Below are positions 1-64,000 of a stretch of DNA of 64,000 nucleotides, piece by piece. This stretch comes from Polyangiaceae bacterium. Its GTDB lineage: Bacteria > Myxococcota_A > Polyangia > Polyangiales > Polyangiaceae. Under the pieces are notes generated by a model. The model searched no databases. It saw nothing but the letters and a program-made list of their open reading frames with translations, and was not told the DNA's origin. Both the position numbers and the translations under genes were made by a program. Where the stretch lies: positions 62,001-126,000 of the forward strand of contig JAHBVX010000012.1 of NCBI GenBank assembly GCA_019637295.1, read 5' to 3'. Numbering within the stretch: position 1 is the stretch's first letter; each line of letters begins with the position of its first letter.

Positions 1-80
1 TCCAGTCGATGGTTCAGCGGCATCACGGATCGCGGGGGCGAGCGTTCGGGTGGCAGCGGCCCCATTGATATGCTGCGTTC

Positions 81-96
81 TTGACAAATATGTCAA
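81..96. promoter_or_regulatory. Perfect inverted repeat, likely operator of the AbiE-like operon
   Basis: TTGACA-AATA-TGTCAA is a perfect 6-4-6 palindrome ending 18 bases before the GTG start of the first toxin-antitoxin gene, in an AT-rich island within very GC-rich DNA. The left arm equals a consensus sigma-70 -35 box; a weak -10 candidate (acttat) lies about 17 bases downstream. AbiEi-type antitoxins are known to autoregulate by binding inverted repeats upstream of their operon. That this repeat is the operator is inference. Confidence 0.5.
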
Positions 97-114
97 TTAT
101 GCAACTTATCGGGA

Positions 115-861
115 GTGCTCTCCTCTCGCGAAGCCGTGGAGTTCTTCCACCTTGCCTTGCTGGGTCAGCTCGCGAGTCAGCTCGACCAGCGGCTCTACTC
201 CGTCAAGGGCGGGTGCAATCTGCGCTTCTTCTTCGGGAGCCCGCGGTACTCGGAGGATCTCGACCTCGACATCGCGCAGGTGGCGGAGGGCACGCTGCGC
301 AACAAGATCGAGCGCCTGCTCAGCAGCCGACCCCTCGCGTTGGTGCTGCGCACGCAGGGTGTACAGCTCGAACGAGCCTCTGCCCCGAATCAGCCACCAA
401 CCACCCAGCGCTGGAAGGTCGGGCTGTCTCTCCCAGGGCAGACACTGCACACCAAGCTGGAGTTCAGCAGGCGCGGCCTCGACGAAGGGAGCGAAGTCGC
501 GCCCCTCAGTCCCGTGCTCTGCGGCCGCTACGGCGTCGTCCCCGCGCTGGTGAGCCACTATCGAGCGGAACGGGCAATCCTGCAAAAGGTCCGAGCATTG
601 GCTGGGCGAAGCGAAACCCAGGCCCGGGACGTGTTCGACCTGCAGCATCTGCTCGGCCGATACCCCGAGTCGCAGGCGACTGTCGACGACGCCCTACGGC
701 GGCAGGCCCGGGAGCGTGCCGCAGCGGTGACCTCCGACGCATTCGTAGCGCAAGTGATCGCGTACCTGCCGCCCGAGGAGCAGCACGTCTACGAGTCCGA
801 AGCAGCGTTCGACGGGATGCGGCTCGCTTGCGTGGAGCTCTTGGGACCCGGTGGACCGTGA
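115..861 (+). CDS. AbiEii/AbiGii-family nucleotidyltransferase (type IV toxin-like)
   Basis: This is a 248-residue protein of the AbiEii nucleotidyltransferase toxin family, whose members modify RNA or other targets and are neutralised by an AbiEi-type partner. Visible motifs are VKGGCNLRFF (30-39), SEDLDLD (46-52) with the paired acidic catalytic residues, KLEF (114-117) and RDVFDL (171-176), matching the four AbiEii motifs in order. The GTG start is chosen because it leaves the complete N-terminal helix before the KGG motif. Its stop overlaps the GTG start of the next gene (GTGA), so the two are translationally coupled. In described abiE operons the antitoxin gene comes first; here the toxin-like gene is upstream. 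Family assignment is firm, toxicity is inferred. Confidence 0.85.
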   Translation: MLSSREAVEFFHLALLGQLASQLDQRLYSVKGGCNLRFFFGSPRYSEDLDLDIAQVAEGTLRNKIERLLSSRPLALVLRTQGVQLERASAPNQPPTTQRWKVGLSLPGQTLHTKLEFSRRGLDEGSEVAPLSPVLCGRYGVVPALVSHYRAERAILQKVRALAGRSETQARDVFDLQHLLGRYPESQATVDDALRRQARERAAAVTSDAFVAQVIAYLPPEEQHVYESEAAFDGMRLACVELLGPGGP

Positions 862-1463
862 AGCTGACCGACGCCCACGCCCGGTTGCTCGAGGCGGGAG
901 TGCCCACGTTTCACACCAACGATGCTGCGGCTTTGTGGCGCATCCGGCGCGACCACGCCTCACAATTGCTGGGGCGACTTGCGGCGAGCGGACACGTCGT
1001 TCGGCTGGCGCGGGGGCGCTACGCCCTACCGACGCTCGCGCCGTTCGCTCTTCCTCGAGCGCTGTCGTCGCCATCGCCAAGCTACGTCTCGTTTCACTCC
1101 GCTCTGTACCACCATGGCCTCATCGAGCAGGTGCCCTTCGTAATCTACGCCGCGACGCTCGCGCCGACTCGGCGTGTGGAGACTCCACTGGGGGTCGTGT
1201 CGTTCCACCAACTCAGCCCAGGGTTCTTTGGGGGCTACGAGTACGACGCCCGGTCCACCGGAGACGTCGCCACACCGGAGAAGGCACTGGTCGACTACCT
1301 CTACCTCGCGCCCACGAAGAGCAAACTCTTTCGGGCGTTGCCCGAGCTCGAGCTCCCGCGGAGCTTTCGGCGAAGGGAAGCCCGACGCTTCGCTCAGAGC
1401 ATCGCATCATCCGCGCGAAGGACGTTCGTGTTCGAAGCGCTCGCGCGCATTATGGAACGTTGA
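858..1463 (+). CDS. AbiEi-family antitoxin / transcriptional regulator
   Basis: This 201-residue protein has an N-terminal winged-helix-like segment (about 1-60; ending HVVRLARGRYAL, the typical wing of AbiEi proteins) and a C-terminal domain with the conserved pattern SFHSALYHHGL ... TPEKALVDYLY seen in the AbiEi antitoxin family. The GTG start overlaps the stop of the upstream nucleotidyltransferase gene by four bases (GTGA). Its expected role is to repress the operon, probably through the inverted repeat at 81-96, and to counter the toxin. In-frame reading continues far upstream without a stop, but that stretch lies inside the toxin gene and has no protein-like content. Confidence 0.8.
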   Translation: MKLTDAHARLLEAGVPTFHTNDAAALWRIRRDHASQLLGRLAASGHVVRLARGRYALPTLAPFALPRALSSPSPSYVSFHSALYHHGLIEQVPFVIYAATLAPTRRVETPLGVVSFHQLSPGFFGGYEYDARSTGDVATPEKALVDYLYLAPTKSKLFRALPELELPRSFRRREARRFAQSIASSARRTFVFEALARIMER

Positions 1464-1540
1464 CGCGCGGCCACCGCTGGGCTCGAACGGCGCTTGCCGA
1501 ACTCAGCGGCCTAGGTTGCGGAGGTGTCAGCCCGGGGGAC

Positions 1541-1612
1541 CCGGCTGAAGAGTTCCCAGCCCTTCCTCTGTCGCTCGGCTGCGTACATGGCGAGGTCCGC
1601 GCACTCGAGCAG
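1541..1612 (-). pseudogene. Remnant of a GGDEF (diguanylate cyclase) C-terminus
   Basis: The minus-strand frame reads LLECADLAMYAAERQRKG followed by WELF, matching the last helix and strand of GGDEF domains (compare LLARADRALYQAKAAGRN in the intact diguanylate cyclase at 17327-18547). No GG(D/E)EF motif or remaining GGDEF core is found upstream, so this is a fragment of about 24 residues left from a deleted gene. Confidence 0.5.
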
Positions 1613-1761
1613 CGCCGGCGCCGACTGTCCATCCTCTGGATACCTGGAGCTCCCCGTCAACGACGCGCTTCGCGATACCCGGAGGGCCGGAGGGGTGCGA
1701 CGAAGTCCGCCATCGTCAAACCCACTCCCGCACCCGCACCCGCAGAGCAAAGGGCGGGTGA

Positions 1762-1930
1762 TTAGAGCTCAGCGGCAGCCTCGACCAATTGCAGCAGAAA
1801 CGGGCGCTCAGAGATGTTGACGCCGTTGGTCTCACGGAGCACGGAGAAGCTCACGCGGATCTCGTCGCCCCAGCCGGTTAGAGAGCGCGACGATCGTCGT
1901 CGAAGACTCGGTGAGCTCCAGTGCCGATCT
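1762..1930 (-). pseudogene. Possible decayed gene tail of unknown family
   Basis: The minus-strand frame ending in TAA at 1762-1764 reads GDEIRVSFSVLRETNGVN then ISERPFLLQLVEAAAEL, with G/C-rich third positions typical of real genes in this window. Upstream, similar quality continues in another frame (STTIVALSNRLG), suggesting a frameshift near 1875. No start, no ribosome binding site and no recognised family. It could be the 3' end of a gene truncated by the event that placed the LysR gene next to it. Confidence 0.3.
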
Positions 1931-1963
1931 TGTCGAAGGCAACACGCTCGCTTACTGGCGCTG

Positions 1964-2836
1964 TCAGCTCGCCTGCCCGAGCAGCAGGGACTGCTCGGCG
2001 GCGATGACCTGCGCCAGGAAGTCCATGACGACTCGCACGCGGGGTGCGCGGTGCATGTCGACATGGACGACGGCCCAGAACTCGTCCAGCAGCACCGGCT
2101 CGGGGACCACGCGGCGGAGCAGCGGATCTGGATCGGCAGCGAAGCAGTCGATGAGCGCGATACCTGCGCCCGCGCGAACAAGCGTGATCATGTGCGCCGC
2201 GGTATTGCAGCGCGCGACGATGCGCCCGGTGGGGAAGTGCTCGTGGAGCACGCGCGCCTCCTTGGCGTGCTCGAACACTTGCGGCAGGCTGATCAGTGGC
2301 GGCGCGTTGTCCAGCACGAGCGCGCGTGATGCATACAGGCCCGCCGCCTGCGTGCCGAGCTTGCGGCCGACGAGTGCGGCCTGCGTCGGCTTCTTGTAGC
2401 GGATGCCGACGTCGGCCTCGCGTCGGGACAGGTCGAACACGCGGACGTCGGAGACCAGCGATAGCTCGAGCCCGGGGTGCTTGGCCCACAGCGCGGGCAG
2501 GCGGGGCAGCAAGAACCCATCGAAGAACGAATCGACCGCGGTGAGTCGGACCGGCCCCTCGATGCGCGCATCGTGTCCCGCGACCTCGCGCTCGAGCGCC
2601 AGCGCGCGCTCTTCGATCTCGGTCGCGCGCGAGAGCGCGAGCTGGCCTGCGTGGGTCGGGACGAAGCCATCCGCCGTGCGATCGAACAGTCGTGCCTTTA
2701 GCGCCTCTTCGATCGTGACCAGCTTGCGCCCGACCGTGGTCGCGTCGACCGCGAGGGACCGTGCGGCGCCCGCGAGCGTCCCGTGACGTCCGACGGCGAG
2801 CACGTAACGAAGGTCATCCCAGTTCACACCCTGCAT
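1964..2836 (-). CDS. LysR-family transcriptional regulator
   Basis: This 290-residue protein has an N-terminal winged helix-turn-helix (VNWDDLRYVLAVGRHGTLAG, then AARSLAVDATTVGRKL) followed by a LysR substrate-binding domain (GPVRLTAVDSFFDGFLLPRL onwards). LysR proteins are one-component regulators that usually bind next to their own gene and control a divergent neighbour. The ATG at 2836 is preferred over one nine codons upstream because it sits just before the HTH. It is transcribed divergently from the SnoaL-like gene at 2902 with a 65-base shared promoter region, so that gene is its likely target (inference from arrangement). Confidence 0.9.
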   Translation of the reverse strand: MQGVNWDDLRYVLAVGRHGTLAGAARSLAVDATTVGRKLVTIEEALKARLFDRTADGFVPTHAGQLALSRATEIEERALALEREVAGHDARIEGPVRLTAVDSFFDGFLLPRLPALWAKHPGLELSLVSDVRVFDLSRREADVGIRYKKPTQAALVGRKLGTQAAGLYASRALVLDNAPPLISLPQVFEHAKEARVLHEHFPTGRIVARCNTAAHMITLVRAGAGIALIDCFAADPDPLLRRVVPEPVLLDEFWAVVHVDMHRAPRVRVVMDFLAQVIAAEQSLLLGQAS

Positions 2837-2901
2837 TCTTGCACGGTGGACCTGCAGTCCCAAGCATTTCAGGTAGTTCGGCGTGCCGCTAGGGTGAGGA
2901 C

Positions 2902-3390
2902 ATGAAGCTGCTCGTGGTCATCTGTGCCGCGAGCGCTTGCGCAAGCACCCCCCAACCCACTCCGGAGAATCCCATGTCAAACACCAGCAACTCCAAGCAA
3001 CGCCTCGAAGCCTTCATGCAGGACGTCTTCAACCGCGGCGATGTCGCCGCTGCCGATACCTACGTCGACCCGGCGTTCATCGATCATGCCCCGTGGCCCG
3101 GCCATGCCGGCACGCTCGCCGGGTTCAAGGCCGGCCTGGTCGAGTTCCGCGCTGCATTCCCCGATCTCAAGGTCGACCTGACACGCGCGGTCGTCGAAGG
3201 TGACCTTGTCGTCGGCCATCTCACGATGAGTGGGACGCAGCTCGGCGCGTTCATGGGCGCGCCCGCGAGCGGCAAGACGTTCCGCATCGAGGCGATCGAC
3301 ATCATCAAGATGCGTGACGGCAAGGCGGTCGAACACTGGGGCGTGATGGACGCGGCCGGTCTGGCGGCCCAGCTCGGACTCGCTCCCTGA
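2902..3390 (+). CDS. SnoaL-like polyketide cyclase / ester cyclase-family protein
   Basis: The protein has one SnoaL-like NTF2-fold domain. Landmarks are FNRGDVAAADTYVDPAFIDH, GLVEFRAAFPDLKVDL and the typical end FRIEAIDIIKMRDGKAVEHW. Members are small ligand-binding or cyclase enzymes, and most genomic copies have no known substrate. Two starts are possible: ATG 2902 gives a hydrophobic N-terminus with a weak lipobox-like ICAASAC, while ATG 2974 (MSNTSNSK) gives a cytosolic protein of about 138 residues. Both have purine-rich sites upstream; the shorter form fits the usual family length. It is divergent from the LysR gene and probably controlled by it. Confidence 0.8.
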   Translation: MKLLVVICAASACASTPQPTPENPMSNTSNSKQRLEAFMQDVFNRGDVAAADTYVDPAFIDHAPWPGHAGTLAGFKAGLVEFRAAFPDLKVDLTRAVVEGDLVVGHLTMSGTQLGAFMGAPASGKTFRIEAIDIIKMRDGKAVEHWGVMDAAGLAAQLGLAP

Positions 3391-3766
3391 CGTATGCGTC
3401 ACCGCCCGGGGGGGGGGCCGCACAGCTCGTGAGCCGATCTGGCCACGGCGCGCTGAGTCCCACTGCAGACTGACATCGGGGATCACGTTGCTAGCGGTGC
3501 GGCGCAGCCTCCTGGGTGAAGCGAGCGCTGCGAGGGCCGCCGAGAGCTGCTTCTGGCGAGCTGGCACGCCGTTGCCGCGAAGGCGCGAAGGCGGGCGCGG
3601 CCGGAGATCGATCCTCCCTCCCGTGAGGACCGAACTATCGGTGTGCGTCTGGCGCACCGACACGACGTCAGTTTGGCGTGGGCCGGGCACTACACCCGAG
3701 AGCGGCCTTCAACACCGAGTGGCGCACGCCTTTGCTCCCTGCGGTTGACCGGGATAGGGTCTCTCC
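3391..3766. other. 376-base stretch with no recognisable gene
   Basis: Both strands were read in all frames. Only low-quality Arg/Ala/Gly/Pro-rich frames are present. A run of ten or more G residues sits near 3407. No repeat, tRNA or promoter was recognised. Confidence 0.6.
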
Positions 3767-4267
3767 GTGGCGCTCTTCGTACCGTTGTTCCAAGCGCTCA
3801 ACGCGAGCGGCGGGCGGTACGTGGTGGTTGGCGGCGTGGCAACGGTGCTGCACGGACACGCGCGGCTCACGGCGGATGTCGACGTCATCGTGGAGTTCGA
3901 GAGGGAGGGGCTGACGCGCCTTCTCGACGCGGTCACGGAACTCGGCCTGCGACCTCGGCCCCCCGTGGCGGCGAAGGACTTTGCAGATCCGGCGTGTCGC
4001 GCTGCCTGGATCCGCGACAAGGGCATGCGCGTATTCTCGTTCTGGGATCCGAACAGTCCAATGCGAGAGCTCGACTTGTTCGTCGAGCATCCCATCGACT
4101 TCGAAGAGTTGTGGTCGCGTTCCGTGCTGGTCGAGATTGGAGGGACCGAAGCTCGAATTGCGTCCATCGGTGACTTGATCGCTCTGAAACGACTTGCCGG
4201 TCGGCCCCAGGACCTTCAAGATATCCAGGTTCTGGAGAGCATCGCGAAGCGTCATGGGAAGGCCTGA
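3767..4267 (+). CDS. MNT-type nucleotidyltransferase of a putative toxin-antitoxin pair
   Basis: This 166-residue protein has a minimal nucleotidyltransferase fold: VVVGGVATVLHGHARLTADVDVIV (residues 19-42) carries the GG motif and the D-x-D metal-binding pair at 37 and 39. A later ASIGDLIALKRLAGRPQDLQDIQ segment is typical of the C-terminal part of these proteins. Such stand-alone nucleotidyltransferases are frequent in mobile two-gene modules with a small partner. The start is GTG. The gene overlaps the next small gene by 14 bases, which supports a coupled pair. Substrate and target are unknown. Confidence 0.75.
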   Translation: MALFVPLFQALNASGGRYVVVGGVATVLHGHARLTADVDVIVEFEREGLTRLLDAVTELGLRPRPPVAAKDFADPACRAAWIRDKGMRVFSFWDPNSPMRELDLFVEHPIDFEELWSRSVLVEIGGTEARIASIGDLIALKRLAGRPQDLQDIQVLESIAKRHGKA

Positions 4268-4544
4268 AGAGGACGATGGAAACGAGTGGTCGTGCTCCTG
4301 GGAGGCCGTTCGTGACGCGCAGCAAGCCGCCGTGCTGCGCGCGACGCCAGCGGAGCGCCTCGCGTGGCTGGAGGAGGCAATCGCCCTGGCCCATCGCTCC
4401 GGTGCGCTGCCCCGGCCGCGCGCCCAGTCGGGCCTACCGAACTATTCCGTCCCACCCCCACCTTGCGACGCGGGCAGAACGAGCCCGTCCATCGCGTGCA
4501 CGAGTGCGTCTTCGGGGAGCGAACCGGTCGACCCGAGGCTCTGA
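4254..4544 (+). CDS. Small partner protein of the nucleotidyltransferase (putative TA partner)
   Basis: The 96-residue reading frame begins at an ATG inside the end of the nucleotidyltransferase gene. Its first 55 residues are Trp/Glu-rich and helical in character (WEAVRDAQQAAVLRATPAER, then LAWLEEAIALAHRSGAL), a pattern that commonly follows this kind of nucleotidyltransferase in other genomes (general recollection, not searched). The last 40 residues are Pro/Ser-rich and may be read-through from a degraded 3' end. It probably works with the upstream gene as one half of a toxin-antitoxin module; which half is not clear from sequence. Confidence 0.55.
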   Translation: MGRPEEDDGNEWSCSWEAVRDAQQAAVLRATPAERLAWLEEAIALAHRSGALPRPRAQSGLPNYSVPPPPCDAGRTSPSIACTSASSGSEPVDPRL

Positions 4545-4682
4545 AATGTCCGTTTCGTTACCATCACCTCGTCGATCGCAGGTTGGCCGCCGCGGGAAGT
4601 AGCGAAGACGTGGTCGGGTCTGGCGGTTGCGCCGAAGGACGACCGGTCTCCAAGCCTCTGGGCTATAGTGGCCGCAGGCATG

Positions 4683-6173
4683 ATGCGGACGCGGATCTCT
4701 TCGGCGGCTTCGCTGACACTGGCGCCTCTACTGGGTGCCGCCGCGTGCACGTTCCTGAGCTCGCTGGACGATCTGGCGGGGGTGCCGGCTGACGGCGGCG
4801 CGGTCGACGCGCCCGCGGACACGCTGGGCGGCGACTCGTCCGACGCCGCACCGTGCAATCGCGATCTGAGCTCCGATCCGCAGCACTGCGGCGCGTGCGG
4901 CAACGCTTGCGCGCCGTATGAGCTGTGCGTCGCGGCCAGTTGCATTGCGTGTGACAGCGCGAACCACGACTGCGACGGCGACGGCTGGCTGGTCGCGGAG
5001 GGCGATTGCTGCGACAAGCCGGGGGATTGCGGCGACCAGCCCGAGCTGATCAACCCGGGAGCGCTCGAGATCCCGGGCAACCAGGTCGACGACAACTGCA
5101 ACCTCTTCGACCAAGAGGACATTGCGCCGTGCGACACGGGATTGTCGTCGAGTTCGAATGTCGCCGCCGACTACGCGCGCGCGCTAGGCATCTGCCGCAT
5201 GGCGCAGGCGGCTCCGGAGAAGCTGGCCAAGACCTGGGGCCTACTCGAGGCGCAGTTGCTGCGCGCCGACGGCTCACCGCTCGGAGACGCAAGCGCACGC
5301 AGCATTCGAACCAGCTTCGGAGCCGTCTCACCCAGCGTGGTCGAAGGCGATGCGCTGGTAGTGCTGTCGACCGGAATTGCGGCGGACGGCACCCAGACCA
5401 ATCCCGGACCGAACCAAGGGGCGCCGGCGAATTCCTTCATGTCCTACTTCCACCAGCCGATCAGCCAGGTCGACTTGTCGCTCGGGTGTCCTGGCTCGGC
5501 CTGCATCCAAGATTGGTTCGCGTCCGCGAACCCGCCGCTCAAGGCGGCAGAAGCGTTGCCGACCGCGCCCGAGTGCGAGCCCCCGTTCAACCCGAGCCAA
5601 GCGTTCGATTCGGTGATGTTGCGCCTGGTGATCCGCGCGCCGACGAACATGAAGTCGTTCCGGTTTCGCAGCTACTTCTTGTCGGCGGAGTACCCGGTTT
5701 TCGTGTGCTCCGCCTTCAACGATCAACTGGTGGCGCTGATCGACACTCCGACCGGCACGCCCGAGATCGCCAATCCTGCGGACAAGAATTTGGCGACCTA
5801 CGTTGACAGCGAGCTGCAGAAGTGGCCGGTCGGAATCAACGTCGCCAAGGGGACTGGGTTGTTCTCGGTGTGCGAGTCGAAGACGGACAACCCGGACTGC
5901 TGGAATGCCGACGTGGCGACCGCGTCCTGCTCGTCGGGTGCCGCTGAACTAGCCGGAACCGGCTTCGAGAAGCCTACGGGGGGCTCGTGCACGCTGGGTG
6001 GCGCCACGGGTTGGTTGACGATGGCGGGCAACGTCGTGCCCGGCGAGCCGCTCGAGCTCAGAGTCGTCATCTGGGACGTCAACGACGCCTCGTACGACTC
6101 GATGGTGCTGCTCGATGGCTTTTCGTGGCATCCGGATGCGGTGAACCCCGGAACGAGCTCTGTGGCCGAGTGA
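4683..6173 (+). CDS. MopE-like / choice-of-anchor L lipoprotein
   Basis: This is an exported lipoprotein of about 496 residues. The ATG at 4683 is chosen because it gives a normal signal peptide ending in LLGAAAC (Cys22); an in-frame GTG lies five codons upstream. After an acidic linker comes a Cys-rich segment (HCGACGNACAPYELCV) and a MopE-type putative metal-binding motif, HDCDGDGW with NPGALEIPGNQVDDNCN. The rest (from about 230) resembles choice-of-anchor L surface domains: YFHQPISQVDLSLGCPGSAC, RFRSYFLSAEYPVFVC and a closing DGFSWHPD. It is probably on the cell surface. No operon partner is evident. Function is unknown beyond a likely Ca- or Cu-binding surface role. Confidence 0.8.
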   Translation: MRTRISSAASLTLAPLLGAAACTFLSSLDDLAGVPADGGAVDAPADTLGGDSSDAAPCNRDLSSDPQHCGACGNACAPYELCVAASCIACDSANHDCDGDGWLVAEGDCCDKPGDCGDQPELINPGALEIPGNQVDDNCNLFDQEDIAPCDTGLSSSSNVAADYARALGICRMAQAAPEKLAKTWGLLEAQLLRADGSPLGDASARSIRTSFGAVSPSVVEGDALVVLSTGIAADGTQTNPGPNQGAPANSFMSYFHQPISQVDLSLGCPGSACIQDWFASANPPLKAAEALPTAPECEPPFNPSQAFDSVMLRLVIRAPTNMKSFRFRSYFLSAEYPVFVCSAFNDQLVALIDTPTGTPEIANPADKNLATYVDSELQKWPVGINVAKGTGLFSVCESKTDNPDCWNADVATASCSSGAAELAGTGFEKPTGGSCTLGGATGWLTMAGNVVPGEPLELRVVIWDVNDASYDSMVLLDGFSWHPDAVNPGTSSVAE

Positions 6174-6802
6174 CGCACCCATGCGCCTCGCGACTGCACG
6201 TTGCCTAACGACGTTGGGAAAGCGCCGGAACAACGGCGTGTGGCCCTGGTCGCTTCACTGATCCTTCACCAGCGCGTCGAGCAGCCAGCGCGTGATCGCA
6301 ACGAGCCCGGAGGCCGGGACGCTGGTGAGCCTCTGCCGAAGCGGCATGGACAGCGCATAGCCCAGTGCCGCAAGCTCGAGGTCGAGCGCTTGCATCACCG
6401 CTACCGACGGCACGGATCTGTTCCTCGCTGGATGGGAAGACGTCGCTCGCGTTCCCACCACTGGCGGTCCTGTCCAGACCATGCTTTCGGGCGGCGCGCG
6501 CGGCTACGCCATCACCCTCGACTCCGAGCGCGTGTATTGGACCACCGACGATGGGACGGGGTCAGCCACCGGGACCGTTCGCGTGATGGACAAGTGCTGC
6601 GGCACGTAGGACGATGGCCTCGCCCCTTTCGTCCAGGAAGGCTACGATGTGAGCGCGCTACGCGGCCGCCAGCACATCAGCCCCGGGGGCCGGGTCGGGG
6701 GTGGCGGGCGAGGGGTGAGGGTCGGGCTGGCTCGGCTGCTCTGAGACTGCCTGGGTGCTCGCCCGCGCGTGGACGCGGGCCGGATGCTATCGTTCGGGCC
6801 GC
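6174..6802. other. Long intergenic stretch with a decayed fragment
   Basis: About 630 bases lie between the MopE-like and CAP-domain genes. The only protein-like content is the beta-propeller fragment at 6361-6609. The rest is GC-rich without convincing coding, RNA or repeat features. Confidence 0.6.
6361..6609 (+). pseudogene. Fragment of a beta-propeller-type lipoprotein
   Basis: Between stops, this frame reads TDGTDLFLAGWEDVARVPTT, then GGPVQTMLSGG, GYAITLDSERVYWTTDDG and VRVMDKCCGT. The VYWT-TDDG-V-RV pattern is the blade repeat of exported beta-propeller proteins common in myxobacteria, which normally carry many such blades. Only one to two blades remain, with no start codon or signal peptide. 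It is either a remnant of a deleted gene or a misplaced 3' piece. Confidence 0.45.
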
Positions 6803-7705
6803 ATGGTCTCTCTCGCTGTTCGTGCTCGGGCTCTGGTGCTCGTGTCGCTGCTCGTCTGGCTCGGGGGCTGCCAGCGTCCGGGGGCCGCGCCCGGGTTCGC
6901 GTCTGGGCCGCTCGTGACCAAGGAGGCGACGCCCGAGATCTCCGCGCTCGAGCGTGCGATGCACGCGCGGCTGAACCGAGATCGGGCCAAGGCGGGCCTG
7001 CCGCCGCTCGAGTTCGACGCCAAGCTCGCGGACGTCGCTCGGGGCCACTCGGAGGACATGCGGCAGCGTAACTTCTTCTCCCACGACTCGCCCTATACCG
7101 GGTCGTTCGAGGACCGGCTCGATCGCGCCGGGCTCGTCACCCGCGCCGCCCGCGAGAACCTGGGCGAGGGGAGCGACGTCGATGGCACGCAGGACGCCCT
7201 GCTGAAGAGCCCCGGACACCACGCCAACATCATGGCCGCCGACGTGACCCACGTCGGGATCGGCATCGTGCAGGTCGGCACGAAGCAGGCGCCGCGGCTG
7301 CTCGTGACCCAGGTGTTCGCGACGCCCGTGAAGAACCAGGATGCGTCCTCGGCTCAGCCGGCGGTCTTGCGCAAGATCGCCGACGCTCGCAAGAAGTCGG
7401 GGCTGCGGCCGCTCGCCGAGCACGAGCTGCTCGGGCGCCTGGCCAAGGAGCACGTCGCCGAGCTGGCCGACGATCTCGGTTCCGCGTCGTCCAAGAAAAT
7501 AGGCGAGTCCGTCATGAGCAAGCTGGCGGGCACCGGGCTGTCCGGCGTCACCGTTGGCGGCAGCGTGTTCGTCTCCGCCGACCTGTACGAGCCCCAAGGC
7601 GCCGTCATGAGCCCCAAGGCGCGGGCGCTGGGCGTGGCCACCGCGCCGGCCAAGGACGAGCGCGGTCGCCCGGCCATCAAGGTGCTGTTGCTCATCGGCG
7701 ACTAG
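6803..7705 (+). CDS. CAP-domain (SCP/PR1-like) lipoprotein
   Basis: This is a 300-residue lipoprotein. The signal peptide ends in LLVWLGGC (Cys about 23). A CAP domain follows (about 45-170): MHARLNRDRAKAGLPPLEFD, ARGHSEDMRQRNFFSHDSP, ARENLGEG, LLKSPGHHANIM and VGIGIVQVG are the classic bacterial CAP signatures. The second half (about 190-300) starts again with LRKIADARKKSGLRPLAEHE, which looks like a degraded second CAP-like repeat without the histidines. CAP proteins are secreted and bind lipids or act in the envelope; the exact role is unknown. The ATG at 6803 is chosen over upstream starts because it begins the signal peptide. Confidence 0.85.
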   Translation: MVSLAVRARALVLVSLLVWLGGCQRPGAAPGFASGPLVTKEATPEISALERAMHARLNRDRAKAGLPPLEFDAKLADVARGHSEDMRQRNFFSHDSPYTGSFEDRLDRAGLVTRAARENLGEGSDVDGTQDALLKSPGHHANIMAADVTHVGIGIVQVGTKQAPRLLVTQVFATPVKNQDASSAQPAVLRKIADARKKSGLRPLAEHELLGRLAKEHVAELADDLGSASSKKIGESVMSKLAGTGLSGVTVGGSVFVSADLYEPQGAVMSPKARALGVATAPAKDERGRPAIKVLLLIGD

Positions 7706-7742
7706 ACCCGACCCGGGCCTGTTGCCAGGTCTCCTCCAGCGC

Positions 7743-9032
7743 TCAGTACGGACGAAGACTCGGTCGATGGGCGCCTACCAGCACGAAGGTGCGCATGGCG
7801 CCCTTGCCCTTGACTTCGATGCTGCCGCGCGGCTCGAGGTGGAACCGATCGCGAATCAGCTCGGCGGATCGTTCACTGACCTGGATCGTGCCGGGCTCGC
7901 CGTGGCTCTCCATTCGGGCCGCGATGTTCACGGTGTCGCCCCACAGATCGTAGGTGAACTTCTTGGTGCCGATGACCCCCGCGGCCACCGGCCCGGTGTG
8001 CATGCCGATGCGGATTTGGAGCGGCTCCCCGGTAGGCGTGACCACGTTGCTCACCACTTCTCGCATGTCGAGCGCGAGCCGCGCCACCGAAATGGGATGG
8101 TCTGCGTGCGGCACCGGGATGCCGCCGGCGACCATGTAGGCGTCGCCGATGGTCTTGATCTTCTCGAGATTGTGCTTCTCGGTCAGCGCGTCGAAGCGCG
8201 AAAAGATGTCGTTCAGGAGCGCGACCAGCGTCGTGGGGCTCACCTTGCTGCTGAGGGGAGTGAAGCCGACCAGGTCCGCGAACAGCACCGTGGCCTCGTC
8301 GAAGCCCTCGGCGATGGCGCTCTGGTCCTTCTTCAAGCGCTCCACGATGGGTCGCGGCAAGATGTTGAGCAGCAGCCGCTCGGCGTTGTCCCGCTCCCGG
8401 GCCAGCTCGAGCCGCGCCCTAGAGTCGCTGAGCCGCAGGCGGTGGCTCAGCCGCGCGCCCACGACCGCGATGGCGCTGGCGCTGCCGAGGTAGAACAGCC
8501 CCTGAAGCAACCAACCTAGCGTGCTCCGGTCCACCACCACCCCCGCGGCGAGCAAGTACATCGAGATTACCGTCGCCGCCACGACGAGCATCTGCCGCTG
8601 GGTGTACGGAAACAGGATGCCGGCGCACACGACCAGGAGCACGAGCCCGCCCTCGTCCGAGCCGAGCCCGAGCCCGAGCTGCAAGAGCGGGAGCAGCATG
8701 TACGCCGCCGTCGAGACGGTGAGCGCCATGGACAGCTCGACAGCGCGCCGCTCGAGGCGGGGTAGGTAGCTGACGGCGACGAAGCCCAAGGACACCGCCA
8801 GGATCAGCATCCGAGACGGCAAGTTCTGTAGCAGCGCCTCGAGGCTCATCACCCCGACCAGCAGCGTGGAGGCCAGGTGGACCCCGGCGAAGAGCCCGCC
8901 GGCCACGCGCACGCGGCGGAAGGTGAGCTGGCGTAGATCCGCCGCCAGCGCTTCGTCTCGGGTGGCGTCCGGCACCGCGTCGAGCAGCACCGAAGCGACC
9001 GAGTCCGGGAGCCTGGAGCGAGGGTCCGTCAC
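7743..9032 (-). CDS. Membrane-bound class III adenylate cyclase
   Basis: This 429-residue protein makes a cyclic nucleotide, most likely cAMP. About six membrane segments lie between residues 45 and 195, then a short helix (SDSRARLELARERDNAERLL) leads into the catalytic domain (about 245-425). Metal-binding aspartates are in VLFADLVGF (Asp253) and IKTIGDAYM (Asp297). The Lys of KTIGD and the Asp of YDLWGDTVNIAARM fit ATP rather than GTP specificity. Its layout resembles the six-helix receptor of class IIIb cyclases. The GTG start is the only one that keeps the N-terminal cytoplasmic segment. It is divergent from the AAA+ gene at 9138. Confidence 0.9.
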   Translation of the reverse strand: MTDPRSRLPDSVASVLLDAVPDATRDEALAADLRQLTFRRVRVAGGLFAGVHLASTLLVGVMSLEALLQNLPSRMLILAVSLGFVAVSYLPRLERRAVELSMALTVSTAAYMLLPLLQLGLGLGSDEGGLVLLVVCAGILFPYTQRQMLVVAATVISMYLLAAGVVVDRSTLGWLLQGLFYLGSASAIAVVGARLSHRLRLSDSRARLELARERDNAERLLLNILPRPIVERLKKDQSAIAEGFDEATVLFADLVGFTPLSSKVSPTTLVALLNDIFSRFDALTEKHNLEKIKTIGDAYMVAGGIPVPHADHPISVARLALDMREVVSNVVTPTGEPLQIRIGMHTGPVAAGVIGTKKFTYDLWGDTVNIAARMESHGEPGTIQVSERSAELIRDRFHLEPRGSIEVKGKGAMRTFVLVGAHRPSLRPY

Positions 9033-9137
9033 GCATCTCCGCGTGTATCACGCCGGGGCGGACGGTCGGAAACTTGTCCCAAGCCACGCGGCTCTGCGAA
9101 GAGGCAGAGGATGGCGTCCGCGTGGCGCTCGCGCACC

Positions 9138-11627
9138 ATGAAACATCGCCTGATCGAGCCGGAGTTGGTCGCCTTGCGCAAGCTCAGCGAGGAGCTCGCG
9201 CGGGAGCGCAAGGAGCGCCTGAGCAGCGGTCACCTGCTCGCGGCGATCGCGTCGACGCCGGGTGCGGCGGCCGATCTGCTCGCGGAGCGCAAGCTGGACC
9301 CGGAGCGCTTGCTCCGGGCCGCGCGCGCCGTCAGCGAAGACGTCGACGATCCCATTCGAGCAGCGGTGCAGAGGGCGCGCGGCATCGCCGCACGCCTCGG
9401 GGCCGACGTGCCCGTCGCCATCCATGTGCTGGTGGCGCTGGCCAACGAGCGGCGCAGCGCCGCGCACCAAGCGCTCCTGGCCTGTGGAGTGGACGTCGGT
9501 CGCCTGCGCGGCGCAGCGCTGAGCGTGGGACAGGGGCTCATCGGCCGTCGCCGCCTCGTCACCGCCGAGGCCGCTCTGCTCGAGAGCTCCGCGGCGCCGC
9601 GGGCTGCTGTCGCGAAGCCGGTGTCGCGCGCGACCGCCATCCCGGTGATGCCCCCGCGGGAGCACAGGCCGCGCGGCCGGACGGCGAGCACTCGCGGGGA
9701 GCTGGTCCCGGATCCAACCTGTCCGTCGCGGCGCGCGCCGGGCCGCAGCTCCGAGCCACCGCCGCCGCCCGCCGCCGAGCGCGCCTCGGCGGTCGCCCCC
9801 GTCGAGGGTCCGAGCGCGGAGCGGTTCGAGCTCGACGGCCACACCTTCCCCACGCTGGTGGGGCTCGGGCGCAACATCACCGCCATGGCGGCGCGCGGCG
9901 AGCTCGAGCCGGTCGTGGGTCGCGAGGACTTGGTCGAGGAGACCCTCGACGTGCTCGCCAAGCGTCAGGGTAACAGTCCGCTGCTGGTCGGCGTGGCGGG
10001 GGTGGGCAAGACGAGCGTGGTTCGAGCGCTCGCGCAGCACATCGTGAGCAGCTCCGCTCGAACCGACGATCGGGTCGTGGTCGAGGTGCCCGTGAACGAG
10101 CTGCTCGCCGGGACCGGCGTGCGCGGCGCGCTCGCGATGCGCTTCGGTGCCATCCGCAAGGAGGTGGGCAAGAGCGGCGGACGGGTCGTCCTGTTCTTCG
10201 ACGACGTGCACCAGCTGTTCACCGAGGCGAACGAGGAGCTCACCAGCGAGCTGCGGCAAGCGTTGTCCAAGGGCGAGCTGCCCTGTATCGGTGCCACGAC
10301 GCCGGAGGCCTACAAGAAGCTGCTCGATGGTGACGCGGCGCTGGCGCGTCGATTCACGCTGATCGAGGTCGACGAGCCGAGCCGCGAGGACGCCTTCCTG
10401 GTGCTCGAGACCATCTGCCCCAAGCTCGAGGAGCACCACGGCGTTCGCTATCAGACCGAGGCGCTGGCGCTCGCGGTGGGTTGGTCCGTACGCTATCTGC
10501 CGGGACGCGCGCTGCCCGACAAGGCGCTCGGCGTGATCGATCTGGCGGGCGCACGAACGCGCCGGCGCGGTCAGAGCGTGGTCGACGCGGACGTGGTGGC
10601 GGAGGTGATCGCGGAGGCCGCCGATGTGCCGGTGGAGCGCTTGCTCGAGAGCGACGGCGCGCGCTTCCTCGGGTTGGAGAGCTTGCTCGCGGAGCGCGTG
10701 GTCGGGCACGACGCCGCCATGCGGCGCATTGCTCGTATCTTGCGTCGCAACGCCGCCGGGCTCGGCTCGCAGCGCCCCATCGGGACGTTCCTGCTGCTCG
10801 GACCGACCGGCGTCGGCAAGACGGAGACCGCCAAGGCCATCGCGGAGGTGTTGTTCCACGCGGACAACGCCATGACGCGCATCGATCTGTCCGAGTACAG
10901 CGAACCCCACTCGGTGGCGCGGCTGATCGGCGCCCCCCCCGGCTACGTCGGCCACGAGTCCGGAGGCTTGCTCACCGAGTCGGTCCGCAGGCGCCCGTAC
11001 CAAGTGCTCTTGCTCGACGAAATCGAGAAGGCACACAGCGACGTACTCGAAGCCTTCCTGGGTGTGTTCGACGAGGGCCGGCTCACGGACGGGCGTGGCC
11101 GAACCGTCGACTTCACCAACACCGTCATCTTGCTCACCTCCAACCTGGGCGCCGACGAGTCCGGTAGCAGCCCCCGCCGGCGAGTTGGGTTCGGCGCGTC
11201 GGACGCGGTGGACCATGCCGTGCTCGAGTCGCGCGTGACCGCTGCGGCCCGCGCGGCGCTCACGCCGGAGCTGTACAACCGCATCGACGAGGTGCTCGTG
11301 TACTCGCCGCTGTCGCGCAGTGAAGTGAGCGAGGTCGCGCGCCGCCTGCTGCAGGGGCTGGCGCGAACCCTGGGCGCCCGTCGCGGCGTCCGCTTGCAGG
11401 TGGAGCCCGAGGCCATCGACGCGCTGCTGGAGCAGGGTGGCTACGATCCCGCGCTGGGCGCGCGGCCGATGAAGCGCGCCATCGCCCGGCTCATCGAGGC
11501 GCCTCTGGCCGAGAAGATCTTGTCCGGCGAGCTTGGCCCCGGGGACTCCGCGCTGATCACCGCCGCTGACGGCGAGCTGCAGCTCGCGACGCTGAGCTCC
11601 CAGGGCGCGCCCTCCGCCGCGGAGTGA
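9138..11627 (+). CDS. ClpA/ClpB-like double AAA+ ATPase
   Basis: This 829-residue Hsp100-type unfoldase has an N-terminal Clp repeat domain (about 1-145), a Pro/Arg-rich linker (150-235) and two AAA+ modules. D1 has Walker A GVAGVGKT (285-292), a Walker B ending FFDDVHQLF (Asp-Asp at 355-356 instead of Asp-Glu) and CIGATTPEAYKK. D2 has GPTGVGKT (555-562), APPGYVGHESGG pore loop, LLLDEIEKAH, LTSNLG and the C-terminal GARPMKRAI arginine finger region. No long coiled-coil middle domain is seen between D1 and D2, so it is closer to ClpA than ClpB, but no obvious ClpP-docking IGF/IGL loop was found. ATG 9138 is preferred; an ATG nine codons upstream is possible. Confidence 0.88.
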   Translation: MKHRLIEPELVALRKLSEELARERKERLSSGHLLAAIASTPGAAADLLAERKLDPERLLRAARAVSEDVDDPIRAAVQRARGIAARLGADVPVAIHVLVALANERRSAAHQALLACGVDVGRLRGAALSVGQGLIGRRRLVTAEAALLESSAAPRAAVAKPVSRATAIPVMPPREHRPRGRTASTRGELVPDPTCPSRRAPGRSSEPPPPPAAERASAVAPVEGPSAERFELDGHTFPTLVGLGRNITAMAARGELEPVVGREDLVEETLDVLAKRQGNSPLLVGVAGVGKTSVVRALAQHIVSSSARTDDRVVVEVPVNELLAGTGVRGALAMRFGAIRKEVGKSGGRVVLFFDDVHQLFTEANEELTSELRQALSKGELPCIGATTPEAYKKLLDGDAALARRFTLIEVDEPSREDAFLVLETICPKLEEHHGVRYQTEALALAVGWSVRYLPGRALPDKALGVIDLAGARTRRRGQSVVDADVVAEVIAEAADVPVERLLESDGARFLGLESLLAERVVGHDAAMRRIARILRRNAAGLGSQRPIGTFLLLGPTGVGKTETAKAIAEVLFHADNAMTRIDLSEYSEPHSVARLIGAPPGYVGHESGGLLTESVRRRPYQVLLLDEIEKAHSDVLEAFLGVFDEGRLTDGRGRTVDFTNTVILLTSNLGADESGSSPRRRVGFGASDAVDHAVLESRVTAAARAALTPELYNRIDEVLVYSPLSRSEVSEVARRLLQGLARTLGARRGVRLQVEPEAIDALLEQGGYDPALGARPMKRAIARLIEAPLAEKILSGELGPGDSALITAADGELQLATLSSQGAPSAAE

Positions 11628-11773
11628 TCCAGCCGAGGCCGCGGGGGCGCCGCCCGGTCCTGGCGCCCAACGCGGTCTGGCAGGAGAACTTCGGGTTCCC
11701 GCGCCGCATCGGCAAATCAGCCGTCGATACAGCTCGTCCGGCGTCGCGGTAGCCACTCCTGTATGCTCCGGGC

Positions 11774-14233
11774 ATGAGGGGCCCAAAGTGGCCATGCAGC
11801 GCGAGGGGGGCCGTACTCGAGATCGCGCTCGGGCTCTCGCTCTCGTTGCTGTGGTGCGCGTTCGCGCCGGCGAGCGCGCGGGCCGAGGGCAGAGAGGTGC
11901 GGGTCGGCGTGTACGAGAACGAGCCGAAGATCTTCACCGACCGGCAGGGCCAGCCCGCGGGTATCTTCATGGACCTCCTCGCGGCGGTCGCGCGTGAGGA
12001 GCGGTGGAAGCTCGTTCCCGTTCGCTGTGACTGGGCCGAGTGCCTGCGCCTGCTCGAGAGCGGGCGAGTCGACTTGATGCCGGACGTGGCGTTCTCGTTC
12101 GAACGCGCCGAGCGCTACGACTTCAACCGCACACCGGTGCTCGAGAGCTGGTCGCAGCTCTACGCCCGCGCGGCGGACGCGCTGAGCGCGCCCTCCGATC
12201 TGGACGGAAAGCGGGTGGCGCTGCTGCAGGGCTCGATCCAACAACGGCACTTCGAGCAGATGATGAGTGGTCTCGGGCTTCGGGTCCACATCCTGCCTAG
12301 GCAGTCCTTCGACGAAGCCTTTCGTCTCGCGGCGTCGGGGGAAGCGGACGCCGCGGTGGCCAATCGGTTCTTCGGTGAACGGCAGCATCGCGCTTACGGA
12401 CTCGAACCGACGCCCATCGTGTTCCAGGTGGCTCAGCTCCACTTCGCGACGCGCAAGGGGCAGAACGCCGCCTTGCTCCAGGCCGTCGACGCGCACATGG
12501 AGGCGTGGCACGCCAAGGCCGGCTCACCCTACTACCTCACCCTCGCGCGTTGGACGACGCGAGAGCCCGAGCGGATCGTGCCGGGCTACGTGCCGTGGGT
12601 CGTCGGCCTCACCCTCGGGCTGTTGTTCGCGGCGAGCATCACGGCGTGGGGCCTGCGCCGGCAGGTTCGGACCCGAACCCGACGCCTCGACGCCGCCAAC
12701 CGGCAGCTGACGAAGGCGCAACGCGCCCTGCTCGAGAGCTCTGCGCTGCTCCAGACCACACAGCGTCTGAGCGGGGTAGGGGGCTGGCAGTGGAGCATCG
12801 ACGACGAGACCATGACCTTCACCGCGGAAGCTCTGCGGATCTACGGCTTCGCGCCGGACGAGTCCCCGACCAGCGTGGGCCTCGATGAGGCGCTGGCTCC
12901 GTTCGGTGCCGAAGGGGGCGTCACGGTGCGCGATGCGCTCACGCGCTGCGTCGAACGCTGGGAGGCGTTCGACCTCACGCTCCCCTTCAGAAGCTCCGCC
13001 GACCGCTCGCTCTGGGTGCGGGTCACGGGTGAGGCGCTGAAGGACGCCGACGGTCGAGTCGCGTGGCTCGTGGGCAACGTGATGGACGTGACCGAGCGAA
13101 AGCGGGCGGAGGCCGAGCGACGCAAGCTCGAGGAGCAGCAGGAGGTGTCGCGGCGAATGCAGGCCATCGGGCAGCTCGCAGGCGGTGTGGCGCACGACTT
13201 CAACAACCTGATCACGGTGATCGACGCGTGTGCGCGCTTCGCGGCGAAGGACCTGGACGAGTCGTCCCCCGCGCGCGAGGACCTCGCGACCATCCAGGAC
13301 GCGGCGGCGCGGGCGACTGCACTCACCGCTCAACTCCTGGCGTTCGGTCGCAAGCAGTTCCTGCAGCCTGAGCCGGTTGACCTGAACGCACTGGTCCACG
13401 ACCTCGAGGGCATGTTGCGTCCGTTGGTGGGCGAAGAGGTCGAGCTCGTCATCCATACCTCCCCCGACGGACCGACGGTGCTCGCGGACCCGGGCAAGCT
13501 CGAACAGGTCGTCGTCAATCTCGTCACCAACGCGCGCGACGCCATGCCTGGCGGCGGCACCCTGACCATCCGAGTGGAGGCGACCGCGCCGAGCGGCGAA
13601 GGCCGCGCGCTGCTGTCCGTGACGGACACGGGCTCGGGGATGGACGAGGAGACGCGCGCTCGCATCTTCGAGCCGTTCTTCACCACCAAGGCGCAGGGTA
13701 AGGGGACGGGACTCGGGCTCGCGACGATCCAGGGCATCGTCGAGCAGAGTGGTGGCCAGGTCGAGGTTCGCAGCGAGCTCGGCAGAGGGACGACGTTCAC
13801 CGTGTCGCTGCCGTGCGCCGACGCCACGCCGGTCGTCTCGACGAAGGCCAAGCGTGCTGCGCCGCTCGCCGGCACCGAGGCCGTGCTGGTGGTGGAGGAC
13901 GACGATCTGGTGCGAGCTGCGACGCAGCGCCACCTGACGGCTGCGGGTTACACCGTCGTGACCGCCTCCAGCGGCCCCGACGCGCTGCACCTCTGCAAGA
14001 CCCGGAAGGCCGGCTTCGACCTGCTGCTGTCGGACGTGCAGTTGCCGCGCATGACGGGACCCGAACTCGCGCGCATCCTCGCCGAGTCACACCCGCGCAT
14101 GAAGGTGCTGTTCATGTCCGGTACCCTGGACGAAGGCGTCGCGTCCGGTGGCCTGGGCGGTCTTTTGCGCAAGCCCTTCACCGCGGACGAGCTGAGTCGC
14201 GCCGTGCGCGAAGTGCTCGACCAGCCCGCGTAG
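11774..14233 (+). CDS. Hybrid sensor histidine kinase with periplasmic SBP sensor, PAS and receiver
   Basis: This 819-residue protein combines a signal peptide (1-38), a periplasmic solute-binding-protein family 3 domain (about 41-265; VRVGVYENEPKIFTDRQGQP, GRVDLMPDVAFSFERAERYD), one membrane helix (about 274-293), a PAS domain (about 325-440, ending NVMDVTERKRAE), a HisKA domain with phosphoacceptor His474 (GVAHDFNN), an HATPase domain (NLVTNARDAM, DTGSGMD, GTGLGLATI) and a C-terminal receiver with Asp754 (LLSDVQLPRMTG). It would sense a small ligand such as an amino acid and phosphorylate its own receiver. No separate output regulator lies next to it, so the signal probably leaves through an unlinked partner. 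Confidence 0.92.
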   Translation: MRGPKWPCSARGAVLEIALGLSLSLLWCAFAPASARAEGREVRVGVYENEPKIFTDRQGQPAGIFMDLLAAVAREERWKLVPVRCDWAECLRLLESGRVDLMPDVAFSFERAERYDFNRTPVLESWSQLYARAADALSAPSDLDGKRVALLQGSIQQRHFEQMMSGLGLRVHILPRQSFDEAFRLAASGEADAAVANRFFGERQHRAYGLEPTPIVFQVAQLHFATRKGQNAALLQAVDAHMEAWHAKAGSPYYLTLARWTTREPERIVPGYVPWVVGLTLGLLFAASITAWGLRRQVRTRTRRLDAANRQLTKAQRALLESSALLQTTQRLSGVGGWQWSIDDETMTFTAEALRIYGFAPDESPTSVGLDEALAPFGAEGGVTVRDALTRCVERWEAFDLTLPFRSSADRSLWVRVTGEALKDADGRVAWLVGNVMDVTERKRAEAERRKLEEQQEVSRRMQAIGQLAGGVAHDFNNLITVIDACARFAAKDLDESSPAREDLATIQDAAARATALTAQLLAFGRKQFLQPEPVDLNALVHDLEGMLRPLVGEEVELVIHTSPDGPTVLADPGKLEQVVVNLVTNARDAMPGGGTLTIRVEATAPSGEGRALLSVTDTGSGMDEETRARIFEPFFTTKAQGKGTGLGLATIQGIVEQSGGQVEVRSELGRGTTFTVSLPCADATPVVSTKAKRAAPLAGTEAVLVVEDDDLVRAATQRHLTAAGYTVVTASSGPDALHLCKTRKAGFDLLLSDVQLPRMTGPELARILAESHPRMKVLFMSGTLDEGVASGGLGGLLRKPFTADELSRAVREVLDQPA

Positions 14234-14256
14234 GGGGCGTCGTCGGGCCGCGCATC

Positions 14257-14286
14257 GCCGCAGAAATGCGCCTGGAAGTCTGCGGC
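14257..14286. terminator. Possible terminator hairpin after the histidine kinase
   Basis: GCCGCAGA and TCTGCGGC form a perfect 8-base stem with a 14-base loop, 23 bases after the kinase stop codon. There is no T-tract, so intrinsic termination is uncertain. Confidence 0.3.
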
Positions 14287-14318
14287 TCGGTCGAGTAGGT
14301 TCCGGGTCGCGGCTAACA

Positions 14319-14789
14319 ATGTCCGACGCTCCCGGGTTCGTTCGTCGACGCTTGATCGACGGCATCGCCGCCGCCTCGGAGGGCCTGTTCCCGCCCAACG
14401 AGTTCGGCGCGCCCGACTTCCGGGACACGGAGATGGTCACGCGCACGCTGGCCTACCTCGACGAGCTGCCGCCGACTCAGCGGCGACTGGTGTCGCTGCT
14501 GTTCATCGCGGTCGAGTGGCTCGCGCCCCTCTTGCTGCTCGTCCCGCGGCGCTTCTCGCGGCTGTCCCACCAAGAGCGCGCCGCGGCGGTCCGCTCCTGG
14601 CGCAAGTCGAAGCTCTTTCTGCTGCGACTGCTGGGGGACGCGCTCAAGGCGTCCACCACCATGATGTACATGTCTCACCCCAAGGTGATCGCCTACATCG
14701 GCGAGCATCGCGCCTGCCAGCATCCTCAGGATCCGCTGGACTATCCGGTGCGTCCCGACGCGCTGCCGCGCGTCACGGAGCAGCCGTGA
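14319..14789 (+). CDS. Small accessory protein upstream of the GMC oxidoreductase
   Basis: This 156-residue protein has one hydrophobic segment (RRLVSLLFIAVEWLAPLLLL, about 55-75) and resembles in position and size the small subunits that accompany FAD-dependent GMC dehydrogenases. Its stop overlaps the GTG start of the oxidoreductase (GTGA), so the two proteins are made together. It may anchor or mature the flavoprotein. No conserved catalytic motif is visible; family naming is not firm. Confidence 0.7.
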   Translation: MSDAPGFVRRRLIDGIAAASEGLFPPNEFGAPDFRDTEMVTRTLAYLDELPPTQRRLVSLLFIAVEWLAPLLLLVPRRFSRLSHQERAAAVRSWRKSKLFLLRLLGDALKASTTMMYMSHPKVIAYIGEHRACQHPQDPLDYPVRPDALPRVTEQP

Positions 14790-16279
14790 GCTACGACCTC
14801 GACGACGTGAAGAGCGGCTTCGACGTCGAGGCGGACGTCGTGGTCGTGGGCTCTGGTGCGGGCGGCGCCGTGGCTGCTGCCAACTTCGCGCGCGCGGGCA
14901 TGAGGACCGTGGTGCTCGAGGCGGGTTCGCGGATTCGGCCCGAGGACATGATCCGGGACGCGCCTCGCTTCCTGGCTCGCCATTTCTGGGAGGGCGGGCT
15001 GCGGATGATCGGGGGTACGAGCCAGATGCCCTCGCTGCAGGCGCGCTGCCTGGGTGGCAGCACCGTGGTCAACTCCGCCATCATGCTCGAGCTGCCGCGC
15101 TGGGTGCGGCAGGCGTGGACCGATGAGACGGGCTACGAGCTGTTCCGCGCCGAGCAGCTGGACGAGGCGTACGCGCGGGTGTTCGAGCGCTGCAAGGTCG
15201 CGCCCACGCCGCTCGCGGTGCTCGGCCGGCGGAGCCTGATCGTGCGCGACGCGCTGGTCGTGGCCGGCCAAGGGGGCAAGCCCCTGCCTCGTGCCGTACA
15301 GGGGTGCGAGGGCTGCGGGGACTGCATCACCGGCTGCGTGGGCGGACACAAGCAGTCCGTGGATCGCACGTACCTGATGGACGCCGAGGCGGACGGCGCG
15401 GAGATCTACACGCACGCGACGGTGGAGCGGGTGCGGGTTCGGCACGGCAGGGCGGCGGGGGTCGAGGGGGTCGTGCTCGACCCACGCTGGCAGAAGCTGG
15501 CTCGATTTCGCGTCCATGCGCCGCTGGTGGTGATGGCGGCTGGCGCGCTGCATACGCCGGTGATCCTGCAGCAGAGCGGCCTGACCGCGGGCCGCACGGT
15601 CGGCTCTACGTTCTTCGCGCACATCGGCGGAGGTCTGGTCGGCGTGATGGATGAGGTCGTGGATCCCTGGGTCGGCGCGACGCAAGGGTGGGGGGCGATC
15701 AGCGACGACATCCGGGGCATGAAGTTCGAGTGTCTGTGGGCCTCCCCCGCGGTGCTCATGGTGCGGTGGGGCGATGTGGGGCGACCGTTTCTGGCGCGGC
15801 TCGACGAGGTCAAGCACGCGACGGTGATCGCCATCGTCTACCGCGGTCGCGTTCACGGCGACGTTCGCCCGGGGTTCGGCGGGATGCCGCGGGCGCGTGT
15901 GTTCATCCCCGAGGACGAGGCCCGCGTCGTGCTGCGCGGGATGAAGCTGGCCGCGGACGCGCTGCTCGCCGTCGGCGCGCGCTACGTGCACACGGGCGTG
16001 CCCAGCGTCGTGGACGAAATGCGAAACAGCAAGGACACCGAGAGCCTGCTCGATGCTCGGGTGCGCGCCCGGGATCTGCAGATGACCATGAACCACGTGT
16101 TCGGCTCGTGTCGGATGAGCCACGACGGCGCGGTGGACGACCGCGGCAAGCTCCGGGGCGTCGAGGGCGTGTACCTCACGGACGCCAGCGTGTTCCCGAG
16201 CCCGAGCTCGGTGAACCCACAAGCGACCATCATGGCCCTGGCGGACCTCACGAGCCGCAAGCTCGCCGCGCTGTCTTGA
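14786..16279 (+). CDS. FAD-dependent GMC oxidoreductase with a ferredoxin-like Cys cluster
   Basis: This 497-residue flavoprotein has an N-terminal dinucleotide-binding motif (VVVVGSGAGGAVAAANFARA, about 16-35) followed by VVLEAG, a GGST motif (CLGGSTVVNSAIM) and the GMC C-terminal signature (NHVFGSCRMS ... VYLTDASVFPSPSSVNPQAT) containing the active-site His and Asn region. It oxidises an alcohol, sterol or sugar group and passes electrons to FAD. Unusually, residues near 172-185 read GCEGCGDCITGC, a C-x2-C-x2-C-x3-C pattern like a 4Fe-4S ferredoxin site; related fatty-alcohol oxidases show a shorter Cys set here. The upstream small gene overlaps it by four bases. Confidence 0.88.
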   Translation: MSYDLDDVKSGFDVEADVVVVGSGAGGAVAAANFARAGMRTVVLEAGSRIRPEDMIRDAPRFLARHFWEGGLRMIGGTSQMPSLQARCLGGSTVVNSAIMLELPRWVRQAWTDETGYELFRAEQLDEAYARVFERCKVAPTPLAVLGRRSLIVRDALVVAGQGGKPLPRAVQGCEGCGDCITGCVGGHKQSVDRTYLMDAEADGAEIYTHATVERVRVRHGRAAGVEGVVLDPRWQKLARFRVHAPLVVMAAGALHTPVILQQSGLTAGRTVGSTFFAHIGGGLVGVMDEVVDPWVGATQGWGAISDDIRGMKFECLWASPAVLMVRWGDVGRPFLARLDEVKHATVIAIVYRGRVHGDVRPGFGGMPRARVFIPEDEARVVLRGMKLAADALLAVGARYVHTGVPSVVDEMRNSKDTESLLDARVRARDLQMTMNHVFGSCRMSHDGAVDDRGKLRGVEGVYLTDASVFPSPSSVNPQATIMALADLTSRKLAALS

Positions 16280-16343
16280 GGGCCGGCTCCGAGAACTGGC
16301 TCACGGCCGAGATCCGCGCTACCCAAGCGTGACGAGGGTAACC

Positions 16344-17255
16344 ATGCGAAAGTTCACGATGTTGCTGCTGACGAGCGCGTTTCTGGCCTGCGGTGGCGGG
16401 CCGCCCCCCGCCGCCGAGACGGCGGCGAGCGCCGCCGCCGAGCCCGAGCCCGAGGTGGTGGACTGGTGGAAGGAGAAAGAACCGTGCCGCGACGGCGCCC
16501 AGCTCCAGGGCGCTGCTCCGCCGGGCGGTCAGGAGATCTTCTGCGCCAAGCCGGACGGCACGAAGCACGGCGCCTACTCGGACTTCTACGACAACGGCAA
16601 GAAGAAGAGCGAGCTCGTGTACCGGGAGGGCAAGGAAGATGGCCGGGTGATGCGCTGGCACCCGAACGGCCAGGTCGCCGAGGAGTCTCGCTACCGCTTG
16701 GGCAAGCGCGAGGGCAAGTCGACCACCTGGCACGCCACGGCGCAGAAGGCGACCGAGGGGGAGTTCGTGTCCGGTCGCGAGGTCGGGACCCACGTCAAGT
16801 ACGACGACGCCGGCACCAAGATTTGGGAAGGCGAGTACCGAGAGGGCAAGCTCCACGGCAAGGTTCGCGCGTTCTCGAAGACCGGAGAGCCCTCGGAGGA
16901 GAGCGACTACCGCGGCGGTGTCCGCCACGGTCCGATGCGAGCCTTCCACCCCAACGGCAAGGTGGAGCGCGAGGGCATGTACGCGGAAGACGCCCGGGTC
17001 GGCAGCTGGAAGTTCTACCGCGAGGACGGCAGCCCGCTCGAGATCAGCGAGCTCGTGGACGGGCAGCGGCACGGCAAGGTGGTGCGCTACCACCCGAGCG
17101 GCGTGCGCGAGTTCGAGGGCCAGTACGACAAGGGCGCCAAGACCGGAACCTGGCAGTACTTCGAGCCCGAGGAGGGGGAGCTCATCCGGGAGGAGGTCTA
17201 CAAGAACGACCGCAAGGTCAAGACGACCGTCAAGAAGGTGGTCAAGAAGAAGTGA
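16344..17255 (+). CDS. MORN-repeat / YwqK-type lipoprotein
   Basis: This 303-residue lipoprotein has signal peptide MRKFTMLLLTSAFLAC, then an acidic Ala/Pro linker, then about nine tandem MORN-like units of 22-25 residues, such as GAYSDFYDNGKKKSELVYRE, GRVMRWHPNGQVAEESRYRL, GKVVRYHPSGVREFEGQYDK. These correspond to the YwqK family, which was linked to antitoxins by annotation only. The tail is very Lys-rich (KVKTTVKKVVKKK). It is likely a surface or outer-membrane inner-leaflet scaffold protein. An upstream in-frame ATG five codons earlier is less likely than the one beginning the signal peptide. Confidence 0.85.
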   Translation: MRKFTMLLLTSAFLACGGGPPPAAETAASAAAEPEPEVVDWWKEKEPCRDGAQLQGAAPPGGQEIFCAKPDGTKHGAYSDFYDNGKKKSELVYREGKEDGRVMRWHPNGQVAEESRYRLGKREGKSTTWHATAQKATEGEFVSGREVGTHVKYDDAGTKIWEGEYREGKLHGKVRAFSKTGEPSEESDYRGGVRHGPMRAFHPNGKVEREGMYAEDARVGSWKFYREDGSPLEISELVDGQRHGKVVRYHPSGVREFEGQYDKGAKTGTWQYFEPEEGELIREEVYKNDRKVKTTVKKVVKKK

Positions 17256-17326
17256 GCCGGAGGGGCAAGCTCACCTTTCTGCGCCCCGACCCTTTAGAGT
17301 CTCGCCGGCCTGCCGTTGAGGGGGGC

Positions 17327-18547
17327 ATGGCGACCGGTGCGCTCGAGACCGAGGGTAAGCTCCACGCGTTGCTGCAGCGGGCCAGTGAGGTGGCCTCCTC
17401 GCTCGAGCGCCGCGCCCACGAAGACCGGGTGTTTCGCACGGTAACCGAGAAGATCAACGCGGGGGTCTACCTCGACGACATCGCCAACCACGTCTACGAC
17501 TCGTTCCGAGAGTTCATCCCCTTCGACCGCATCGGTTTGGCGCTCCTGGACCCCGGCGATCAGGTGCTGCGCGCCCGCTGGGCTCGGGCGGAGTACGACG
17601 CCACGGCAATTGCGCGTGGATTCTCGGCACCCGTGCGCGGCAGCAGCCTGGAGCGCATCCTCGAGACGGGCGAGCCCCGTATCATCAACGACCTGGTGGC
17701 GTACGCCGCGAGCCATCCCGAGTCCGAGTCCACCGCGCGGATCCTGAGCGAGGGGATCCGCTCCAGCCTGACCTGCCCGCTGATCGCGGCCGGACGCCCG
17801 GTGGGCTTCCTCTTCTTCTCGAGCCTGACCCCAGGCGTGTACGCCTCGGAGCACGCGCGGGTGTACCAAGAGATCGCCAACACCCTCGCCGTCGTCGTGG
17901 AGCGCGCGAGCATGCTGGAGCGGCTCGCCTACCTGAACGAGGAGCTCGTCGTGCGCAATCAGGCCCTGCGTGTCGCCAACGCGCGGGTGCGGCGACTGAC
18001 GGTCACCGACTCGCTGACCCGGGTGGCCAACCGCCGAGGGCTGATGGCGGCGCTCAAGGCGGCGGCCTCGCTCGCGGATCGACGGCACCTGCCGCTGTCG
18101 GTCGTCGCTCTGGACCTGGATCACTTCAAGCGCGTCAACGACGAGCACGGGCACGAAGCCGGGGATCGCGTGCTGCGCCACGTGGGCAAGCTCGCCCGCA
18201 CCTGTCGCAAGGAAGACCTGGTCGGCCGCATGGGGGGCGAGGAGTTCTGCATCCTGCTGCCCGCCACCGACGAGACCCAGGCCGCGGTCGTGGCCGAACG
18301 CTTGCGCTCCACTCTGGAGGCGACGCCGGTGCCCGCCCTAGGGCTGCGACTGACCGCGAGCTTCGGCGTCGCCCAGCGCCTGGCGGGCGAGCCCCTCCCG
18401 GCGCTGCTCGCGCGGGCGGATCGCGCGCTGTACCAGGCGAAGGCCGCCGGGCGAAATCGCGTGGTGTGCTGCGCCGCTCCCTCACACGACCAGCGGGATC
18501 TCGACGCGCTCGTCCCCGACCGCGTCTCCCTGTTCAGCGGCGCGTAG
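17327..18547 (+). CDS. GAF-GGDEF diguanylate cyclase
   Basis: This 406-residue protein synthesises c-di-GMP from two GTP. A GAF domain (about 45-205; FREFIPFDRIGLALLDPGDQ, SSLTCPLIAAGRPVGFLFFS) is followed by a coiled linker and a GGDEF domain (about 220-385) with an active GGEEF site at 303-307. The inhibitory I-site RKED (294-297) is exactly five residues before it, so product feedback is expected. The ATG at 17327 follows a GAGGGG ribosome-binding stretch. The last 22 codons overlap, on the opposite strand, the 3' end of the Rieske gene; the tail past RVVC is probably non-essential. Confidence 0.92.
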   Translation: MATGALETEGKLHALLQRASEVASSLERRAHEDRVFRTVTEKINAGVYLDDIANHVYDSFREFIPFDRIGLALLDPGDQVLRARWARAEYDATAIARGFSAPVRGSSLERILETGEPRIINDLVAYAASHPESESTARILSEGIRSSLTCPLIAAGRPVGFLFFSSLTPGVYASEHARVYQEIANTLAVVVERASMLERLAYLNEELVVRNQALRVANARVRRLTVTDSLTRVANRRGLMAALKAAASLADRRHLPLSVVALDLDHFKRVNDEHGHEAGDRVLRHVGKLARTCRKEDLVGRMGGEEFCILLPATDETQAAVVAERLRSTLEATPVPALGLRLTASFGVAQRLAGEPLPALLARADRALYQAKAAGRNRVVCCAAPSHDQRDLDALVPDRVSLFSGA

Positions 18548-19594
18548 CAGACGCCAGATGTGGCGGCCGAGCACGTCGATCTCCGTGGAGGCGAACTGCT
18601 CGCCGCCGAAGGTGTGGATGGTCTGCGTCTGCTGCTCCAAGATCCTCGCGTCCTGCTGGAAGACCCGCAGCGCCAGCGGCTTGACGAAGGGCTTGATGAC
18701 GAAGTGCGGAAGCCTGGCGCGAAAGCTCACGACGGCGTAGACGCGCGTGAGGAAGTCGGTCACCGGGGTCATCACCGAGTCGACCAGGATGTGGTTCTCG
18801 CTGCCGATTCGGTACTCGACCTGCGCGATGGACGGCAAGATGAAGCGATCGAAGTGGGTGACGATGCCGCCCGAGGGCGACAAGATGCGACCGATCAGCC
18901 CTGGAGGGCGCGGCTCGCCCACGTACTCGGCCTGCACCCGGTCACCGCTGCGCTCCACCTTCGCGGTGATGGTGATACCGCGGCTCTCGGAGCGGAACAG
19001 CCCGCGGTGCAGGAAGGCCGTGTGCGGGACGTCCAGCGCGTTCTCGAGGGTCGAGAACATCGTCCCCGCGGCCTGCACGACCTGCACGACGGTCGTGTAG
19101 TCCTTGGCGCCCAGGTAGGCGAAGGTGTGTGGGCGCTTGTCCGGCGGCGCCCCGCCGTCGGTGGGCGCGCTGTACACCCAGACGAACCCGTCCTGCTCGA
19201 GCACCGGCAGCGCCGTCGCGTCGCGCGCCTTGGCCTCGGCCTGGCTGGTCAGCGACGGCACGAAGCGGCAGCGCCCCGCGCCGTCGAAGCGCCAGCCGTG
19301 GTACGGACAGCGCAGGGTGCCATCGTCGGCCACGCTGCCCAGCGAGAGCGGAACGTTGCGGTGCGGGCACCGGTCGAGCAGGGCGGCGGGCTTGCCGTCG
19401 CGGTCACGGAAGAGCACGAGCGGCGTCGCCATCAGCTCCGTCCTCAGCGGCGCGCCTCGAAGTTCCTGCGACAGGCAGGCGATGAACCACTGCTCCCGCA
19501 GGCGCACGACCGAGGCGTGCCCCTTGCCTTGAGGCACGAGCCCAGCCGTAGGCAGGAGCCCCTCGGCGGGACGGTTCGCCCCTGCGGTCGTCAT
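18482..19594 (-). CDS. Rieske [2Fe-2S] aromatic ring-hydroxylating oxygenase-like protein
   Basis: This 370-residue oxygenase alpha-subunit-like protein has an N-terminal Rieske domain: RCPHRN (Cys76, His78) and CPYHGW (Cys96, His99) bind the 2Fe-2S cluster. The C-terminal catalytic domain contains NALDVPHTAFLH, giving the D-x2-H-x4-H mononuclear iron site. Such proteins hydroxylate or demethylate aromatic or sterol-like compounds using electrons from a reductase encoded elsewhere. The gene is convergent with and overlaps the diguanylate cyclase by 66 bases, and is divergent from rarD. Confidence 0.88.
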   Translation of the reverse strand: MTTAGANRPAEGLLPTAGLVPQGKGHASVVRLREQWFIACLSQELRGAPLRTELMATPLVLFRDRDGKPAALLDRCPHRNVPLSLGSVADDGTLRCPYHGWRFDGAGRCRFVPSLTSQAEAKARDATALPVLEQDGFVWVYSAPTDGGAPPDKRPHTFAYLGAKDYTTVVQVVQAAGTMFSTLENALDVPHTAFLHRGLFRSESRGITITAKVERSGDRVQAEYVGEPRPPGLIGRILSPSGGIVTHFDRFILPSIAQVEYRIGSENHILVDSVMTPVTDFLTRVYAVVSFRARLPHFVIKPFVKPLALRVFQQDARILEQQTQTIHTFGGEQFASTEIDVLGRHIWRLLRAAEQGDAVGDERVEIPLVV

Positions 19595-19704
19595 GCGGTC
19601 GGCGTAACGCAGGGGCCGCGCCGCCGCCAGGTGCGACGGAGCCGCCCGGCCCTGGCCGCGAAGTCACCTCCGGAGCGCGTCTGGGATTGGACTAGAGTCC
19701 GCCC

Positions 19705-20598
19705 GTGAGCTCCCCCGCTGCCGCGCGCGCCGGACTGGTGTTCGCCCTCGCGGCGCACACCGTGTGGGGTCTCTTCCCGATCTACTGGAAGCTCTTGGGG
19801 CACGTTCCGGCGATGGAGGTGCTCGCGCACCGGATCCTGTGGTCCGTCGGGTTCACGGCGACGGTGCTGTGGCTCTCGGGCCAACTGCGCGAGGTCGCGC
19901 GGGCGCTCCGCAGCCCCGCCTTGAGGCGGGCGCTGCTGCTCTCGACGGCCATGATCGCCATCAACTGGTACTTGTTCATCTGGGCCGTGAGCACCGATCG
20001 CGTGACCGAGGCGAGCCTCGGCTACTACATCAACCCGCTGCTCAACGCCGTGTTGGCGCGGGTCGTGCTCGGCGAGCGACTGGCTCGACTCCAGGTGCTC
20101 TCGCTCGTGCTCGCTGCCGGCGCGGTGGCGTATCTCACGCTGAGCTCTGGCAGCCTGCCCTGGGTGTCCGTCGTGCTCGCCGTCACCTTCGCGCTGTACG
20201 GGCTGATTCGCAAGCGTGCTCAGGTGGGCGCGCTGGTGGGGCTCACGGTCGAGACGGGCTTGGCAGCGCCCGCAGCGCTGCTGTACTTGGCGATGCTCCG
20301 CCCGCCGCTAGGTCACCTTCTGACCGCGGACCTCTCCACCCGCGCGTTGTTGCTCGGCGCTGGGGTGGCGACGGCGCTGCCGCTGCTCGCGTTCGCGGCG
20401 GCAGCCACCCGGCTGCGTCTCACCACCCTCGGTATGGTGCAGTACTTGGCGCCCACGCTTCAGCTCGGCTGCGCCGTGCTCCTGTATGGCGAGCCCTTCC
20501 GCCGCGAGCATGCCGTCACGTTCTCGTTGATCTGGCTGGCGATCGCGCTCTACGTCGTCGGAGCTCGACGACCGGCGCCGACCCCGGCTCCGGTCTGA
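19705..20598 (+). CDS. rarD: RarD-like EamA-family transporter
   Basis: This 297-residue membrane protein has about ten hydrophobic segments in two EamA repeats. The start matches RarD: GLVFALAAHTVWGLFPIYWK, then EVLAHRILWS and WAVSTDRVTEASLGYYINPL, all typical of the RarD subfamily. The role of RarD is export or uptake of small metabolites and is not well defined. The start is GTG. The gene ends seven bases before the convergent GH-like gene. Confidence 0.88.
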   Translation: MSSPAAARAGLVFALAAHTVWGLFPIYWKLLGHVPAMEVLAHRILWSVGFTATVLWLSGQLREVARALRSPALRRALLLSTAMIAINWYLFIWAVSTDRVTEASLGYYINPLLNAVLARVVLGERLARLQVLSLVLAAGAVAYLTLSSGSLPWVSVVLAVTFALYGLIRKRAQVGALVGLTVETGLAAPAALLYLAMLRPPLGHLLTADLSTRALLLGAGVATALPLLAFAAAATRLRLTTLGMVQYLAPTLQLGCAVLLYGEPFRREHAVTFSLIWLAIALYVVGARRPAPTPAPV

Positions 20599-20605
20599 GC
20601 CGTGC

Positions 20606-21865
20606 TCAGGATCGCCGCCGTCGCCAGCGGAACAGGCCGAGGCCCGCGAGCAACGCGAGCAGCCCGGTGGACGGCGGCGACGCGCCGACTCGACAGCCGC
20701 AGCTCCCCTCGTCCTCGTCTACGCTGACGCCCCCCGCGCTCGTGCCGCCCGGTCCGCCGCCGCCGTCGCCCCCCGCTCCTGCGCCCCCCGCCGCCGAGCC
20801 CCCGGCGCCTCCGAGCCCCGGGATCCCCCCGCCGCCGCCGGCGGCGATGCAGCCCTTGAGGTCGTCGAACACGGGCTTGCGCTCGAAGTTGTCGGCGTAG
20901 CTGTCGTCGGGATCCGAGGTGCGCAGCGCGAAGCCCCAGTGGATGTCGGGCCACAAGCCCCCCGGGTGCTCCTCCGTGATCTCGTAGAAGAAGGTCTTCT
21001 CCCACCACGGGCGCGTGTACTGCGCGATGAGCACTCGCTCCACGAAGCGGCTCTGGGAGGTGAGCTCGGCGGGATAGCCCAGGCGCGCCTCGCGACCCGT
21101 CTCGGTGATCCACACCGGCAGCGACGAGTAGCCCTTCGCGACCAGCACCTCGCGCACCGACAGCGGGCCCTCGTACACGACGTTGCCGCCGATGTCGATC
21201 ACCCGGTGCGCCTCGAGCTTGTTGTAGAAGCTGTCCTTCGTCTTGCCGGCGGCGTCGTCGTCCTCCGGGAAGGAGGCGTAGATGTGGAAGCTCACCGCGT
21301 CGAGCTTGCTGCCGCGGGAGTCGAGCGCGGCCTCGAGGAACGTGGCGTAGTCGCTGCCGATGCTCGCCAGCTCCGGCCCGACGATGCTGCAGCTCGGGCA
21401 GCCTTCCTCGATGGCGTCCACCGACACGGTGAACACGTTGTCGAGCCACTCCTGCAGCGACCCCTCGAAGAAGTCTCCGAGGTTCGGCTCGTTCCAGGTG
21501 CCCCAGGCGGCCACGCGACCATCCGCGTAGCGGGCGGCCGAGTCGCGCACGAAGCGACGAAACTCCGTCGCGTTCGGCACGTCGTTGTGAGCGCCGTCGG
21601 CGTTCTTGTCCCCCGACACGCTGGCCCAGGCCGCGCCGTAGCCAATCGTCGCGAACACCTTGAGGTTGCGCGCCTTGGCTTCGTCCAGCAGCGTGTCGAA
21701 CAGCGAGTAGTCGATCTGCCCTTGCTGCGGCTCCACCAGGTCCCAGTTGAAGTCGATGCGGATCCAGCCGGTGCCGAGCTCACCCACCAGGTCCAGCGTG
21801 TCGTTCGGGGGCACGTGAGTGTTCACGCCCAGCGCGAGCGCGGTGCAGATCGCCGGGAAGCTCAT
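20606..21865 (-). CDS. Glycoside-hydrolase-like (clan A barrel) MYXO-CTERM protein
   Basis: This 419-residue protein has a TIM-barrel of glycoside hydrolase clan A (GH39/GH5-like): WIRIDFNWDLVEPQQG, WGTWNEPN (acid/base Glu126) and VWITETG (nucleophile Glu255). A Gly/Ala-rich linker (about 340-385) leads to a MYXO-CTERM tail: SCGCRVGA, one membrane helix, then FRWRRRRS. MYXO-CTERM tails tag proteins for surface anchoring in myxobacteria. Oddly, the N-terminus (MSFPAICTALALGVN) is not a convincing signal peptide and no in-frame start lies just upstream, although a surface protein should have one. It lies downstream of the phosphoesterase gene on the same strand. Confidence 0.85.
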   Translation of the reverse strand: MSFPAICTALALGVNTHVPPNDTLDLVGELGTGWIRIDFNWDLVEPQQGQIDYSLFDTLLDEAKARNLKVFATIGYGAAWASVSGDKNADGAHNDVPNATEFRRFVRDSAARYADGRVAAWGTWNEPNLGDFFEGSLQEWLDNVFTVSVDAIEEGCPSCSIVGPELASIGSDYATFLEAALDSRGSKLDAVSFHIYASFPEDDDAAGKTKDSFYNKLEAHRVIDIGGNVVYEGPLSVREVLVAKGYSSLPVWITETGREARLGYPAELTSQSRFVERVLIAQYTRPWWEKTFFYEITEEHPGGLWPDIHWGFALRTSDPDDSYADNFERKPVFDDLKGCIAAGGGGGIPGLGGAGGSAAGGAGAGGDGGGGPGGTSAGGVSVDEDEGSCGCRVGASPPSTGLLALLAGLGLFRWRRRRS

Positions 21866-21905
21866 GGCGCGAGTATACCCCCGCCGGCGCGGGCCGGCGC
21901 CGCCG

Positions 21906-22610
21906 TCACCAGCGCTCGTGCACGCCGTACCGTCCGGCGCGGGTGTCGAGGCTCAGGAACGAGAACTCTCCGTCGCCGCAGGAGCCGCTGTTCATGAACA
22001 GGCGGCTGCCATGCTCGGCGCGAGCAGCCCGGTGGGTGTGCCCGGTGATGACCACGTCCGCATGCCGGGCCGAGGCCACCCCGACCGCCCAGCGCTGGAA
22101 GGTACAGCGTCCGCCGTCCAAGCTCGCACCGCCCCGTTGGCCGTCGACCGAGCGCGCCAGGCGATACAGCGAGCCGAGGCCGAAGCGCCGAAGCCAACCG
22201 CCGACCCACACGCCCGCTTCGCTGAGCCAACGCGCCTTCTGCACGATGAAGTCGTTCTGGTGGCCGTGCGTGAAGAGCAGCCGCACGCCGTCGGTGTCGA
22301 TGGCGACCTCTTCGGGCACCCCGAGCTCGGCGGCGACCAGATCGTGATTGCCGTGAACGTAGCGGTAGCGCGGCCTGGCGAAGCGACGCGCGATCTCCCG
22401 GTGGTGCTCGCGGGCGCGAACCAGCTCCAGCCCCGGATTGCCGTAGCGCGCGCCGGTCAGCGTCTCCCAGATGTCTCCGAGCAGCACGATGCGCTCGAAG
22501 TTGCGCTCCAAGAAGGTGAGGAAGCGCAGGAACTCACCGTCGTCGTGGCCGAAGTAGTCCGTCGGCCCACCCGAGCCCAGGTGAAGATCGGAGATCACGG
22601 CGATGCGCAT
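21906..22610 (-). CDS. Calcineurin-like metallophosphoesterase
   Basis: This 234-residue enzyme has the full set of metallophosphoesterase motifs: SDLH (7-10), GDIWE (45-49), GNHD (87-90), THGH (114-117) and GHTHR (190-194), so it should bind two metal ions and hydrolyse phosphate esters. The overall pattern is similar to UDP-2,3-diacylglucosamine hydrolase (LpxH-like) but the substrate cannot be read from sequence. It precedes the GH-like gene by 40 bases on the same strand and may be co-transcribed. Confidence 0.87.
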   Translation of the reverse strand: MRIAVISDLHLGSGGPTDYFGHDDGEFLRFLTFLERNFERIVLLGDIWETLTGARYGNPGLELVRAREHHREIARRFARPRYRYVHGNHDLVAAELGVPEEVAIDTDGVRLLFTHGHQNDFIVQKARWLSEAGVWVGGWLRRFGLGSLYRLARSVDGQRGGASLDGGRCTFQRWAVGVASARHADVVITGHTHRAARAEHGSRLFMNSGSCGDGEFSFLSLDTRAGRYGVHERW

Positions 22611-22734
22611 GGTGAGTCGACGCCCCGACTGCCGAGCAGCCGTGCGTCACCGAAGAAGAACGGACCAAGTAGACGGAGCTGAAGCTGAGGCGCTCCGAAC
22701 TCTAGCGTAGCTCACGGGCTCGCCTCGGCAAGCG

Positions 22735-24135
22735 CTACGCCGCCGCTGTCCAAGGAGCCGGCCGTCGCCTGCGCCAGGCGAACGCGCCGAGCACCAGAGC
22801 GCCGAGCCACCGGCCGCCGGACGGAGCGTCTCCTGCGGCACGACAACCGCAGCCGCCGGTCTCTCCCGTGGCGCCGCTGGGCTTGGGGTCGTCCGGCAGT
22901 GGCTCATCGGGCAGCGCGGCGCCGTTGGCCAGCAGCGTGATCTTCATGAAGCGCTGGTCCGGATCGTTGGTCACGAAGGTCAGCTCCGTCTTGACCGGTC
23001 CGCTGCTCTTCGGCGAGAACGCGATCTCGACCTTCTTGCTGGCCATGGAGGCGACGAGCACCTCGGGCGGGTAGCTCTGAAAGACGCCGGTGTGGCTGCT
23101 GTCGAAGAAGGCGTTGGCGCGCGCCTTGGCCTCGCCAACGTTGGACAGATCCACCGCCAAGCGCTTCTCGCCGCCGACGGAGACCGTGCCGAAGTCCAGC
23201 GTCACCGGCACCGGCTCGAAGTCCGGCAGCGGGACGTGGACGCGCACCGGATCGAAGATGAACTCCGTCGAGCCGATCGACAGCGTCACTGGGATGTCGA
23301 CCAGCGGCATGCTGAAATCCTTGCCCAGCACCTCGACGAAGAGCGTCGGGATGATGTGCAGCGTGCCTTTGTAGTCCACGCGGCCCTCGGGCCACACGTC
23401 GTACTCGACGAACGCGCCGCCGGGGAACGGTCGATTGATCTGGTCTGCGTGAGATTGGATCGACGTTTCGCTGCCGCCTGCCGGTTCGACGCGGATACGT
23501 TCGGTTTGATAGGTGGCCTCGAGCTCCCCCGCCACGTCCAGCGCGACTCCCCCCTTGCTGAGCTGGCTCGGGATGCCCACCAGGCCCAGCAGGTTCACGT
23601 CGAACAAACGCACCTTGGGCGAGAGCCCCGAGGTGCTGACGCCGTTCGGCTCGAAGGCCCAGGACGAGAACTCCTTCTGCCCCGCGATCTTGAAGTCGAT
23701 CTTGGGCACGAACGGGATGTCGCCGGTCCACTTGATGCCGATGCCCGCCACGGTCAGATCGATCTTGGCCTGCGCGCCGATCGCCAGGCCGTACTCGAAC
23801 TGCAGCAGCGCCGGGCCGCCGCCGGGGGTCGCCAGCATCATCGCGTTCGGCCACGTGGTCTCGAGATCCCCGCTCAGCTCCACGCGGGTATACGCGGGGA
23901 GCTCGGCGTACACCTTCACCTGCAAGTCCGAGTTCGGCGGGATCCAGCCCGTGTCGTAGCTGAACGCGACCGGGAGCTGCTTGGTCTTGTCGAAGTCGAG
24001 CTGCGCGACGGTGCACTCGAGCTCGGTCTCGCTGCAGTACTCGGCAATCACGGCGGGCGAGGCGGACGCCACGCTCGTCCAGACGAGAGCGGAGAGAGCA
24101 GACGAGAGACCGACGGCGAGCCGACCCGAGCGCAT
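22735..24135 (-). CDS. Exported MYXO-CTERM protein with an ASH/Hydin-like domain
   Basis: This 466-residue secreted protein has a signal peptide ending VASASPA. Residues 30-300 are a beta-rich region of unknown family. Residues about 310-410 (DFGTVSVGGEKRLAVDLSNV, VEIAFSPKSSGPVKTELTF, TNDPDQRFMKITLLANG) match the abnormal-spindle/Hydin (ASH) immunoglobulin-like fold. The tail has the MYXO-CTERM pattern: GGCGCRAAG, a helix, then RRRRP. It is likely a surface structural protein. No enzymatic motif was seen. Confidence 0.85.
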   Translation of the reverse strand: MRSGRLAVGLSSALSALVWTSVASASPAVIAEYCSETELECTVAQLDFDKTKQLPVAFSYDTGWIPPNSDLQVKVYAELPAYTRVELSGDLETTWPNAMMLATPGGGPALLQFEYGLAIGAQAKIDLTVAGIGIKWTGDIPFVPKIDFKIAGQKEFSSWAFEPNGVSTSGLSPKVRLFDVNLLGLVGIPSQLSKGGVALDVAGELEATYQTERIRVEPAGGSETSIQSHADQINRPFPGGAFVEYDVWPEGRVDYKGTLHIIPTLFVEVLGKDFSMPLVDIPVTLSIGSTEFIFDPVRVHVPLPDFEPVPVTLDFGTVSVGGEKRLAVDLSNVGEAKARANAFFDSSHTGVFQSYPPEVLVASMASKKVEIAFSPKSSGPVKTELTFVTNDPDQRFMKITLLANGAALPDEPLPDDPKPSGATGETGGCGCRAAGDAPSGGRWLGALVLGAFAWRRRRPAPWTAAA

Positions 24136-24215
24136 GGCGGGAGTCTACCTCAGGCCTGGCCCCTCGGCGACACCCCTGCGCGGGCTCCGCCCATCCCTGC
24201 GGCCCTGAGCCACGG

Positions 24216-24554
24216 TCACAGCTCGAGCAAGCGCTCCGGCGGACGCCCCACCACCGCCCGCTGGCCCTTCACCCCGATGGGGCGCTGCAGCAGGGTGGGG
24301 TGCTCGGTCATCAGGGCGAGCAGCTTCGCATCCGACTCCTGGCCCGTGAGCCCGAGCTCCTTGTAGGCCGCATCGTTCTTGCGCACCACGTCGCGCGCGC
24401 TCACGCCAAGCAGACCGAGCACCCGCTCGAGCTCGGCCTTGCTGAGCGGCTCTTCCGTGTACTCGCGGTAGCGATAGCGCACGCCCCGCTCGTCGAGCAG
24501 GGCCACGGCCTTGCGACAGGTGCTGCACGTCTTGCGGCAGATCAGCTCGATCAC
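24216..24554 (-). CDS. ArsC/Spx-family reductase-like protein
   Basis: This 112-residue thioredoxin-fold protein belongs to the arsenate reductase (ArsC)/Spx/MgsR family. It starts VIELICRKTCSTCRKAVALL, with a CxxC pair as in Spx/MgsR rather than the single Cys of classical ArsC, and ends with the family motif RPIGVKGQRAVVGRPPERLL. The GTG at 24554 is chosen because the family begins directly at the first beta strand; upstream in-frame sequence is Arg-rich and overlaps the GST promoter region. Whether it reduces arsenate or acts as a redox-sensing protein cannot be decided here. Confidence 0.85.
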   Translation of the reverse strand: MIELICRKTCSTCRKAVALLDERGVRYRYREYTEEPLSKAELERVLGLLGVSARDVVRKNDAAYKELGLTGQESDAKLLALMTEHPTLLQRPIGVKGQRAVVGRPPERLLEL

Positions 24555-24699
24555 CGGGCCGTTCCTAGCACGGCTCGCTGCGCGAATCGACGCGCCGCTG
24601 AGGGAGCAGCGGAGGAGCGCCGTCCCTCGGGCTCGATCTCGGGCAGCCATCTGCGGTAGACAGCGGACAGCGGCGCGGAGCGCGCCGAAGGAGGAACTC

Positions 24700-25323
24700 G
24701 TGTCCATCGTGCTCTACCACCACCCGTTCTCGCGTGCCGCCTCCGTGCTCTGGATGCTCGAGGAGGTCGGCGTCGAACACGAGCTTCGGTTCGTCGACAT
24801 CATGGCGGGCGAACAGAAGGAGCCCGAGTTGGTCGCGCTCAACCCCATGGGCAAGCTGCCGATCCTCGTCGATGGCGACGTGGTCGTGACCGAGAGCGCG
24901 GCCATCGGGCTCTATCTGGCCGATCGCTACGCTGCCGGTCGCTTGGCGCCGGCGTTGGACGATCCGGCGCGGGGCACGTACCTGCGCTGGTCTTGCTTTG
25001 CTCCGGCGGTCATCGAGCCCGGACTGATGGCGAAGATGGCCGGCTGGGACTACAAGGAAGGACAAGCGGGCTGGGGCAACCACGAAGCCATGTTGCGCGC
25101 GATTGAGAGCGCGGTGGGCGAGCGGGAGTTCTTGCTCGGAGCTCAGTTCTCGATGGCCGACATCATCTTCGGCGGGACGCTGCGCTACATGCTCACGTTC
25201 AAGATGCTGGAGCCGCGCCCAGTGTTCGTCGCCTACGCGGACCGGCTCTCCGCGCGGCCAGCGCTGCAGCGCGCCGACGAGCGCAACGCCGCGATCCGAG
25301 ACGCCCGCGGCCTCGGTTCTTGA
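24700..25323 (+). CDS. Glutathione S-transferase family protein
   Basis: This 207-residue protein has an N-terminal thioredoxin-like GST domain (VLYHHPFSRAASVLWMLEEV, NPMGKLPILVDGD, TESAAIGLYLADRY) and an all-helical C-terminal domain (about 90-200; FSMADIIFGGTLRYM). It would conjugate or reduce small electrophiles with glutathione, or a related thiol. The GTG start is preceded by a strong AAGGAGG site at 24688-24694. It is divergent from the ArsC/Spx gene. Confidence 0.9.
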   Translation: MSIVLYHHPFSRAASVLWMLEEVGVEHELRFVDIMAGEQKEPELVALNPMGKLPILVDGDVVVTESAAIGLYLADRYAAGRLAPALDDPARGTYLRWSCFAPAVIEPGLMAKMAGWDYKEGQAGWGNHEAMLRAIESAVGEREFLLGAQFSMADIIFGGTLRYMLTFKMLEPRPVFVAYADRLSARPALQRADERNAAIRDARGLGS

Positions 25324-25370
25324 GCCCTTCCGCACGTCGCGTGCCCGCGTCGGACCGACAAGACCCAAAG

Positions 25371-25392
25371 GAGCGTGGCCGCGGGCCCGCTC
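25371..25392. terminator. Hairpin between convergent genes
   Basis: GAGCG/CGCTC arms enclose GGCC-GCG-GGCC, forming a strong GC stem between the GST gene and the stop of the convergent DUF4388 gene. There is no T-tract; a bidirectional terminator is plausible. Confidence 0.35.
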
Positions 25393-27700
25393 ACGGGCTC
25401 GACTCGAGGGCGCGCCGGTAGCGCTCGCGGCGCACGTTGTCCCTCAGTATTTCGTACGCTTCGTCGAGCACCGTCACGATCAGGTCCACGTCCTCGCGCA
25501 GATCCGCGGAGCCCGGCGTCAGGATGCGACTGGGCTCGAAGCTGCGTCTCAGCTCGAGGTAGGCGCGCCGCACGTCGTAGCCCGTCGAGGCGCGCGGCAG
25601 CCCCAGCAGCGCGAAGTAGTCCCCCTCATCGACCAGCGCGCGTCGAGCCAGGATGCGCGCGCGAACTGCGGTCTCGTCCAGCGCGTCCAGCTCCCGCTCG
25701 GCCGGCTCGGCTGGCGCGCGGTCCGCCGAGGGCGCCATCGTCTCGAACACGCCCAGCGCGACGAGCACGGCGATGACCGCGGCGAAGGCCGGATCCGGGC
25801 TCTGGCCGAGCACCTCGCCCAGAGTCAGGGAGTGGCTGCGCCCGAGCACCGCGATCTCCAACTCCGTCAGCGCGCACTCGCCGAGCAATCCGGCATTCGG
25901 CCCGCTCCCGAGGCGACCGCGCTCTCCGCCGAGCCGAGCGAGAGCGGTGGCGGGCTCGAGCACGCGACGACCGATCTCGACGAGCACCTCTGCGCCGGTT
26001 GCGCCGCCGAACACCGCCGGCTCGGCCTGTAGCCTCGCGGGGACGTCCCGCTCGACGCTGGCGCCACCCGCTTGCAGACTCATGATTCGCCCCACGACCC
26101 ACTCGGAGTGGGCGCGCAGCACCGGCCACAGCTCGTCCTGGCGCATGTGACCGTTGGCGATCAGCGCGGCGCCCGCGTGCCGTCCGAAGGGCGGCAGCTT
26201 GTGCTCGAGCCCGCGCGCGACATCGGCGCCGAGCATCCCGCGCTCCACGAGGAAGGCGAGCAGCGTCTCGCTCTTCGCGCTCGACGCGGCGGTGACGAAG
26301 TCCCCGTCGCGCAGCACCACCCGGCGGATCCCCTGGGCATCCTCGAACGCGATGGCCCCCGTGAAGCGCGAACGCACCGCCCGGGCGAGCGCCATCAGCG
26401 CGTCGCCAGGGCCCAGCACCGCCGGGACCTCCGGGGTCGCGGCGGCGCGACTTGCCGCCGGGGGAGCCGCGGGGAGCGGCACCGGCGCGGGAGGCGGCTG
26501 CGCGAACGTGATGACCGGGGCGGGGTCGGGCCGACGCGGCGCCACCGTGACCGCGAGGTGGGCTGGCGATGGGGGTGGCAGCGCGTCGATCGACGGCGGT
26601 GACGACGGACCGGGAGCTTCGATCGATGTGACCACCGCGTTCGCCGGACCCGGCCACGCGGGCTCTTGGAGCGGCGGACGCGTCGACGGCGGTCGAGCGT
26701 CGTCCGCCGGCGGAGGAGCCGAGGGCTCTACTCCCGAGGTCATGCCCCCGGCGATCGTGCCCAGCGAGCCGACCGCGCGGCCATACGAGCCGGGCCCGGT
26801 CACGTTCGTCCCTAGCCCGGTCTTCGGACCCGTGCCGGAGCGCGTGCCGTGCTCGCTTCCGCCCTCGGAGCCGGCCTCGTCGTCCCCGTCCAGATCGAGC
26901 GGCTCGTCGAGCGCGTCGAGCACCTCCGAGGGCAGCACGTTCTCCAGCTCCTCCTCGGGCGTGAGCCGTGCGGAGACCGGAGGGCGATCGCTCGGCGGCG
27001 GGATCGACCCCGTCACGACGCCCGCGACGCGTTGCTCGGCTCGGGCCAGCAGCGCCTCGAGCTCGGGGCTCATCTCGCCTTGGAGCACCTCGCGCCGAGA
27101 CACCTCGCCGGCGAACCCGAGCGGCACCGCCGGCGGCAGACTCAGGGCATCGTCCAGCGCGGGGACGGCGCGTGGGGGAGGTCCGCTCGAGCTACCCGGC
27201 GGGCTCGAGCTGCTCGCGCGCGGGTCGTCGTCCAGCGCGAAGCCCAGCGGCGGGCGAGAGGCCGCCGTCGGCGGGGGCACGGTCGAGTTCGGGTCTCGAA
27301 CGCCGGTGCTCGGGGCACTCTGCGGCGTGAGCAGCGCGTCCAGCCGCGCGACCATCGCGGCCATGTCGAGGGGACGCGCGAAGGTGCCGCTGCTCTCGTG
27401 CGTCAGCGAGGCCTGGCTCGGGCGGTGCGAGGTGACGTAGAGGACCTCGATCTGACCGCCGGCGGGGAGATCGCGGATCTTGGCGATCCGATCGAGCGTC
27501 AGCTCGGCGTCGAAATCACAGATGACGGCTCGCGGTGGCGCCGTCTCGACCCGCTCGGCCAGCTCCGCCAGCGGGAGCAGCTCCGCCAGCCAGCCGCGCG
27601 CGGACAACAGCGCCTGGAGGCCGTCGGCCTCTTGAAGCTCGTCGCAGAGATAGACCCGCGGCGCGTTGCTGCGAGCGTCGTCCGGAAGGTCGGACACCAC
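25391..27700 (-). CDS. DUF4388 (PATAN)-type protein with receiver-like N-terminus and J-like C-terminus
   Basis: This protein has about 769 residues. Residues 1-130 resemble a degenerate receiver-like domain (RVYLCDELQEADGLQALLSA, PRAVICDFDAELTLDRIAKI). A long Pro/Ser/Asp linker follows (about 130-420). Then comes a DUF4388 domain (AVRSRFTGAIAFEDAQGIRR, LRDGDFVTAASSAKSETLLA), and the end (YFALLGLPRASTGYDVRRAY ... RRERYRRAL) is a DnaJ-like domain without the HPD motif. Such mixes occur in myxobacterial signalling proteins, but the exact role is unknown. Starts are tandem GTG codons at 27700 and 27697. The long in-frame extension upstream is GC-rich noise antisense to folK. Confidence 0.8.
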   Translation of the reverse strand: MVSDLPDDARSNAPRVYLCDELQEADGLQALLSARGWLAELLPLAELAERVETAPPRAVICDFDAELTLDRIAKIRDLPAGGQIEVLYVTSHRPSQASLTHESSGTFARPLDMAAMVARLDALLTPQSAPSTGVRDPNSTVPPPTAASRPPLGFALDDDPRASSSSPPGSSSGPPPRAVPALDDALSLPPAVPLGFAGEVSRREVLQGEMSPELEALLARAEQRVAGVVTGSIPPPSDRPPVSARLTPEEELENVLPSEVLDALDEPLDLDGDDEAGSEGGSEHGTRSGTGPKTGLGTNVTGPGSYGRAVGSLGTIAGGMTSGVEPSAPPPADDARPPSTRPPLQEPAWPGPANAVVTSIEAPGPSSPPSIDALPPPSPAHLAVTVAPRRPDPAPVITFAQPPPAPVPLPAAPPAASRAAATPEVPAVLGPGDALMALARAVRSRFTGAIAFEDAQGIRRVVLRDGDFVTAASSAKSETLLAFLVERGMLGADVARGLEHKLPPFGRHAGAALIANGHMRQDELWPVLRAHSEWVVGRIMSLQAGGASVERDVPARLQAEPAVFGGATGAEVLVEIGRRVLEPATALARLGGERGRLGSGPNAGLLGECALTELEIAVLGRSHSLTLGEVLGQSPDPAFAAVIAVLVALGVFETMAPSADRAPAEPAERELDALDETAVRARILARRALVDEGDYFALLGLPRASTGYDVRRAYLELRRSFEPSRILTPGSADLREDVDLIVTVLDEAYEILRDNVRRERYRRALESSP

Positions 27701-27746
27701 GTCGCCGCAGTCTAGCCCGAGTCGTCCGCCCGTTTCACGAAACTGG

Positions 27747-27905
27747 TCAGGATCGCGGCTCGTCGCCACCGGGGTCCGCGCCCGGATCGGGACCCGCGAG
27801 GCGGGCCGCCAGCGCTGCCCCCAGCCGGGGCCACCAGGGCGCCGACACCACCGCCGCGGTGATGAACGCGATGACGACGAGCTCGGAGGGGGTGACGTCC
27901 AGCAC
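27747..27905 (-). CDS. Small TatA-like membrane protein
   Basis: This 52-residue frame starts at GTG 27905 and reads VLDVTPSELVVIAFITAAVV, then SAPWWPRLGAALAARLAG and an acidic tail. One N-terminal membrane helix followed by an amphipathic helix recalls the TatA/Hcf106 layout, but the FGP hinge is replaced by SAPWWP. It lies between folK (divergent, 24 bases away) and the DUF4388 gene (same strand, 46 bases on). It is short and could be missed; family naming is tentative. Confidence 0.45.
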   Translation of the reverse strand: MLDVTPSELVVIAFITAAVVSAPWWPRLGAALAARLAGPDPGADPGGDEPRS

Positions 27906-27929
27906 GGGATCGGGATAGCACGTCGGCCC

Positions 27930-28442
27930 GTGAGCGTGCTCGTGATCGGACTCGGCTCGAACCTGGGTGACCGCGCCGCTTGGCTGCGGCGCGGGGTCGA
28001 CCAGATTAGCGAATTCTCCGAAGTTTCTGCCGTCTCCGGGCTGTTGGAGACGGCGCCCCAGGGTGGCCCCGCGGGGCAGCCCGCCTTCCTGAACGCGGCG
28101 GTGCTGGTCCGCGATCCCCGGCCTCTCGAGGTCTGGCTCGCGCAGTTGCTGCGCATCGAGGCGAGCGCGGGCCGGGTGCGCGACGGCCGCTGGGGGCCTC
28201 GGACGCTGGATCTGGATCTGTTGTGGGCTGGGTCCCGGTCGGTCGCGAGCGCCGAGCTGACCGTGCCTCACCCCCGCCTGCTCGAGCGTCGCTTCGCCCT
28301 GGAGCCGCTGCTCGAGCTCGTCCCGGACGCGGTCGAGCCGGCGACCGGCACGCCGTACGGCCCGCGGCTGTCGCAGTTGCTGGATCAGGAGGCGACTCGG
28401 CTGGCCGATGCGGCTGCCTGGTGTCCAGCATTTCCCGGGTGA
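27930..28442 (+). CDS. folK: 2-amino-4-hydroxy-6-hydroxymethyldihydropteridine diphosphokinase
   Basis: FolK (HPPK) transfers pyrophosphate from ATP to the pterin in folate synthesis. This 170-residue protein has all family marks: VIGLGSNLGDR at the start, QPAFLNAAVLV, EASAGRVRDGRWGPRTLDLD (ATP and Mg binding, with the DLDLL aspartates) and PHPRLLERRFALEPLLEL. The start is GTG at 27930. It stands alone without other folate genes and ends about 100 bases before the ATP synthase operon. Confidence 0.95.
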   Translation: MSVLVIGLGSNLGDRAAWLRRGVDQISEFSEVSAVSGLLETAPQGGPAGQPAFLNAAVLVRDPRPLEVWLAQLLRIEASAGRVRDGRWGPRTLDLDLLWAGSRSVASAELTVPHPRLLERRFALEPLLELVPDAVEPATGTPYGPRLSQLLDQEATRLADAAAWCPAFPG

Positions 28443-28548
28443 AAACAGGGTGTTACGACCCATCTAGACAGCCCCGCGTCGAGGTGGTACGAGCCGCGCG
28501 CCGCTGGAGCAGGATCCCGCTCGGCGCCCACGAACCTCCGGAGAGACC

Positions 28549-29067
28549 GTGCCGCTCGTACTCAGCGCGCTCATTGCGCACCTCGACGTCCCCCTCGCGG
28601 CCCACCCGATCGCTGCCCTCGCCGGCGGCGGGGTGAGCCTCGACCTGGATCGGTCGTTTCTGATCCAAGCCATCGCGTTCTTCGTCATCATACTGGTGCT
28701 CAAGCCGCTGCTGTTCGAGCCCGTGCTCCGGATCTTCGAGGAGCGCGAGAAGCGCACGGACGGAGCCCGCAGCGAAGCGCGGGAGATGCAGGAAGAGGCT
28801 GGCGGCCTGCTCCGCAAGTACGAGCGCGAGCTCGAGCGCGTGGGTCGCGTCGCGGCCGAGGAGCGGGACCGAATCCGCGCCGAGACCGGCAAGCAGGAAG
28901 CGGAGATCCTCGAGGAGGCGCGGGTGATCGCGACCAAGATCTCCGAAGAGGGGCGCAAGAAGATCGACGACGAGGTCAATCGCATCCGGTTCGACTTGGG
29001 CAAGCGATCCGCCGAGCTGTCTCGAGACATCACTCGCCGCGTGCTCGGGCGGGAGGCGTCAGGATGA
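28549..29067 (+). CDS. atpF: ATP synthase F0 subunit b
   Basis: This 172-residue peripheral-stalk subunit has one N-terminal membrane helix (SFLIQAIAFFVIILVLKPLL, about 36-56) and a long charged coiled coil. It connects F0 to the delta subunit of F1. The GTG start has a GGAGAG site just upstream. It begins a five-gene operon b, b', delta, alpha, gamma; the next start overlaps its stop (ATGA). Confidence 0.9.
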   Translation: MPLVLSALIAHLDVPLAAHPIAALAGGGVSLDLDRSFLIQAIAFFVIILVLKPLLFEPVLRIFEEREKRTDGARSEAREMQEEAGGLLRKYERELERVGRVAAEERDRIRAETGKQEAEILEEARVIATKISEEGRKKIDDEVNRIRFDLGKRSAELSRDITRRVLGREASG

Positions 29068-29741
29068 GCCCCGGGCGAGCCGTCGCCGGGCTGCTCCTGC
29101 TCGGCTGCCTGCTATGCGCCCCCGTCGCAGCCGCCGCCGGCGGCGGTGGTGACGACCAGGCTCACGCGTTCAACGTCTACCACGGGCTCATCGGCGAGAA
29201 GGACGGAGTGGAGCCGGGCCTGCTCTGGCGCGCTCCGGGGACGCCACCGCCCCTGTTGGCGATGCTGATCAACACCGGGATCCTGGCCTACTTGCTGCTG
29301 CGCTTCGGGGCACGCCCGGTCCGAGACGCCCTGAAGAAGCGCAAGCTCACCATCATGCAGGGCATGGATGACGCGGCCCGCATGAAGCAGGAGGCGACGG
29401 CTCGTCTGAAGGAGCTCGAAGAGAAGCTCGAGCACATCGACGAGGAGGTGGAGCGCGTGCGCCGAGAGATGAAGGACGCGGGCGAAGCCGAGCGCGTGCG
29501 CGTTCTGGCCGAGGCCAAGGAACGCCGGGTGCGCGTGGAGCGGGACGCTCGCCTCGTCGTCGAGCAGGAGCTCAAGGCCGCGCACGAGAAGTTGTTGTTC
29601 GAGACCGCTCGTGCTGCCGTCGAGGGGGCTCGGCGCACGCTGCAGGAGTCCCTCACCGCCGAGGACCATCGACGATTGGCGGAGGAGTACGTCAAGTCCT
29701 TCGACGGCGCGTTGCGCCAGGTACAGGCAGGTCGATCATGA
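29064..29741 (+). CDS. Second ATP synthase F0 subunit b (b'-type) with signal sequence
   Basis: This 225-residue second b-type subunit starts with a signal-like segment (LLLLGCLLCAPVAAAAGGGG), then a short exported stretch, the membrane helix (PPLLAMLINTGILAYLLLRF, about 62-81) and a coiled coil (about 90-190). Two different b subunits suggest a heterodimeric stalk, as in photosynthetic and some delta-proteobacterial ATP synthases. Overlaps of ATGA at both ends show tight coupling with atpF and atpH. Confidence 0.87.
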   Translation: MSPGRAVAGLLLLGCLLCAPVAAAAGGGGDDQAHAFNVYHGLIGEKDGVEPGLLWRAPGTPPPLLAMLINTGILAYLLLRFGARPVRDALKKRKLTIMQGMDDAARMKQEATARLKELEEKLEHIDEEVERVRREMKDAGEAERVRVLAEAKERRVRVERDARLVVEQELKAAHEKLLFETARAAVEGARRTLQESLTAEDHRRLAEEYVKSFDGALRQVQAGRS

Positions 29742-30280
29742 GCGATGGAGCGGTCGCAGAGCGCTACGCGCGAGCGGTCTTCGAGCTGGGGGTGGAGCTC
29801 GGGCAGCTGGAGAAGCTCGCGCAGGAGTTCACTCGCGCCGCGGACACCTTCGCTGCCAGCGCGGAGCTGCGCGGCGTGATCGACAACCCGCTGGTGTCCG
29901 AGTCGGCCCGCGACGGGCTGCTCGGAGAGCTGGCAGCCAAGCTGGGCTGGAGCGAGGTCACCAAGAATACGCTGCGGCTCATGGCCCGCCGGGGGCGCGC
30001 CGCCGCCTTGCCCGAGGTCGCCCGACGGCTGGCCTACCTGTCGGACGAGCGCGCCGGGATCCTGCGCGCCGTCGTCGTCAGCGCCGTGCCCTTGCCGGAC
30101 AGCGTGTACGGCGAACTCAAGGCCAAGCTCGAGACCGCGACCAAGAAGAAGGTCGTCCTCGAGCGCCAACAAGATCCATCGCTCATCGGTGGCATCGTCA
30201 CCCGCATCGGGGACAACACCATCGACGGCAGCCTCGAGGGCCGCCTCGCGGAGATGGAGCGACAGCTCCTGGCCACTTGA
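29738..30280 (+). CDS. atpH: ATP synthase F1 subunit delta
   Basis: This 180-residue subunit links the stalk to the top of F1. Typical features are the start AVAERYARAVFELGVELGQL, the middle NPLVSESARDGLL and the C-terminal signature DPSLIGGIVTRIGDNTIDGS. It overlaps the preceding gene by four bases and is followed 42 bases later by atpA. Confidence 0.93.
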   Translation: MSDGAVAERYARAVFELGVELGQLEKLAQEFTRAADTFAASAELRGVIDNPLVSESARDGLLGELAAKLGWSEVTKNTLRLMARRGRAAALPEVARRLAYLSDERAGILRAVVVSAVPLPDSVYGELKAKLETATKKKVVLERQQDPSLIGGIVTRIGDNTIDGSLEGRLAEMERQLLAT

Positions 30281-30322
30281 GCCTCAACCCACGCAACTGC
30301 CCCGACTCAGGACCAAAGAATC

Positions 30323-32002
<1,680 letters not shown>

Positions 32003-32019
32003 GCCGCGAAGCGAGATCG

Positions 32020-32928
32020 ATGGCCAACCTGAAGCTCATTCGCAAGCGGATCGGGAGCGTCAAGAGCACCCAGAAGATCACGCGCGCCATGAAGATGGTC
32101 GCCGGTGCGCGGCTCAACAAGGCACAACAGCGAATCTTGGCCATCCGGCCCTATGCGGTGAAGACGGCGGACGTGTTGCGCGAGGTCACCGCCCATGGCG
32201 TGCACGTGGAGGCTGGAGCGGAGCCCGAGCATCCGCTCTTGGTACGCCGGGAAGAGAAGGCCACCCTGCTGCTGGTCATCACCAGCGATCGCGGCTTGTG
32301 CGGCGCCTTCAACACCAACATCCTGCGCGTGGCGGAGCGACTCTGGCGCGAGCGCGAGGCGGCGGGGCAGCGGGTGCAGATCGCCGTCATCGGTCGCAAG
32401 GGGCGGGACTACTTCCGGCGCCGGAACGCACCACTGCTTCATGTCTTCAGCGGCGTCTGGGAACAGCTCGATCTCGAGCAAGCCCGCACGGTCGCCCGCA
32501 CCGTGCTCAAGCCCTTCGTCGCGGCGGAGGTGGACTCGATCTTCCTCGTCTACAACGAGTTCAAGAGCGCGATGAGCCAGCAGGTCGTCGCGGAGCCGCT
32601 GTTTCCGTTGCCTGTGGACGAGGAAGACAACCCGCCCATGTCGCTCTCGACGGGCGAGGCCTTCGAGCGGGACTTCATCTTCGAGCCGAGTCGGGAGGCG
32701 CTGATGGAGCGCCTGGTGCCCATGTACGTCGAGATCAGCGTGCTGCGGGCGTTGCTCGAGTCGATGGCGTCCGAGCTCGGCGCACGCATGACCGCGATGG
32801 ACTCCGCCACCAAGAACGCTGCCGAAATGATCGGCAAGCTCACGCTGCAGTACAATCGCGCTCGCCAGGCGGCGATCACCACTGAGCTCATGGAAGTCAT
32901 CGGCGGCGCCGAGGCTCTGAAGTCCTGA
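32020..32928 (+). CDS. atpG: ATP synthase F1 subunit gamma
   Basis: This 302-residue rotor shaft subunit begins with MANLKLIRKRIGSVKSTQKI, then TRAMKMVAGARLNKA, contains TSDRGLCGAFNTN, and ends with the conserved MDSATKNAAEMIGKLTLQYN, ARQAAITTELMEVIGGAEAL. It is the last ATP synthase gene here; atpD and atpC, which normally follow, are absent from the window. Confidence 0.95.
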   Translation: MANLKLIRKRIGSVKSTQKITRAMKMVAGARLNKAQQRILAIRPYAVKTADVLREVTAHGVHVEAGAEPEHPLLVRREEKATLLLVITSDRGLCGAFNTNILRVAERLWREREAAGQRVQIAVIGRKGRDYFRRRNAPLLHVFSGVWEQLDLEQARTVARTVLKPFVAAEVDSIFLVYNEFKSAMSQQVVAEPLFPLPVDEEDNPPMSLSTGEAFERDFIFEPSREALMERLVPMYVEISVLRALLESMASELGARMTAMDSATKNAAEMIGKLTLQYNRARQAAITTELMEVIGGAEALKS

Positions 32929-32938
32929 GGGGAGCACG

Positions 32939-33418
32939 TTGGCCAAGAGCACGCGCAAAGACCGCAAGACGCAGCGTCAGCGCAGCGTGCGAGCCGTGGA
33001 GCGCGGGCTGCCTACCACCGAGCCGCCGCGTCGAGTCGAGCGCGTGCGGGACGGCTCGCCCCGCCGAGCAGCTCGCGCCGAGTCCGGGGACGCGGAGCAG
33101 CAGCCGCCGCCGGCTAGCCCTGCCCGTCCGCGCGTGAGGAAGGAGCTGCTGGTGATCGCGGCGGTCGTGGTCGTCGCGCTGCTCGGCTTCGCCTTCTGGC
33201 CCAAGGGCGCTACGCCGAGCGCGCCTTCCGCCGCGCCCGCCGCGTCCGACGCGCGCCCCGACCCGGGTGCGCCAGCCGCTCCCATCGAGCCGTCCCCGCC
33301 GCCCTCCGAGCCCAGCCCTCCGAGCGGGCCGCTGCCCGGCGAGCAGGAGAGCCCGCCGGAAAAGGAGACCGAGGCCGAGGACCCCAAGGAAGAGGAGTCC
33401 GAGTCCGAGAAGCCCTGA
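32939..33418 (+). CDS. Small single-pass membrane protein with basic and Pro/Glu-rich halves
   Basis: This 159-residue protein has a basic N-terminal half (MAKSTRKDRKTQRQRSVRAV), one membrane helix (ELLVIAAVVVVALLGFAFWP, about 69-88) and a Pro/Ser- then Glu-rich tail, presumably outside. The TTG start has a GAGGGGAG site and lies 11 bases after atpG, so it is probably part of the ATP synthase transcript. No family recognised. Confidence 0.65.
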   Translation: MAKSTRKDRKTQRQRSVRAVERGLPTTEPPRRVERVRDGSPRRAARAESGDAEQQPPPASPARPRVRKELLVIAAVVVVALLGFAFWPKGATPSAPSAAPAASDARPDPGAPAAPIEPSPPPSEPSPPSGPLPGEQESPPEKETEAEDPKEEESESEKP

Positions 33419-33437
33419 GCGGACCCGAGAGGACAGC

Positions 33438-35270
<1,833 letters not shown>

Positions 35271-35323
35271 GCGGCGACAAATCGGCTGGACAACCTGCGC
35301 GGGTGTGGGAGACGGTGCGGGTC

Positions 35324-36127
35324 ATGAATCGCTCGACTCTAGTGCTCGCGCCTGCGCTCGCCGGGGTGCTCGGCCTGGCCTGCGACAAGCGCGCCGAGCC
35401 CCCGCCCACCGCCGAGACGCCGGCGGCCGCCTCCGCGCCGCTCCCCGCGGACGATCCCCGTCCTGCCGAGAACGCGGCGCCTACGGAGGTGTCCGGCGTG
35501 GTGACCGAGAAGCTCTCGCTCCCTAGCTACACCTACTTGTTGCTCGACACCGGCTCCGAGAAGGTCTGGACGGCGGTGCCTGCGGCGACCGTCGATGTGG
35601 GCGCCCGGGTGACCGTGCGGCAGGCGATCCTCATGCGCGGCTATCGCAGCACCGCGCTCAATCGAGACTTCGACAGGGTCTACTTCGGGACCCTCGCTGC
35701 TGACGGGGTCGCCGCCCACGGCGGGGCAGCGCCTGCGCAGAGTCATCCCCAGCCCGCGCCGTCCGCCCCCGTTGCCGCAGACGTACGCGCCGCGAAGTCC
35801 AGCGCACCGGATGGCAAGACGGTAGCGGAGTGCATCGGGTCGGCGGCCAAGCTCGCGGGCAAGATCGTCAGCGTGCGAGGGGTCGTGGTGAAGTCGAACC
35901 CGAACATCATGGGCAAGACCTGGCTGCACCTGCAGGATGGAACCGGCAGCGCCGCCGACAGGACGAACGACCTCACCGTCACCGTGCCCGAGCAGCATCG
36001 ACCTGCGGTCGGTCAGACGGTGGTCGTGCGCGGCCCCATCGCCACGGACAAGGATCTGGGCGGCGGCTACAAGTTCGCGGTCCTGCTCGAGGGCACCGAG
36101 CTCGTCGTCGAGCCCGCGAAGCGTTAG
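35324..36127 (+). CDS. Lipoprotein with two OB-fold (NrfJ-like) domains
   Basis: This 267-residue lipoprotein (signal ending VLGLAC) has two related small beta domains. The first (GVVTEKLSLPSYTYLLLDTG, SEKVWTAVPAATVDVGARVT, TALNRDFDRVYF) matches the NrfJ-like OB-fold proteins found next to multiheme cytochromes. The second (VRGVVVKSNPNIMGKTWLHL, QDGTG, DLTVTVPEQHRPAVGQTVVV) is a second OB-fold. It is followed by a multiheme cytochrome gene on the same strand, which fits that context. Molecular role is unknown; perhaps cytochrome maturation or binding. Confidence 0.75.
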   Translation: MNRSTLVLAPALAGVLGLACDKRAEPPPTAETPAAASAPLPADDPRPAENAAPTEVSGVVTEKLSLPSYTYLLLDTGSEKVWTAVPAATVDVGARVTVRQAILMRGYRSTALNRDFDRVYFGTLAADGVAAHGGAAPAQSHPQPAPSAPVAADVRAAKSSAPDGKTVAECIGSAAKLAGKIVSVRGVVVKSNPNIMGKTWLHLQDGTGSAADRTNDLTVTVPEQHRPAVGQTVVVRGPIATDKDLGGGYKFAVLLEGTELVVEPAKR

Positions 36128-36264
36128 CCCGCTCCCCGCTGGAGTCGGAGCAGGCGCCTCAAAGTCGTTACAGTCTAAGGACTTGACGCCAAACCCTCGT
36201 TCGGGAAGGATTTCTGCCAGCGAGCCTCAGGCGTCAACGCGGGCTCGGCTGGATGGAGAGAGAC

Positions 36265-37617
36265 ATGAAGACCTCGTTGCTCTGGGTTGCTGGACTGGTT
36301 GGCCTCGCGGCGCTCGCCTGCTCGGGTGAAGATGGCGCCGATGGAAAGACAGGCCCCGCTGGCGTCGAGGGCCCCCAGGGGGCGACGGGTCCGACCGGCC
36401 CCACGGGCGCCACCGGCCCCACGGGTCCCGAGGGGCCCACCGGTCCGACCGGTGCGGCGGGTGACGGCGGCGGCGTCGTGATGCCCGAGGGCGGCCTGAC
36501 GACCGGCTGTCTCTCGCCGTGCCACGGGTTCAGCGGCATCGTCGAGCAGTGGCGGTCGAGCACGCACTTCGCGACCTTCATGGCCACGATCGGCACGGAC
36601 GAGGTCGCCACCTGGACTGGCAGCAGCACCTGCGGCAACTGCCACGCGGTGGACGCGATCCAGCAGCGGGTCGCCGGTAACGTGAATCACCAAGGTACGG
36701 CCGGACCGACCGGCGTGGCAAACGGCCAGCTCAACTACAAGTCGACGGTCGACAACGTCGTGCGCGAGGCCACCTACGCGGGCAACGTGACCGTCGCCGC
36801 GGTCGGCTGCACCACGTGCCACGACGCCTTCGCGCAGAACGATCCCCACCTCACCGGCGCCGTCTACACGCCGGGCTCGTTCCCGCTGCGCGTACCGACG
36901 GGCGCGACGGATCAGGCGTTGATCGAGCGGAGCTCCGCAGTGGGGACGGTGGATGGCACCGGCGCCGGGAACTTCCGCGCCGGCAACGCCTGCGTGTGGT
37001 GCCACAAGTCCCGCAAGGACGTGACCAACTACATCACGGCCAGCAACAACGTGAACCGCAACTGGGGACCCCATCGCGGGCCGCAGACCGACGTGTACTC
37101 GGGCAAGGGCGGTTACCACTATCCCGCCAAGACCTACGGCCAGTCGTCCCACCAGGGACTCGCCAACGGCTGCGTGGACTGCCACATGGCCCCCGTCGCC
37201 GCCAACCAGGGCGTGGGCGACCACTCGTTCTACCCGAAGCTCAGCGCCTGCACGACCTCCGGCTGCCACAGCAACGCGACCAGCTTCGATGTAGGCGGGG
37301 GCCAGAGCACCATGAAGGCCGGTATCCAGCAGCTGCGCGTGGAGCTGAACAACAAGGGCTGGCTGACCCGCAGCGCGGCGGCTCCGTTCGATCCACTGAC
37401 CACCGCCGAGCTGAACAACCAGAACTTCGAGCTCGACTACGTGCGGAACGCCTCGGGCCTCACCGCTGCAGAGGCCGGCGCCCTGTACAACTACCTGATC
37501 CTCGCGCGCGGCGGGGCGGGCGGGGTGCACAACCCCATCTACACCAAGCAGCTGATCTTCGACTCCTACCAGGCGCTCACCGGCAACGCGCCGCCGTCGA
37601 TCCCGATCCGACCCTGA
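36265..37617 (+). CDS. Collagen-like multiheme c-type cytochrome lipoprotein
   Basis: This 450-residue exported lipoprotein (signal ending LAALAC) first has about 14 Gly-X-Y collagen-like triplets (36343-36468), then a heme-binding body. Canonical CxxCH sites are CGNCH, CTTCH, CVWCH and CVDCH; in addition CLSPCH (CX3CH) and CTTSGCH (CX4CH) are non-standard sites that may also bind heme. Extra His residues (STHFATF, GQSSHQGL) could be axial ligands. It is probably an outer-surface electron carrier raised on a collagen-like stalk. ATG 36265 is preferred over 36253 as it opens the signal peptide. Confidence 0.85.
   Translation: MKTSLLWVAGLVGLAALACSGEDGADGKTGPAGVEGPQGATGPTGPTGATGPTGPEGPTGPTGAAGDGGGVVMPEGGLTTGCLSPCHGFSGIVEQWRSSTHFATFMATIGTDEVATWTGSSTCGNCHAVDAIQQRVAGNVNHQGTAGPTGVANGQLNYKSTVDNVVREATYAGNVTVAAVGCTTCHDAFAQNDPHLTGAVYTPGSFPLRVPTGATDQALIERSSAVGTVDGTGAGNFRAGNACVWCHKSRKDVTNYITASNNVNRNWGPHRGPQTDVYSGKGGYHYPAKTYGQSSHQGLANGCVDCHMAPVAANQGVGDHSFYPKLSACTTSGCHSNATSFDVGGGQSTMKAGIQQLRVELNNKGWLTRSAAAPFDPLTTAELNNQNFELDYVRNASGLTAAEAGALYNYLILARGGAGGVHNPIYTKQLIFDSYQALTGNAPPSIPIRP
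36343..36468 (+). repeat. Collagen-like Gly-X-Y coding repeat
   Basis: Tandem GGC/GGT-X-ACC/CCC triplets encode GATGPTGPTGATGPTGPEG and flanking Gly-X-Y units in the multiheme cytochrome. Such regions can form triple helices, so the cytochrome may be a trimer. Confidence 0.8.
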
Positions 37618-37638
37618 GTCAGACCCGCTGCGGGGCTA

Positions 37639-37673
37639 GAGCGGCTCGCGGCCTTTGGGCCGGTGAGCCGCTC
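37639..37673. terminator. Strong hairpin between convergent genes
   Basis: GAGCGGCTC (37639-37647) pairs perfectly with GAGCCGCTC (37665-37673), and an inner GGCC/GGCC pair extends the stem. It lies between the convergent cytochrome and TerB-like genes, and probably terminates both. No T-tract is present. Confidence 0.5.
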
Positions 37674-37692
37674 CGTGCGTTGCAGCTGGGAG

Positions 37693-38217
37693 CTACTCGC
37701 TCGAGTCGGCCTCGAGCTGATTGAGCAGCTCGTCGGCGCGATCGCCGTCGATCTCGAGCCGCTCCGCCAGCTCGTTGATGAGCTCGTTCTCTTCGTCTTG
37801 GATCTCGCTGTCCGCGAAGGCCAGCGCGGCGGCCAGAGAGAAGGCTGCCTCGGCCAGCACCGGGTCCTCGAGCAGGATGGGCGCGATGGCGTTCAGCCGT
37901 GCTTCACGCCCCTCCTTCAGGCGCTCGGTGCACTCGGCGAACAGCTTCTCGATGTGAGCGGTGCGCACCGCGTTCTCCGTCAGGCCGCGCACGGCGCCTC
38001 GCAGCACGTCGCGCTCCTCTGCGGCCACGTCGCCGTCGGCGATGACCATCAGGAACATGGTCTCGAACAGCGCCTCGAAGCGGCGCTTGGCGTCTGCGTC
38101 TCCGGCGAAGGGATCGTCGTCGGCGATGTGGCGCATGAAGTGGACGCTCGGAGGCTGACCGACCTCGAGCAAGTGGTCGCGGATCCGCTCGAGGGTCTTG
38201 GGCTGAAGCTCAATCAT
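37693..38217 (-). CDS. TerB-like protein
   Basis: This 174-residue, highly acidic, all-helical protein has two TerB-type halves with metal-binding acidic clusters: FLMVIADGDVAAEERDVLRG and AALAFADSEIQDEENELINE. TerB-family domains often bind divalent metals near membranes and appear in stress and defence systems. No other ter genes are adjacent. Function is unknown. Confidence 0.75.
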   Translation of the reverse strand: MIELQPKTLERIRDHLLEVGQPPSVHFMRHIADDDPFAGDADAKRRFEALFETMFLMVIADGDVAAEERDVLRGAVRGLTENAVRTAHIEKLFAECTERLKEGREARLNAIAPILLEDPVLAEAAFSLAAALAFADSEIQDEENELINELAERLEIDGDRADELLNQLEADSSE

Positions 38218-38352
38218 GCCCCGATCCGAGCACTACCAGCGCTGGTGCGTCAATGGCGGTCCGCGCGTTCGGCCCCGGCCCGTACTTTTTCGCGCCTCGG
38301 CGTCACCGCGCCGCACCGACAGGCGGCGCGGAAGACGACGAGACGGCGTCGC

Positions 38353-39741
38353 TCACATGTTCGCGATGATGGCCTGGCCGAACTCCGAACACTTCACCTC
38401 GGTGGCGCCCTCCATCAGGCGCGCAAAGTCGTAGGTGACCGTCTTCTTGCCGATGGCGCCGTCGATGCCCTGGATGACCCGGTCTGCGGCCTCGTTCCAG
38501 CCGAGGTGGCGCAGCATCATCTCGCCCGAGAGGATGACCGAGCCCGGGTTGACCTTGTCCAGGTTGGCATACTTGGGCGCTGTGCCGTGGGTCGCCTCGA
38601 AGATGGCGTGGCCGGAGACGTAGTTGATGTTGCCGCCAGGGGCGATGCCGATGCCGCCCACCTGCGCCGCGAGCGCGTCCGACAGGTAGTCGCCGTTCAG
38701 GTTCATGGTGGCGACGACGTCGAATTCCTTGGGGCGAGTGAGCACCTGCTGCAGCGTGATGTCCGCGATGGAGTCGCGGATCTTGAGCATCTTCTCGTGC
38801 TTGCCGCCGCCGTGGGACTCGCGCAGAGCCATCGCCGCTTCGACCTCGGCGCGCAGCTCGGCTTGCGCCTCCGGCGGCGCCATGTCGTAGCCGGGCTCCA
38901 CCAGCCGGGCGTTCTCCTCCGCGGAGAGCTTTGGGTTCTGCTCCAGGTTGCCCAGGATCCAGCCCTCCCGTTCGGTCACGACCTGAGCGCGGAACTCGCG
39001 CGTCGCCAGGGCGTAGCCCCAGTCGCGGAAGGCGCCCTCGGTGAACTTCATGATGTTGCCCTTGTGCACCAAGTTCACGCTCTTGCGCTTGTTCGCCAGC
39101 GCATAGTTGATGGCGGCTCGCACCAGCCGCTCGGTGCCCTCGCGACTGACCGGCTTGATGCCGATGCCGCTCGACTCGGGGAAGCGGATCTTCTTGACGC
39201 CCATTTCGTTCTGCAAGAACGCGATGACCTTCTTCACCTCCGCCGTCTCCGCCTGCCACTCGACGCCGGCGTAGATGTCCTCCGTGTTCTCGCGGAAGAT
39301 CACCATGTTCACGTCGCCCGGCTTGCGCACCGGGCTCGGCACGTTGGTGAACCAGCGCACCGGGCGCAGGCACACGTACAGATCGAGTTGCTGGCGCAGG
39401 GCCACGTTCAGGCTGCGGATGCCCTTGCCCACCGGCGTGGTCAGCGGTCCCTTGATCCCCACCAGGTACTTCCGGTACGCCTCGACGGTCTCGTCGGGGA
39501 GCCAGCTGTCGAACTGCTTCTTGCTCTTCTCGCCGGCGTAGACCTCGTACCAAGCGAGCTTCTTCTTACCGCCGTAGGCCTTCTGCACCGCGGCGTCGAG
39601 CACTGCGCTCGCCGCGCGCCAGATGTCCGGACCCGTGCCGTCGCCCTCGATGAAGGGGATGATCGGCTGGTCGGGCACCTCCAACGTGGTGCCTCTCATG
39701 GTGATGGGGTCGCCCGCCTTCGGGCCTTCGAACGCTGCCAT
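38353..39741 (-). CDS. icd: NADP-dependent isocitrate dehydrogenase
   Basis: Icd oxidises isocitrate to 2-oxoglutarate in the TCA cycle. This 462-residue protein has [16 protein letters not shown], the substrate loop [20 protein letters not shown] (including the Ser equivalent to the phosphorylated Ser113 of E. coli), [13 protein letters not shown], and the C-terminal [20 protein letters not shown] and [10 protein letters not shown]. It is about 45 residues longer than the E. coli enzyme because of a charged insertion ([20 protein letters not shown] to HGGGKHEKM). The ATG at 39741 has an AAGGAG site; an upstream in-frame start is less likely. Confidence 0.95.
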
Positions 39742-39761
39742 CTCGGTCTCCTTGGCTGCCC

Positions 39762-39782
39762 TGCGTTTCGGGGAGAAACGCA
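39762..39782 (-). promoter_or_regulatory. Perfect inverted repeat in the icd leader
   Basis: TGCGTTTC and GAAACGCA form a perfect 8-base palindrome with a 5-base centre, 20 bases upstream of the icd ATG and just before its AAGGAG site. It could be an operator or an mRNA hairpin that affects translation. It is unlike the surrounding sequence in being moderately AT-rich. Confidence 0.4.
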
Positions 39783-39900
39783 CTGGGACCGCGGAGTTAG
39801 AACATCGAGCGGGGTGCCACAAGGGGACCGGGTGAACAGTACTCGGGGATCGTCAGGCACGCGCCTGGGCGCGCCCTTCCGTGATAGGGTCCCCGCCCGC

Positions 39901-40629
39901 ATGGGGCGATCGCTTCTCAGCTGGGCCGCGGCCTCGATCATGCTCGCGTGCAGCGCCGCTCCACGGCCCGCGCCCGAACCGGACGCGCCGCGGTCCGGGG
40001 CGCGCGCCGCGGACGTCGTCGACGACTGCGCCGAGGTCCCCGGCAAGCCGCCGCCGCAGGCGCTGATCAAGCGCTACGAGGGGGTCGCGGCCAAGGCTCG
40101 CTGTCAGCGCGAGGTCTACACCATCATGGGAGGGCTCACGCACTTCTTGGGCGTCCGCTGCGCGCACTGCCACGAAGAGCCCGACTACGCCAAGATGACG
40201 CACAACAAGCACGTCGCCAATTGGATGGCGCGTGAGCTCATCCCCAGCCTGCAGCGCAAGGGCGGGGGCGAGATCTGGTGCAACGACTGCCACGTGGTCG
40301 AGGGCAAGGGCACCGCGAAGATCCTCGGCTCGCCACGGGATCAGCAGTGGACCGCCGAGTGGATGACGGTGCACCTCGCGGGAGAGATGGACACCGCCGA
40401 AGGCGCGCCGCTGCGCTGCAAGTCGTGCCACGGGGCGAACCTCGGGCAGCCGGGCTTCCGCAAGAAGATCATCCTGACGGACCAGCTGCCGGTCCCCAGC
40501 GAGCGCCGCCGTCGGCCCGAGCCCCGGGGGACGGCGCCCGCGCCCGCGCTGCCGGCCGAGCCGCCGCCCATCGAGGAGGAGAGCCCCGAGAACCCGCCGG
40601 ATCCCGCGGCGGCGCCTGCTCTGCCCTGA
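39901..40629 (+). CDS. Triheme c-type cytochrome lipoprotein
   Basis: This 242-residue lipoprotein (signal ending SIMLAC) carries three CxxCH sites: CAHCH, CNDCH and CKSCH, spaced so that they resemble the photosynthetic-reaction-centre/c-type cytochrome family (MGGLTHFLGVRCAHCHEEPD). The tail is Pro/Glu/Ala-rich (PAEPPPIEEESPENPPDPAA). It is expected in the periplasm or outer membrane as an electron carrier. ATG 39901 opens a normal signal peptide. The long in-frame extension upstream is antisense to icd and not coding. Confidence 0.85.
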   Translation: MGRSLLSWAAASIMLACSAAPRPAPEPDAPRSGARAADVVDDCAEVPGKPPPQALIKRYEGVAAKARCQREVYTIMGGLTHFLGVRCAHCHEEPDYAKMTHNKHVANWMARELIPSLQRKGGGEIWCNDCHVVEGKGTAKILGSPRDQQWTAEWMTVHLAGEMDTAEGAPLRCKSCHGANLGQPGFRKKIILTDQLPVPSERRRRPEPRGTAPAPALPAEPPPIEEESPENPPDPAAAPALP

Positions 40630-40743
40630 CGCTGGGGCTCGCTCGATTGAGGCGCGGCGTCGCCAGGCGTAAGAGGGAGCGCTGCCGGGTCCACGCTGGG
40701 CCTGGGAACTTTCCCACCGAGGAGGGCGTCAGTGCCCGAGACC

Positions 40744-43700
40744 ATGAAACTATCCGGCTCTTGGGCGCGGCTCGGGCTCGCGAGCTCGTGGCTGGTGTTG
40801 CTGCTCGTGCTCGCTGGGTGTCAGAGGGAGCGGCCCCGACAGCTCGAGCCTCGCGCTCAGACCTGGGCGGAGCTGCGCGAGGTTCGCCGCGGCGTGAGGG
40901 TGACCCCGCCGGACGAGAGCGCCCGCGCGCCGTACCCCCGCGAGCGCCTCGCCGATGGCGCGCGCGTCGACATCGAGCCGGGAGGACTGGGTTGGCTGCG
41001 GCGCGATGGCGGCGGTCGCTTGCTCGTTCAAGGCAAGGCCGAGCTCGTGTTCGAGAAGGACCGCGTGGACCTGCGCAGCGGTCGTTGCTTCGTGGACGCG
41101 CCGCCGGGGGTAGCCACTGACGTCACGACTCCCGGCGGAGCGCTCACCTTCACGGACGTGCGCGCCACGGTGGAGGTGAGCGATACGACGCGAGTGTACG
41201 TGCTGAGCGGCACGGTCCGCGCGCCCTCGGGGGAGGTCGCGCGCAGCGGGGAGGAGCTCGTGCTCGCCGCGGATGGCGCGGCGCGGATCGCACCAGTGAC
41301 CGTGTTCAGCGACTGGACCGGCGGGCTCGCGACGACCGAGCCCGCGGCCGCGCCCGCGCCCTTCGGCATGGGCACCGTCGGCGCGCGTGATCCAGGTACC
41401 CAGGGATCGCCGCGCTTCCCGCTGGCGATCCAGCGACTCGACGTGCGCGTGTCCATCGACGGTGACTTCGCCGTCACGGAGGTGGACCAGCGCTTCTTCA
41501 ATCCGTCGTCTCGCGCGGTAGAGGGGATCTATCGCTTCAGGACGCCCGAGGGGGCATCGATCCAGCGCTTCGGTGTCGATCGCGGCGATCGGCTGGTGTG
41601 GGGTCGTGTGAAGGAGAGCGCGTCGGCTGCGGCCCAGTATCAGGCCAACGTGTACGAGGGCTCGACGGAAGATCCCGCGTTGCTCGAGTGGGACGGCGCC
41701 GGCGCCTATCGAGCGCGGCTCTACCCGATAGGTCCCGGTGAGCATCGCCGAGTGGTGATCCGCTACACCGAGTGGCTGGCTCGGACCGGCGAGCGGGGCG
41801 AACGCCGCGCGTACGTGTATCCGATGGCGGCGTCGGGTGCGGAGGCCTCGCTGCCGCGCGTGGAGCAGCTCACCGTACGCGTCGACATCGCGCGCGCCGG
41901 GGCGAAGGAGGTGCGCACCGGGATGCAGGCCAAGCGCAAGGGCAACGAGCTCTTGCTCAGCCAACACGACGTGGTGCCGCGCGCGGACTTCTTCGTCGAG
42001 CTGTTCGACGAGGGGCAAGCCGAGCTCGTGGCCTATCGAGCGCCGCACAAGATCGACGTGGCAGTCTTGCCGCCGGAGGATCGGGAGCGGGCTAGTCGCG
42101 AAGCCGAGAAGGAGCTCGACTACGTGGTGGTTCCCGTGCGAGCTGCGGATCTTCCGGAAGCCGAACCGGGCGTGGATCTCTCCATCGTGGTCGACGCCTC
42201 GGCCGCCAACGACACGGGGTCCATGGCGCTCGCGCGGGCGGCCACGATGGCGTTGCTCGGTCACCTCGGCGAGCGGGACCGCGCGCTGGTCTGGGCCGGC
42301 TCGGACGCGCTGCGGCCGCTGGTCCCCGGCGCGCGAGGGCTCGCGCGCCTCGACGCGGCTGCCTTGCGAAACACCAGCGTGGCGCTGTCGGTGCTCGAGC
42401 GCGGAGGCGCCACGGATCTGACGACGATGCTGGTCGAGGCCGCGCGTGGCCTCGATCCGAAGCGCCGTGGCGCGGTGGTGTACATCGGGGACGGCAAGCC
42501 GACGGTGGGGGAGTCGGCGATGGCGGAGATCGAGAAGCGGCTGGCCAGCCTCCCGCGCCCCGTTCGCATCTTCGCGCTCAGCGTCGGGACGGACGACAAC
42601 CTCGCGCTGCTCACCGGCTTGGCCCGGGGCGGCTTTGCGCGACGAGTACAGGATGCGCATGGCGCGGCGGAGACCGCGCTCGCGTTGCTCGAGCACGCGG
42701 AGCGCCCGGCGTGGCTCTCGGTGAGTGTCGACTTGGGTCCCGGCGTGGAGCGGACGCTGCCCAAGAAGAGCTCCGCGCTGGTTCACGGCGAGACGGCATA
42801 CTGGATCGGCCGGGTGAGCGATCGCCTTCCCGAGAGCGTGACGCTTCGCGGGGCGGACGGCGGTGAGCGCCAGCACAAACTCTCCGCGCGCGTGCTCGAG
42901 GACCACGGCGATCTGCGGCGGCGTTGGGCGGAGGTGAGGCGCGCGGAGCTGCTCGAAGAGGACGCTGGCCGAGCCGCGCTGGTCGATCTGGGGATGCGCT
43001 TTGGCATCATCACGCCGGTCACGTCGTTCTACGTTCCGACCGCGCGCGAGCTCGCGACCGAGAGCCCGCGGGAGGAGCCCGAGGAGGAGCGGGCACCGGC
43101 CGACAACAAGGAGGGGGGTACGGGCACCCGCGCCAAGGGCGAGGAGGGCTCCATGGGCAAGCGTTACGCGGTCGCTGGGCCCCAGGCCGACCCCCAGGTT
43201 GCGCGGCAGGCGGCGCTGCGCGACGCGGCGGAGTTCGGCATGATCGGCCTGCTCAACGCGGGCGCGGGCGGCAGCGCCGAGGCGAGCAAGGACGACAAGC
43301 CCGCGGAGGCCCCCGCGCCCAGCGCGACGAGTGCCTCGGGCAACCTGTGGGGAGCCGATATCGCCGCGGCGCCCGGAGCCGGAGGGCTCGGGCTGACGGG
43401 TGTGGGCGAAGGTGGAGGGGGACGCGGCGACGGCGTCGGCCTCGGCGCCATCGGGACCGTCGGCTATGGCCACGGGACCGGCACCGGTCAGGGGTTCGGC
43501 TCGGGACACGGCCGGCTCGGTGGCTCCCACAAGAGCGCCGCGGCGAACGTCCGCGTCGGGGCCGTCAGCGTCGAGCCGCCGCGTCTCCCTGCCGAGGTGG
43601 CCACGCGCATCGTCCGCCAGAATTTCGGCCGCTTCCGCCTCTGCTATGAGGGCGGTCTCGCGCGCAACCCGAACCTCTCGGGCTCGGTCGGCCTCGTCAT

Positions 43701-45294
43701 CCCCGTGGACGCGACCGGCAGCGTGGGCAACGTCACGCTGGGCGGCTCGGATCTACCCGACAGCACCACGCTCGAGTGCCTGCGCGCGGCCGCCGGTGGG
43801 CTCACCTTCCCGCAGCCCGAGGGGGGCGCGCTCCGGATCGTCCAGCGCCTCTCCTTCGAGCCGGCCGGGGGGGGAGCCGGCGTCCCGGCGCTGCTCGAGC
43901 CGGTGCGCGTCACCGTCGACGTGCTGCCGCGCACGCCGCGCTACTGCAGCGCGGCGGCCAACCAGCCACTGTTCGAGCGCGTCGCGCTGTGGCGCGAGCG
44001 TTTGGCAGCGGTGCGGGACAACCCAGGCGCAGTCTATGACGTCTACCGTCGGGCGCTGGGTCACTGCGAGGCGCCCACCCTGCGCGAGCGACGGCTGCTG
44101 CTCAGCATGATGGTCGACGCCCTGCCGCAGATCCGAAACCAAGTCGCGGTGTGGCGTGGGCTCGACCAGGACCGCATCGCGCAGGACGCGTTCTACCGCG
44201 TGCTCGTCGCTCGCGTTCGAACACCCGAGCAGCGCCGCCAGTTGTACGCAGCCCAAGGAGTGCATAGCGTGGATCCGGGTCGACTCGAGACCGTCGTCAA
44301 GACACCCGACCCGGCCCTCCGCGTGCGCGAGCTTCGCAAGCTGCGCGTCGAGTTCCCGACGGACTTCCGCCTCGGGCTGCGCCTGGTGGAAGCCCTCGAG
44401 GACGCTGGAGACGCGGGAGCGGCGACGCAGCTAGCCGAGTCGCTGCGCAGCCGACCGGACGCCGATGCCTCCGTGCGCACGGCGGTAGGCGAATTCTTTC
44501 TCCGTCTCGCTCGCGCGAACGAGAAGGAACGGCCTACTCTGCAGGCGCGTGCTCGGCGGGTCTTCGGCGAGATCGTGGAGTTCTCCCCCGACGATCCCGT
44601 GTTGCGCCGGCTACTCGGGGATCTGCTCCGGTCCCACGGCTGGTACGCGGATGCGCGACGCCAGTACGAGACGTTGGCGTGGCTAGCGCCCGACGACGCG
44701 AGCGTGCCGCTGCTCGTCGCGCTCGCGCAGGAGGGGGAGGGTCAGCTCGAGGCCGCCGTGCGCTGGACGGAGAAGGGCCTGGACGCGGGCGCACCCGACG
44801 CGAGTCAGGGCCCGGCCGCCACCGCGCGGGCGTTGGCGCAGACGTTCTTGGCCTGGGGCCGGCTCGAGGCGCGGGAGAAGCATCGCGGCGCCGAGCTCGC
44901 CACGCTGCTGGCGCGCGCCACCGGTCTCGCCTCGGCCGACCGGCAGGCGCTGGGTGCCGGTCCCAAGGCCATCCTCACCTGGTCTCATCCCGAGCTGCAT
45001 CCGCAGCTCCTGACCGGACGCGTCGGCGCCGTCGCGCCCAGCCCCGAGGGAGACGTCACGCTCGGCATCTCGATGACCCGGCTCGCCGCCGGGGCCGACA
45101 CGATAGAGATCCGCGTCGAGCCCGACGCGGTGGAGCATGCGGCGCGACTTGGGGCCAAGGCGCGGCTCACGGTCATCTTCGACGAGCTGGGCAAGCAGGA
45201 GAAGATCCTACGGCTCGACGCGACCTTCGCGCGCGGAGGACCGAACGTGATCCGCTTCCGGGTCACGGCCGACGGGCAGGTGCAGCGTGTTTAG
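40744..45294 (+). CDS. Giant lipoprotein: FecR-like, VIT, VWA, AgmX/PglI C-terminal, TPR
   Basis: This protein of about 1516 residues is exported (signal ending LLVLAGC). Order: FecR-like region (about 60-200, ending DWTGGLA); VIT domain (about 220-350; VDQRFFNPSSRAVEGIYRF, HRRVVIRYTEWLA); VWA domain (about 475-640), where the MIDAS reads VVDASAANDTG, lacking the second Ser of DxSxS; a Gly-rich stretch (GLGAIGTVGYGHGTGTGQGF); an AgmX/PglI-type C-terminal domain (FRLCYEGGLARNPNLSGSVG, about 960-1045); TPR-like helical repeats (about 1170-1400) and a final beta segment. AgmX/PglI names relate to gliding motility, but the domain is widespread in myxobacteria. The next gene is a paralogue, overlapping by 8 bases. 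Confidence 0.82.
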   Translation: MKLSGSWARLGLASSWLVLLLVLAGCQRERPRQLEPRAQTWAELREVRRGVRVTPPDESARAPYPRERLADGARVDIEPGGLGWLRRDGGGRLLVQGKAELVFEKDRVDLRSGRCFVDAPPGVATDVTTPGGALTFTDVRATVEVSDTTRVYVLSGTVRAPSGEVARSGEELVLAADGAARIAPVTVFSDWTGGLATTEPAAAPAPFGMGTVGARDPGTQGSPRFPLAIQRLDVRVSIDGDFAVTEVDQRFFNPSSRAVEGIYRFRTPEGASIQRFGVDRGDRLVWGRVKESASAAAQYQANVYEGSTEDPALLEWDGAGAYRARLYPIGPGEHRRVVIRYTEWLARTGERGERRAYVYPMAASGAEASLPRVEQLTVRVDIARAGAKEVRTGMQAKRKGNELLLSQHDVVPRADFFVELFDEGQAELVAYRAPHKIDVAVLPPEDRERASREAEKELDYVVVPVRAADLPEAEPGVDLSIVVDASAANDTGSMALARAATMALLGHLGERDRALVWAGSDALRPLVPGARGLARLDAAALRNTSVALSVLERGGATDLTTMLVEAARGLDPKRRGAVVYIGDGKPTVGESAMAEIEKRLASLPRPVRIFALSVGTDDNLALLTGLARGGFARRVQDAHGAAETALALLEHAERPAWLSVSVDLGPGVERTLPKKSSALVHGETAYWIGRVSDRLPESVTLRGADGGERQHKLSARVLEDHGDLRRRWAEVRRAELLEEDAGRAALVDLGMRFGIITPVTSFYVPTARELATESPREEPEEERAPADNKEGGTGTRAKGEEGSMGKRYAVAGPQADPQVARQAALRDAAEFGMIGLLNAGAGGSAEASKDDKPAEAPAPSATSASGNLWGADIAAAPGAGGLGLTGVGEGGGGRGDGVGLGAIGTVGYGHGTGTGQGFGSGHGRLGGSHKSAAANVRVGAVSVEPPRLPAEVATRIVRQNFGRFRLCYEGGLARNPNLSGSVGLVIPVDATGSVGNVTLGGSDLPDSTTLECLRAAAGGLTFPQPEGGALRIVQRLSFEPAGGGAGVPALLEPVRVTVDVLPRTPRYCSAAANQPLFERVALWRERLAAVRDNPGAVYDVYRRALGHCEAPTLRERRLLLSMMVDALPQIRNQVAVWRGLDQDRIAQDAFYRVLVARVRTPEQRRQLYAAQGVHSVDPGRLETVVKTPDPALRVRELRKLRVEFPTDFRLGLRLVEALEDAGDAGAATQLAESLRSRPDADASVRTAVGEFFLRLARANEKERPTLQARARRVFGEIVEFSPDDPVLRRLLGDLLRSHGWYADARRQYETLAWLAPDDASVPLLVALAQEGEGQLEAAVRWTEKGLDAGAPDASQGPAATARALAQTFLAWGRLEAREKHRGAELATLLARATGLASADRQALGAGPKAILTWSHPELHPQLLTGRVGAVAPSPEGDVTLGISMTRLAAGADTIEIRVEPDAVEHAARLGAKARLTVIFDELGKQEKILRLDATFARGGPNVIRFRVTADGQVQRV

Positions 45295-48200
45295 GCTCTG
45301 GCTGCAGATCCTCGGCCTCGTGCTGGTGGTGGTCGCCATCGCGTTCGGCGCGAAACGGTTGGCGCATCGGGATGCCGAGGTGCTGCCGGCCACCGTTGCC
45401 GATGTCACCGTGCTGCACTCCGGGGTCGACATCGGCGAGCGACCCGCGCGTGGGCGGGTGCGCGTGACCGAGGGTCAGCGAGTCGCGACGGACGGCGACG
45501 GCCGAGCGCGGGCGCGGCTCGATGACGGCACGCTGGTGCTGTTCGACCGAAATACCCAGGCGACCCTGGGCGCCGGCAAGATCGTGCTCGAGCAGGGGCG
45601 CCTCTTCGTCACCGGGGGGGCCACCGGAGCGTCCGACCTCACCCTCGGCGGCTCGAGCGTGCGCGTGGCCAGCGCGAACTTGGGCGTCGAGCGTACAGCC
45701 GCGCGGTCCCGCGTGTACTCGGTGACGACGGAGATCTCCCTGACGCAGGGCAACCAGGAGCACAAGGTCCGCGCCGGCGAGTCGGCGGTGCTCGAGGGGG
45801 ACCAGGTCAAGGTCGCGGCGGAGCGCGCCTTCGAGGACTGGACCGGCGGGCTCGCGGTGCCGTGGCTTCAGGAGGGTCGCGCCGTGGGCGAGCTGTGGGG
45901 CAAGAGTCCCTCGGCCCAGCCGGGGGATCCGGGTTCCCCGCTCACGCTCCGGTCGCAAGACGTGCGCGTGAACGTCGTCGGCGAGATGGCGGAGACCACC
46001 GTCACGATCACGTTCTTCAACGGCGGAAGCGAGACCGTCTCCGGCGACTTCCGTATGGCAGTGCCCGACCAAGGGATCCTGTCGCGGGTGTCCGTAGGAA
46101 GGAGCGACAGCCTCGAGCCGCTCACGCTGGCGCTGGCCTCCCGAGACGAGGCGACGCTGTCGCCGGAGGGGCCCCTCGTCGAGTGGGCGGGCGACGGTTG
46201 GTTGCGCGCGACGCTGCCCCACCTAGCAAGTGGGGGCACCGTCACGGTGGAGCTGCAGTGGATCGAGTGGCTACCGGTCCGCTACGGCTCGGATGGCAGC
46301 CTGCTCGCGCAGTACCGGTTTCCTCTCGCGAGCAGCATGGAGGCGCCGCTGATCGGCGAGCTGTCGATCCAGCTGCAGGCCGAAGAGGCGCTGCCGCGCG
46401 CCATCGCCGCGGGGCTCGGCGCGACCGTCGAGGGCAGCACGGTCAGCGTCCGGCGCCCGGACTTCCGTCCAACCGCGGACTTCGTCGTCGATCTCGCGCT
46501 CGTGCCGCCCGAGAGCCGAGCCCGGATGTACGTGGCGCCGGGGGACGAGTCGGACCCCGCGCGCACCATCGTCGTGCGCGCGGACCTTCCCGAGCCCACC
46601 CCGGCCGACCACGTCCGGCTCGCGCTCCTCGTCGACACCTCCGGCAGCATGGAGGCGGGTCAGCTCGAGGTCGCGCGCGCCTTCGTCCGGGCTCTGCTCG
46701 ACTCGCTCGGTGGTCGCGATCAGGTGGTGGTGCTCGCCGCGGATCAGGACGTGGCGTCCGTCGGCCCCGCCGGCGTGGGTCCCCTGGACGCCGCGCGCAA
46801 GACCGCGACCCTCGCCGCGCTGGACCAGCTGTCGCCGGGCGGCGCCTCCGATCTGGAGCGCGCGCTGACGCGGGCGGCGGATCTGCTGGGCGACGAGGGC
46901 TCCGCGTCGATGGTCGTCTACGTCGGCGACGGCTTCGTCACGGCGGGGGAGTCGAACGTCGAGCGGATCCTGGATCGGCTCTCGCGACGGGTCGGGGGCA
47001 CGCCGCGTCTCGGAGCCGTGGCGGTGGGTCCCGTCGCCGAGACCCGCGCCCTCGCGGCGCTCACTCGCGGCTCGCGCGCGCTGTTCAGGGTGTTCGACTC
47101 GCCGGACGCCGCCGGCGCCGCAGCCGAGCTCATGAGTCGCGCCCTCGTGCCCTCCTTCTCGGACGTCGCGCTCGACCTGGGTCCCGAGGTGGAGCAGGTC
47201 TATCCGCGTGGACCGCGCACCGCTCTGGCCGGCGAGCCCTTCGTGGTGGTCGGCAAGCTGCGTGGGCCGGCGCCCCGCGAGGCTGTCTTGCGCTACCGCG
47301 ATCACGAGGGTGCGCAGGAGCTCCGTCGCGTGCTGGCGTCGTATCCCGCCAAGTTCCCGGACGACGTACGCCGTCGCTGGGCGAGAGCTCGAGTCGACGC
47401 GGTGTTGGCCGAGGGTCAGGGCCGTGAAGCCGTCACCGACGTGGCGCTGTCCACCGCGCTGCTCACACCCTGGACCGGGTTTCGCGCCTCGGCCGCGCCC
47501 TACGCCCCGTCCCCCGCGTCCGTTCGTCTGCTGACCTTCGACTCGACGGAGGCCGCGCCGGTTGGCTTTGGTGCCATCGCGAGCCTGCCGTTGCATCGCG
47601 GACTCGACACCGGAGAGGAGGGCTACCGGCGTCTGGTCAGCGCGCGCGTGGCGCGCCACCTCGACTCCATCTTCCCTCAGGTGCGCGCGTGTCGGGACTC
47701 GCGCGCCGCGCTGCGCCCAGAGCTGGCCGGCGAGGTCGTCGTCTCGCTGGAGGTCGACGGCGACGGCGGTGCTCGTAAGGTCGGCGTGCGCGGCGCGAGC
47801 CCGGCGTCCGACGACGCCGCCCTCAACCAGTGCGTGGCGCTCGCGGTCGGAGCTGCCCGCTATCCACAGAGCGGACTGAACGTGACCATCCGCGTCGAAC
47901 GCGCGCTGGCGTTACCGCCACCGGGGCGAGTGGGCAAGGCTCGATGCTCGGATCTCTCCGCGGCTCCGCTGGCCTTCCGTCGCGGTCCCTGGCGCAGCCG
48001 CCTGACCTCGGCCCAGCCCCTCGAGACGTACATGGCGGCCAAGACGGCGTGCGAGCTGCGGGGCTGGGCAGATCGGCGCGCGCTGCTCGAGCTGATCTTC
48101 GACGCCGTGTCCGACGGCGTGGCGCGCACTACCCTCGCGCGTGAGCTCGAGGCCATGGGCGAGAACGACGCGGCGCGCTTCGTTCGCAAGGAGGCGGTCC

Positions 48201-49249
48201 GTCGCGCGTCGACCCCGGCGGAGCTCCTGCGCATCCGCCACGCGCTCATGGGCGAGGAGGAGCTACCGGTCTCGGTGTTCGAGCGGCGCTACCGTGCTGC
48301 CAAAGACGACGCCGAGCGTCTGGCGGTAGTCCGCAGGTTCTCCACCGTTGCGCCGCACGACGCAACGCTGAAGCTGCGCCTGCTCACGCTGCTCGTCGCG
48401 CTGAAGCAGGAGTCCGCGCTGCGCGAGGAGGCGCGACTGGTGCGCGCCGATCCGTTCGCGACCGCGGAGGTGCTGGCTCGAGCCGCGACGGCCCTACGCG
48501 AGCTGGGACGCGAGGCGGAGGCCCGACGCACCTTCGGCGAGATCGCCGAGCGAGCGCCGCTCGATCCCTGGGCTCGCGCGTTCGTAGCCGATCGGTTGCG
48601 CAATGAAGGTTGGTACGACGCGGCCACGACGCATCTCGAGGTGCTCGCCCGGCTCGCGCCGGGGGATCCGGCGGTCGTCATTCGCTTGGCGCTGGCTCAC
48701 GCCGGGGCCGGACGCCTCGACGTGGCGCGGCGTATGCTCGCGTCCGTCATCATGACGGGGGGTCGCGACGGGAGCGAGGCGATGGGCGCCCTCGCCGCGC
48801 GGCTCGCGCACGTATTGCTGTCCCGCGCGCGTGCAGGCACGCGGCTCGCTCCCGAGCTCGAAGCGGAGATTGCGGCGGCGAGCCTCGAGCTGCCCCGGGC
48901 GACGGACCGCGTCGTCGTGCTCTTGCGCACGCCCGGCGCCCTCGAGCCCCTCGAGGCGGCGGTGTCCGCCCGGGAAGCCGGTGGCCGGGAGGTACGCGGG
49001 CCCGACGTGGCTGCGCCCGGCGCGGGGCTCTACTCGCTGTCCTTCGACGTTGCCGCACAGGAGGTCGAGCTCACGGTCACGCGCGCCGAGGAGTTGCCGC
49101 CGACACGTCCGCTGCGGGTCAGCGCCGACGCGTTGGTGTTCGACGGTGACGGTTCCCGGCCCCCGGAGCTGCGAACCCTGGACTTCGAGCTGGTGGCGGA
49201 CGGCAAGCCAAAGAAGCTGCGCTGGACGGCGCAGGGGCTCGTGCAGTAG
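45287..49249 (+). CDS. Giant membrane-anchored paralogue: FecR-like, VIT, VWA, TonB-C/AgmX-like, TPR
   Basis: This 1320-residue protein is a diverged copy of the preceding one. The N-terminus is a membrane anchor (WLQILGLVLVVVAIAFGAKR) rather than a lipobox. Order: FecR-like (about 30-190, with the same DWTGGLA end); VIT-like (about 215-330; ITFFNGGSETVSGDFRMAVP, VELQWIEWLPV); VWA (about 440-610) with intact MIDAS LLVDTSGSM; an AgmX/TonB-C-like domain (about 775-880; CRDSRAALRPELAGEVVVSL); helical TPR-like repeats (about 950-1160). It starts with GTG overlapping the upstream stop by 8 bases, so the two are co-translated. Confidence 0.82.
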   Translation: MFRLWLQILGLVLVVVAIAFGAKRLAHRDAEVLPATVADVTVLHSGVDIGERPARGRVRVTEGQRVATDGDGRARARLDDGTLVLFDRNTQATLGAGKIVLEQGRLFVTGGATGASDLTLGGSSVRVASANLGVERTAARSRVYSVTTEISLTQGNQEHKVRAGESAVLEGDQVKVAAERAFEDWTGGLAVPWLQEGRAVGELWGKSPSAQPGDPGSPLTLRSQDVRVNVVGEMAETTVTITFFNGGSETVSGDFRMAVPDQGILSRVSVGRSDSLEPLTLALASRDEATLSPEGPLVEWAGDGWLRATLPHLASGGTVTVELQWIEWLPVRYGSDGSLLAQYRFPLASSMEAPLIGELSIQLQAEEALPRAIAAGLGATVEGSTVSVRRPDFRPTADFVVDLALVPPESRARMYVAPGDESDPARTIVVRADLPEPTPADHVRLALLVDTSGSMEAGQLEVARAFVRALLDSLGGRDQVVVLAADQDVASVGPAGVGPLDAARKTATLAALDQLSPGGASDLERALTRAADLLGDEGSASMVVYVGDGFVTAGESNVERILDRLSRRVGGTPRLGAVAVGPVAETRALAALTRGSRALFRVFDSPDAAGAAAELMSRALVPSFSDVALDLGPEVEQVYPRGPRTALAGEPFVVVGKLRGPAPREAVLRYRDHEGAQELRRVLASYPAKFPDDVRRRWARARVDAVLAEGQGREAVTDVALSTALLTPWTGFRASAAPYAPSPASVRLLTFDSTEAAPVGFGAIASLPLHRGLDTGEEGYRRLVSARVARHLDSIFPQVRACRDSRAALRPELAGEVVVSLEVDGDGGARKVGVRGASPASDDAALNQCVALAVGAARYPQSGLNVTIRVERALALPPPGRVGKARCSDLSAAPLAFRRGPWRSRLTSAQPLETYMAAKTACELRGWADRRALLELIFDAVSDGVARTTLARELEAMGENDAARFVRKEAVRRASTPAELLRIRHALMGEEELPVSVFERRYRAAKDDAERLAVVRRFSTVAPHDATLKLRLLTLLVALKQESALREEARLVRADPFATAEVLARAATALRELGREAEARRTFGEIAERAPLDPWARAFVADRLRNEGWYDAATTHLEVLARLAPGDPAVVIRLALAHAGAGRLDVARRMLASVIMTGGRDGSEAMGALAARLAHVLLSRARAGTRLAPELEAEIAAASLELPRATDRVVVLLRTPGALEPLEAAVSAREAGGREVRGPDVAAPGAGLYSLSFDVAAQEVELTVTRAEELPPTRPLRVSADALVFDGDGSRPPELRTLDFELVADGKPKKLRWTAQGLVQ

Positions 49250-49267
49250 CCGACGCCGCTCCTCCGC

Positions 49268-49867
49268 TCAGCAGGAGCAGCTGGCGCAGTCGGCGCAGGG
49301 AAACCAATCGCAGCTCGACGAGCTGCAGAACTGCCACTTCTTGGTGCCGCAACACTGGAAGTTGGTTCCGCTCTTGTAGCTGCACTTCGCTCCGGCCTTG
49401 AGCTTGCACGCGCTCCAGGTGCAGTTGCTCTCGCACGCCTTCGCCTCGCAGGGATCCGAGCACGCTCCGAGATCCTCGCCGCCCGGGGTGCATACGCCTT
49501 GACCTTCACACTGCTCGGGTCCCCACTGGCCGTTCGCGTCGCAGGTCTGACGCTTGGTGCCGCACTGTCCGCAGCTGCCCGTGTCCTGCTTTTGCCCGGG
49601 CGTGCAGACCCCCGAGCTGCCGCCGGTGCCCGGGTTGCCGCCGTCGCCTGCGGCGCCCGCCATCCCCGCGGCGCCTGCGAGCGCGCCGCTGCCGCCAGAG
49701 CCGGGCATGCCTCCGGAGCTGGTCGCGCCTCCCGAGCTCGTGCCGCCGGCCCCCGCGCTCGGCAGCTCGTTGGTCGCGATATAGGTGTCGTCCGAGCAGC
49801 CACCGAGGGCGCCCGGCGCGACGATCAACGCAAGCGGAAGCGTGAACACGGGGCCGGCACGTCGCAC
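49268..49867 (-). CDS. Cys-rich exported lipoprotein with Gly-rich linker
   Basis: This 199-residue protein has a signal ending PGALGGC, a Gly/Ala/Ser-rich linker (GGTSSGGATSSGGMPGSGGS) and a Cys-rich C-terminal domain with about 20 Cys residues (CGQCGTKRQTCDANGQWGPE, QFCSSSSCDWFPCADCASCS). This is the common design of myxobacterial surface lipoproteins. The start is GTG. It converges on the giant VWA gene with 18 bases between stops. No function recognised. Confidence 0.78.
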   Translation of the reverse strand: MRRAGPVFTLPLALIVAPGALGGCSDDTYIATNELPSAGAGGTSSGGATSSGGMPGSGGSGALAGAAGMAGAAGDGGNPGTGGSSGVCTPGQKQDTGSCGQCGTKRQTCDANGQWGPEQCEGQGVCTPGGEDLGACSDPCEAKACESNCTWSACKLKAGAKCSYKSGTNFQCCGTKKWQFCSSSSCDWFPCADCASCSC

Positions 49868-50011
49868 GGCACCATTCTAGAACAATATCGACGGAGCGTC
49901 CCGCGATCGCGGCTGCCACTGTCGCGTAGCCATGCAGCACGCAGAAAATTATCCGCTGTGAATGCTCCACAAAGGGTTGAAAGCCCGCGCGTGACGGGCA
50001 AAGGTCGGCGG
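49868..50011. promoter_or_regulatory. Divergent promoter region with AT-rich island
   Basis: This 144-base gap between divergent genes holds an AT-rich island around 49875-49888, with the palindrome TTCTAGAA (49875-49882), unlike its GC-rich surroundings. It likely contains the promoters of one or both genes; exact boxes cannot be assigned. Confidence 0.35.
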
Positions 50012-51055
50012 ATGAACGCGCGACTGCTCTGTGCCCTTCCGCTCTGCCTCGGCCTCGCCTGTGGCTCGACCCCCCGCCAGCCCCTCGCCGAAATGCCAGG
50101 CCCGGTCGTCGCGCCTGCCCCGGAGGCCGACGAGGACGGGGAGCCAGCGACGGATCCGGGCGATGCGGCTCCGCAGCAGGGCGCGGAGGCCGAGAAGCTC
50201 GCGCGGGAGTTCGCAGACATGGAGAGCAAGGCCAAGGCGGAGCTCGAACGCTGGACGCCCGAGCTCCGCGCGGAGGCCAAGAAGCTCGCGGAAGCGACCT
50301 ACATGTCGGCGCGCGCCGGAGTCATGCTCGCGCTCAAGGGCAAGCATCGAACCCCGGGTCACGCGGAGCGCGACGCGGCACGGCATCCGCTCGCCACCCT
50401 CGAGTTCTTCGGTCTGACCCCGACCATGACCGTGCTCGAGCACGGCCCGGGCGAGGGCTGGTACACCGAGCTGCTCGCGCCCACCCTGGCCAAGCGCGGC
50501 AAGTTGCTGGTGACCATGGCCGATCCGAAGGCGCCTCGCGAGGTCCGCGCGACGCTGTACGCGCAGCGGCTCGAGCGCTTCCTGGACAAGTCCCCGGAGC
50601 TGTACGGCAAGGTCGAGCGCGTCATCGTCGACGGGCGCAAGCCATCGTTGAACCTGGAGGCCGCCGTCGACATGGTGTTGGTCATCCGCGCAATGCACGG
50701 CTGGCAGCGCGACAAGACCCTCGGCGCGTGGCTCGGCGAGTACCACAAGGCCCTCAAGCCAGGCGGCACGCTGGGCATCGTGCAGCACCGGGCCAAGGAC
50801 GGCGCGAACCCCGACGAGAGCGCTCCCAAGGGCTATTTACCGGAGAAGTTCGTGATCGAGCAGGTCGAGGCCGCGGGCTTCAAGCTGGCCAAGAAGAGCG
50901 AGGTGAACGCCAACCCGAAGGACACCACGGAGCACCCGGAGGGCGTGTGGTCGCTCCCGCCCACGCTGCGCGGGAGCGAGTCGGACCAGGCCAAGTACAA
51001 GGCGATCGGCGAGAGCGATCGCATGACCCTGCGCTTCACGAAGGTGGGGAAGTAG
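50012..51055 (+). CDS. Exported class I SAM methyltransferase-like lipoprotein
   Basis: This 347-residue protein has a lipoprotein signal (MNARLLCALPLCLGLAC), an acidic linker, and a Rossmann methyltransferase-like domain: motif I TVLEHGPGEGWYTELLAP, a middle VDMVLVIRAMHGWQ and ALKPGGTLGIVQHRAKD. The location outside the cytoplasm is odd for a SAM-dependent enzyme; similar exported methyltransferase-like proteins are known from genomes but their activity is unclear. ATG 50012 opens the signal peptide. Its 3' end overlaps the convergent gene by 20 bases. Confidence 0.82.
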   Translation: MNARLLCALPLCLGLACGSTPRQPLAEMPGPVVAPAPEADEDGEPATDPGDAAPQQGAEAEKLAREFADMESKAKAELERWTPELRAEAKKLAEATYMSARAGVMLALKGKHRTPGHAERDAARHPLATLEFFGLTPTMTVLEHGPGEGWYTELLAPTLAKRGKLLVTMADPKAPREVRATLYAQRLERFLDKSPELYGKVERVIVDGRKPSLNLEAAVDMVLVIRAMHGWQRDKTLGAWLGEYHKALKPGGTLGIVQHRAKDGANPDESAPKGYLPEKFVIEQVEAAGFKLAKKSEVNANPKDTTEHPEGVWSLPPTLRGSESDQAKYKAIGESDRMTLRFTKVGK

Positions 51056-51821
51056 CAGCCAGCGTCGGGCTCGCAGCCACGGCGGCGTCGAAGCGCGCGT
51101 CGAAGTCCGCCACGGCGCGCTGCACCTCAGGGCGGCCGAGCACCTCCTCGATGACGCTGGCGCCCGCCGTCACGGTCGCGTCGTGAGCCTCGGCGTCGGG
51201 CCTGCTCTTCGCGGCGAAGGCGCGCACCTCGCGCAAGGCGGCGCGCGGCAGTCCCGGGACTCGTCCGAGCGCGGCGCCGAGGGCGCCCCGCACCGCGGCG
51301 AGATCCGCGCCCAGAAACGCGCCGTCGAACGCCGCACGGACGGCGGTCGCCCGGGCGCGCAGCTCCGCCGGAGGGGTCTCCGCCGGGAGCAGGCCTGCTG
51401 CCAAGGCACGCTTCACCGCGCGACCGTAGAGCAGCGCCTCGGTGACGTCGCGTGCCAAGTGGTGGGCCGCGCCGATGATGGAGAGCAGCTTGCGGATGGG
51501 GAAGAGCAGCAACTTCAGCGGGAGCTTCCAGAGCAGAGACAGGCAACCCGCGCCACAGCCGGAGGCGTCATGCCACAACGGCTCGACGTGGTCGGCGCCG
51601 AGGGCGCCGCCGGCGAGCGCCAACAGCCGCTCGACCATGGCCTTTCGGATCCGCGCCCGCAGGATGTCGTCCAGCAGCGGCAACGGCGCGAAGCGCGCCG
51701 CGGCGAAGAGCAGCGCGCAAACGGCGAGCAGCCGGTGGGTGCGGGTTCGAGCGTCGGACGCTAGCGCGAGGGCGTCAGCGGGCGGCGGCGCGTCGCCTGT
51801 CGGCGGTGAGCCCGGATTCAC
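51036..51821 (-). CDS. Unknown protein with hydrophobic central segments
   Basis: This 261-residue protein has two hydrophobic stretches (LLAVCALLFAAARFAPLPLL and LSLLWKLPLKLLLFPIRKLL) and an Ala-rich helical C-terminal half. No family recognised. The GTG start lies three bases after the stop of the FMN reductase gene on the same strand, so the two form an operon. The 3' end overlaps the methyltransferase gene by 20 bases. Confidence 0.65.
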   Translation of the reverse strand: MNPGSPPTGDAPPPADALALASDARTRTHRLLAVCALLFAAARFAPLPLLDDILRARIRKAMVERLLALAGGALGADHVEPLWHDASGCGAGCLSLLWKLPLKLLLFPIRKLLSIIGAAHHLARDVTEALLYGRAVKRALAAGLLPAETPPAELRARATAVRAAFDGAFLGADLAAVRGALGAALGRVPGLPRAALREVRAFAAKSRPDAEAHDATVTAGASVIEEVLGRPEVQRAVADFDARFDAAVAASPTLAATSPPS

Positions 51822-51824
51822 CCG

Positions 51825-52376
51825 TCAGCCTCGGGTCGCGACGAAGTCGCGCAGGCCGGTCAGATAGTCGCTCAGCAGCTTGTCCACCATGGCGCTGGCG
51901 AGCACGCCGTTCTGGAAGGCCTCCCCCGCCGCGGACACGTAGACCGTGCGTCCGAGATAGGGGACCAGCGCGAGCGAACGGAACACCGGCAGCCAGGCGG
52001 TCTGGCTCGAGATCGTCCCCATGCGTCCGGGGCTGGCGCCGATGAGCCCGACGGGCTTGCCGCCGAACACGCGCGCAATGTCGGAGCCCGGCCGCGACAT
52101 CCAGTCGATCGCGTTCTTGAACACGCCCGGGATCGACTGGTTGTACTCCGGAGTCACGAGCAGCAGCCCGTCTGCGGTCGCGACGGCGTCCTTGAGGCGG
52201 GTGACGGCTTCCGGGACGCCGGAGGCGGCCTCGAGGTCCCCGTCGTAGAGCGGGATGCCATCGATGCCGTGGGCCTCGATGTGCATCGGCGCTGGCGCCC
52301 GCTCGACCGCCGCCGTCAGCAGGCTGCGGTTGAGCGAGCCTCTCCTCAGGCTCCCGCTGATTCCCACGATTCGCAT
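51825..52376 (-). CDS. NADPH-dependent FMN reductase
   Basis: This 183-residue flavodoxin-like enzyme reduces FMN, quinones or azo compounds with NADPH. Features are MRIVGISGSLRRGSLNRSLL at the start (phosphate-binding loop), GLLLVTPEYNQSIPGVFKNA and the loop GASPGRMGTISSQ. The ATG at 52376 begins directly with the first beta strand; upstream in-frame codons are in the tRNA leader region. Confidence 0.93.
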   Translation of the reverse strand: MRIVGISGSLRRGSLNRSLLTAAVERAPAPMHIEAHGIDGIPLYDGDLEAASGVPEAVTRLKDAVATADGLLLVTPEYNQSIPGVFKNAIDWMSRPGSDIARVFGGKPVGLIGASPGRMGTISSQTAWLPVFRSLALVPYLGRTVYVSAAGEAFQNGVLASAMVDKLLSDYLTGLRDFVATRG

Positions 52377-52453
52377 CGGCGAGAGCATACCGCGCTCGAT
52401 CGCGTTGGGTAGCCTTCCACGGATCGGCGATGTCGAAAGCACACGTCGTGGGT

Positions 52454-52530
52454 TGGCGCGCCACGCAGGATTCGAACCTGCGACCTTCGGCTCCGGAGGC
52501 CGACGCTCTATCCAGCTGAGCTAGTGGCGC
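52454..52530 (-). tRNA. tRNA-Arg (anticodon CCG)
   Basis: The minus strand folds into a cloverleaf: acceptor GCGCCAC/GTGGCGC, D-arm GCTC-AGCTGGATA-GAGC, anticodon stem TCGGC/GCCGA with loop CTCCGGA (anticodon CCG, reading CGG), T-arm GCAGG-TTCGAAT-CCTGC. The 3' CCA is encoded (52454-52456). No integration site or duplicated 3' end is seen nearby. Confidence 0.95.
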
Positions 52531-52634
52531 GTTTCGGGGACCCTGCTTTAGCGCACGAGGGCGAGGTAGGGAAGGGGGCACCCGGGGCGCGGGCCAGCGG
52601 CTGCGTTCGGGCTGCTCCCGAGGGGCGTCGTGGG

Positions 52635-53306
52635 TCAGCTCCCTCCCAGGTGTTGCTCGATGCCAGCGTTGACGGCCTTGTCGAGCTGGTTGTCGAGATC
52701 GGTGCGCAGGGCCGCTTCGTCCCGACCGCTGACCAGGTCACTGTTCTCGGCTTCGAAGCGAAACCCGCCCAGAGCCTTGCCCGAGTCGAGCCGGAAGACT
52801 CGGACCTCGCCGCGCGCCTTCCCCGCCTGGAAGGTGCTCTTGTCCTCGCCGACCGTCCCGTCCTTGCGCTCGAGCTCGCGCACGACCAGCAGGTACTTCG
52901 CGTTGGCGCACAGCCCCAGGTACTGCTCGGCAACGCTCTTGCTGGGGTCGGCGTACTTGTTGCCGAGCAGTCGTGCACACCAGGCGAGCTGGCCAGCCTT
53001 GGAGTAGCGCGTCGCCAGCGAACTCTCGAGCTGCGGCAACAGGGACTCCGGCTCCATGACGGCCGTGTCGCTCGCCCTGGCGTTGGCCGGGCTCGACAGC
53101 GTCAACGGACCGGCGTCGAGCGTCGCGCCGTCTTGGGTGAGCGGAGCGAGGGTCCTCAGCTCGGCGGCGATCCGCTTGGCGGTCGCGAGTCGGGGCTCCA
53201 CTTGGGGTCGATGCTGCTCGATGGTGGCTGCGGCCTCGTTCTTCTTGCAGGCGAGCAGCGCGACGAGCACGACCCCCAGGACCACGAGTGAGCGATCGAA
53301 GTGCAT
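52635..53306 (-). CDS. Exported lipoprotein of unknown function
   Basis: This 223-residue protein has a signal ending VLVALLAC, then a mixed helical domain with a Cys pair (LAWCARLLGN, YLGLCANAKY). No family was recognised. It is divergent from gloB with an 80-base gap, and downstream lies the tRNA on the same strand. Confidence 0.72.
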   Translation of the reverse strand: MHFDRSLVVLGVVLVALLACKKNEAAATIEQHRPQVEPRLATAKRIAAELRTLAPLTQDGATLDAGPLTLSSPANARASDTAVMEPESLLPQLESSLATRYSKAGQLAWCARLLGNKYADPSKSVAEQYLGLCANAKYLLVVRELERKDGTVGEDKSTFQAGKARGEVRVFRLDSGKALGGFRFEAENSDLVSGRDEAALRTDLDNQLDKAVNAGIEQHLGGS

Positions 53307-53386
53307 GGTGTTGTGTCCCGGCGCGAGCCTACCTCGGAGCGGCTCGCTCGCGCCAGGACCTGCTCCGGGTGTACGCTGGCGGCGTC

Positions 53387-54163
53387 ATGCGCGTCATCCC
53401 GGTACCCTGCCTGAGCGACAACTACGCCTACCTGATCGTCGGCCAGGGGCAGGATGCCTGGTCGGCAGCGGTCGTGGATCCCAGCGAGGCCGAGCCCGTA
53501 CTGGCAGCGGCCGAGCGGGAGGGTCTGCGCCTGCGCGCGATCCTGTGCACGCACCACCACTTCGACCACGTGGGCGGCAACCAGGAGCTGTTGGAGCGTT
53601 TGGGCGAGCTGCCCGTCTACGGGCACGTTTCCGACCGCGGACGCATCCCCGGGCAGACGCACGGCCTCGAACACGAGCAAGCCTTTACCCTCCTGGGGCG
53701 TTCCTTCCGCGCGCTCCACATCCCCGGACACACGACCGGCGCCCTGGCCTACGTGGTGGACGGAGCCGTGTTCACCGGAGACACCTTGTTTGCGGCGGGC
53801 TGTGGGCGCTTGTTCGAAGGTACCCCGGCGATGATGTATGAGTCGCTGAACGTGCGGCTCGCGGCGCTGCCCGACGACACGCTCATGTACTTTGGTCACG
53901 AGTATACCGCAAGTAACCTGCGGTTTGCCGCGCACGTCGAGCCGACCAACGCCGCCATCGCGGCCAAGCAAAGGCGCGTGTCAGAGCTGCGCGCCGTTGG
54001 CGCTCCGACGACGCCATCGACGCTGCGCGACGAGCGCGCGACCAATCCGTTCCTGCGCTGCGACAGCGCAGAGATCGCTCGTCACTTGTCCGGCCGGTTG
54101 CCCCCGCGCCCTTCGCCCATCGACGTGCTTGGTCTGCTGCGAGCGGAGAAGGACGCGTTTTGA
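53387..54163 (+). CDS. gloB: Hydroxyacylglutathione hydrolase (glyoxalase II)
   Basis: GloB hydrolyses S-lactoylglutathione in methylglyoxal detoxification. This 258-residue metallo-beta-lactamase-fold protein has VPCLSDNYAYLI, the metal motif THHHFDHVGGN, HIPGHTTG, FTGDTLFAAGCGRLFEGT and MYFGHEYTASNLRFA, all typical of GloB. The ATG at 53387 begins exactly at the family N-terminus. Its TGA overlaps the TTG start of the next gene. Confidence 0.95.
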   Translation: MRVIPVPCLSDNYAYLIVGQGQDAWSAAVVDPSEAEPVLAAAEREGLRLRAILCTHHHFDHVGGNQELLERLGELPVYGHVSDRGRIPGQTHGLEHEQAFTLLGRSFRALHIPGHTTGALAYVVDGAVFTGDTLFAAGCGRLFEGTPAMMYESLNVRLAALPDDTLMYFGHEYTASNLRFAAHVEPTNAAIAAKQRRVSELRAVGAPTTPSTLRDERATNPFLRCDSAEIARHLSGRLPPRPSPIDVLGLLRAEKDAF

Positions 54164-55149
54164 GCCCGCGAGCCGCGGCAGTCGCGCTGCTCACGTTGAC
54201 CGCGGGCTGCGATGGCTGCGGCCCGCCCGAGGGCGAACCTCAGCCGACCTTCACCAGTACCCCGCCGCCCGCGACGGTGGCGAGCGGCAGGGCGGCGGTC
54301 GCTGCGTCCGACGCAGACGTCGCGGGCTCCCTCCCGGCAAGCGAGCTGACCTGGCAGTTCGCGGACACGCCAGCCGGGGCGCTCGACGTGGTGATTCACC
54401 TGCCGCCGCGACGTCCCAATGAGCGGTTTCCCGTGTTGCTCGCGTTTCACGGTCGAGGCGAGGCGATGAAGGGGCCGAAGCGAGGCGCGCGGGGCTGGGT
54501 GGACGACTACTGGTTGCCGCGCGCAGAACAGCGCCTCTTCGCGCCGCCGCTCGCGTCGACGGACTTGCAGCGACTCGTGGCTGGCTCGCGACTCGACGCG
54601 ATGAACGAGGCGCTCGCGGCGCGACCGTATCGGGGTCTCATCGTCGTCTGTCCCTACACGCCCGACATCTTGGCCGGGACGCGCTCGCTGGATGCCGCGT
54701 CGGCCTTCGGGGGCTGGCTGACGCAGACGCTCGTGCCTCGCGTACGCCGCGAGACCCCGGCGCTCGACAATCGCTCGGCGACGGGGATCGACGGCGTCAG
54801 TCTCGGTGGTCGATTGTCGGTGCTCGTTGGCCTAGAGCGCCCGGATACCTTTGGCGTCGTTGCCGGACTGCAGGCTGCATTCGACTCTGCGGAAGCGCCC
54901 GAGTTGGCGCGACGCGCGCGCGAGGCACGGGATCGGCATCCCTTCACGCTCCGCTTGCTCTCGAGCGAGGGGGACTTCTTCTTACGGGCCACTCGCTCGA
55001 TTGGACGTGCGCTCGCGGAGCGCTCGATCGAGCATCGCCTCGACGTCGTGCCGGGGCCGCACGACTATGACTTCAACCGGGGCCCGGGGGTGTACGAGAT
55101 GTTGCTCTTCCACGATCGCGCGCTGCGCGGTGAGGCCTACGAGCTGTGA
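54160..55149 (+). CDS. Esterase-like alpha/beta hydrolase lipoprotein
   Basis: This 329-residue lipoprotein has a signal ending LTLTAGC and a hydrolase domain of the putative esterase (esterase D/feruloyl esterase) type. The nucleophile is in GIDGVSLGGRL (G-x-S-x-G variant), and the catalytic His is in PGPHDYDFNRGPG. The oxyanion region is FPVLLAFHGRGE. The TTG start overlaps the gloB stop (TTGA), so the two are coupled; a shared substrate pathway is not evident. It converges on the small PilZ gene with one base between stops. Confidence 0.8.
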   Translation: MSPRAAAVALLTLTAGCDGCGPPEGEPQPTFTSTPPPATVASGRAAVAASDADVAGSLPASELTWQFADTPAGALDVVIHLPPRRPNERFPVLLAFHGRGEAMKGPKRGARGWVDDYWLPRAEQRLFAPPLASTDLQRLVAGSRLDAMNEALAARPYRGLIVVCPYTPDILAGTRSLDAASAFGGWLTQTLVPRVRRETPALDNRSATGIDGVSLGGRLSVLVGLERPDTFGVVAGLQAAFDSAEAPELARRAREARDRHPFTLRLLSSEGDFFLRATRSIGRALAERSIEHRLDVVPGPHDYDFNRGPGVYEMLLFHDRALRGEAYEL

Positions 55150-55150
55150 G

Positions 55151-55477
55151 CTAGTCGTACCCGTGCTGCGAGATGACCTCGACCAGTGCTCGCACGGTGC
55201 GACCGCTCGAGTGCTCGAACGCGAGTCCCGCCTCGTCCCCCCGGATCCAGGCGACTCGCGCGTCGAGGATCAGCGGATCCCAGCGGTCGGGCGCGTCCAC
55301 CGCGAGGCGGACCGACACCCCGGCGCTCAAGAGGCCCGGGGGAGTGACTCGGGCACCCCCGAGGCCCAAATCGACGATCCGCACTGCGCTCGAGCGACCG
55401 AGGCTCGTGGCGGCTAGCTGCCCCGGGAGGCTGACGGTCATCCGACCATAGGCTCGAAAGTGCGAAGAGCGCGGCAT
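55151..55477 (-). CDS. Small PilZ-domain protein
   Basis: This 108-residue protein is a single PilZ domain, the c-di-GMP receptor fold. The first motif RAYGR (RxxxR) is present; the second reads DLGLGG where the consensus is DxSxxG, so the Ser is replaced by Gly and binding may be weaker. It lies close to a larger PilZ gene and a Ser/Thr kinase. Confidence 0.8.
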   Translation of the reverse strand: MPRSSHFRAYGRMTVSLPGQLAATSLGRSSAVRIVDLGLGGARVTPPGLLSAGVSVRLAVDAPDRWDPLILDARVAWIRGDEAGLAFEHSSGRTVRALVEVISQHGYD

Positions 55478-55599
55478 CAGGCGGTTTTCACGAGGTTATC
55501 ACGGGCTCGTCCTAAGGACTTGGGGTCTCGTCGCGCCCTCCGCTAGGATAGGCTCGGCACGTTGCGCCAGGTCGGCGCCGCGTCGGAGAACGACCCAAC

Positions 55600-57033
55600 A
55601 TGTCCCAGGATACACGCAAGGACCCGCGGGCGAAGGTTCTGACCATGACGGTGCGCTACAAGAGCGCGACCATCGATGAGTTCATCGAGCACCACTCCTA
55701 TGACGTCAGTCGTGGGGGGATGTTCATCAAGACCCCGTCGCCCTTTCCTCCCGGCACTCTCCTCAAGTTCGAGGTGAAGATCGCGGAGGATCAGAAGGTG
55801 ATGCAAGGGGTTGGACGCGTCGTGTGGAAGCGCGAGCCCCCCGAGGCGAGCGAGGAGCACCCGGCGGGGATGGGCGTGAAGTTCATCAAGATCGATGACG
55901 GCTCGACCAAGGTCATCGATCAGCTCGTCGCCACCCGAGGGGATGTGCCCGGGGCGTACGATTCTCAGGGGGAGGGCGGGAAGTCGGTCCCTGCCGCCGC
56001 GGTCAAGACCGTAGGCAAGCCGGCGGAGAAGCCGGTGCCCGCGGCCGAGCCGGCCGCTGCGGCGCCGGCCCCAGCGAAGGAGAAGGAGAAGGAGTCGGAG
56101 CCGATCCGCAAGGCGACCATGATCGGCCTCGGCGCGATCGGCAGCGCGCCCCGCCCGGCGGCGGCCGCGGAGCCCAAGGCCGAGGCGGACGCGGGGGAGG
56201 CCGGTGGCGGTTCGTTCTTCCCGAAGACGGAGTCCGAGAAAGACATGCCTCCGCCCGAGGACCGGACGGTCATGAAGCAGGCGGCCGAGCTGCTCGCGGA
56301 CGCGCTGCGGGAGGCCGGCGGCTCGCTGGACGAGGTCAACGAGGCCCCCAAGCCCGACGAGAAGGAAGAGCCCAAGGCAAAGCCAGTCGCGGCCGCTGAG
56401 CCCGAACCCGCGGAGGAGCCGAAGCCGGCGGTCAAGGCGGCCAAGCCGGAGCCGGAGCCGGAGCCGGAGAAGCCGGCGAAAGAGGAGCAGGCCCCGGCGT
56501 CTGACAAGCAGAAGCCCGCCGCGGCTGCCCCGCCTGCGGAGCGCCGCGTCTCCTTCGCCCCCGAGGCACCCCAGTCGGGCGGTGGCGGCAAGATCGTCTG
56601 GCTGCTGCTCGGCGTGGCTGCTGCGGCCGCGGCCGCGCTGCTGCTCACGCGAAAGACCGAGGAGCCCCCGGCGGAGGAGCCGCCGAAACCGGCAGTGACA
56701 GCGGAGGCCAAGCCCGTCGAGCCGCCGCCCCCGGAGGAGCCTCCCGCGCCTGCCGCGGACGCCGCAGCCGCCGAGCCGCCGCCGCCAGAGGAGCCGCCGC
56801 CGGAACCGAAGCCAGAGCCCGTGGCCAAGCCCGAGCCGCCGGTGGTCAAGCCCGAGCCGCCGGTGGTCAAGCCGCCGCCGCCGGTGGTCAAGCCGCCGCC
56901 GCCGGTGGTCAAGCCGCCGCCGCCGGTGGTCAAGCCGCCGCCGCCGGTGGTCAAGCCGCCGCCAGCCGAGACGGCGCCGCCCAAGCCCCCGACCCCCAAG
57001 CCTCCGCCTCCGGAGAGCGACAATCCGTACTGA
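55600..57033 (+). CDS. PilZ-domain protein with long Pro/Ala/Lys tail and membrane helix
   Basis: This 477-residue protein has an N-terminal PilZ domain of the myxococcal type (about 1-115) with both c-di-GMP motifs: RKDPR and YDVSRGGMF. A long Ala/Pro/Glu/Lys-rich stretch (120-320) leads to one membrane helix (KIVWLLLGVAAAAAAALLLT, about 329-348) and then a tail with tandem PVVKPPP units. Thus c-di-GMP sensing in the cytoplasm is linked to a proline-rich stalk across the membrane. It precedes the kinase gene by 54 bases and is probably co-transcribed. Confidence 0.85.
   Translation: MSQDTRKDPRAKVLTMTVRYKSATIDEFIEHHSYDVSRGGMFIKTPSPFPPGTLLKFEVKIAEDQKVMQGVGRVVWKREPPEASEEHPAGMGVKFIKIDDGSTKVIDQLVATRGDVPGAYDSQGEGGKSVPAAAVKTVGKPAEKPVPAAEPAAAAPAPAKEKEKESEPIRKATMIGLGAIGSAPRPAAAAEPKAEADAGEAGGGSFFPKTESEKDMPPPEDRTVMKQAAELLADALREAGGSLDEVNEAPKPDEKEEPKAKPVAAAEPEPAEEPKPAVKAAKPEPEPEPEKPAKEEQAPASDKQKPAAAAPPAERRVSFAPEAPQSGGGGKIVWLLLGVAAAAAAALLLTRKTEEPPAEEPPKPAVTAEAKPVEPPPPEEPPAPAADAAAAEPPPPEEPPPEPKPEPVAKPEPPVVKPEPPVVKPPPPVVKPPPPVVKPPPPVVKPPPPVVKPPPAETAPPKPPTPKPPPPESDNPY
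56827..56952 (+). repeat. 21-base tandem repeat (KPPPPVV)
   Basis: Six in-frame 21-base units (aag ccg ccg ccg ccg gtg gtc and near copies; the first two have gag in place of one ccg) encode KP(E/P)PPVV repeats in the PilZ protein tail. Copy number may vary between strains. Confidence 0.85.
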
Positions 57034-57087
57034 GCTCGAAGCATCGCGCTGCCCGCCGCTCGGGCAACGCGCCTAGGATGTGAAACG

Positions 57088-59223
57088 ATGTCGGGCCCGA
57101 CAGACCCTGCCGGCTCGAGCGAAGCGGATCCGCGCATCGGTTCCGTGCTCTCGGAGCGTTACCGCATCGATGCCTTGCTCGGTGAAGGCGGGATGGGGAA
57201 GGTCTACGCCGCAGAGCACGTGCTCATGCGCAAGAAGCTCGCGATAAAGATCCTTCATCGCGAGCTGACGTCGGTGCCCGAGGTCGTGCAGCGGTTCGAA
57301 CGCGAAGCCATGGCCGCCGCGAACATCGAGCATGCGAACGTGGCCGCCGCCACGGACTTCGGCAAGCTCGAGGATGGCTCCGTCTATTTGGTGCTCGAGT
57401 TCGTGTCCGGACGAAATCTGCGCGACGAGATTGCGGAGGGTCCGCTCTCTTTCGAGCGAGCGCTGCACGTCACCCGACAGATCGCTTCGGCCCTGGCGAG
57501 TGCTCACGAGCTCCAGATCGTCCACCGCGACTTGAAGCCAGAGAACGTGATGCTCGTGGACAAGGCTGGGGACTCGGACTTCGTGAAGGTGCTCGATTTC
57601 GGCATCGCCCGCGTGCCCATCGGCGACAGGCTGGGGGAGGGTCAGGCCATCACGAAGGTCGGGATGGTGTTCGGCACACCCGAGTACATGGCCCCCGAGC
57701 AGGCCCTCGGTCAGCCGGTCGACGGACGCGCGGACCTGTACGCGCTCGGTGTGATCTTGTTCGAGATGATCACGGGAGTGCGACCCTTCAGCAGCAAGAG
57801 CGCGGTCGGGGTGTTGGGGCAACAGCTCAGCAAGCCGCCGCCGACCTTCGCCGAGCGTGCTCCCGGGCTGCTGGTACCTCCCGCGATCGAGCAGTTCACC
57901 CACCGCTTGCTCGCCAAGGAGAGCTCGGAGCGATTCCAAACCGCCAAGGAGGTGGCGAGTCAGGCTGCCGGGCTCCTCGGCGCGGGCTCGGTTCGAGGCG
58001 TGCACGTGTTCACCCGCGCCGTGGGCACGCCGGCGGTGGCTCCGCCTCCCCCCGCGTCCATTCCGGACCTCGAGGCCCCGCTCGAGCCCGAGGCGCCGCT
58101 GCTCGTCGTGTCGCAGCCCGAGCCGCGGCCCGTGTCGCTGCCCGACAGCGCTGCGGAGTGGGAGGTGTCCGATGAAGTGCTCAGCGGCCCCGGTCGCACG
58201 CTGGTCGGTCATGCTCCGCCCGCACCCGCCGCGCCTTCGGAGCTGCCGGCGTCCGCGCAGGTGATCGAGCCCGGCCCAGCCTCCCTGGCGCTCGGGCCTG
58301 CGAAGGCCCGCGGTGTGCGGCCGCTCGAGCAGCACTGGGAGCGACTGCTCGACGGGATCGACGCGCTGCGCGGCAGGCTTCCTCCGAGCGCGCGCCGCTC
58401 TCTCGAGAACGTGCCCACGGTGGCGTTCCTCGTCGCGCTGCTGGTAGTCGTCTCCGGAGCCGTGCTCGGCGTCGTGCTCCTGATCGTCGCGCTCGCTCGG
58501 CCGAGCAAGCCAGCGCCCGTCGCGTCCAACTCCGCCACGCCGACGACGCCCGCTCCAGACGCGAGCGAGACGGCGCCGCCGGGCGACCCGGATCATGCCC
58601 CGGCAGAAGCTCTCTCCAAGGCCAAGAGCGAGGGGGCGACGGCGCTCGTGGCGCTATCCGAGAAGTATCCGAAGGACGCGCGCGTGCTGCTCGCCTTGTC
58701 GGGAGCCCAGGTCGCGCAGAAGAGTCACCTCGAGGCGCTCACCACGGTCGAGCGGGTGCTCGTGGTCAATCCCGCGCTGAACGACTCTCCGGAGCTCGCG
58801 AGCGTGCTTTGGGACCTCGCGCAGCGCAAGGACTCTCAGGAGGGGACGTTCCGGCTGCTCCAGGGACCGATGGGATCTCGCGGCGCGGACATCGTCTACG
58901 ACCTGAGCGTCAAGGGCAACGCGGTGGCCAAGGCCCGCGCCCAGAAGTGGCTGGGCACGACGGAGTTTGCGCGCGCCTCGTCGCCGGCCTTGAACGTGCT
59001 GGTGGCGCTGACCGAGGCGCGCTCCTGCACGCAGGCCCACGGGCTCTTGCTGCGAGCCAAGAACGTCGGGGACCACCGCGTGCTCGCGCTGCTCGAGGGG
59101 TGGAAGACGAAGCAGACCGGCTGCGGGCGCGCGTCGGTGGACTGCGCTTGCCTGGCCGCGGACGATCGACTCGATTCAGCGCTTGCGGAGCTCCGCAAGC
59201 GCCTCCAACCCAAAGCCCCTTAG
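57088..59223 (+). CDS. Transmembrane Ser/Thr protein kinase
   Basis: This 711-residue Hanks-type kinase has GEGGMGKVYAAEH (P-loop, about 31-43), the AIKIL lysine, HRDLKPENVM (His145-Arg-Asp147), DFGIA (Asp170) and the activation-segment end MAPEQALG, so all catalytic residues are present. A Pro-rich juxtamembrane region follows, then one membrane helix (about 445-471) and an extracytoplasmic domain of about 240 residues with TPR-like helices (LVALSEKYPKDARVLLALSG). It is downstream of the PilZ gene and its stop is two bases from the convergent DsbA-like gene. Confidence 0.93.
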   Translation: MSGPTDPAGSSEADPRIGSVLSERYRIDALLGEGGMGKVYAAEHVLMRKKLAIKILHRELTSVPEVVQRFEREAMAAANIEHANVAAATDFGKLEDGSVYLVLEFVSGRNLRDEIAEGPLSFERALHVTRQIASALASAHELQIVHRDLKPENVMLVDKAGDSDFVKVLDFGIARVPIGDRLGEGQAITKVGMVFGTPEYMAPEQALGQPVDGRADLYALGVILFEMITGVRPFSSKSAVGVLGQQLSKPPPTFAERAPGLLVPPAIEQFTHRLLAKESSERFQTAKEVASQAAGLLGAGSVRGVHVFTRAVGTPAVAPPPPASIPDLEAPLEPEAPLLVVSQPEPRPVSLPDSAAEWEVSDEVLSGPGRTLVGHAPPAPAAPSELPASAQVIEPGPASLALGPAKARGVRPLEQHWERLLDGIDALRGRLPPSARRSLENVPTVAFLVALLVVVSGAVLGVVLLIVALARPSKPAPVASNSATPTTPAPDASETAPPGDPDHAPAEALSKAKSEGATALVALSEKYPKDARVLLALSGAQVAQKSHLEALTTVERVLVVNPALNDSPELASVLWDLAQRKDSQEGTFRLLQGPMGSRGADIVYDLSVKGNAVAKARAQKWLGTTEFARASSPALNVLVALTEARSCTQAHGLLLRAKNVGDHRVLALLEGWKTKQTGCGRASVDCACLAADDRLDSALAELRKRLQPKAP

Positions 59224-59225
59224 GG

Positions 59226-61253
59226 CTACTTGCTCGCTGCCGCCCGGCGGCCTGCCCGAGCGTCCGCCAGGGATAGCCGCACGACGCGCTTGAAGCGCGC
59301 GGGGGGTTGGGCACCCGAGACGAAGTAGCCGTTGATCACGGTCCCCGGCGTGCCCTTGATGCCGGCAGACTTCGCCAGCTGCTCGTCGCGCGAGATGGCT
59401 GCATCATGGCGCCCGTCCTCGAGTGCCTTGGCGAAGCGTGCCCGATCGAGCCCGAGGCTCGCCGCGTAGCGTTCGAGCGCCGGGAGCTCCAGGCCGCCCT
59501 CGCTGCGCTGATTCTCGAACAGCAGATCGTGCATCTGCCAGAACCCCTTGTCCCCCCGCTGGGCGTGCGCCTCGAGGGCGGCCGCCGCCGCAAGTCGGGC
59601 GTTCTTGTGGTGCGGGAGCGGGAGGTTGCGCCACACGATGCGCACCTGGCCGGGGAAGGCGGCCACCAGCTCGTCCAGCGTGGGGCCGAGTCGCTTGCAG
59701 AACGGGCACTCGAAGTCCGAGAACACCTGCACCACCACTGGCGCGCCAGCCGCGCCTCGCGACGGTAGGCCGCGACCCGCAGCGGGCAGCGACTTGATCT
59801 CGGGCGGCTCCGGACCCTCGGCGTCCTGTTGCAGAGCTGCATACAGGCCGGCGCGGGGGGTCCCACTTCGGACCTTCTCATCCGCCTCGAGCAGCGCGAG
59901 GTCGATCACCTCCGCGAACTTTTCGATCGGCTGGGCGCCCGTCAGCTGGCGCCCGTTGATGAAGAAGTTCGGAGTTCCTCGGGCACCGATGTCTTCGGCC
60001 AGATCCTGGTCTTGCTGAATGACGGGGTGGGCCTTCTGCTTCCACGCAGCCTTCAGGCGCCGGGAGTCGAGCCTCAGCTGTCGCGCGATGTCGAGCAGCA
60101 CCGTGTCGCTCAAGTCCGAGGCGGACGCGAACAGCAGTTCGTCCGCCTGCCAGAACGCCGCGCTGCCGCGCTGGGCGTGCGCCTCGATGGCCAGCACGGC
60201 GGCTGGGACGGCGCGGTCGTGAAAGGGTAAGGGGTTGTGCTTTCGCACCAGTCGGACGCGCCCGGCGTACCGGCGCAGGACCTCCGCCATCGTGGCGTGC
60301 GCCCGCTTGCAGTACGGGCACTGATAGTCCGTAAACTCCACTATGGTGACCAGCGCGTCTGCGGGGCCGCGCACCGGGGAGCTGCCGACCGGGACCTTCC
60401 GCGGACGGGCCTCGGCGCTCGGGCGCGCGTCCGCGGAGGATGGCTCGGCTCGCTGGTGGTTCTCCGCCACACGCCGGGAATAGATGCGGTCCTTGGCGAC
60501 ACCGCTCCGGGCCAGCTCCTCGGTCGCGGCGAGCTCCGCGTCGATGATCTTGCGAAACTCGTCGATCGGCTGCGCGCCGCTCAGCGCTGCGCCATTGATG
60601 CGGAAGGCGGGGGTCCCGGTCGCCCCCAGGGCCTTGGCCAGGTCCATGTCCCGGCCCACCTTGTCGCGGAGCGATCCATCGCGGACCTTGGCGATGAGCT
60701 CATTGCGCCCAACGCCCACCTCGTCAGCCCACGCGAGCAGGTTGGCGTCGGTCAGCTCACGCTGTCCGTCGAACAGCCGCCCAGCGTAGGCGTCGAAGGC
60801 GGCGCTTCCGCGCAGCTCGTAGACGGCCTGTGCCGCCACCGCCGCGGGGATCGCGTCTTGGTGAAACGGCAGGGGATTGTGCTTGAACACGACGCGCAGC
60901 GCGCGCGGTCCGTAGCTCTGCTTGAGTTGCTCGAGCGTGACGTGGGCGCGAGCGCAGAAGGGACACTGAAAGTCCGTGAACACGACCACGGTGACCGGGG
61001 CCTCGGCGTCGCCCCACACGGGATCGAGCGCCTCGACGGGGATCTGCTCGGAGCTGGGGCCCGGGGCTCGCCCGAGGGCAGGGTTAGCGGCCGAGTCCTC
61101 GCCCGGCTCTCGCACGATCGTCGGCTGCTCGGTCGCGACGGTCGCCGTGTGCGGTGCGGCGTGGCGCTGTGCACACCCCAAAAAGACGAAAGCCAGGGCG
61201 ATCACGAGGATCGCCCTGGCCAGCTCATTCCCCCCCGGGAAGCGAATCGTCAC
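59226..61253 (-). CDS. Triple DsbA-like thioredoxin-domain lipoprotein
   Basis: This protein of about 675 residues has a lipoprotein signal (VIALAFVFLGC, Cys27) and three DsbA-like thioredoxin domains in tandem with active sites CPFC (97-100), CPYC (312-315) and CPFC (516-519), each followed by a cis-Pro GTP loop (ATGTPAFRIN, ARGTPNFFIN, IKGTPGTVIN) and a GAQP motif. It should make, break or shuffle disulfides outside the cytoplasm. The GTG start overlaps the stop of the upstream triple-DsbA gene (GTGA), which fixes the start; longer in-frame extension is antisense or shadow. Confidence 0.87.
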   Translation of the reverse strand: MTIRFPGGNELARAILVIALAFVFLGCAQRHAAPHTATVATEQPTIVREPGEDSAANPALGRAPGPSSEQIPVEALDPVWGDAEAPVTVVVFTDFQCPFCARAHVTLEQLKQSYGPRALRVVFKHNPLPFHQDAIPAAVAAQAVYELRGSAAFDAYAGRLFDGQRELTDANLLAWADEVGVGRNELIAKVRDGSLRDKVGRDMDLAKALGATGTPAFRINGAALSGAQPIDEFRKIIDAELAATEELARSGVAKDRIYSRRVAENHQRAEPSSADARPSAEARPRKVPVGSSPVRGPADALVTIVEFTDYQCPYCKRAHATMAEVLRRYAGRVRLVRKHNPLPFHDRAVPAAVLAIEAHAQRGSAAFWQADELLFASASDLSDTVLLDIARQLRLDSRRLKAAWKQKAHPVIQQDQDLAEDIGARGTPNFFINGRQLTGAQPIEKFAEVIDLALLEADEKVRSGTPRAGLYAALQQDAEGPEPPEIKSLPAAGRGLPSRGAAGAPVVVQVFSDFECPFCKRLGPTLDELVAAFPGQVRIVWRNLPLPHHKNARLAAAAALEAHAQRGDKGFWQMHDLLFENQRSEGGLELPALERYAASLGLDRARFAKALEDGRHDAAISRDEQLAKSAGIKGTPGTVINGYFVSGAQPPARFKRVVRLSLADARAGRRAAASK

Positions 61254-63193
61254 TTCGCTTCCTTGAGGGCGCGGTTGATGACCTTCTTGAACGCCGCCGT
61301 CGGCTGAGCGCCGCTGACGTAGTAGCCGTTGATCACGAAAGCCGGCGTGCCGCTGATGCCCGCCTTGTTCGCGATCTCGGCGTCCTTCTCGACGCGCGCC
61401 TTGTGGGTGCGGTTGTCGAGCGCTGCCTTGAACTTGCCCATGTCGAGGCCGATGGCCGTAGCCATCTTGTCGAGCGCCTCGCGCTTGAGGTCCTGCTGGT
61501 TCTCGAACAGCTTGTCGTGGCACTGCCAGAAGGCGTCCTTGCCCTTCTGGGCCATGGCCTCGCGACAAGCCTCCGCCGCAAGCGGAGCGTCCTGGTGGAA
61601 CGGCAGCGGCAGATCGCGCCAGACGATCTTGATCTTGTTGCCGTACTCCTTGAGCAGCTCATCCATCGTCGGATTGACGCGCTTGCAGAACGGGCACTGA
61701 AACTCGCTCCACTCTTGGATGACGACCTTGGCGTTGGCTCCGCCCTTGAATGGACTGTCGGCGTCCGGCGCGGGCACGTCCTTCTTCTCGGGTGGCGGCG
61801 GCTCTTTGCCTTCCTTCATGATCTCGTCGTAGACCTTGGCGCGCGCCACGCCGCGATCGACGATCGCCTTCGCCTTGCCCAGCTCCTCGTCGATGATCTT
61901 CTTGAAGTTGTCGAAGGGCTGAGCCCCCGACAGGCGCCGACCATTGATGAAGAAGTGCGGCGTACCGCGCGCTTCAACCTCGCCGGCGAGCTCGGTGTTG
62001 GCGTCGATCTTGTCGCCGTAGCGACCCGAGTCGATAGCGGCCTTGGTCGCGTCCCAGGGCAGCCCGATCTTCTCGGCGACGGCCTTGAGGTCCTCGTCCT
62101 CGAGCTTCGGCTGGCTCTCGAACAGCGCGGCGTGCGCGGCCCAGAAGCCCTCGTTGCCCTTCGTCTTGTAGGCGTGCCGTGCCAGGATGGCGGCGGGCTT
62201 GGCGCGCGGGTGAAACGGCAGGATGTTGTCCTTCCACACGAAGCGGACGTCCTTGCCGTAGGTGTCCTTGATCTGCTTGATCGTGTCGCCCACGCGCTTG
62301 CAGAAGGGGCACTGGAACTCGCTCCACTCCACGATCGTGACGAGCGCATCCTTCGGTCCCGCCTGCGGGTCGTCCTCGAAGACAGGGACCTTCCAGACCG
62401 TGGTGTCGGGCGGAGGTTCAGCCGGACGCTCCTGCGGCTGGGCTGCCTCGGGAGCGGCGGTGGCGTTCTTCTTCGAGAGCTCCACGTACACGCGCTCCTT
62501 GGGTGTCCCGGACGCGACGAGCTTCTGGGCCTCGGCCAGCTGCTGGTCGATGACCTCCTTGAACTTCTCGAAGGGCTGCGCGCCGACCAACGTCACGCCG
62601 TTGATGCGGAACGCGGGCGTGCCGGTAGCGCCGACCTTGGTGGCCATGGCCATGTCCTCCTGCACCTTCGCGGCGTACTTCTTGGTCGAGAAGGCCTCGT
62701 TGAACTTGGCCATGTCCACGCCGGACTGCTGCGCCCAGCTCTTGATGTTCTCCTCCGTGAGCGCGCGCTGATTCTGGAAGGCCAGATCGTGGAACTTCCA
62801 GAACGCGTCGTTGCCGGCGAGAGCGTGGATGGCGGCGGAGGCCTCGTGCACGGGCACGGCGGCCTTGTGGAACGGCAGCGGCTGGTGCTTCCACACGATG
62901 CGGACCTTCTCGGGGCCGTAGGTCTTCTTGACCTGGTCGAGGGTAGGCCCGACCCGGCTGCAGAATGGACACTCGAAATCGCTGATCTCCACGATGGTGA
63001 CCAGGGCGTCCGAGTTGCCCCACTGGGGATCGGCAGCCGTGACCGGAACTGGAGAGTCGCTGTGGTCCAAGCCACCTGCGGCGCTCGACTCGGGGCCGAT
63101 GGCAACACCCTTGCTGCGATCGATGCCCCACATCAGGCCCATCCCTGCCAAGAAGCAGAGGAAGAACCCGACGATGGCGGTTCCCTTGTTCAT
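61250..63193 (-). CDS. Triple DsbA-like thioredoxin-domain membrane-anchored protein
   Basis: This 647-residue paralogue has an N-terminal membrane anchor (TAIVGFFLCFLAGMGLMWGI) and three DsbA-like domains with CPFC at 75-78, 295-298 and 500-503, each with a cis-Pro loop (GTPAFRING, GTPHFFING, GTPAFVING). Linkers between domains are Pro/Glu/Lys-rich. ATG 63193 has a GGAG site; the in-frame extension upstream is not protein-like. It is the first gene of a two-gene operon, and the anchor and the lipid of its partner would place six thioredoxin domains in the periplasm. Confidence 0.88.
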   Translation of the reverse strand: MNKGTAIVGFFLCFLAGMGLMWGIDRSKGVAIGPESSAAGGLDHSDSPVPVTAADPQWGNSDALVTIVEISDFECPFCSRVGPTLDQVKKTYGPEKVRIVWKHQPLPFHKAAVPVHEASAAIHALAGNDAFWKFHDLAFQNQRALTEENIKSWAQQSGVDMAKFNEAFSTKKYAAKVQEDMAMATKVGATGTPAFRINGVTLVGAQPFEKFKEVIDQQLAEAQKLVASGTPKERVYVELSKKNATAAPEAAQPQERPAEPPPDTTVWKVPVFEDDPQAGPKDALVTIVEWSEFQCPFCKRVGDTIKQIKDTYGKDVRFVWKDNILPFHPRAKPAAILARHAYKTKGNEGFWAAHAALFESQPKLEDEDLKAVAEKIGLPWDATKAAIDSGRYGDKIDANTELAGEVEARGTPHFFINGRRLSGAQPFDNFKKIIDEELGKAKAIVDRGVARAKVYDEIMKEGKEPPPPEKKDVPAPDADSPFKGGANAKVVIQEWSEFQCPFCKRVNPTMDELLKEYGNKIKIVWRDLPLPFHQDAPLAAEACREAMAQKGKDAFWQCHDKLFENQQDLKREALDKMATAIGLDMGKFKAALDNRTHKARVEKDAEIANKAGISGTPAFVINGYYVSGAQPTAAFKKVINRALKEAK

Positions 63194-63337
63194 GATAATC
63201 TCCTGAATGAATGATGACGTGAAACAGAGCTGGAGCGCCCGCAACGGTCTAGCCAGGTATGGCAGGGCCACGCACCGGATGTGCTGAGCGCAGGCGACCA
63301 GAGATTCGTGAGGCGGAAGAGCGCGCGCGGGGCGCGC

Positions 63338-63730
63338 TCAGGACCGCGGGGGCCGGAACACGCCTTGGCGATGGTCTTCATCGTGGCGCGCACGTTCGGC
63401 GACTGGGACTGGCACGCGATCGCCCTTGCGCCCGAGGGCCCAAGCGACGCTGACCGGAAGGACTCGCTCGTGAGGGGGAGGCGTGGTGACGCTCCCGTCG
63501 GGTGCTCGTGACTGGCCGACGTCGAACTCCGAGGTTGCGGCATCGCAGCCTGGACGCAGCTCCCCGCCTCGAGTCGGCATGAGCGGGAACGGCGCGGCGA
63601 TGCTCTGTGCGTCTTCACCACACATCGGAACCGAGCCCCACGCCAGCTTGGGCAGCAGCACGCCGAGCACCGCAGCGCACACCGACAGCGCAAGGCGTGC
63701 GCTAGGGCAGAGGCGACAGACGGCAGACAT
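63338..63730 (-). CDS. Small exported protein of unknown function
   Basis: This 130-residue frame has a signal peptide (LALSVCAAVLGVLLPKLAWG), then SVPMCGEDAQSIAAPFPLMP and a later ERVLPVSVAWALGRKGDRVP. The pattern is protein-like and has the look of small secreted myxobacterial proteins. The ATG at 63730 is chosen; a GTG lies three codons upstream. It may be co-regulated with the DsbA pair because it is on the same strand 145 bases upstream. No family recognised. Confidence 0.5.
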   Translation of the reverse strand: MSAVCRLCPSARLALSVCAAVLGVLLPKLAWGSVPMCGEDAQSIAAPFPLMPTRGGELRPGCDAATSEFDVGQSRAPDGSVTTPPPHERVLPVSVAWALGRKGDRVPVPVAERARHDEDHRQGVFRPPRS

Positions 63731-63870
63731 GGCGTACACGGCGCGGGCAGTCTACTCGCTGCCGCACGACGCGGTAACCCGCTATCTCGGAGCCCCATTC
63801 CCCGCCTCCGCTGCCAGGGAACGACGCCGGTTTGTTGGCCACCTTATCCTACATTGGCACCATCGGGCCC

Positions 63871-64000
63871 ATGGCGGAGCCTGGCGAGTCACGCAACCCA
63901 TCGAAATCCGGTGAGAAAACTGCGAGCTCGGAGGTCCTGCCTCGGGCCTTTGGGCGGCTGACGCTGCTCCGCCAGCTCGCCCGGGGCGGGATGGGCGAAG
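63871..64000 (+). CDS. Ser/Thr protein kinase, N-terminal fragment cut by the window edge
   Basis: From ATG 63871 the frame is open to the last base and reads MAEPGESRNPSKSGEKTASS, then EVLPRAFGRLTLLRQLARGG and MGE. The FGRL-LL-RGGMGE pattern is the start of the glycine-rich P-loop of bacterial Ser/Thr kinases, as in the complete kinase at 57088. Only 43 codons are visible. It is divergent from the small exported protein. Confidence 0.75.
   Translation, partial: MAEPGESRNPSKSGEKTASSEVLPRAFGRLTLLRQLARGGMGE

Follow-up and report, generated by a model that had tools for sequence, protein, structure and literature searches.

Two adjacent genes in the 64,000-nt stretch of Polyangiaceae DNA analysed here (the window) each encode a chain of three DsbA-like domains, a type of domain that usually occurs one per protein, one chain being anchored by a membrane helix (protein A) and the other being a predicted lipoprotein (protein B). 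By analogy with oligomeric disulfide isomerases, we propose that A and B act as multi-site disulfide isomerases or reductases of the cell envelope, as covalent counterparts of ScsC and alpha-DsbA2, with a DsbD-type protein as reductant and a small secreted protein as a putative leader. We assign this reading a probability of about 45%.

Two overlapping genes for three-domain proteins

The positions of both genes and their parts are listed in Table 1. Both reading frames are open. Gene B starts at the GTG at 61253, where the sequence GTGA (61250-61253) joins this start to the stop codon of A; a mechanically called ORF from TTG 61568 is merely the longest possible frame. The overlap supports co-translation, as the first-pass annotation had proposed in stating that the two proteins are made together. 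Relative to the nearest relative the dN/dS values were 0.15 for A and 0.30 for B, indicating that both genes are under purifying selection and thus neither decayed nor artefactual. The possibility raised earlier that the frames are artefacts of assembly or reading has practically no chance of being correct and was rejected, since nothing was found in its favour, orthologous pairs occur in many independent assemblies with the A-B synteny kept, and the domains share 36-52% identity, too diverged for assembly collapse or duplication.

Both proteins matched the Pfam families Thioredoxin_4 and DSBA three times each (Thioredoxin_4 E-values of 1e-76 for A and 2e-72 for B), and the profile score of each domain exceeded the cut-off for a DsbA-like fold (PF01323/PF13462). 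In all six domains a CxxC site is accompanied by a GTP (Thr-cisPro) loop. The CxxC sites are located at residues 75, 295 and 500 of A (all CPFC) and at residues 97 (CPFC), 312 (CPYC) and 516 (CPFC) of B. Active sites are invariant among 25 triple proteins, with a single CPFS as the sole exception. The anchor helix of A is 84% identical among 16 orthologues, versus 65-68% for the domains, and the lipoprotein signal of B is kept in nearly all B orthologues. In an AlphaFold2 model of A (pLDDT 89.6, pTM 0.48), residues 3-27 form an N-terminal helix and three DsbA folds are predicted with confidence, whereas the linkers at 25-41 and 246-258 are of low confidence. The combination of confident domains and a low pTM in this model fits an arrangement as beads on a string. 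These data bear out the initial description of three complete DsbA-like domains per protein, one protein being anchored by a membrane helix and the other by a lipid.

Table 1. Features of the tandem DsbA locus, in window coordinates
Feature	Position	Strand	Details or basis
Gene A, 647 aa, membrane-anchored, three DsbA-like domains	61250-63193	-	ATG 63193
Ribosome-binding site of A, AGGAG	63200-63204	-	direct reading
N-terminal anchor helix of A, MNKGTAIVGFFLCFLAGMGLMWGIDR	63113-63193	-	AlphaFold2 model, orthologue alignment
A domain 1	62510-63028	-	CPFC at 62960-62971
A domain 2	61856-62359	-	CPFC at 62300-62311
A domain 3	61253-61744	-	CPFC at 61685-61696
Gene B, 675 aa, lipoprotein, three DsbA-like domains	59226-61253	-	GTG start
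B lipobox FLGC, predicted lipidated Cys27	61173-61184	-	sequence; orthologues
B domain 1	60504-61022	-	CPFC at 60954-60965
B domain 2	59868-60371	-	CPYC at 60309-60320
B domain 3	59268-59759	-	CPFC at 59697-59708
Small secreted upstream ORF (uORF), ~130 aa: signal sequence, VPMCGEDAQSIAAPFP, second Cys, C-terminal FRPPRS	63338-63739	-	sequence, orthologues
Convergent Ser/Thr kinase, TM helix, extracytoplasmic C-terminus with conserved Cys 665, 697, 704, 706	57088-59223	+	
Start of divergent double Ser/Thr kinase gene, running past the window (L029 13872-16604)	63871-64000	+	

Origin, spread and kinship of the tandem chains

Trees of the individual domains, an analysis already suggested by the first-pass annotation, formed the basis for ordering triplication and duplication. 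They gave a clear answer: triplication preceded the duplication that gave rise to A and B. AU tests rejected an independent triplication of the two genes (p 3e-44 and 1e-63 for gene-wise clades). Tandem DsbAs were found in several Myxococcota classes, in chains of two, three, four or seven domains; both active-site residues (CxxC or UxxC) are kept in 343 of 353 sampled tandem domains. Outside Myxococcota the scan gave single-domain relatives only and no tandem chains. The triple fusions noted at first are real, but that label is too narrow for a phylum-wide tandem family with two to seven domains. Whether such fusions already form a characterised family can be answered in part: a thioredoxin-fold atlas from 2009 contains DsbA-like sequences with, as in A and B, more than one DSBA domain (two or three), in the BdbD cluster (PMC2757866). 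The atlas includes no organism analysis, operon, selenocysteine, uORF or function, and four- and seven-domain chains are not reported in it. Literature searches on selenocysteine DsbA in myxobacteria, Rcas_1661 and tandem DsbA function returned no functional study.

Among known families the nearest folds and matches are BdbD, Corynebacterium diphtheriae TsdA/DsbA and Proteus mirabilis ScsC. BdbD and the C. diphtheriae proteins are the best fold matches for single domains but are themselves single-domain proteins with BdbC/VKOR as partner; BdbD active sites are of the CPSC type. A and B fall outside classical DsbA, with a score of 31 bits against the equivalog threshold of 279 bits (PRK10954), three domains, and CPFC or CPYC instead of CPHC. 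The best NCBIfam model, NF041057 (Rcas_1661 family thioredoxin-like (seleno)lipoprotein), includes selenocysteine forms and matches three times per protein, but it describes a single domain and A is not a lipoprotein. Taken singly, the domains reached 71-101 bits where 190 are required, and the whole chains (270 and 239 bits) pass only because three domains are added up. PDI/ERp72 and UGGT also carry several thioredoxin-fold domains per chain, and Foldseek aligned the tandem Trx-like domains of UGGT. However, PDI domains are classical thioredoxin folds, those of UGGT are non-catalytic, and neither shows sequence kinship with A and B.

In some relatives, one, two or all three of the active sites contain selenocysteine; the genes in the window encode cysteine. 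UGA was found at the catalytic Cys position in 18 sites, and a downstream hairpin core was present at 13 of 13 selenocysteine sites versus 2 of 21 Cys sites with the same peptide motif. Genes for tRNA-Sec were detected in genomes G124, G080 and G086, and SelB in these three and in G105, with G314, G278, G331 and G260 lying outside this check. The occurrence of selenocysteine at the nucleophilic position in relatives indicates that this residue does the chemistry. In a 2026 review, DsbA-like selenoproteins are listed with one selenocysteine (PMC13188914). A DsbA array with several selenocysteines would put selenium to an unusual use.

Redox direction and competing functions

The proposed isomerase or reductase function is modeled on P. 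mirabilis ScsC and Wolbachia alpha-DsbA2, which like A and B combine BdbD/ScsC-type domains, three catalytic sites per particle and a flexible linker. Kinship to this type of domain was detected by phmmer (E about 1e-14) as well as by Foldseek. Whereas ScsC and alpha-DsbA2 consist of three identical chains with an N-terminal trimerisation region, A and B have three diverged domains per chain, are anchored and lack a stalk; the model of A has several catalytic domains on flexible linkers, and at its N-terminus the anchor helix leads into a disordered linker. When ScsC is deprived of its trimer stalk, isomerase activity is lost and the protein becomes an oxidase, and the flexible linker is required (PMC5524982). 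By analogy, one chain would present three independently mobile catalytic domains of the BdbD/ScsC type, with the inner membrane as the anchor of A and a lipid as that of B. Several sites on flexible tethers could then work together on one client, attacking its disulfides, holding on to them and reshuffling them, while reducing power from the DsbD-type protein would keep A and B active. The isomerase or reductase direction, the redox partner and the clients of both proteins are inferred.

The search for DsbB and DsbD partners that had been suggested at the outset found, in the host genome, a single DsbD-type protein, which ends in a thioredoxin domain, and a single VKOR-DsbA fusion, which includes a CPFC domain of its own; no DsbB was found. 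Of 144 genomes of the class, 139 encode DsbD_TM, 96 VKOR and 3 a recognisable DsbB. The wide occurrence of DsbD_TM, the missing DsbB and the six intact domains with CxxC and Thr-cisPro argue for an isomerase or reductase. Against this stand the VKOR-DsbA fusion, which shows that an oxidising route exists, and the fact that cytochrome c maturation is also served by DsbD_TM proteins. Furthermore, the Thr-cisPro motif is found in oxidases too, for example BdbD.

The same fusion makes it a realistic, if less probable, option that A and B are oxidases, their six sites being recharged by VKOR-DsbA and thereby providing secreted Cys-rich proteins with a locally high capacity for oxidation. The frequency of VKOR in the class and the presence of the oxidases BdbD and C. 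diphtheriae DsbA among the nearest folds are consistent with this. However, seven relatives with full triples and genomes at least 95% complete encode DsbD_TM but no recognisable VKOR or DsbB, although these could be too diverged for detection. In addition, reductive chemistry is the more usual setting for selenocysteine at the nucleophile, as it occurs in relatives. The first-pass annotation had named a Cys-rich protein encoded at 49268-49867 as a possible client; the sole basis for that link is a proximity of ~9 kb, and we dropped it since no evidence supported it.

It is rather improbable that A and B work with the flanking Ser/Thr kinases in redox signalling, setting the disulfide state of the extracytoplasmic Cys domain of a kinase. 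The convergent kinase, which may be linked to A and B, has four conserved extracytoplasmic Cys, kinases lie on both sides of the pair in many Polyangiaceae loci, and the synteny of the convergent and the divergent double kinase is kept in the family. Some paralogues fuse a kinase-like or FHA domain via a TM helix to tandem DsbA. One of these, on contig C5, resembles a Mycobacterium tuberculosis Ser/Thr kinase with an extracellular DSBA domain (Kinase-TM-DsbA; PMC1262709) but differs in its degenerate kinase region and its two DsbA domains. On the other hand, myxobacteria have very numerous kinases, synteny alone does not show function, and A and B have no cytoplasmic signalling domain. A slimmer chance still is that the pair serves one dedicated client, for example in metal or cytochrome maturation, with the tandem domains adding dose only: copper-resistance ScsC proteins occur among the single-domain relatives, but maturation genes are absent beside the pair, and the genes conserved around it encode kinases, a PilZ protein and a MatE transporter.

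A small secreted protein upstream of gene A

A small ORF absent from the first-pass annotation lies 144 nt upstream of A. Its codon pattern is that of a real protein, and it matched no family in Pfam or NCBIfam. Orthologous ORFs stand in front of tandem DsbA genes and have in common two cysteines and a C-terminal RPPR next to the stop codon; RPP near the C-terminus occurs upstream of 42 of 85 leading tandem genes versus 6.2% of background windows. Arrest peptides with RAPP or RGPP motifs include ApdA and ApdP, and some are encoded upstream of DsbA-family genes (PMC12992588). The uORF product resembles these in being small and secreted, with a signal sequence, a Cys pair and Arg/Pro near the stop, and in being encoded on the same strand upstream of an envelope gene of the DsbA family. 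It differs in that its motif is RPPR rather than C-terminal RAPP/RGPP, and in that the 144-nt leader of A showed no excess of RNA structure over shuffled sequences (z +1.5).

From this resemblance to translation-arrest peptides we venture the testable guess that the uORF is a disulfide-sensing leader. The Cys-pair/RPPR protein would tune expression of A, and possibly of B, to the envelope redox state, perhaps via translation arrest. As a nascent-chain sensor of that state it could feed into the regulation of disulfide folding, in a way for which there have so far been only hints. A wider and rather doubtful extension is that Myxococcota exchanged oligomeric disulfide isomerases for covalent arrays of two to seven DsbA domains, some with selenocysteine in every active site, controlled by a secreted Cys-pair leader whose RPPR would halt the ribosome according to the envelope redox state. 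Known bacterial disulfide isomerases obtain multiple active sites through oligomerisation, whereas in this phylum concatenation has arisen repeatedly, with up to seven domains, so that a single chain suffices for testing the number and order of domains and the effect of active-site knock-outs. A scan for promoters and terminators gave no signal above chance; the unit probably starts further upstream, at the uORF.

Six DsbA domains in two adjacent genes

The first-pass annotation had described two triple-DsbA genes with six intact domains, and the membrane-anchored A and the lipoprotein B were confirmed as such by Pfam matches, active-site motifs, cis-proline loops and the GTGA overlap. Each protein gave three Thioredoxin_4 and three DSBA stretches, and all six domains (A1-A3 and B1-B3; pairwise identity 36-52%) retain a GTP cis-proline loop and an active site that reads CPFC or CPYC. 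A lipobox is present at the start of B and in nearly all B orthologues. Among 16 orthologues the N-terminal helix of A was 84% conserved as compared to 65-68% for the domains, which would be unusual for a mere anchor. In an AlphaFold2 model of A based on a 25-sequence alignment, three domains were confidently predicted (mean pLDDT 89.6), but their positions relative to one another were not fixed (pTM 0.48). The top Foldseek matches of this fold were BdbD, Corynebacterium diphtheriae DsbA/TsdA and ScsC.

Features in and around the A/B locus
Feature	Position	Strand	Product	Remarks
A	63193-61250	minus	647 aa	
B	61253-59226	minus	675 aa	GTGA overlap with A
uORF	63338-63739	same as A	small secreted protein	144 nt before A
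Ser/Thr kinase	57088-59223	convergent		four conserved Cys in extracytoplasmic C-terminus
PilZ-domain protein	55600-57033			long repetitive Pro/Val/Lys tail; syntenic with kinase and A/B
Cys-rich lipoprotein-like ORF	49268-49867		199 aa, 21 Cys	singled out in first-pass annotation; no family match found

Going by its named relatives, the host belongs with Polyangiaceae-like myxobacteria. A phylogeny of the domains (n = 118) settled the order of events that had been left for checking. Domains grouped by position (A1+B1, A2+B2, A3+B3), with support of 99, 99 and 96 in a reduced set, and gene-wise grouping, which would imply independent triplication of A and B, was rejected (AU p 3e-44 and 1e-63). 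Triplication is therefore older than the A/B gene duplication. Position 3 of the order-level single triples falls in the A3+B3 clade. In one locus (L066) A1 and B1 are almost identical while the remaining A/B sequence differs, suggesting a likely later gene conversion. A has a dN/dS of 0.15 and B one of 0.30.

Spread, fusions and selenocysteine variants

Matches were found in 143 of 144 genomes of the class and 236/236 of the phylum Myxococcota, and spanned two or more domains in at least 82 phylum genomes, 43 outside the class, counted over the listed matches. Beyond Myxococcota, scans with patterns derived from A gave single-domain relatives only. The fetched loci (L-numbers), a sample skewed towards A-like matches, encoded 27 two-domain, 85 three-domain and 11 four-domain proteins, with CxxC or UxxC kept in 343 of 353 tandem domains. 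In L078-L086, whose hosts we guess to be large Sorangium-like genomes, three adjacent genes carry 2+3+2 domains, seven in total. A single lipoprotein in L194 (genome G281, minus-strand frame from 937) has seven catalytic-type domains, of which 4 and 7 are 95% identical; it apparently arose by a 4+3 duplication.

Two Ser/Thr kinases flank A/B, one on each side, an arrangement conserved in many Polyangiaceae loci. A paralogue in the host's own genome (L023, contig C5, 16433-18739) joins two DsbA domains through a TM helix to a degenerate kinase-like region, as do L173, L174 and L178; in the first DsbA domain of these chains the resolving Cys is missing (L023, L173 and L178 read CPHT). The kinase assignment is weak, with Pfam E-values of 7e-4 to 0.05 for L023 and its orthologues and none over the cut-off. 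Two further chains (L177 1399-5610, L099 3137-7516) join an N-terminal FHA domain to two C-terminal DsbA domains. A kinase carrying a DSBA domain is known from Mycobacterium tuberculosis (PMC1262709).

Several relatives have TGA in place of the codon for the first active-site Cys. This affects one domain in L069, L070 and L191 (G260), two in L095-L097, L189 (G278) and L190 (G331), and all three in L187 and L188 (both G314). A SECIS-like hairpin with a GGTC loop directly follows each in-frame TGA, and its core GTCGGTCCGAC occurred at 13/13 Sec sites versus 2/21 Cys sites with the identical peptide motif. These loci are candidate multi-selenocysteine DsbA arrays. Among relatives checked for Sec machinery, which comprised genomes other than those of L187-L191, SelB was over cut-off in G124, G080, G086 and G105, and tRNA-Sec was found in the first three. 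The host can probably make selenoproteins, judged by tRNA-Sec and SelB over cut-off (C25:45250-45346 and C19:835839); despite this, the active sites of A and B contain Cys.

The architecture as such was already known, since proteins carrying two or three DSBA domains had been recorded in 2009 (PMC2757866); no characterization of them turned up in the literature searched. The phylum-wide spread, the four- and seven-domain chains, the multi-Sec sites and the conserved uORF appear undescribed in that literature.

Redox partners and a possible isomerase role

Of the two partner types raised in the first-pass annotation, the DsbD type was recovered as one DsbD_TM protein, which carries a thioredoxin domain at its C-terminus, while no DsbB was found in the genome, which also encodes one VKOR-DsbA fusion. 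Class-wide, DsbB occurred in 3, VKOR in 96 and DsbD_TM in 139 of 144 genomes. Full triples together with DsbD_TM, but with neither VKOR nor DsbB found, occur in seven genomes that are at least 95% complete; this tends to favor a role in reduction or isomerization. Removal of the trimer stalk or stiffening of the linker abolishes isomerase activity of ScsC, and its monomer turns into an oxidase (PMC5524982). Whereas ScsC assembles three sites by trimerization via the stalk, A and B each hold three within one chain, and on flexible linkers these could adopt a similar arrangement. By this analogy, we favor A/B as a covalent counterpart of the trimeric isomerases. Electron-flow direction, partner, clients and leader role are what we infer for A/B.

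The upstream reading frame

In most Polyangiaceae loci an orthologue of the uORF lies ahead of A; others precede tandem genes in related families and four-domain types. The fetched loci contain 50 ORFs with an RPPR ending, 31 of which precede a same-strand DsbA gene by 100-900 nt, and an RPP-type ending precedes 42/85 operon-leading tandem genes versus 6.2% of background windows. Pfam and NCBIfam gave no family match. The dN/dS was 0.2-0.33, and going by its codon differences the pattern is that of a real protein. A SecM-like RNA switch is unsupported since the leader of A showed no excess RNA structure. A 2025 study described uORFs ending in RAPP or RGPP ahead of genes for thioredoxins and DsbA-family proteins, and demonstrated arrest for several Streptomyces cases; RPPR is absent from its text (PMC12992588). 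Both kinds precede DsbA-family genes but differ in their ending. A Cys pair is kept in 27/29 and 29/29 aligned members, which were chosen by RPPR, and the secreted Cys-pair/RPPR protein is a candidate nascent-chain sensor.
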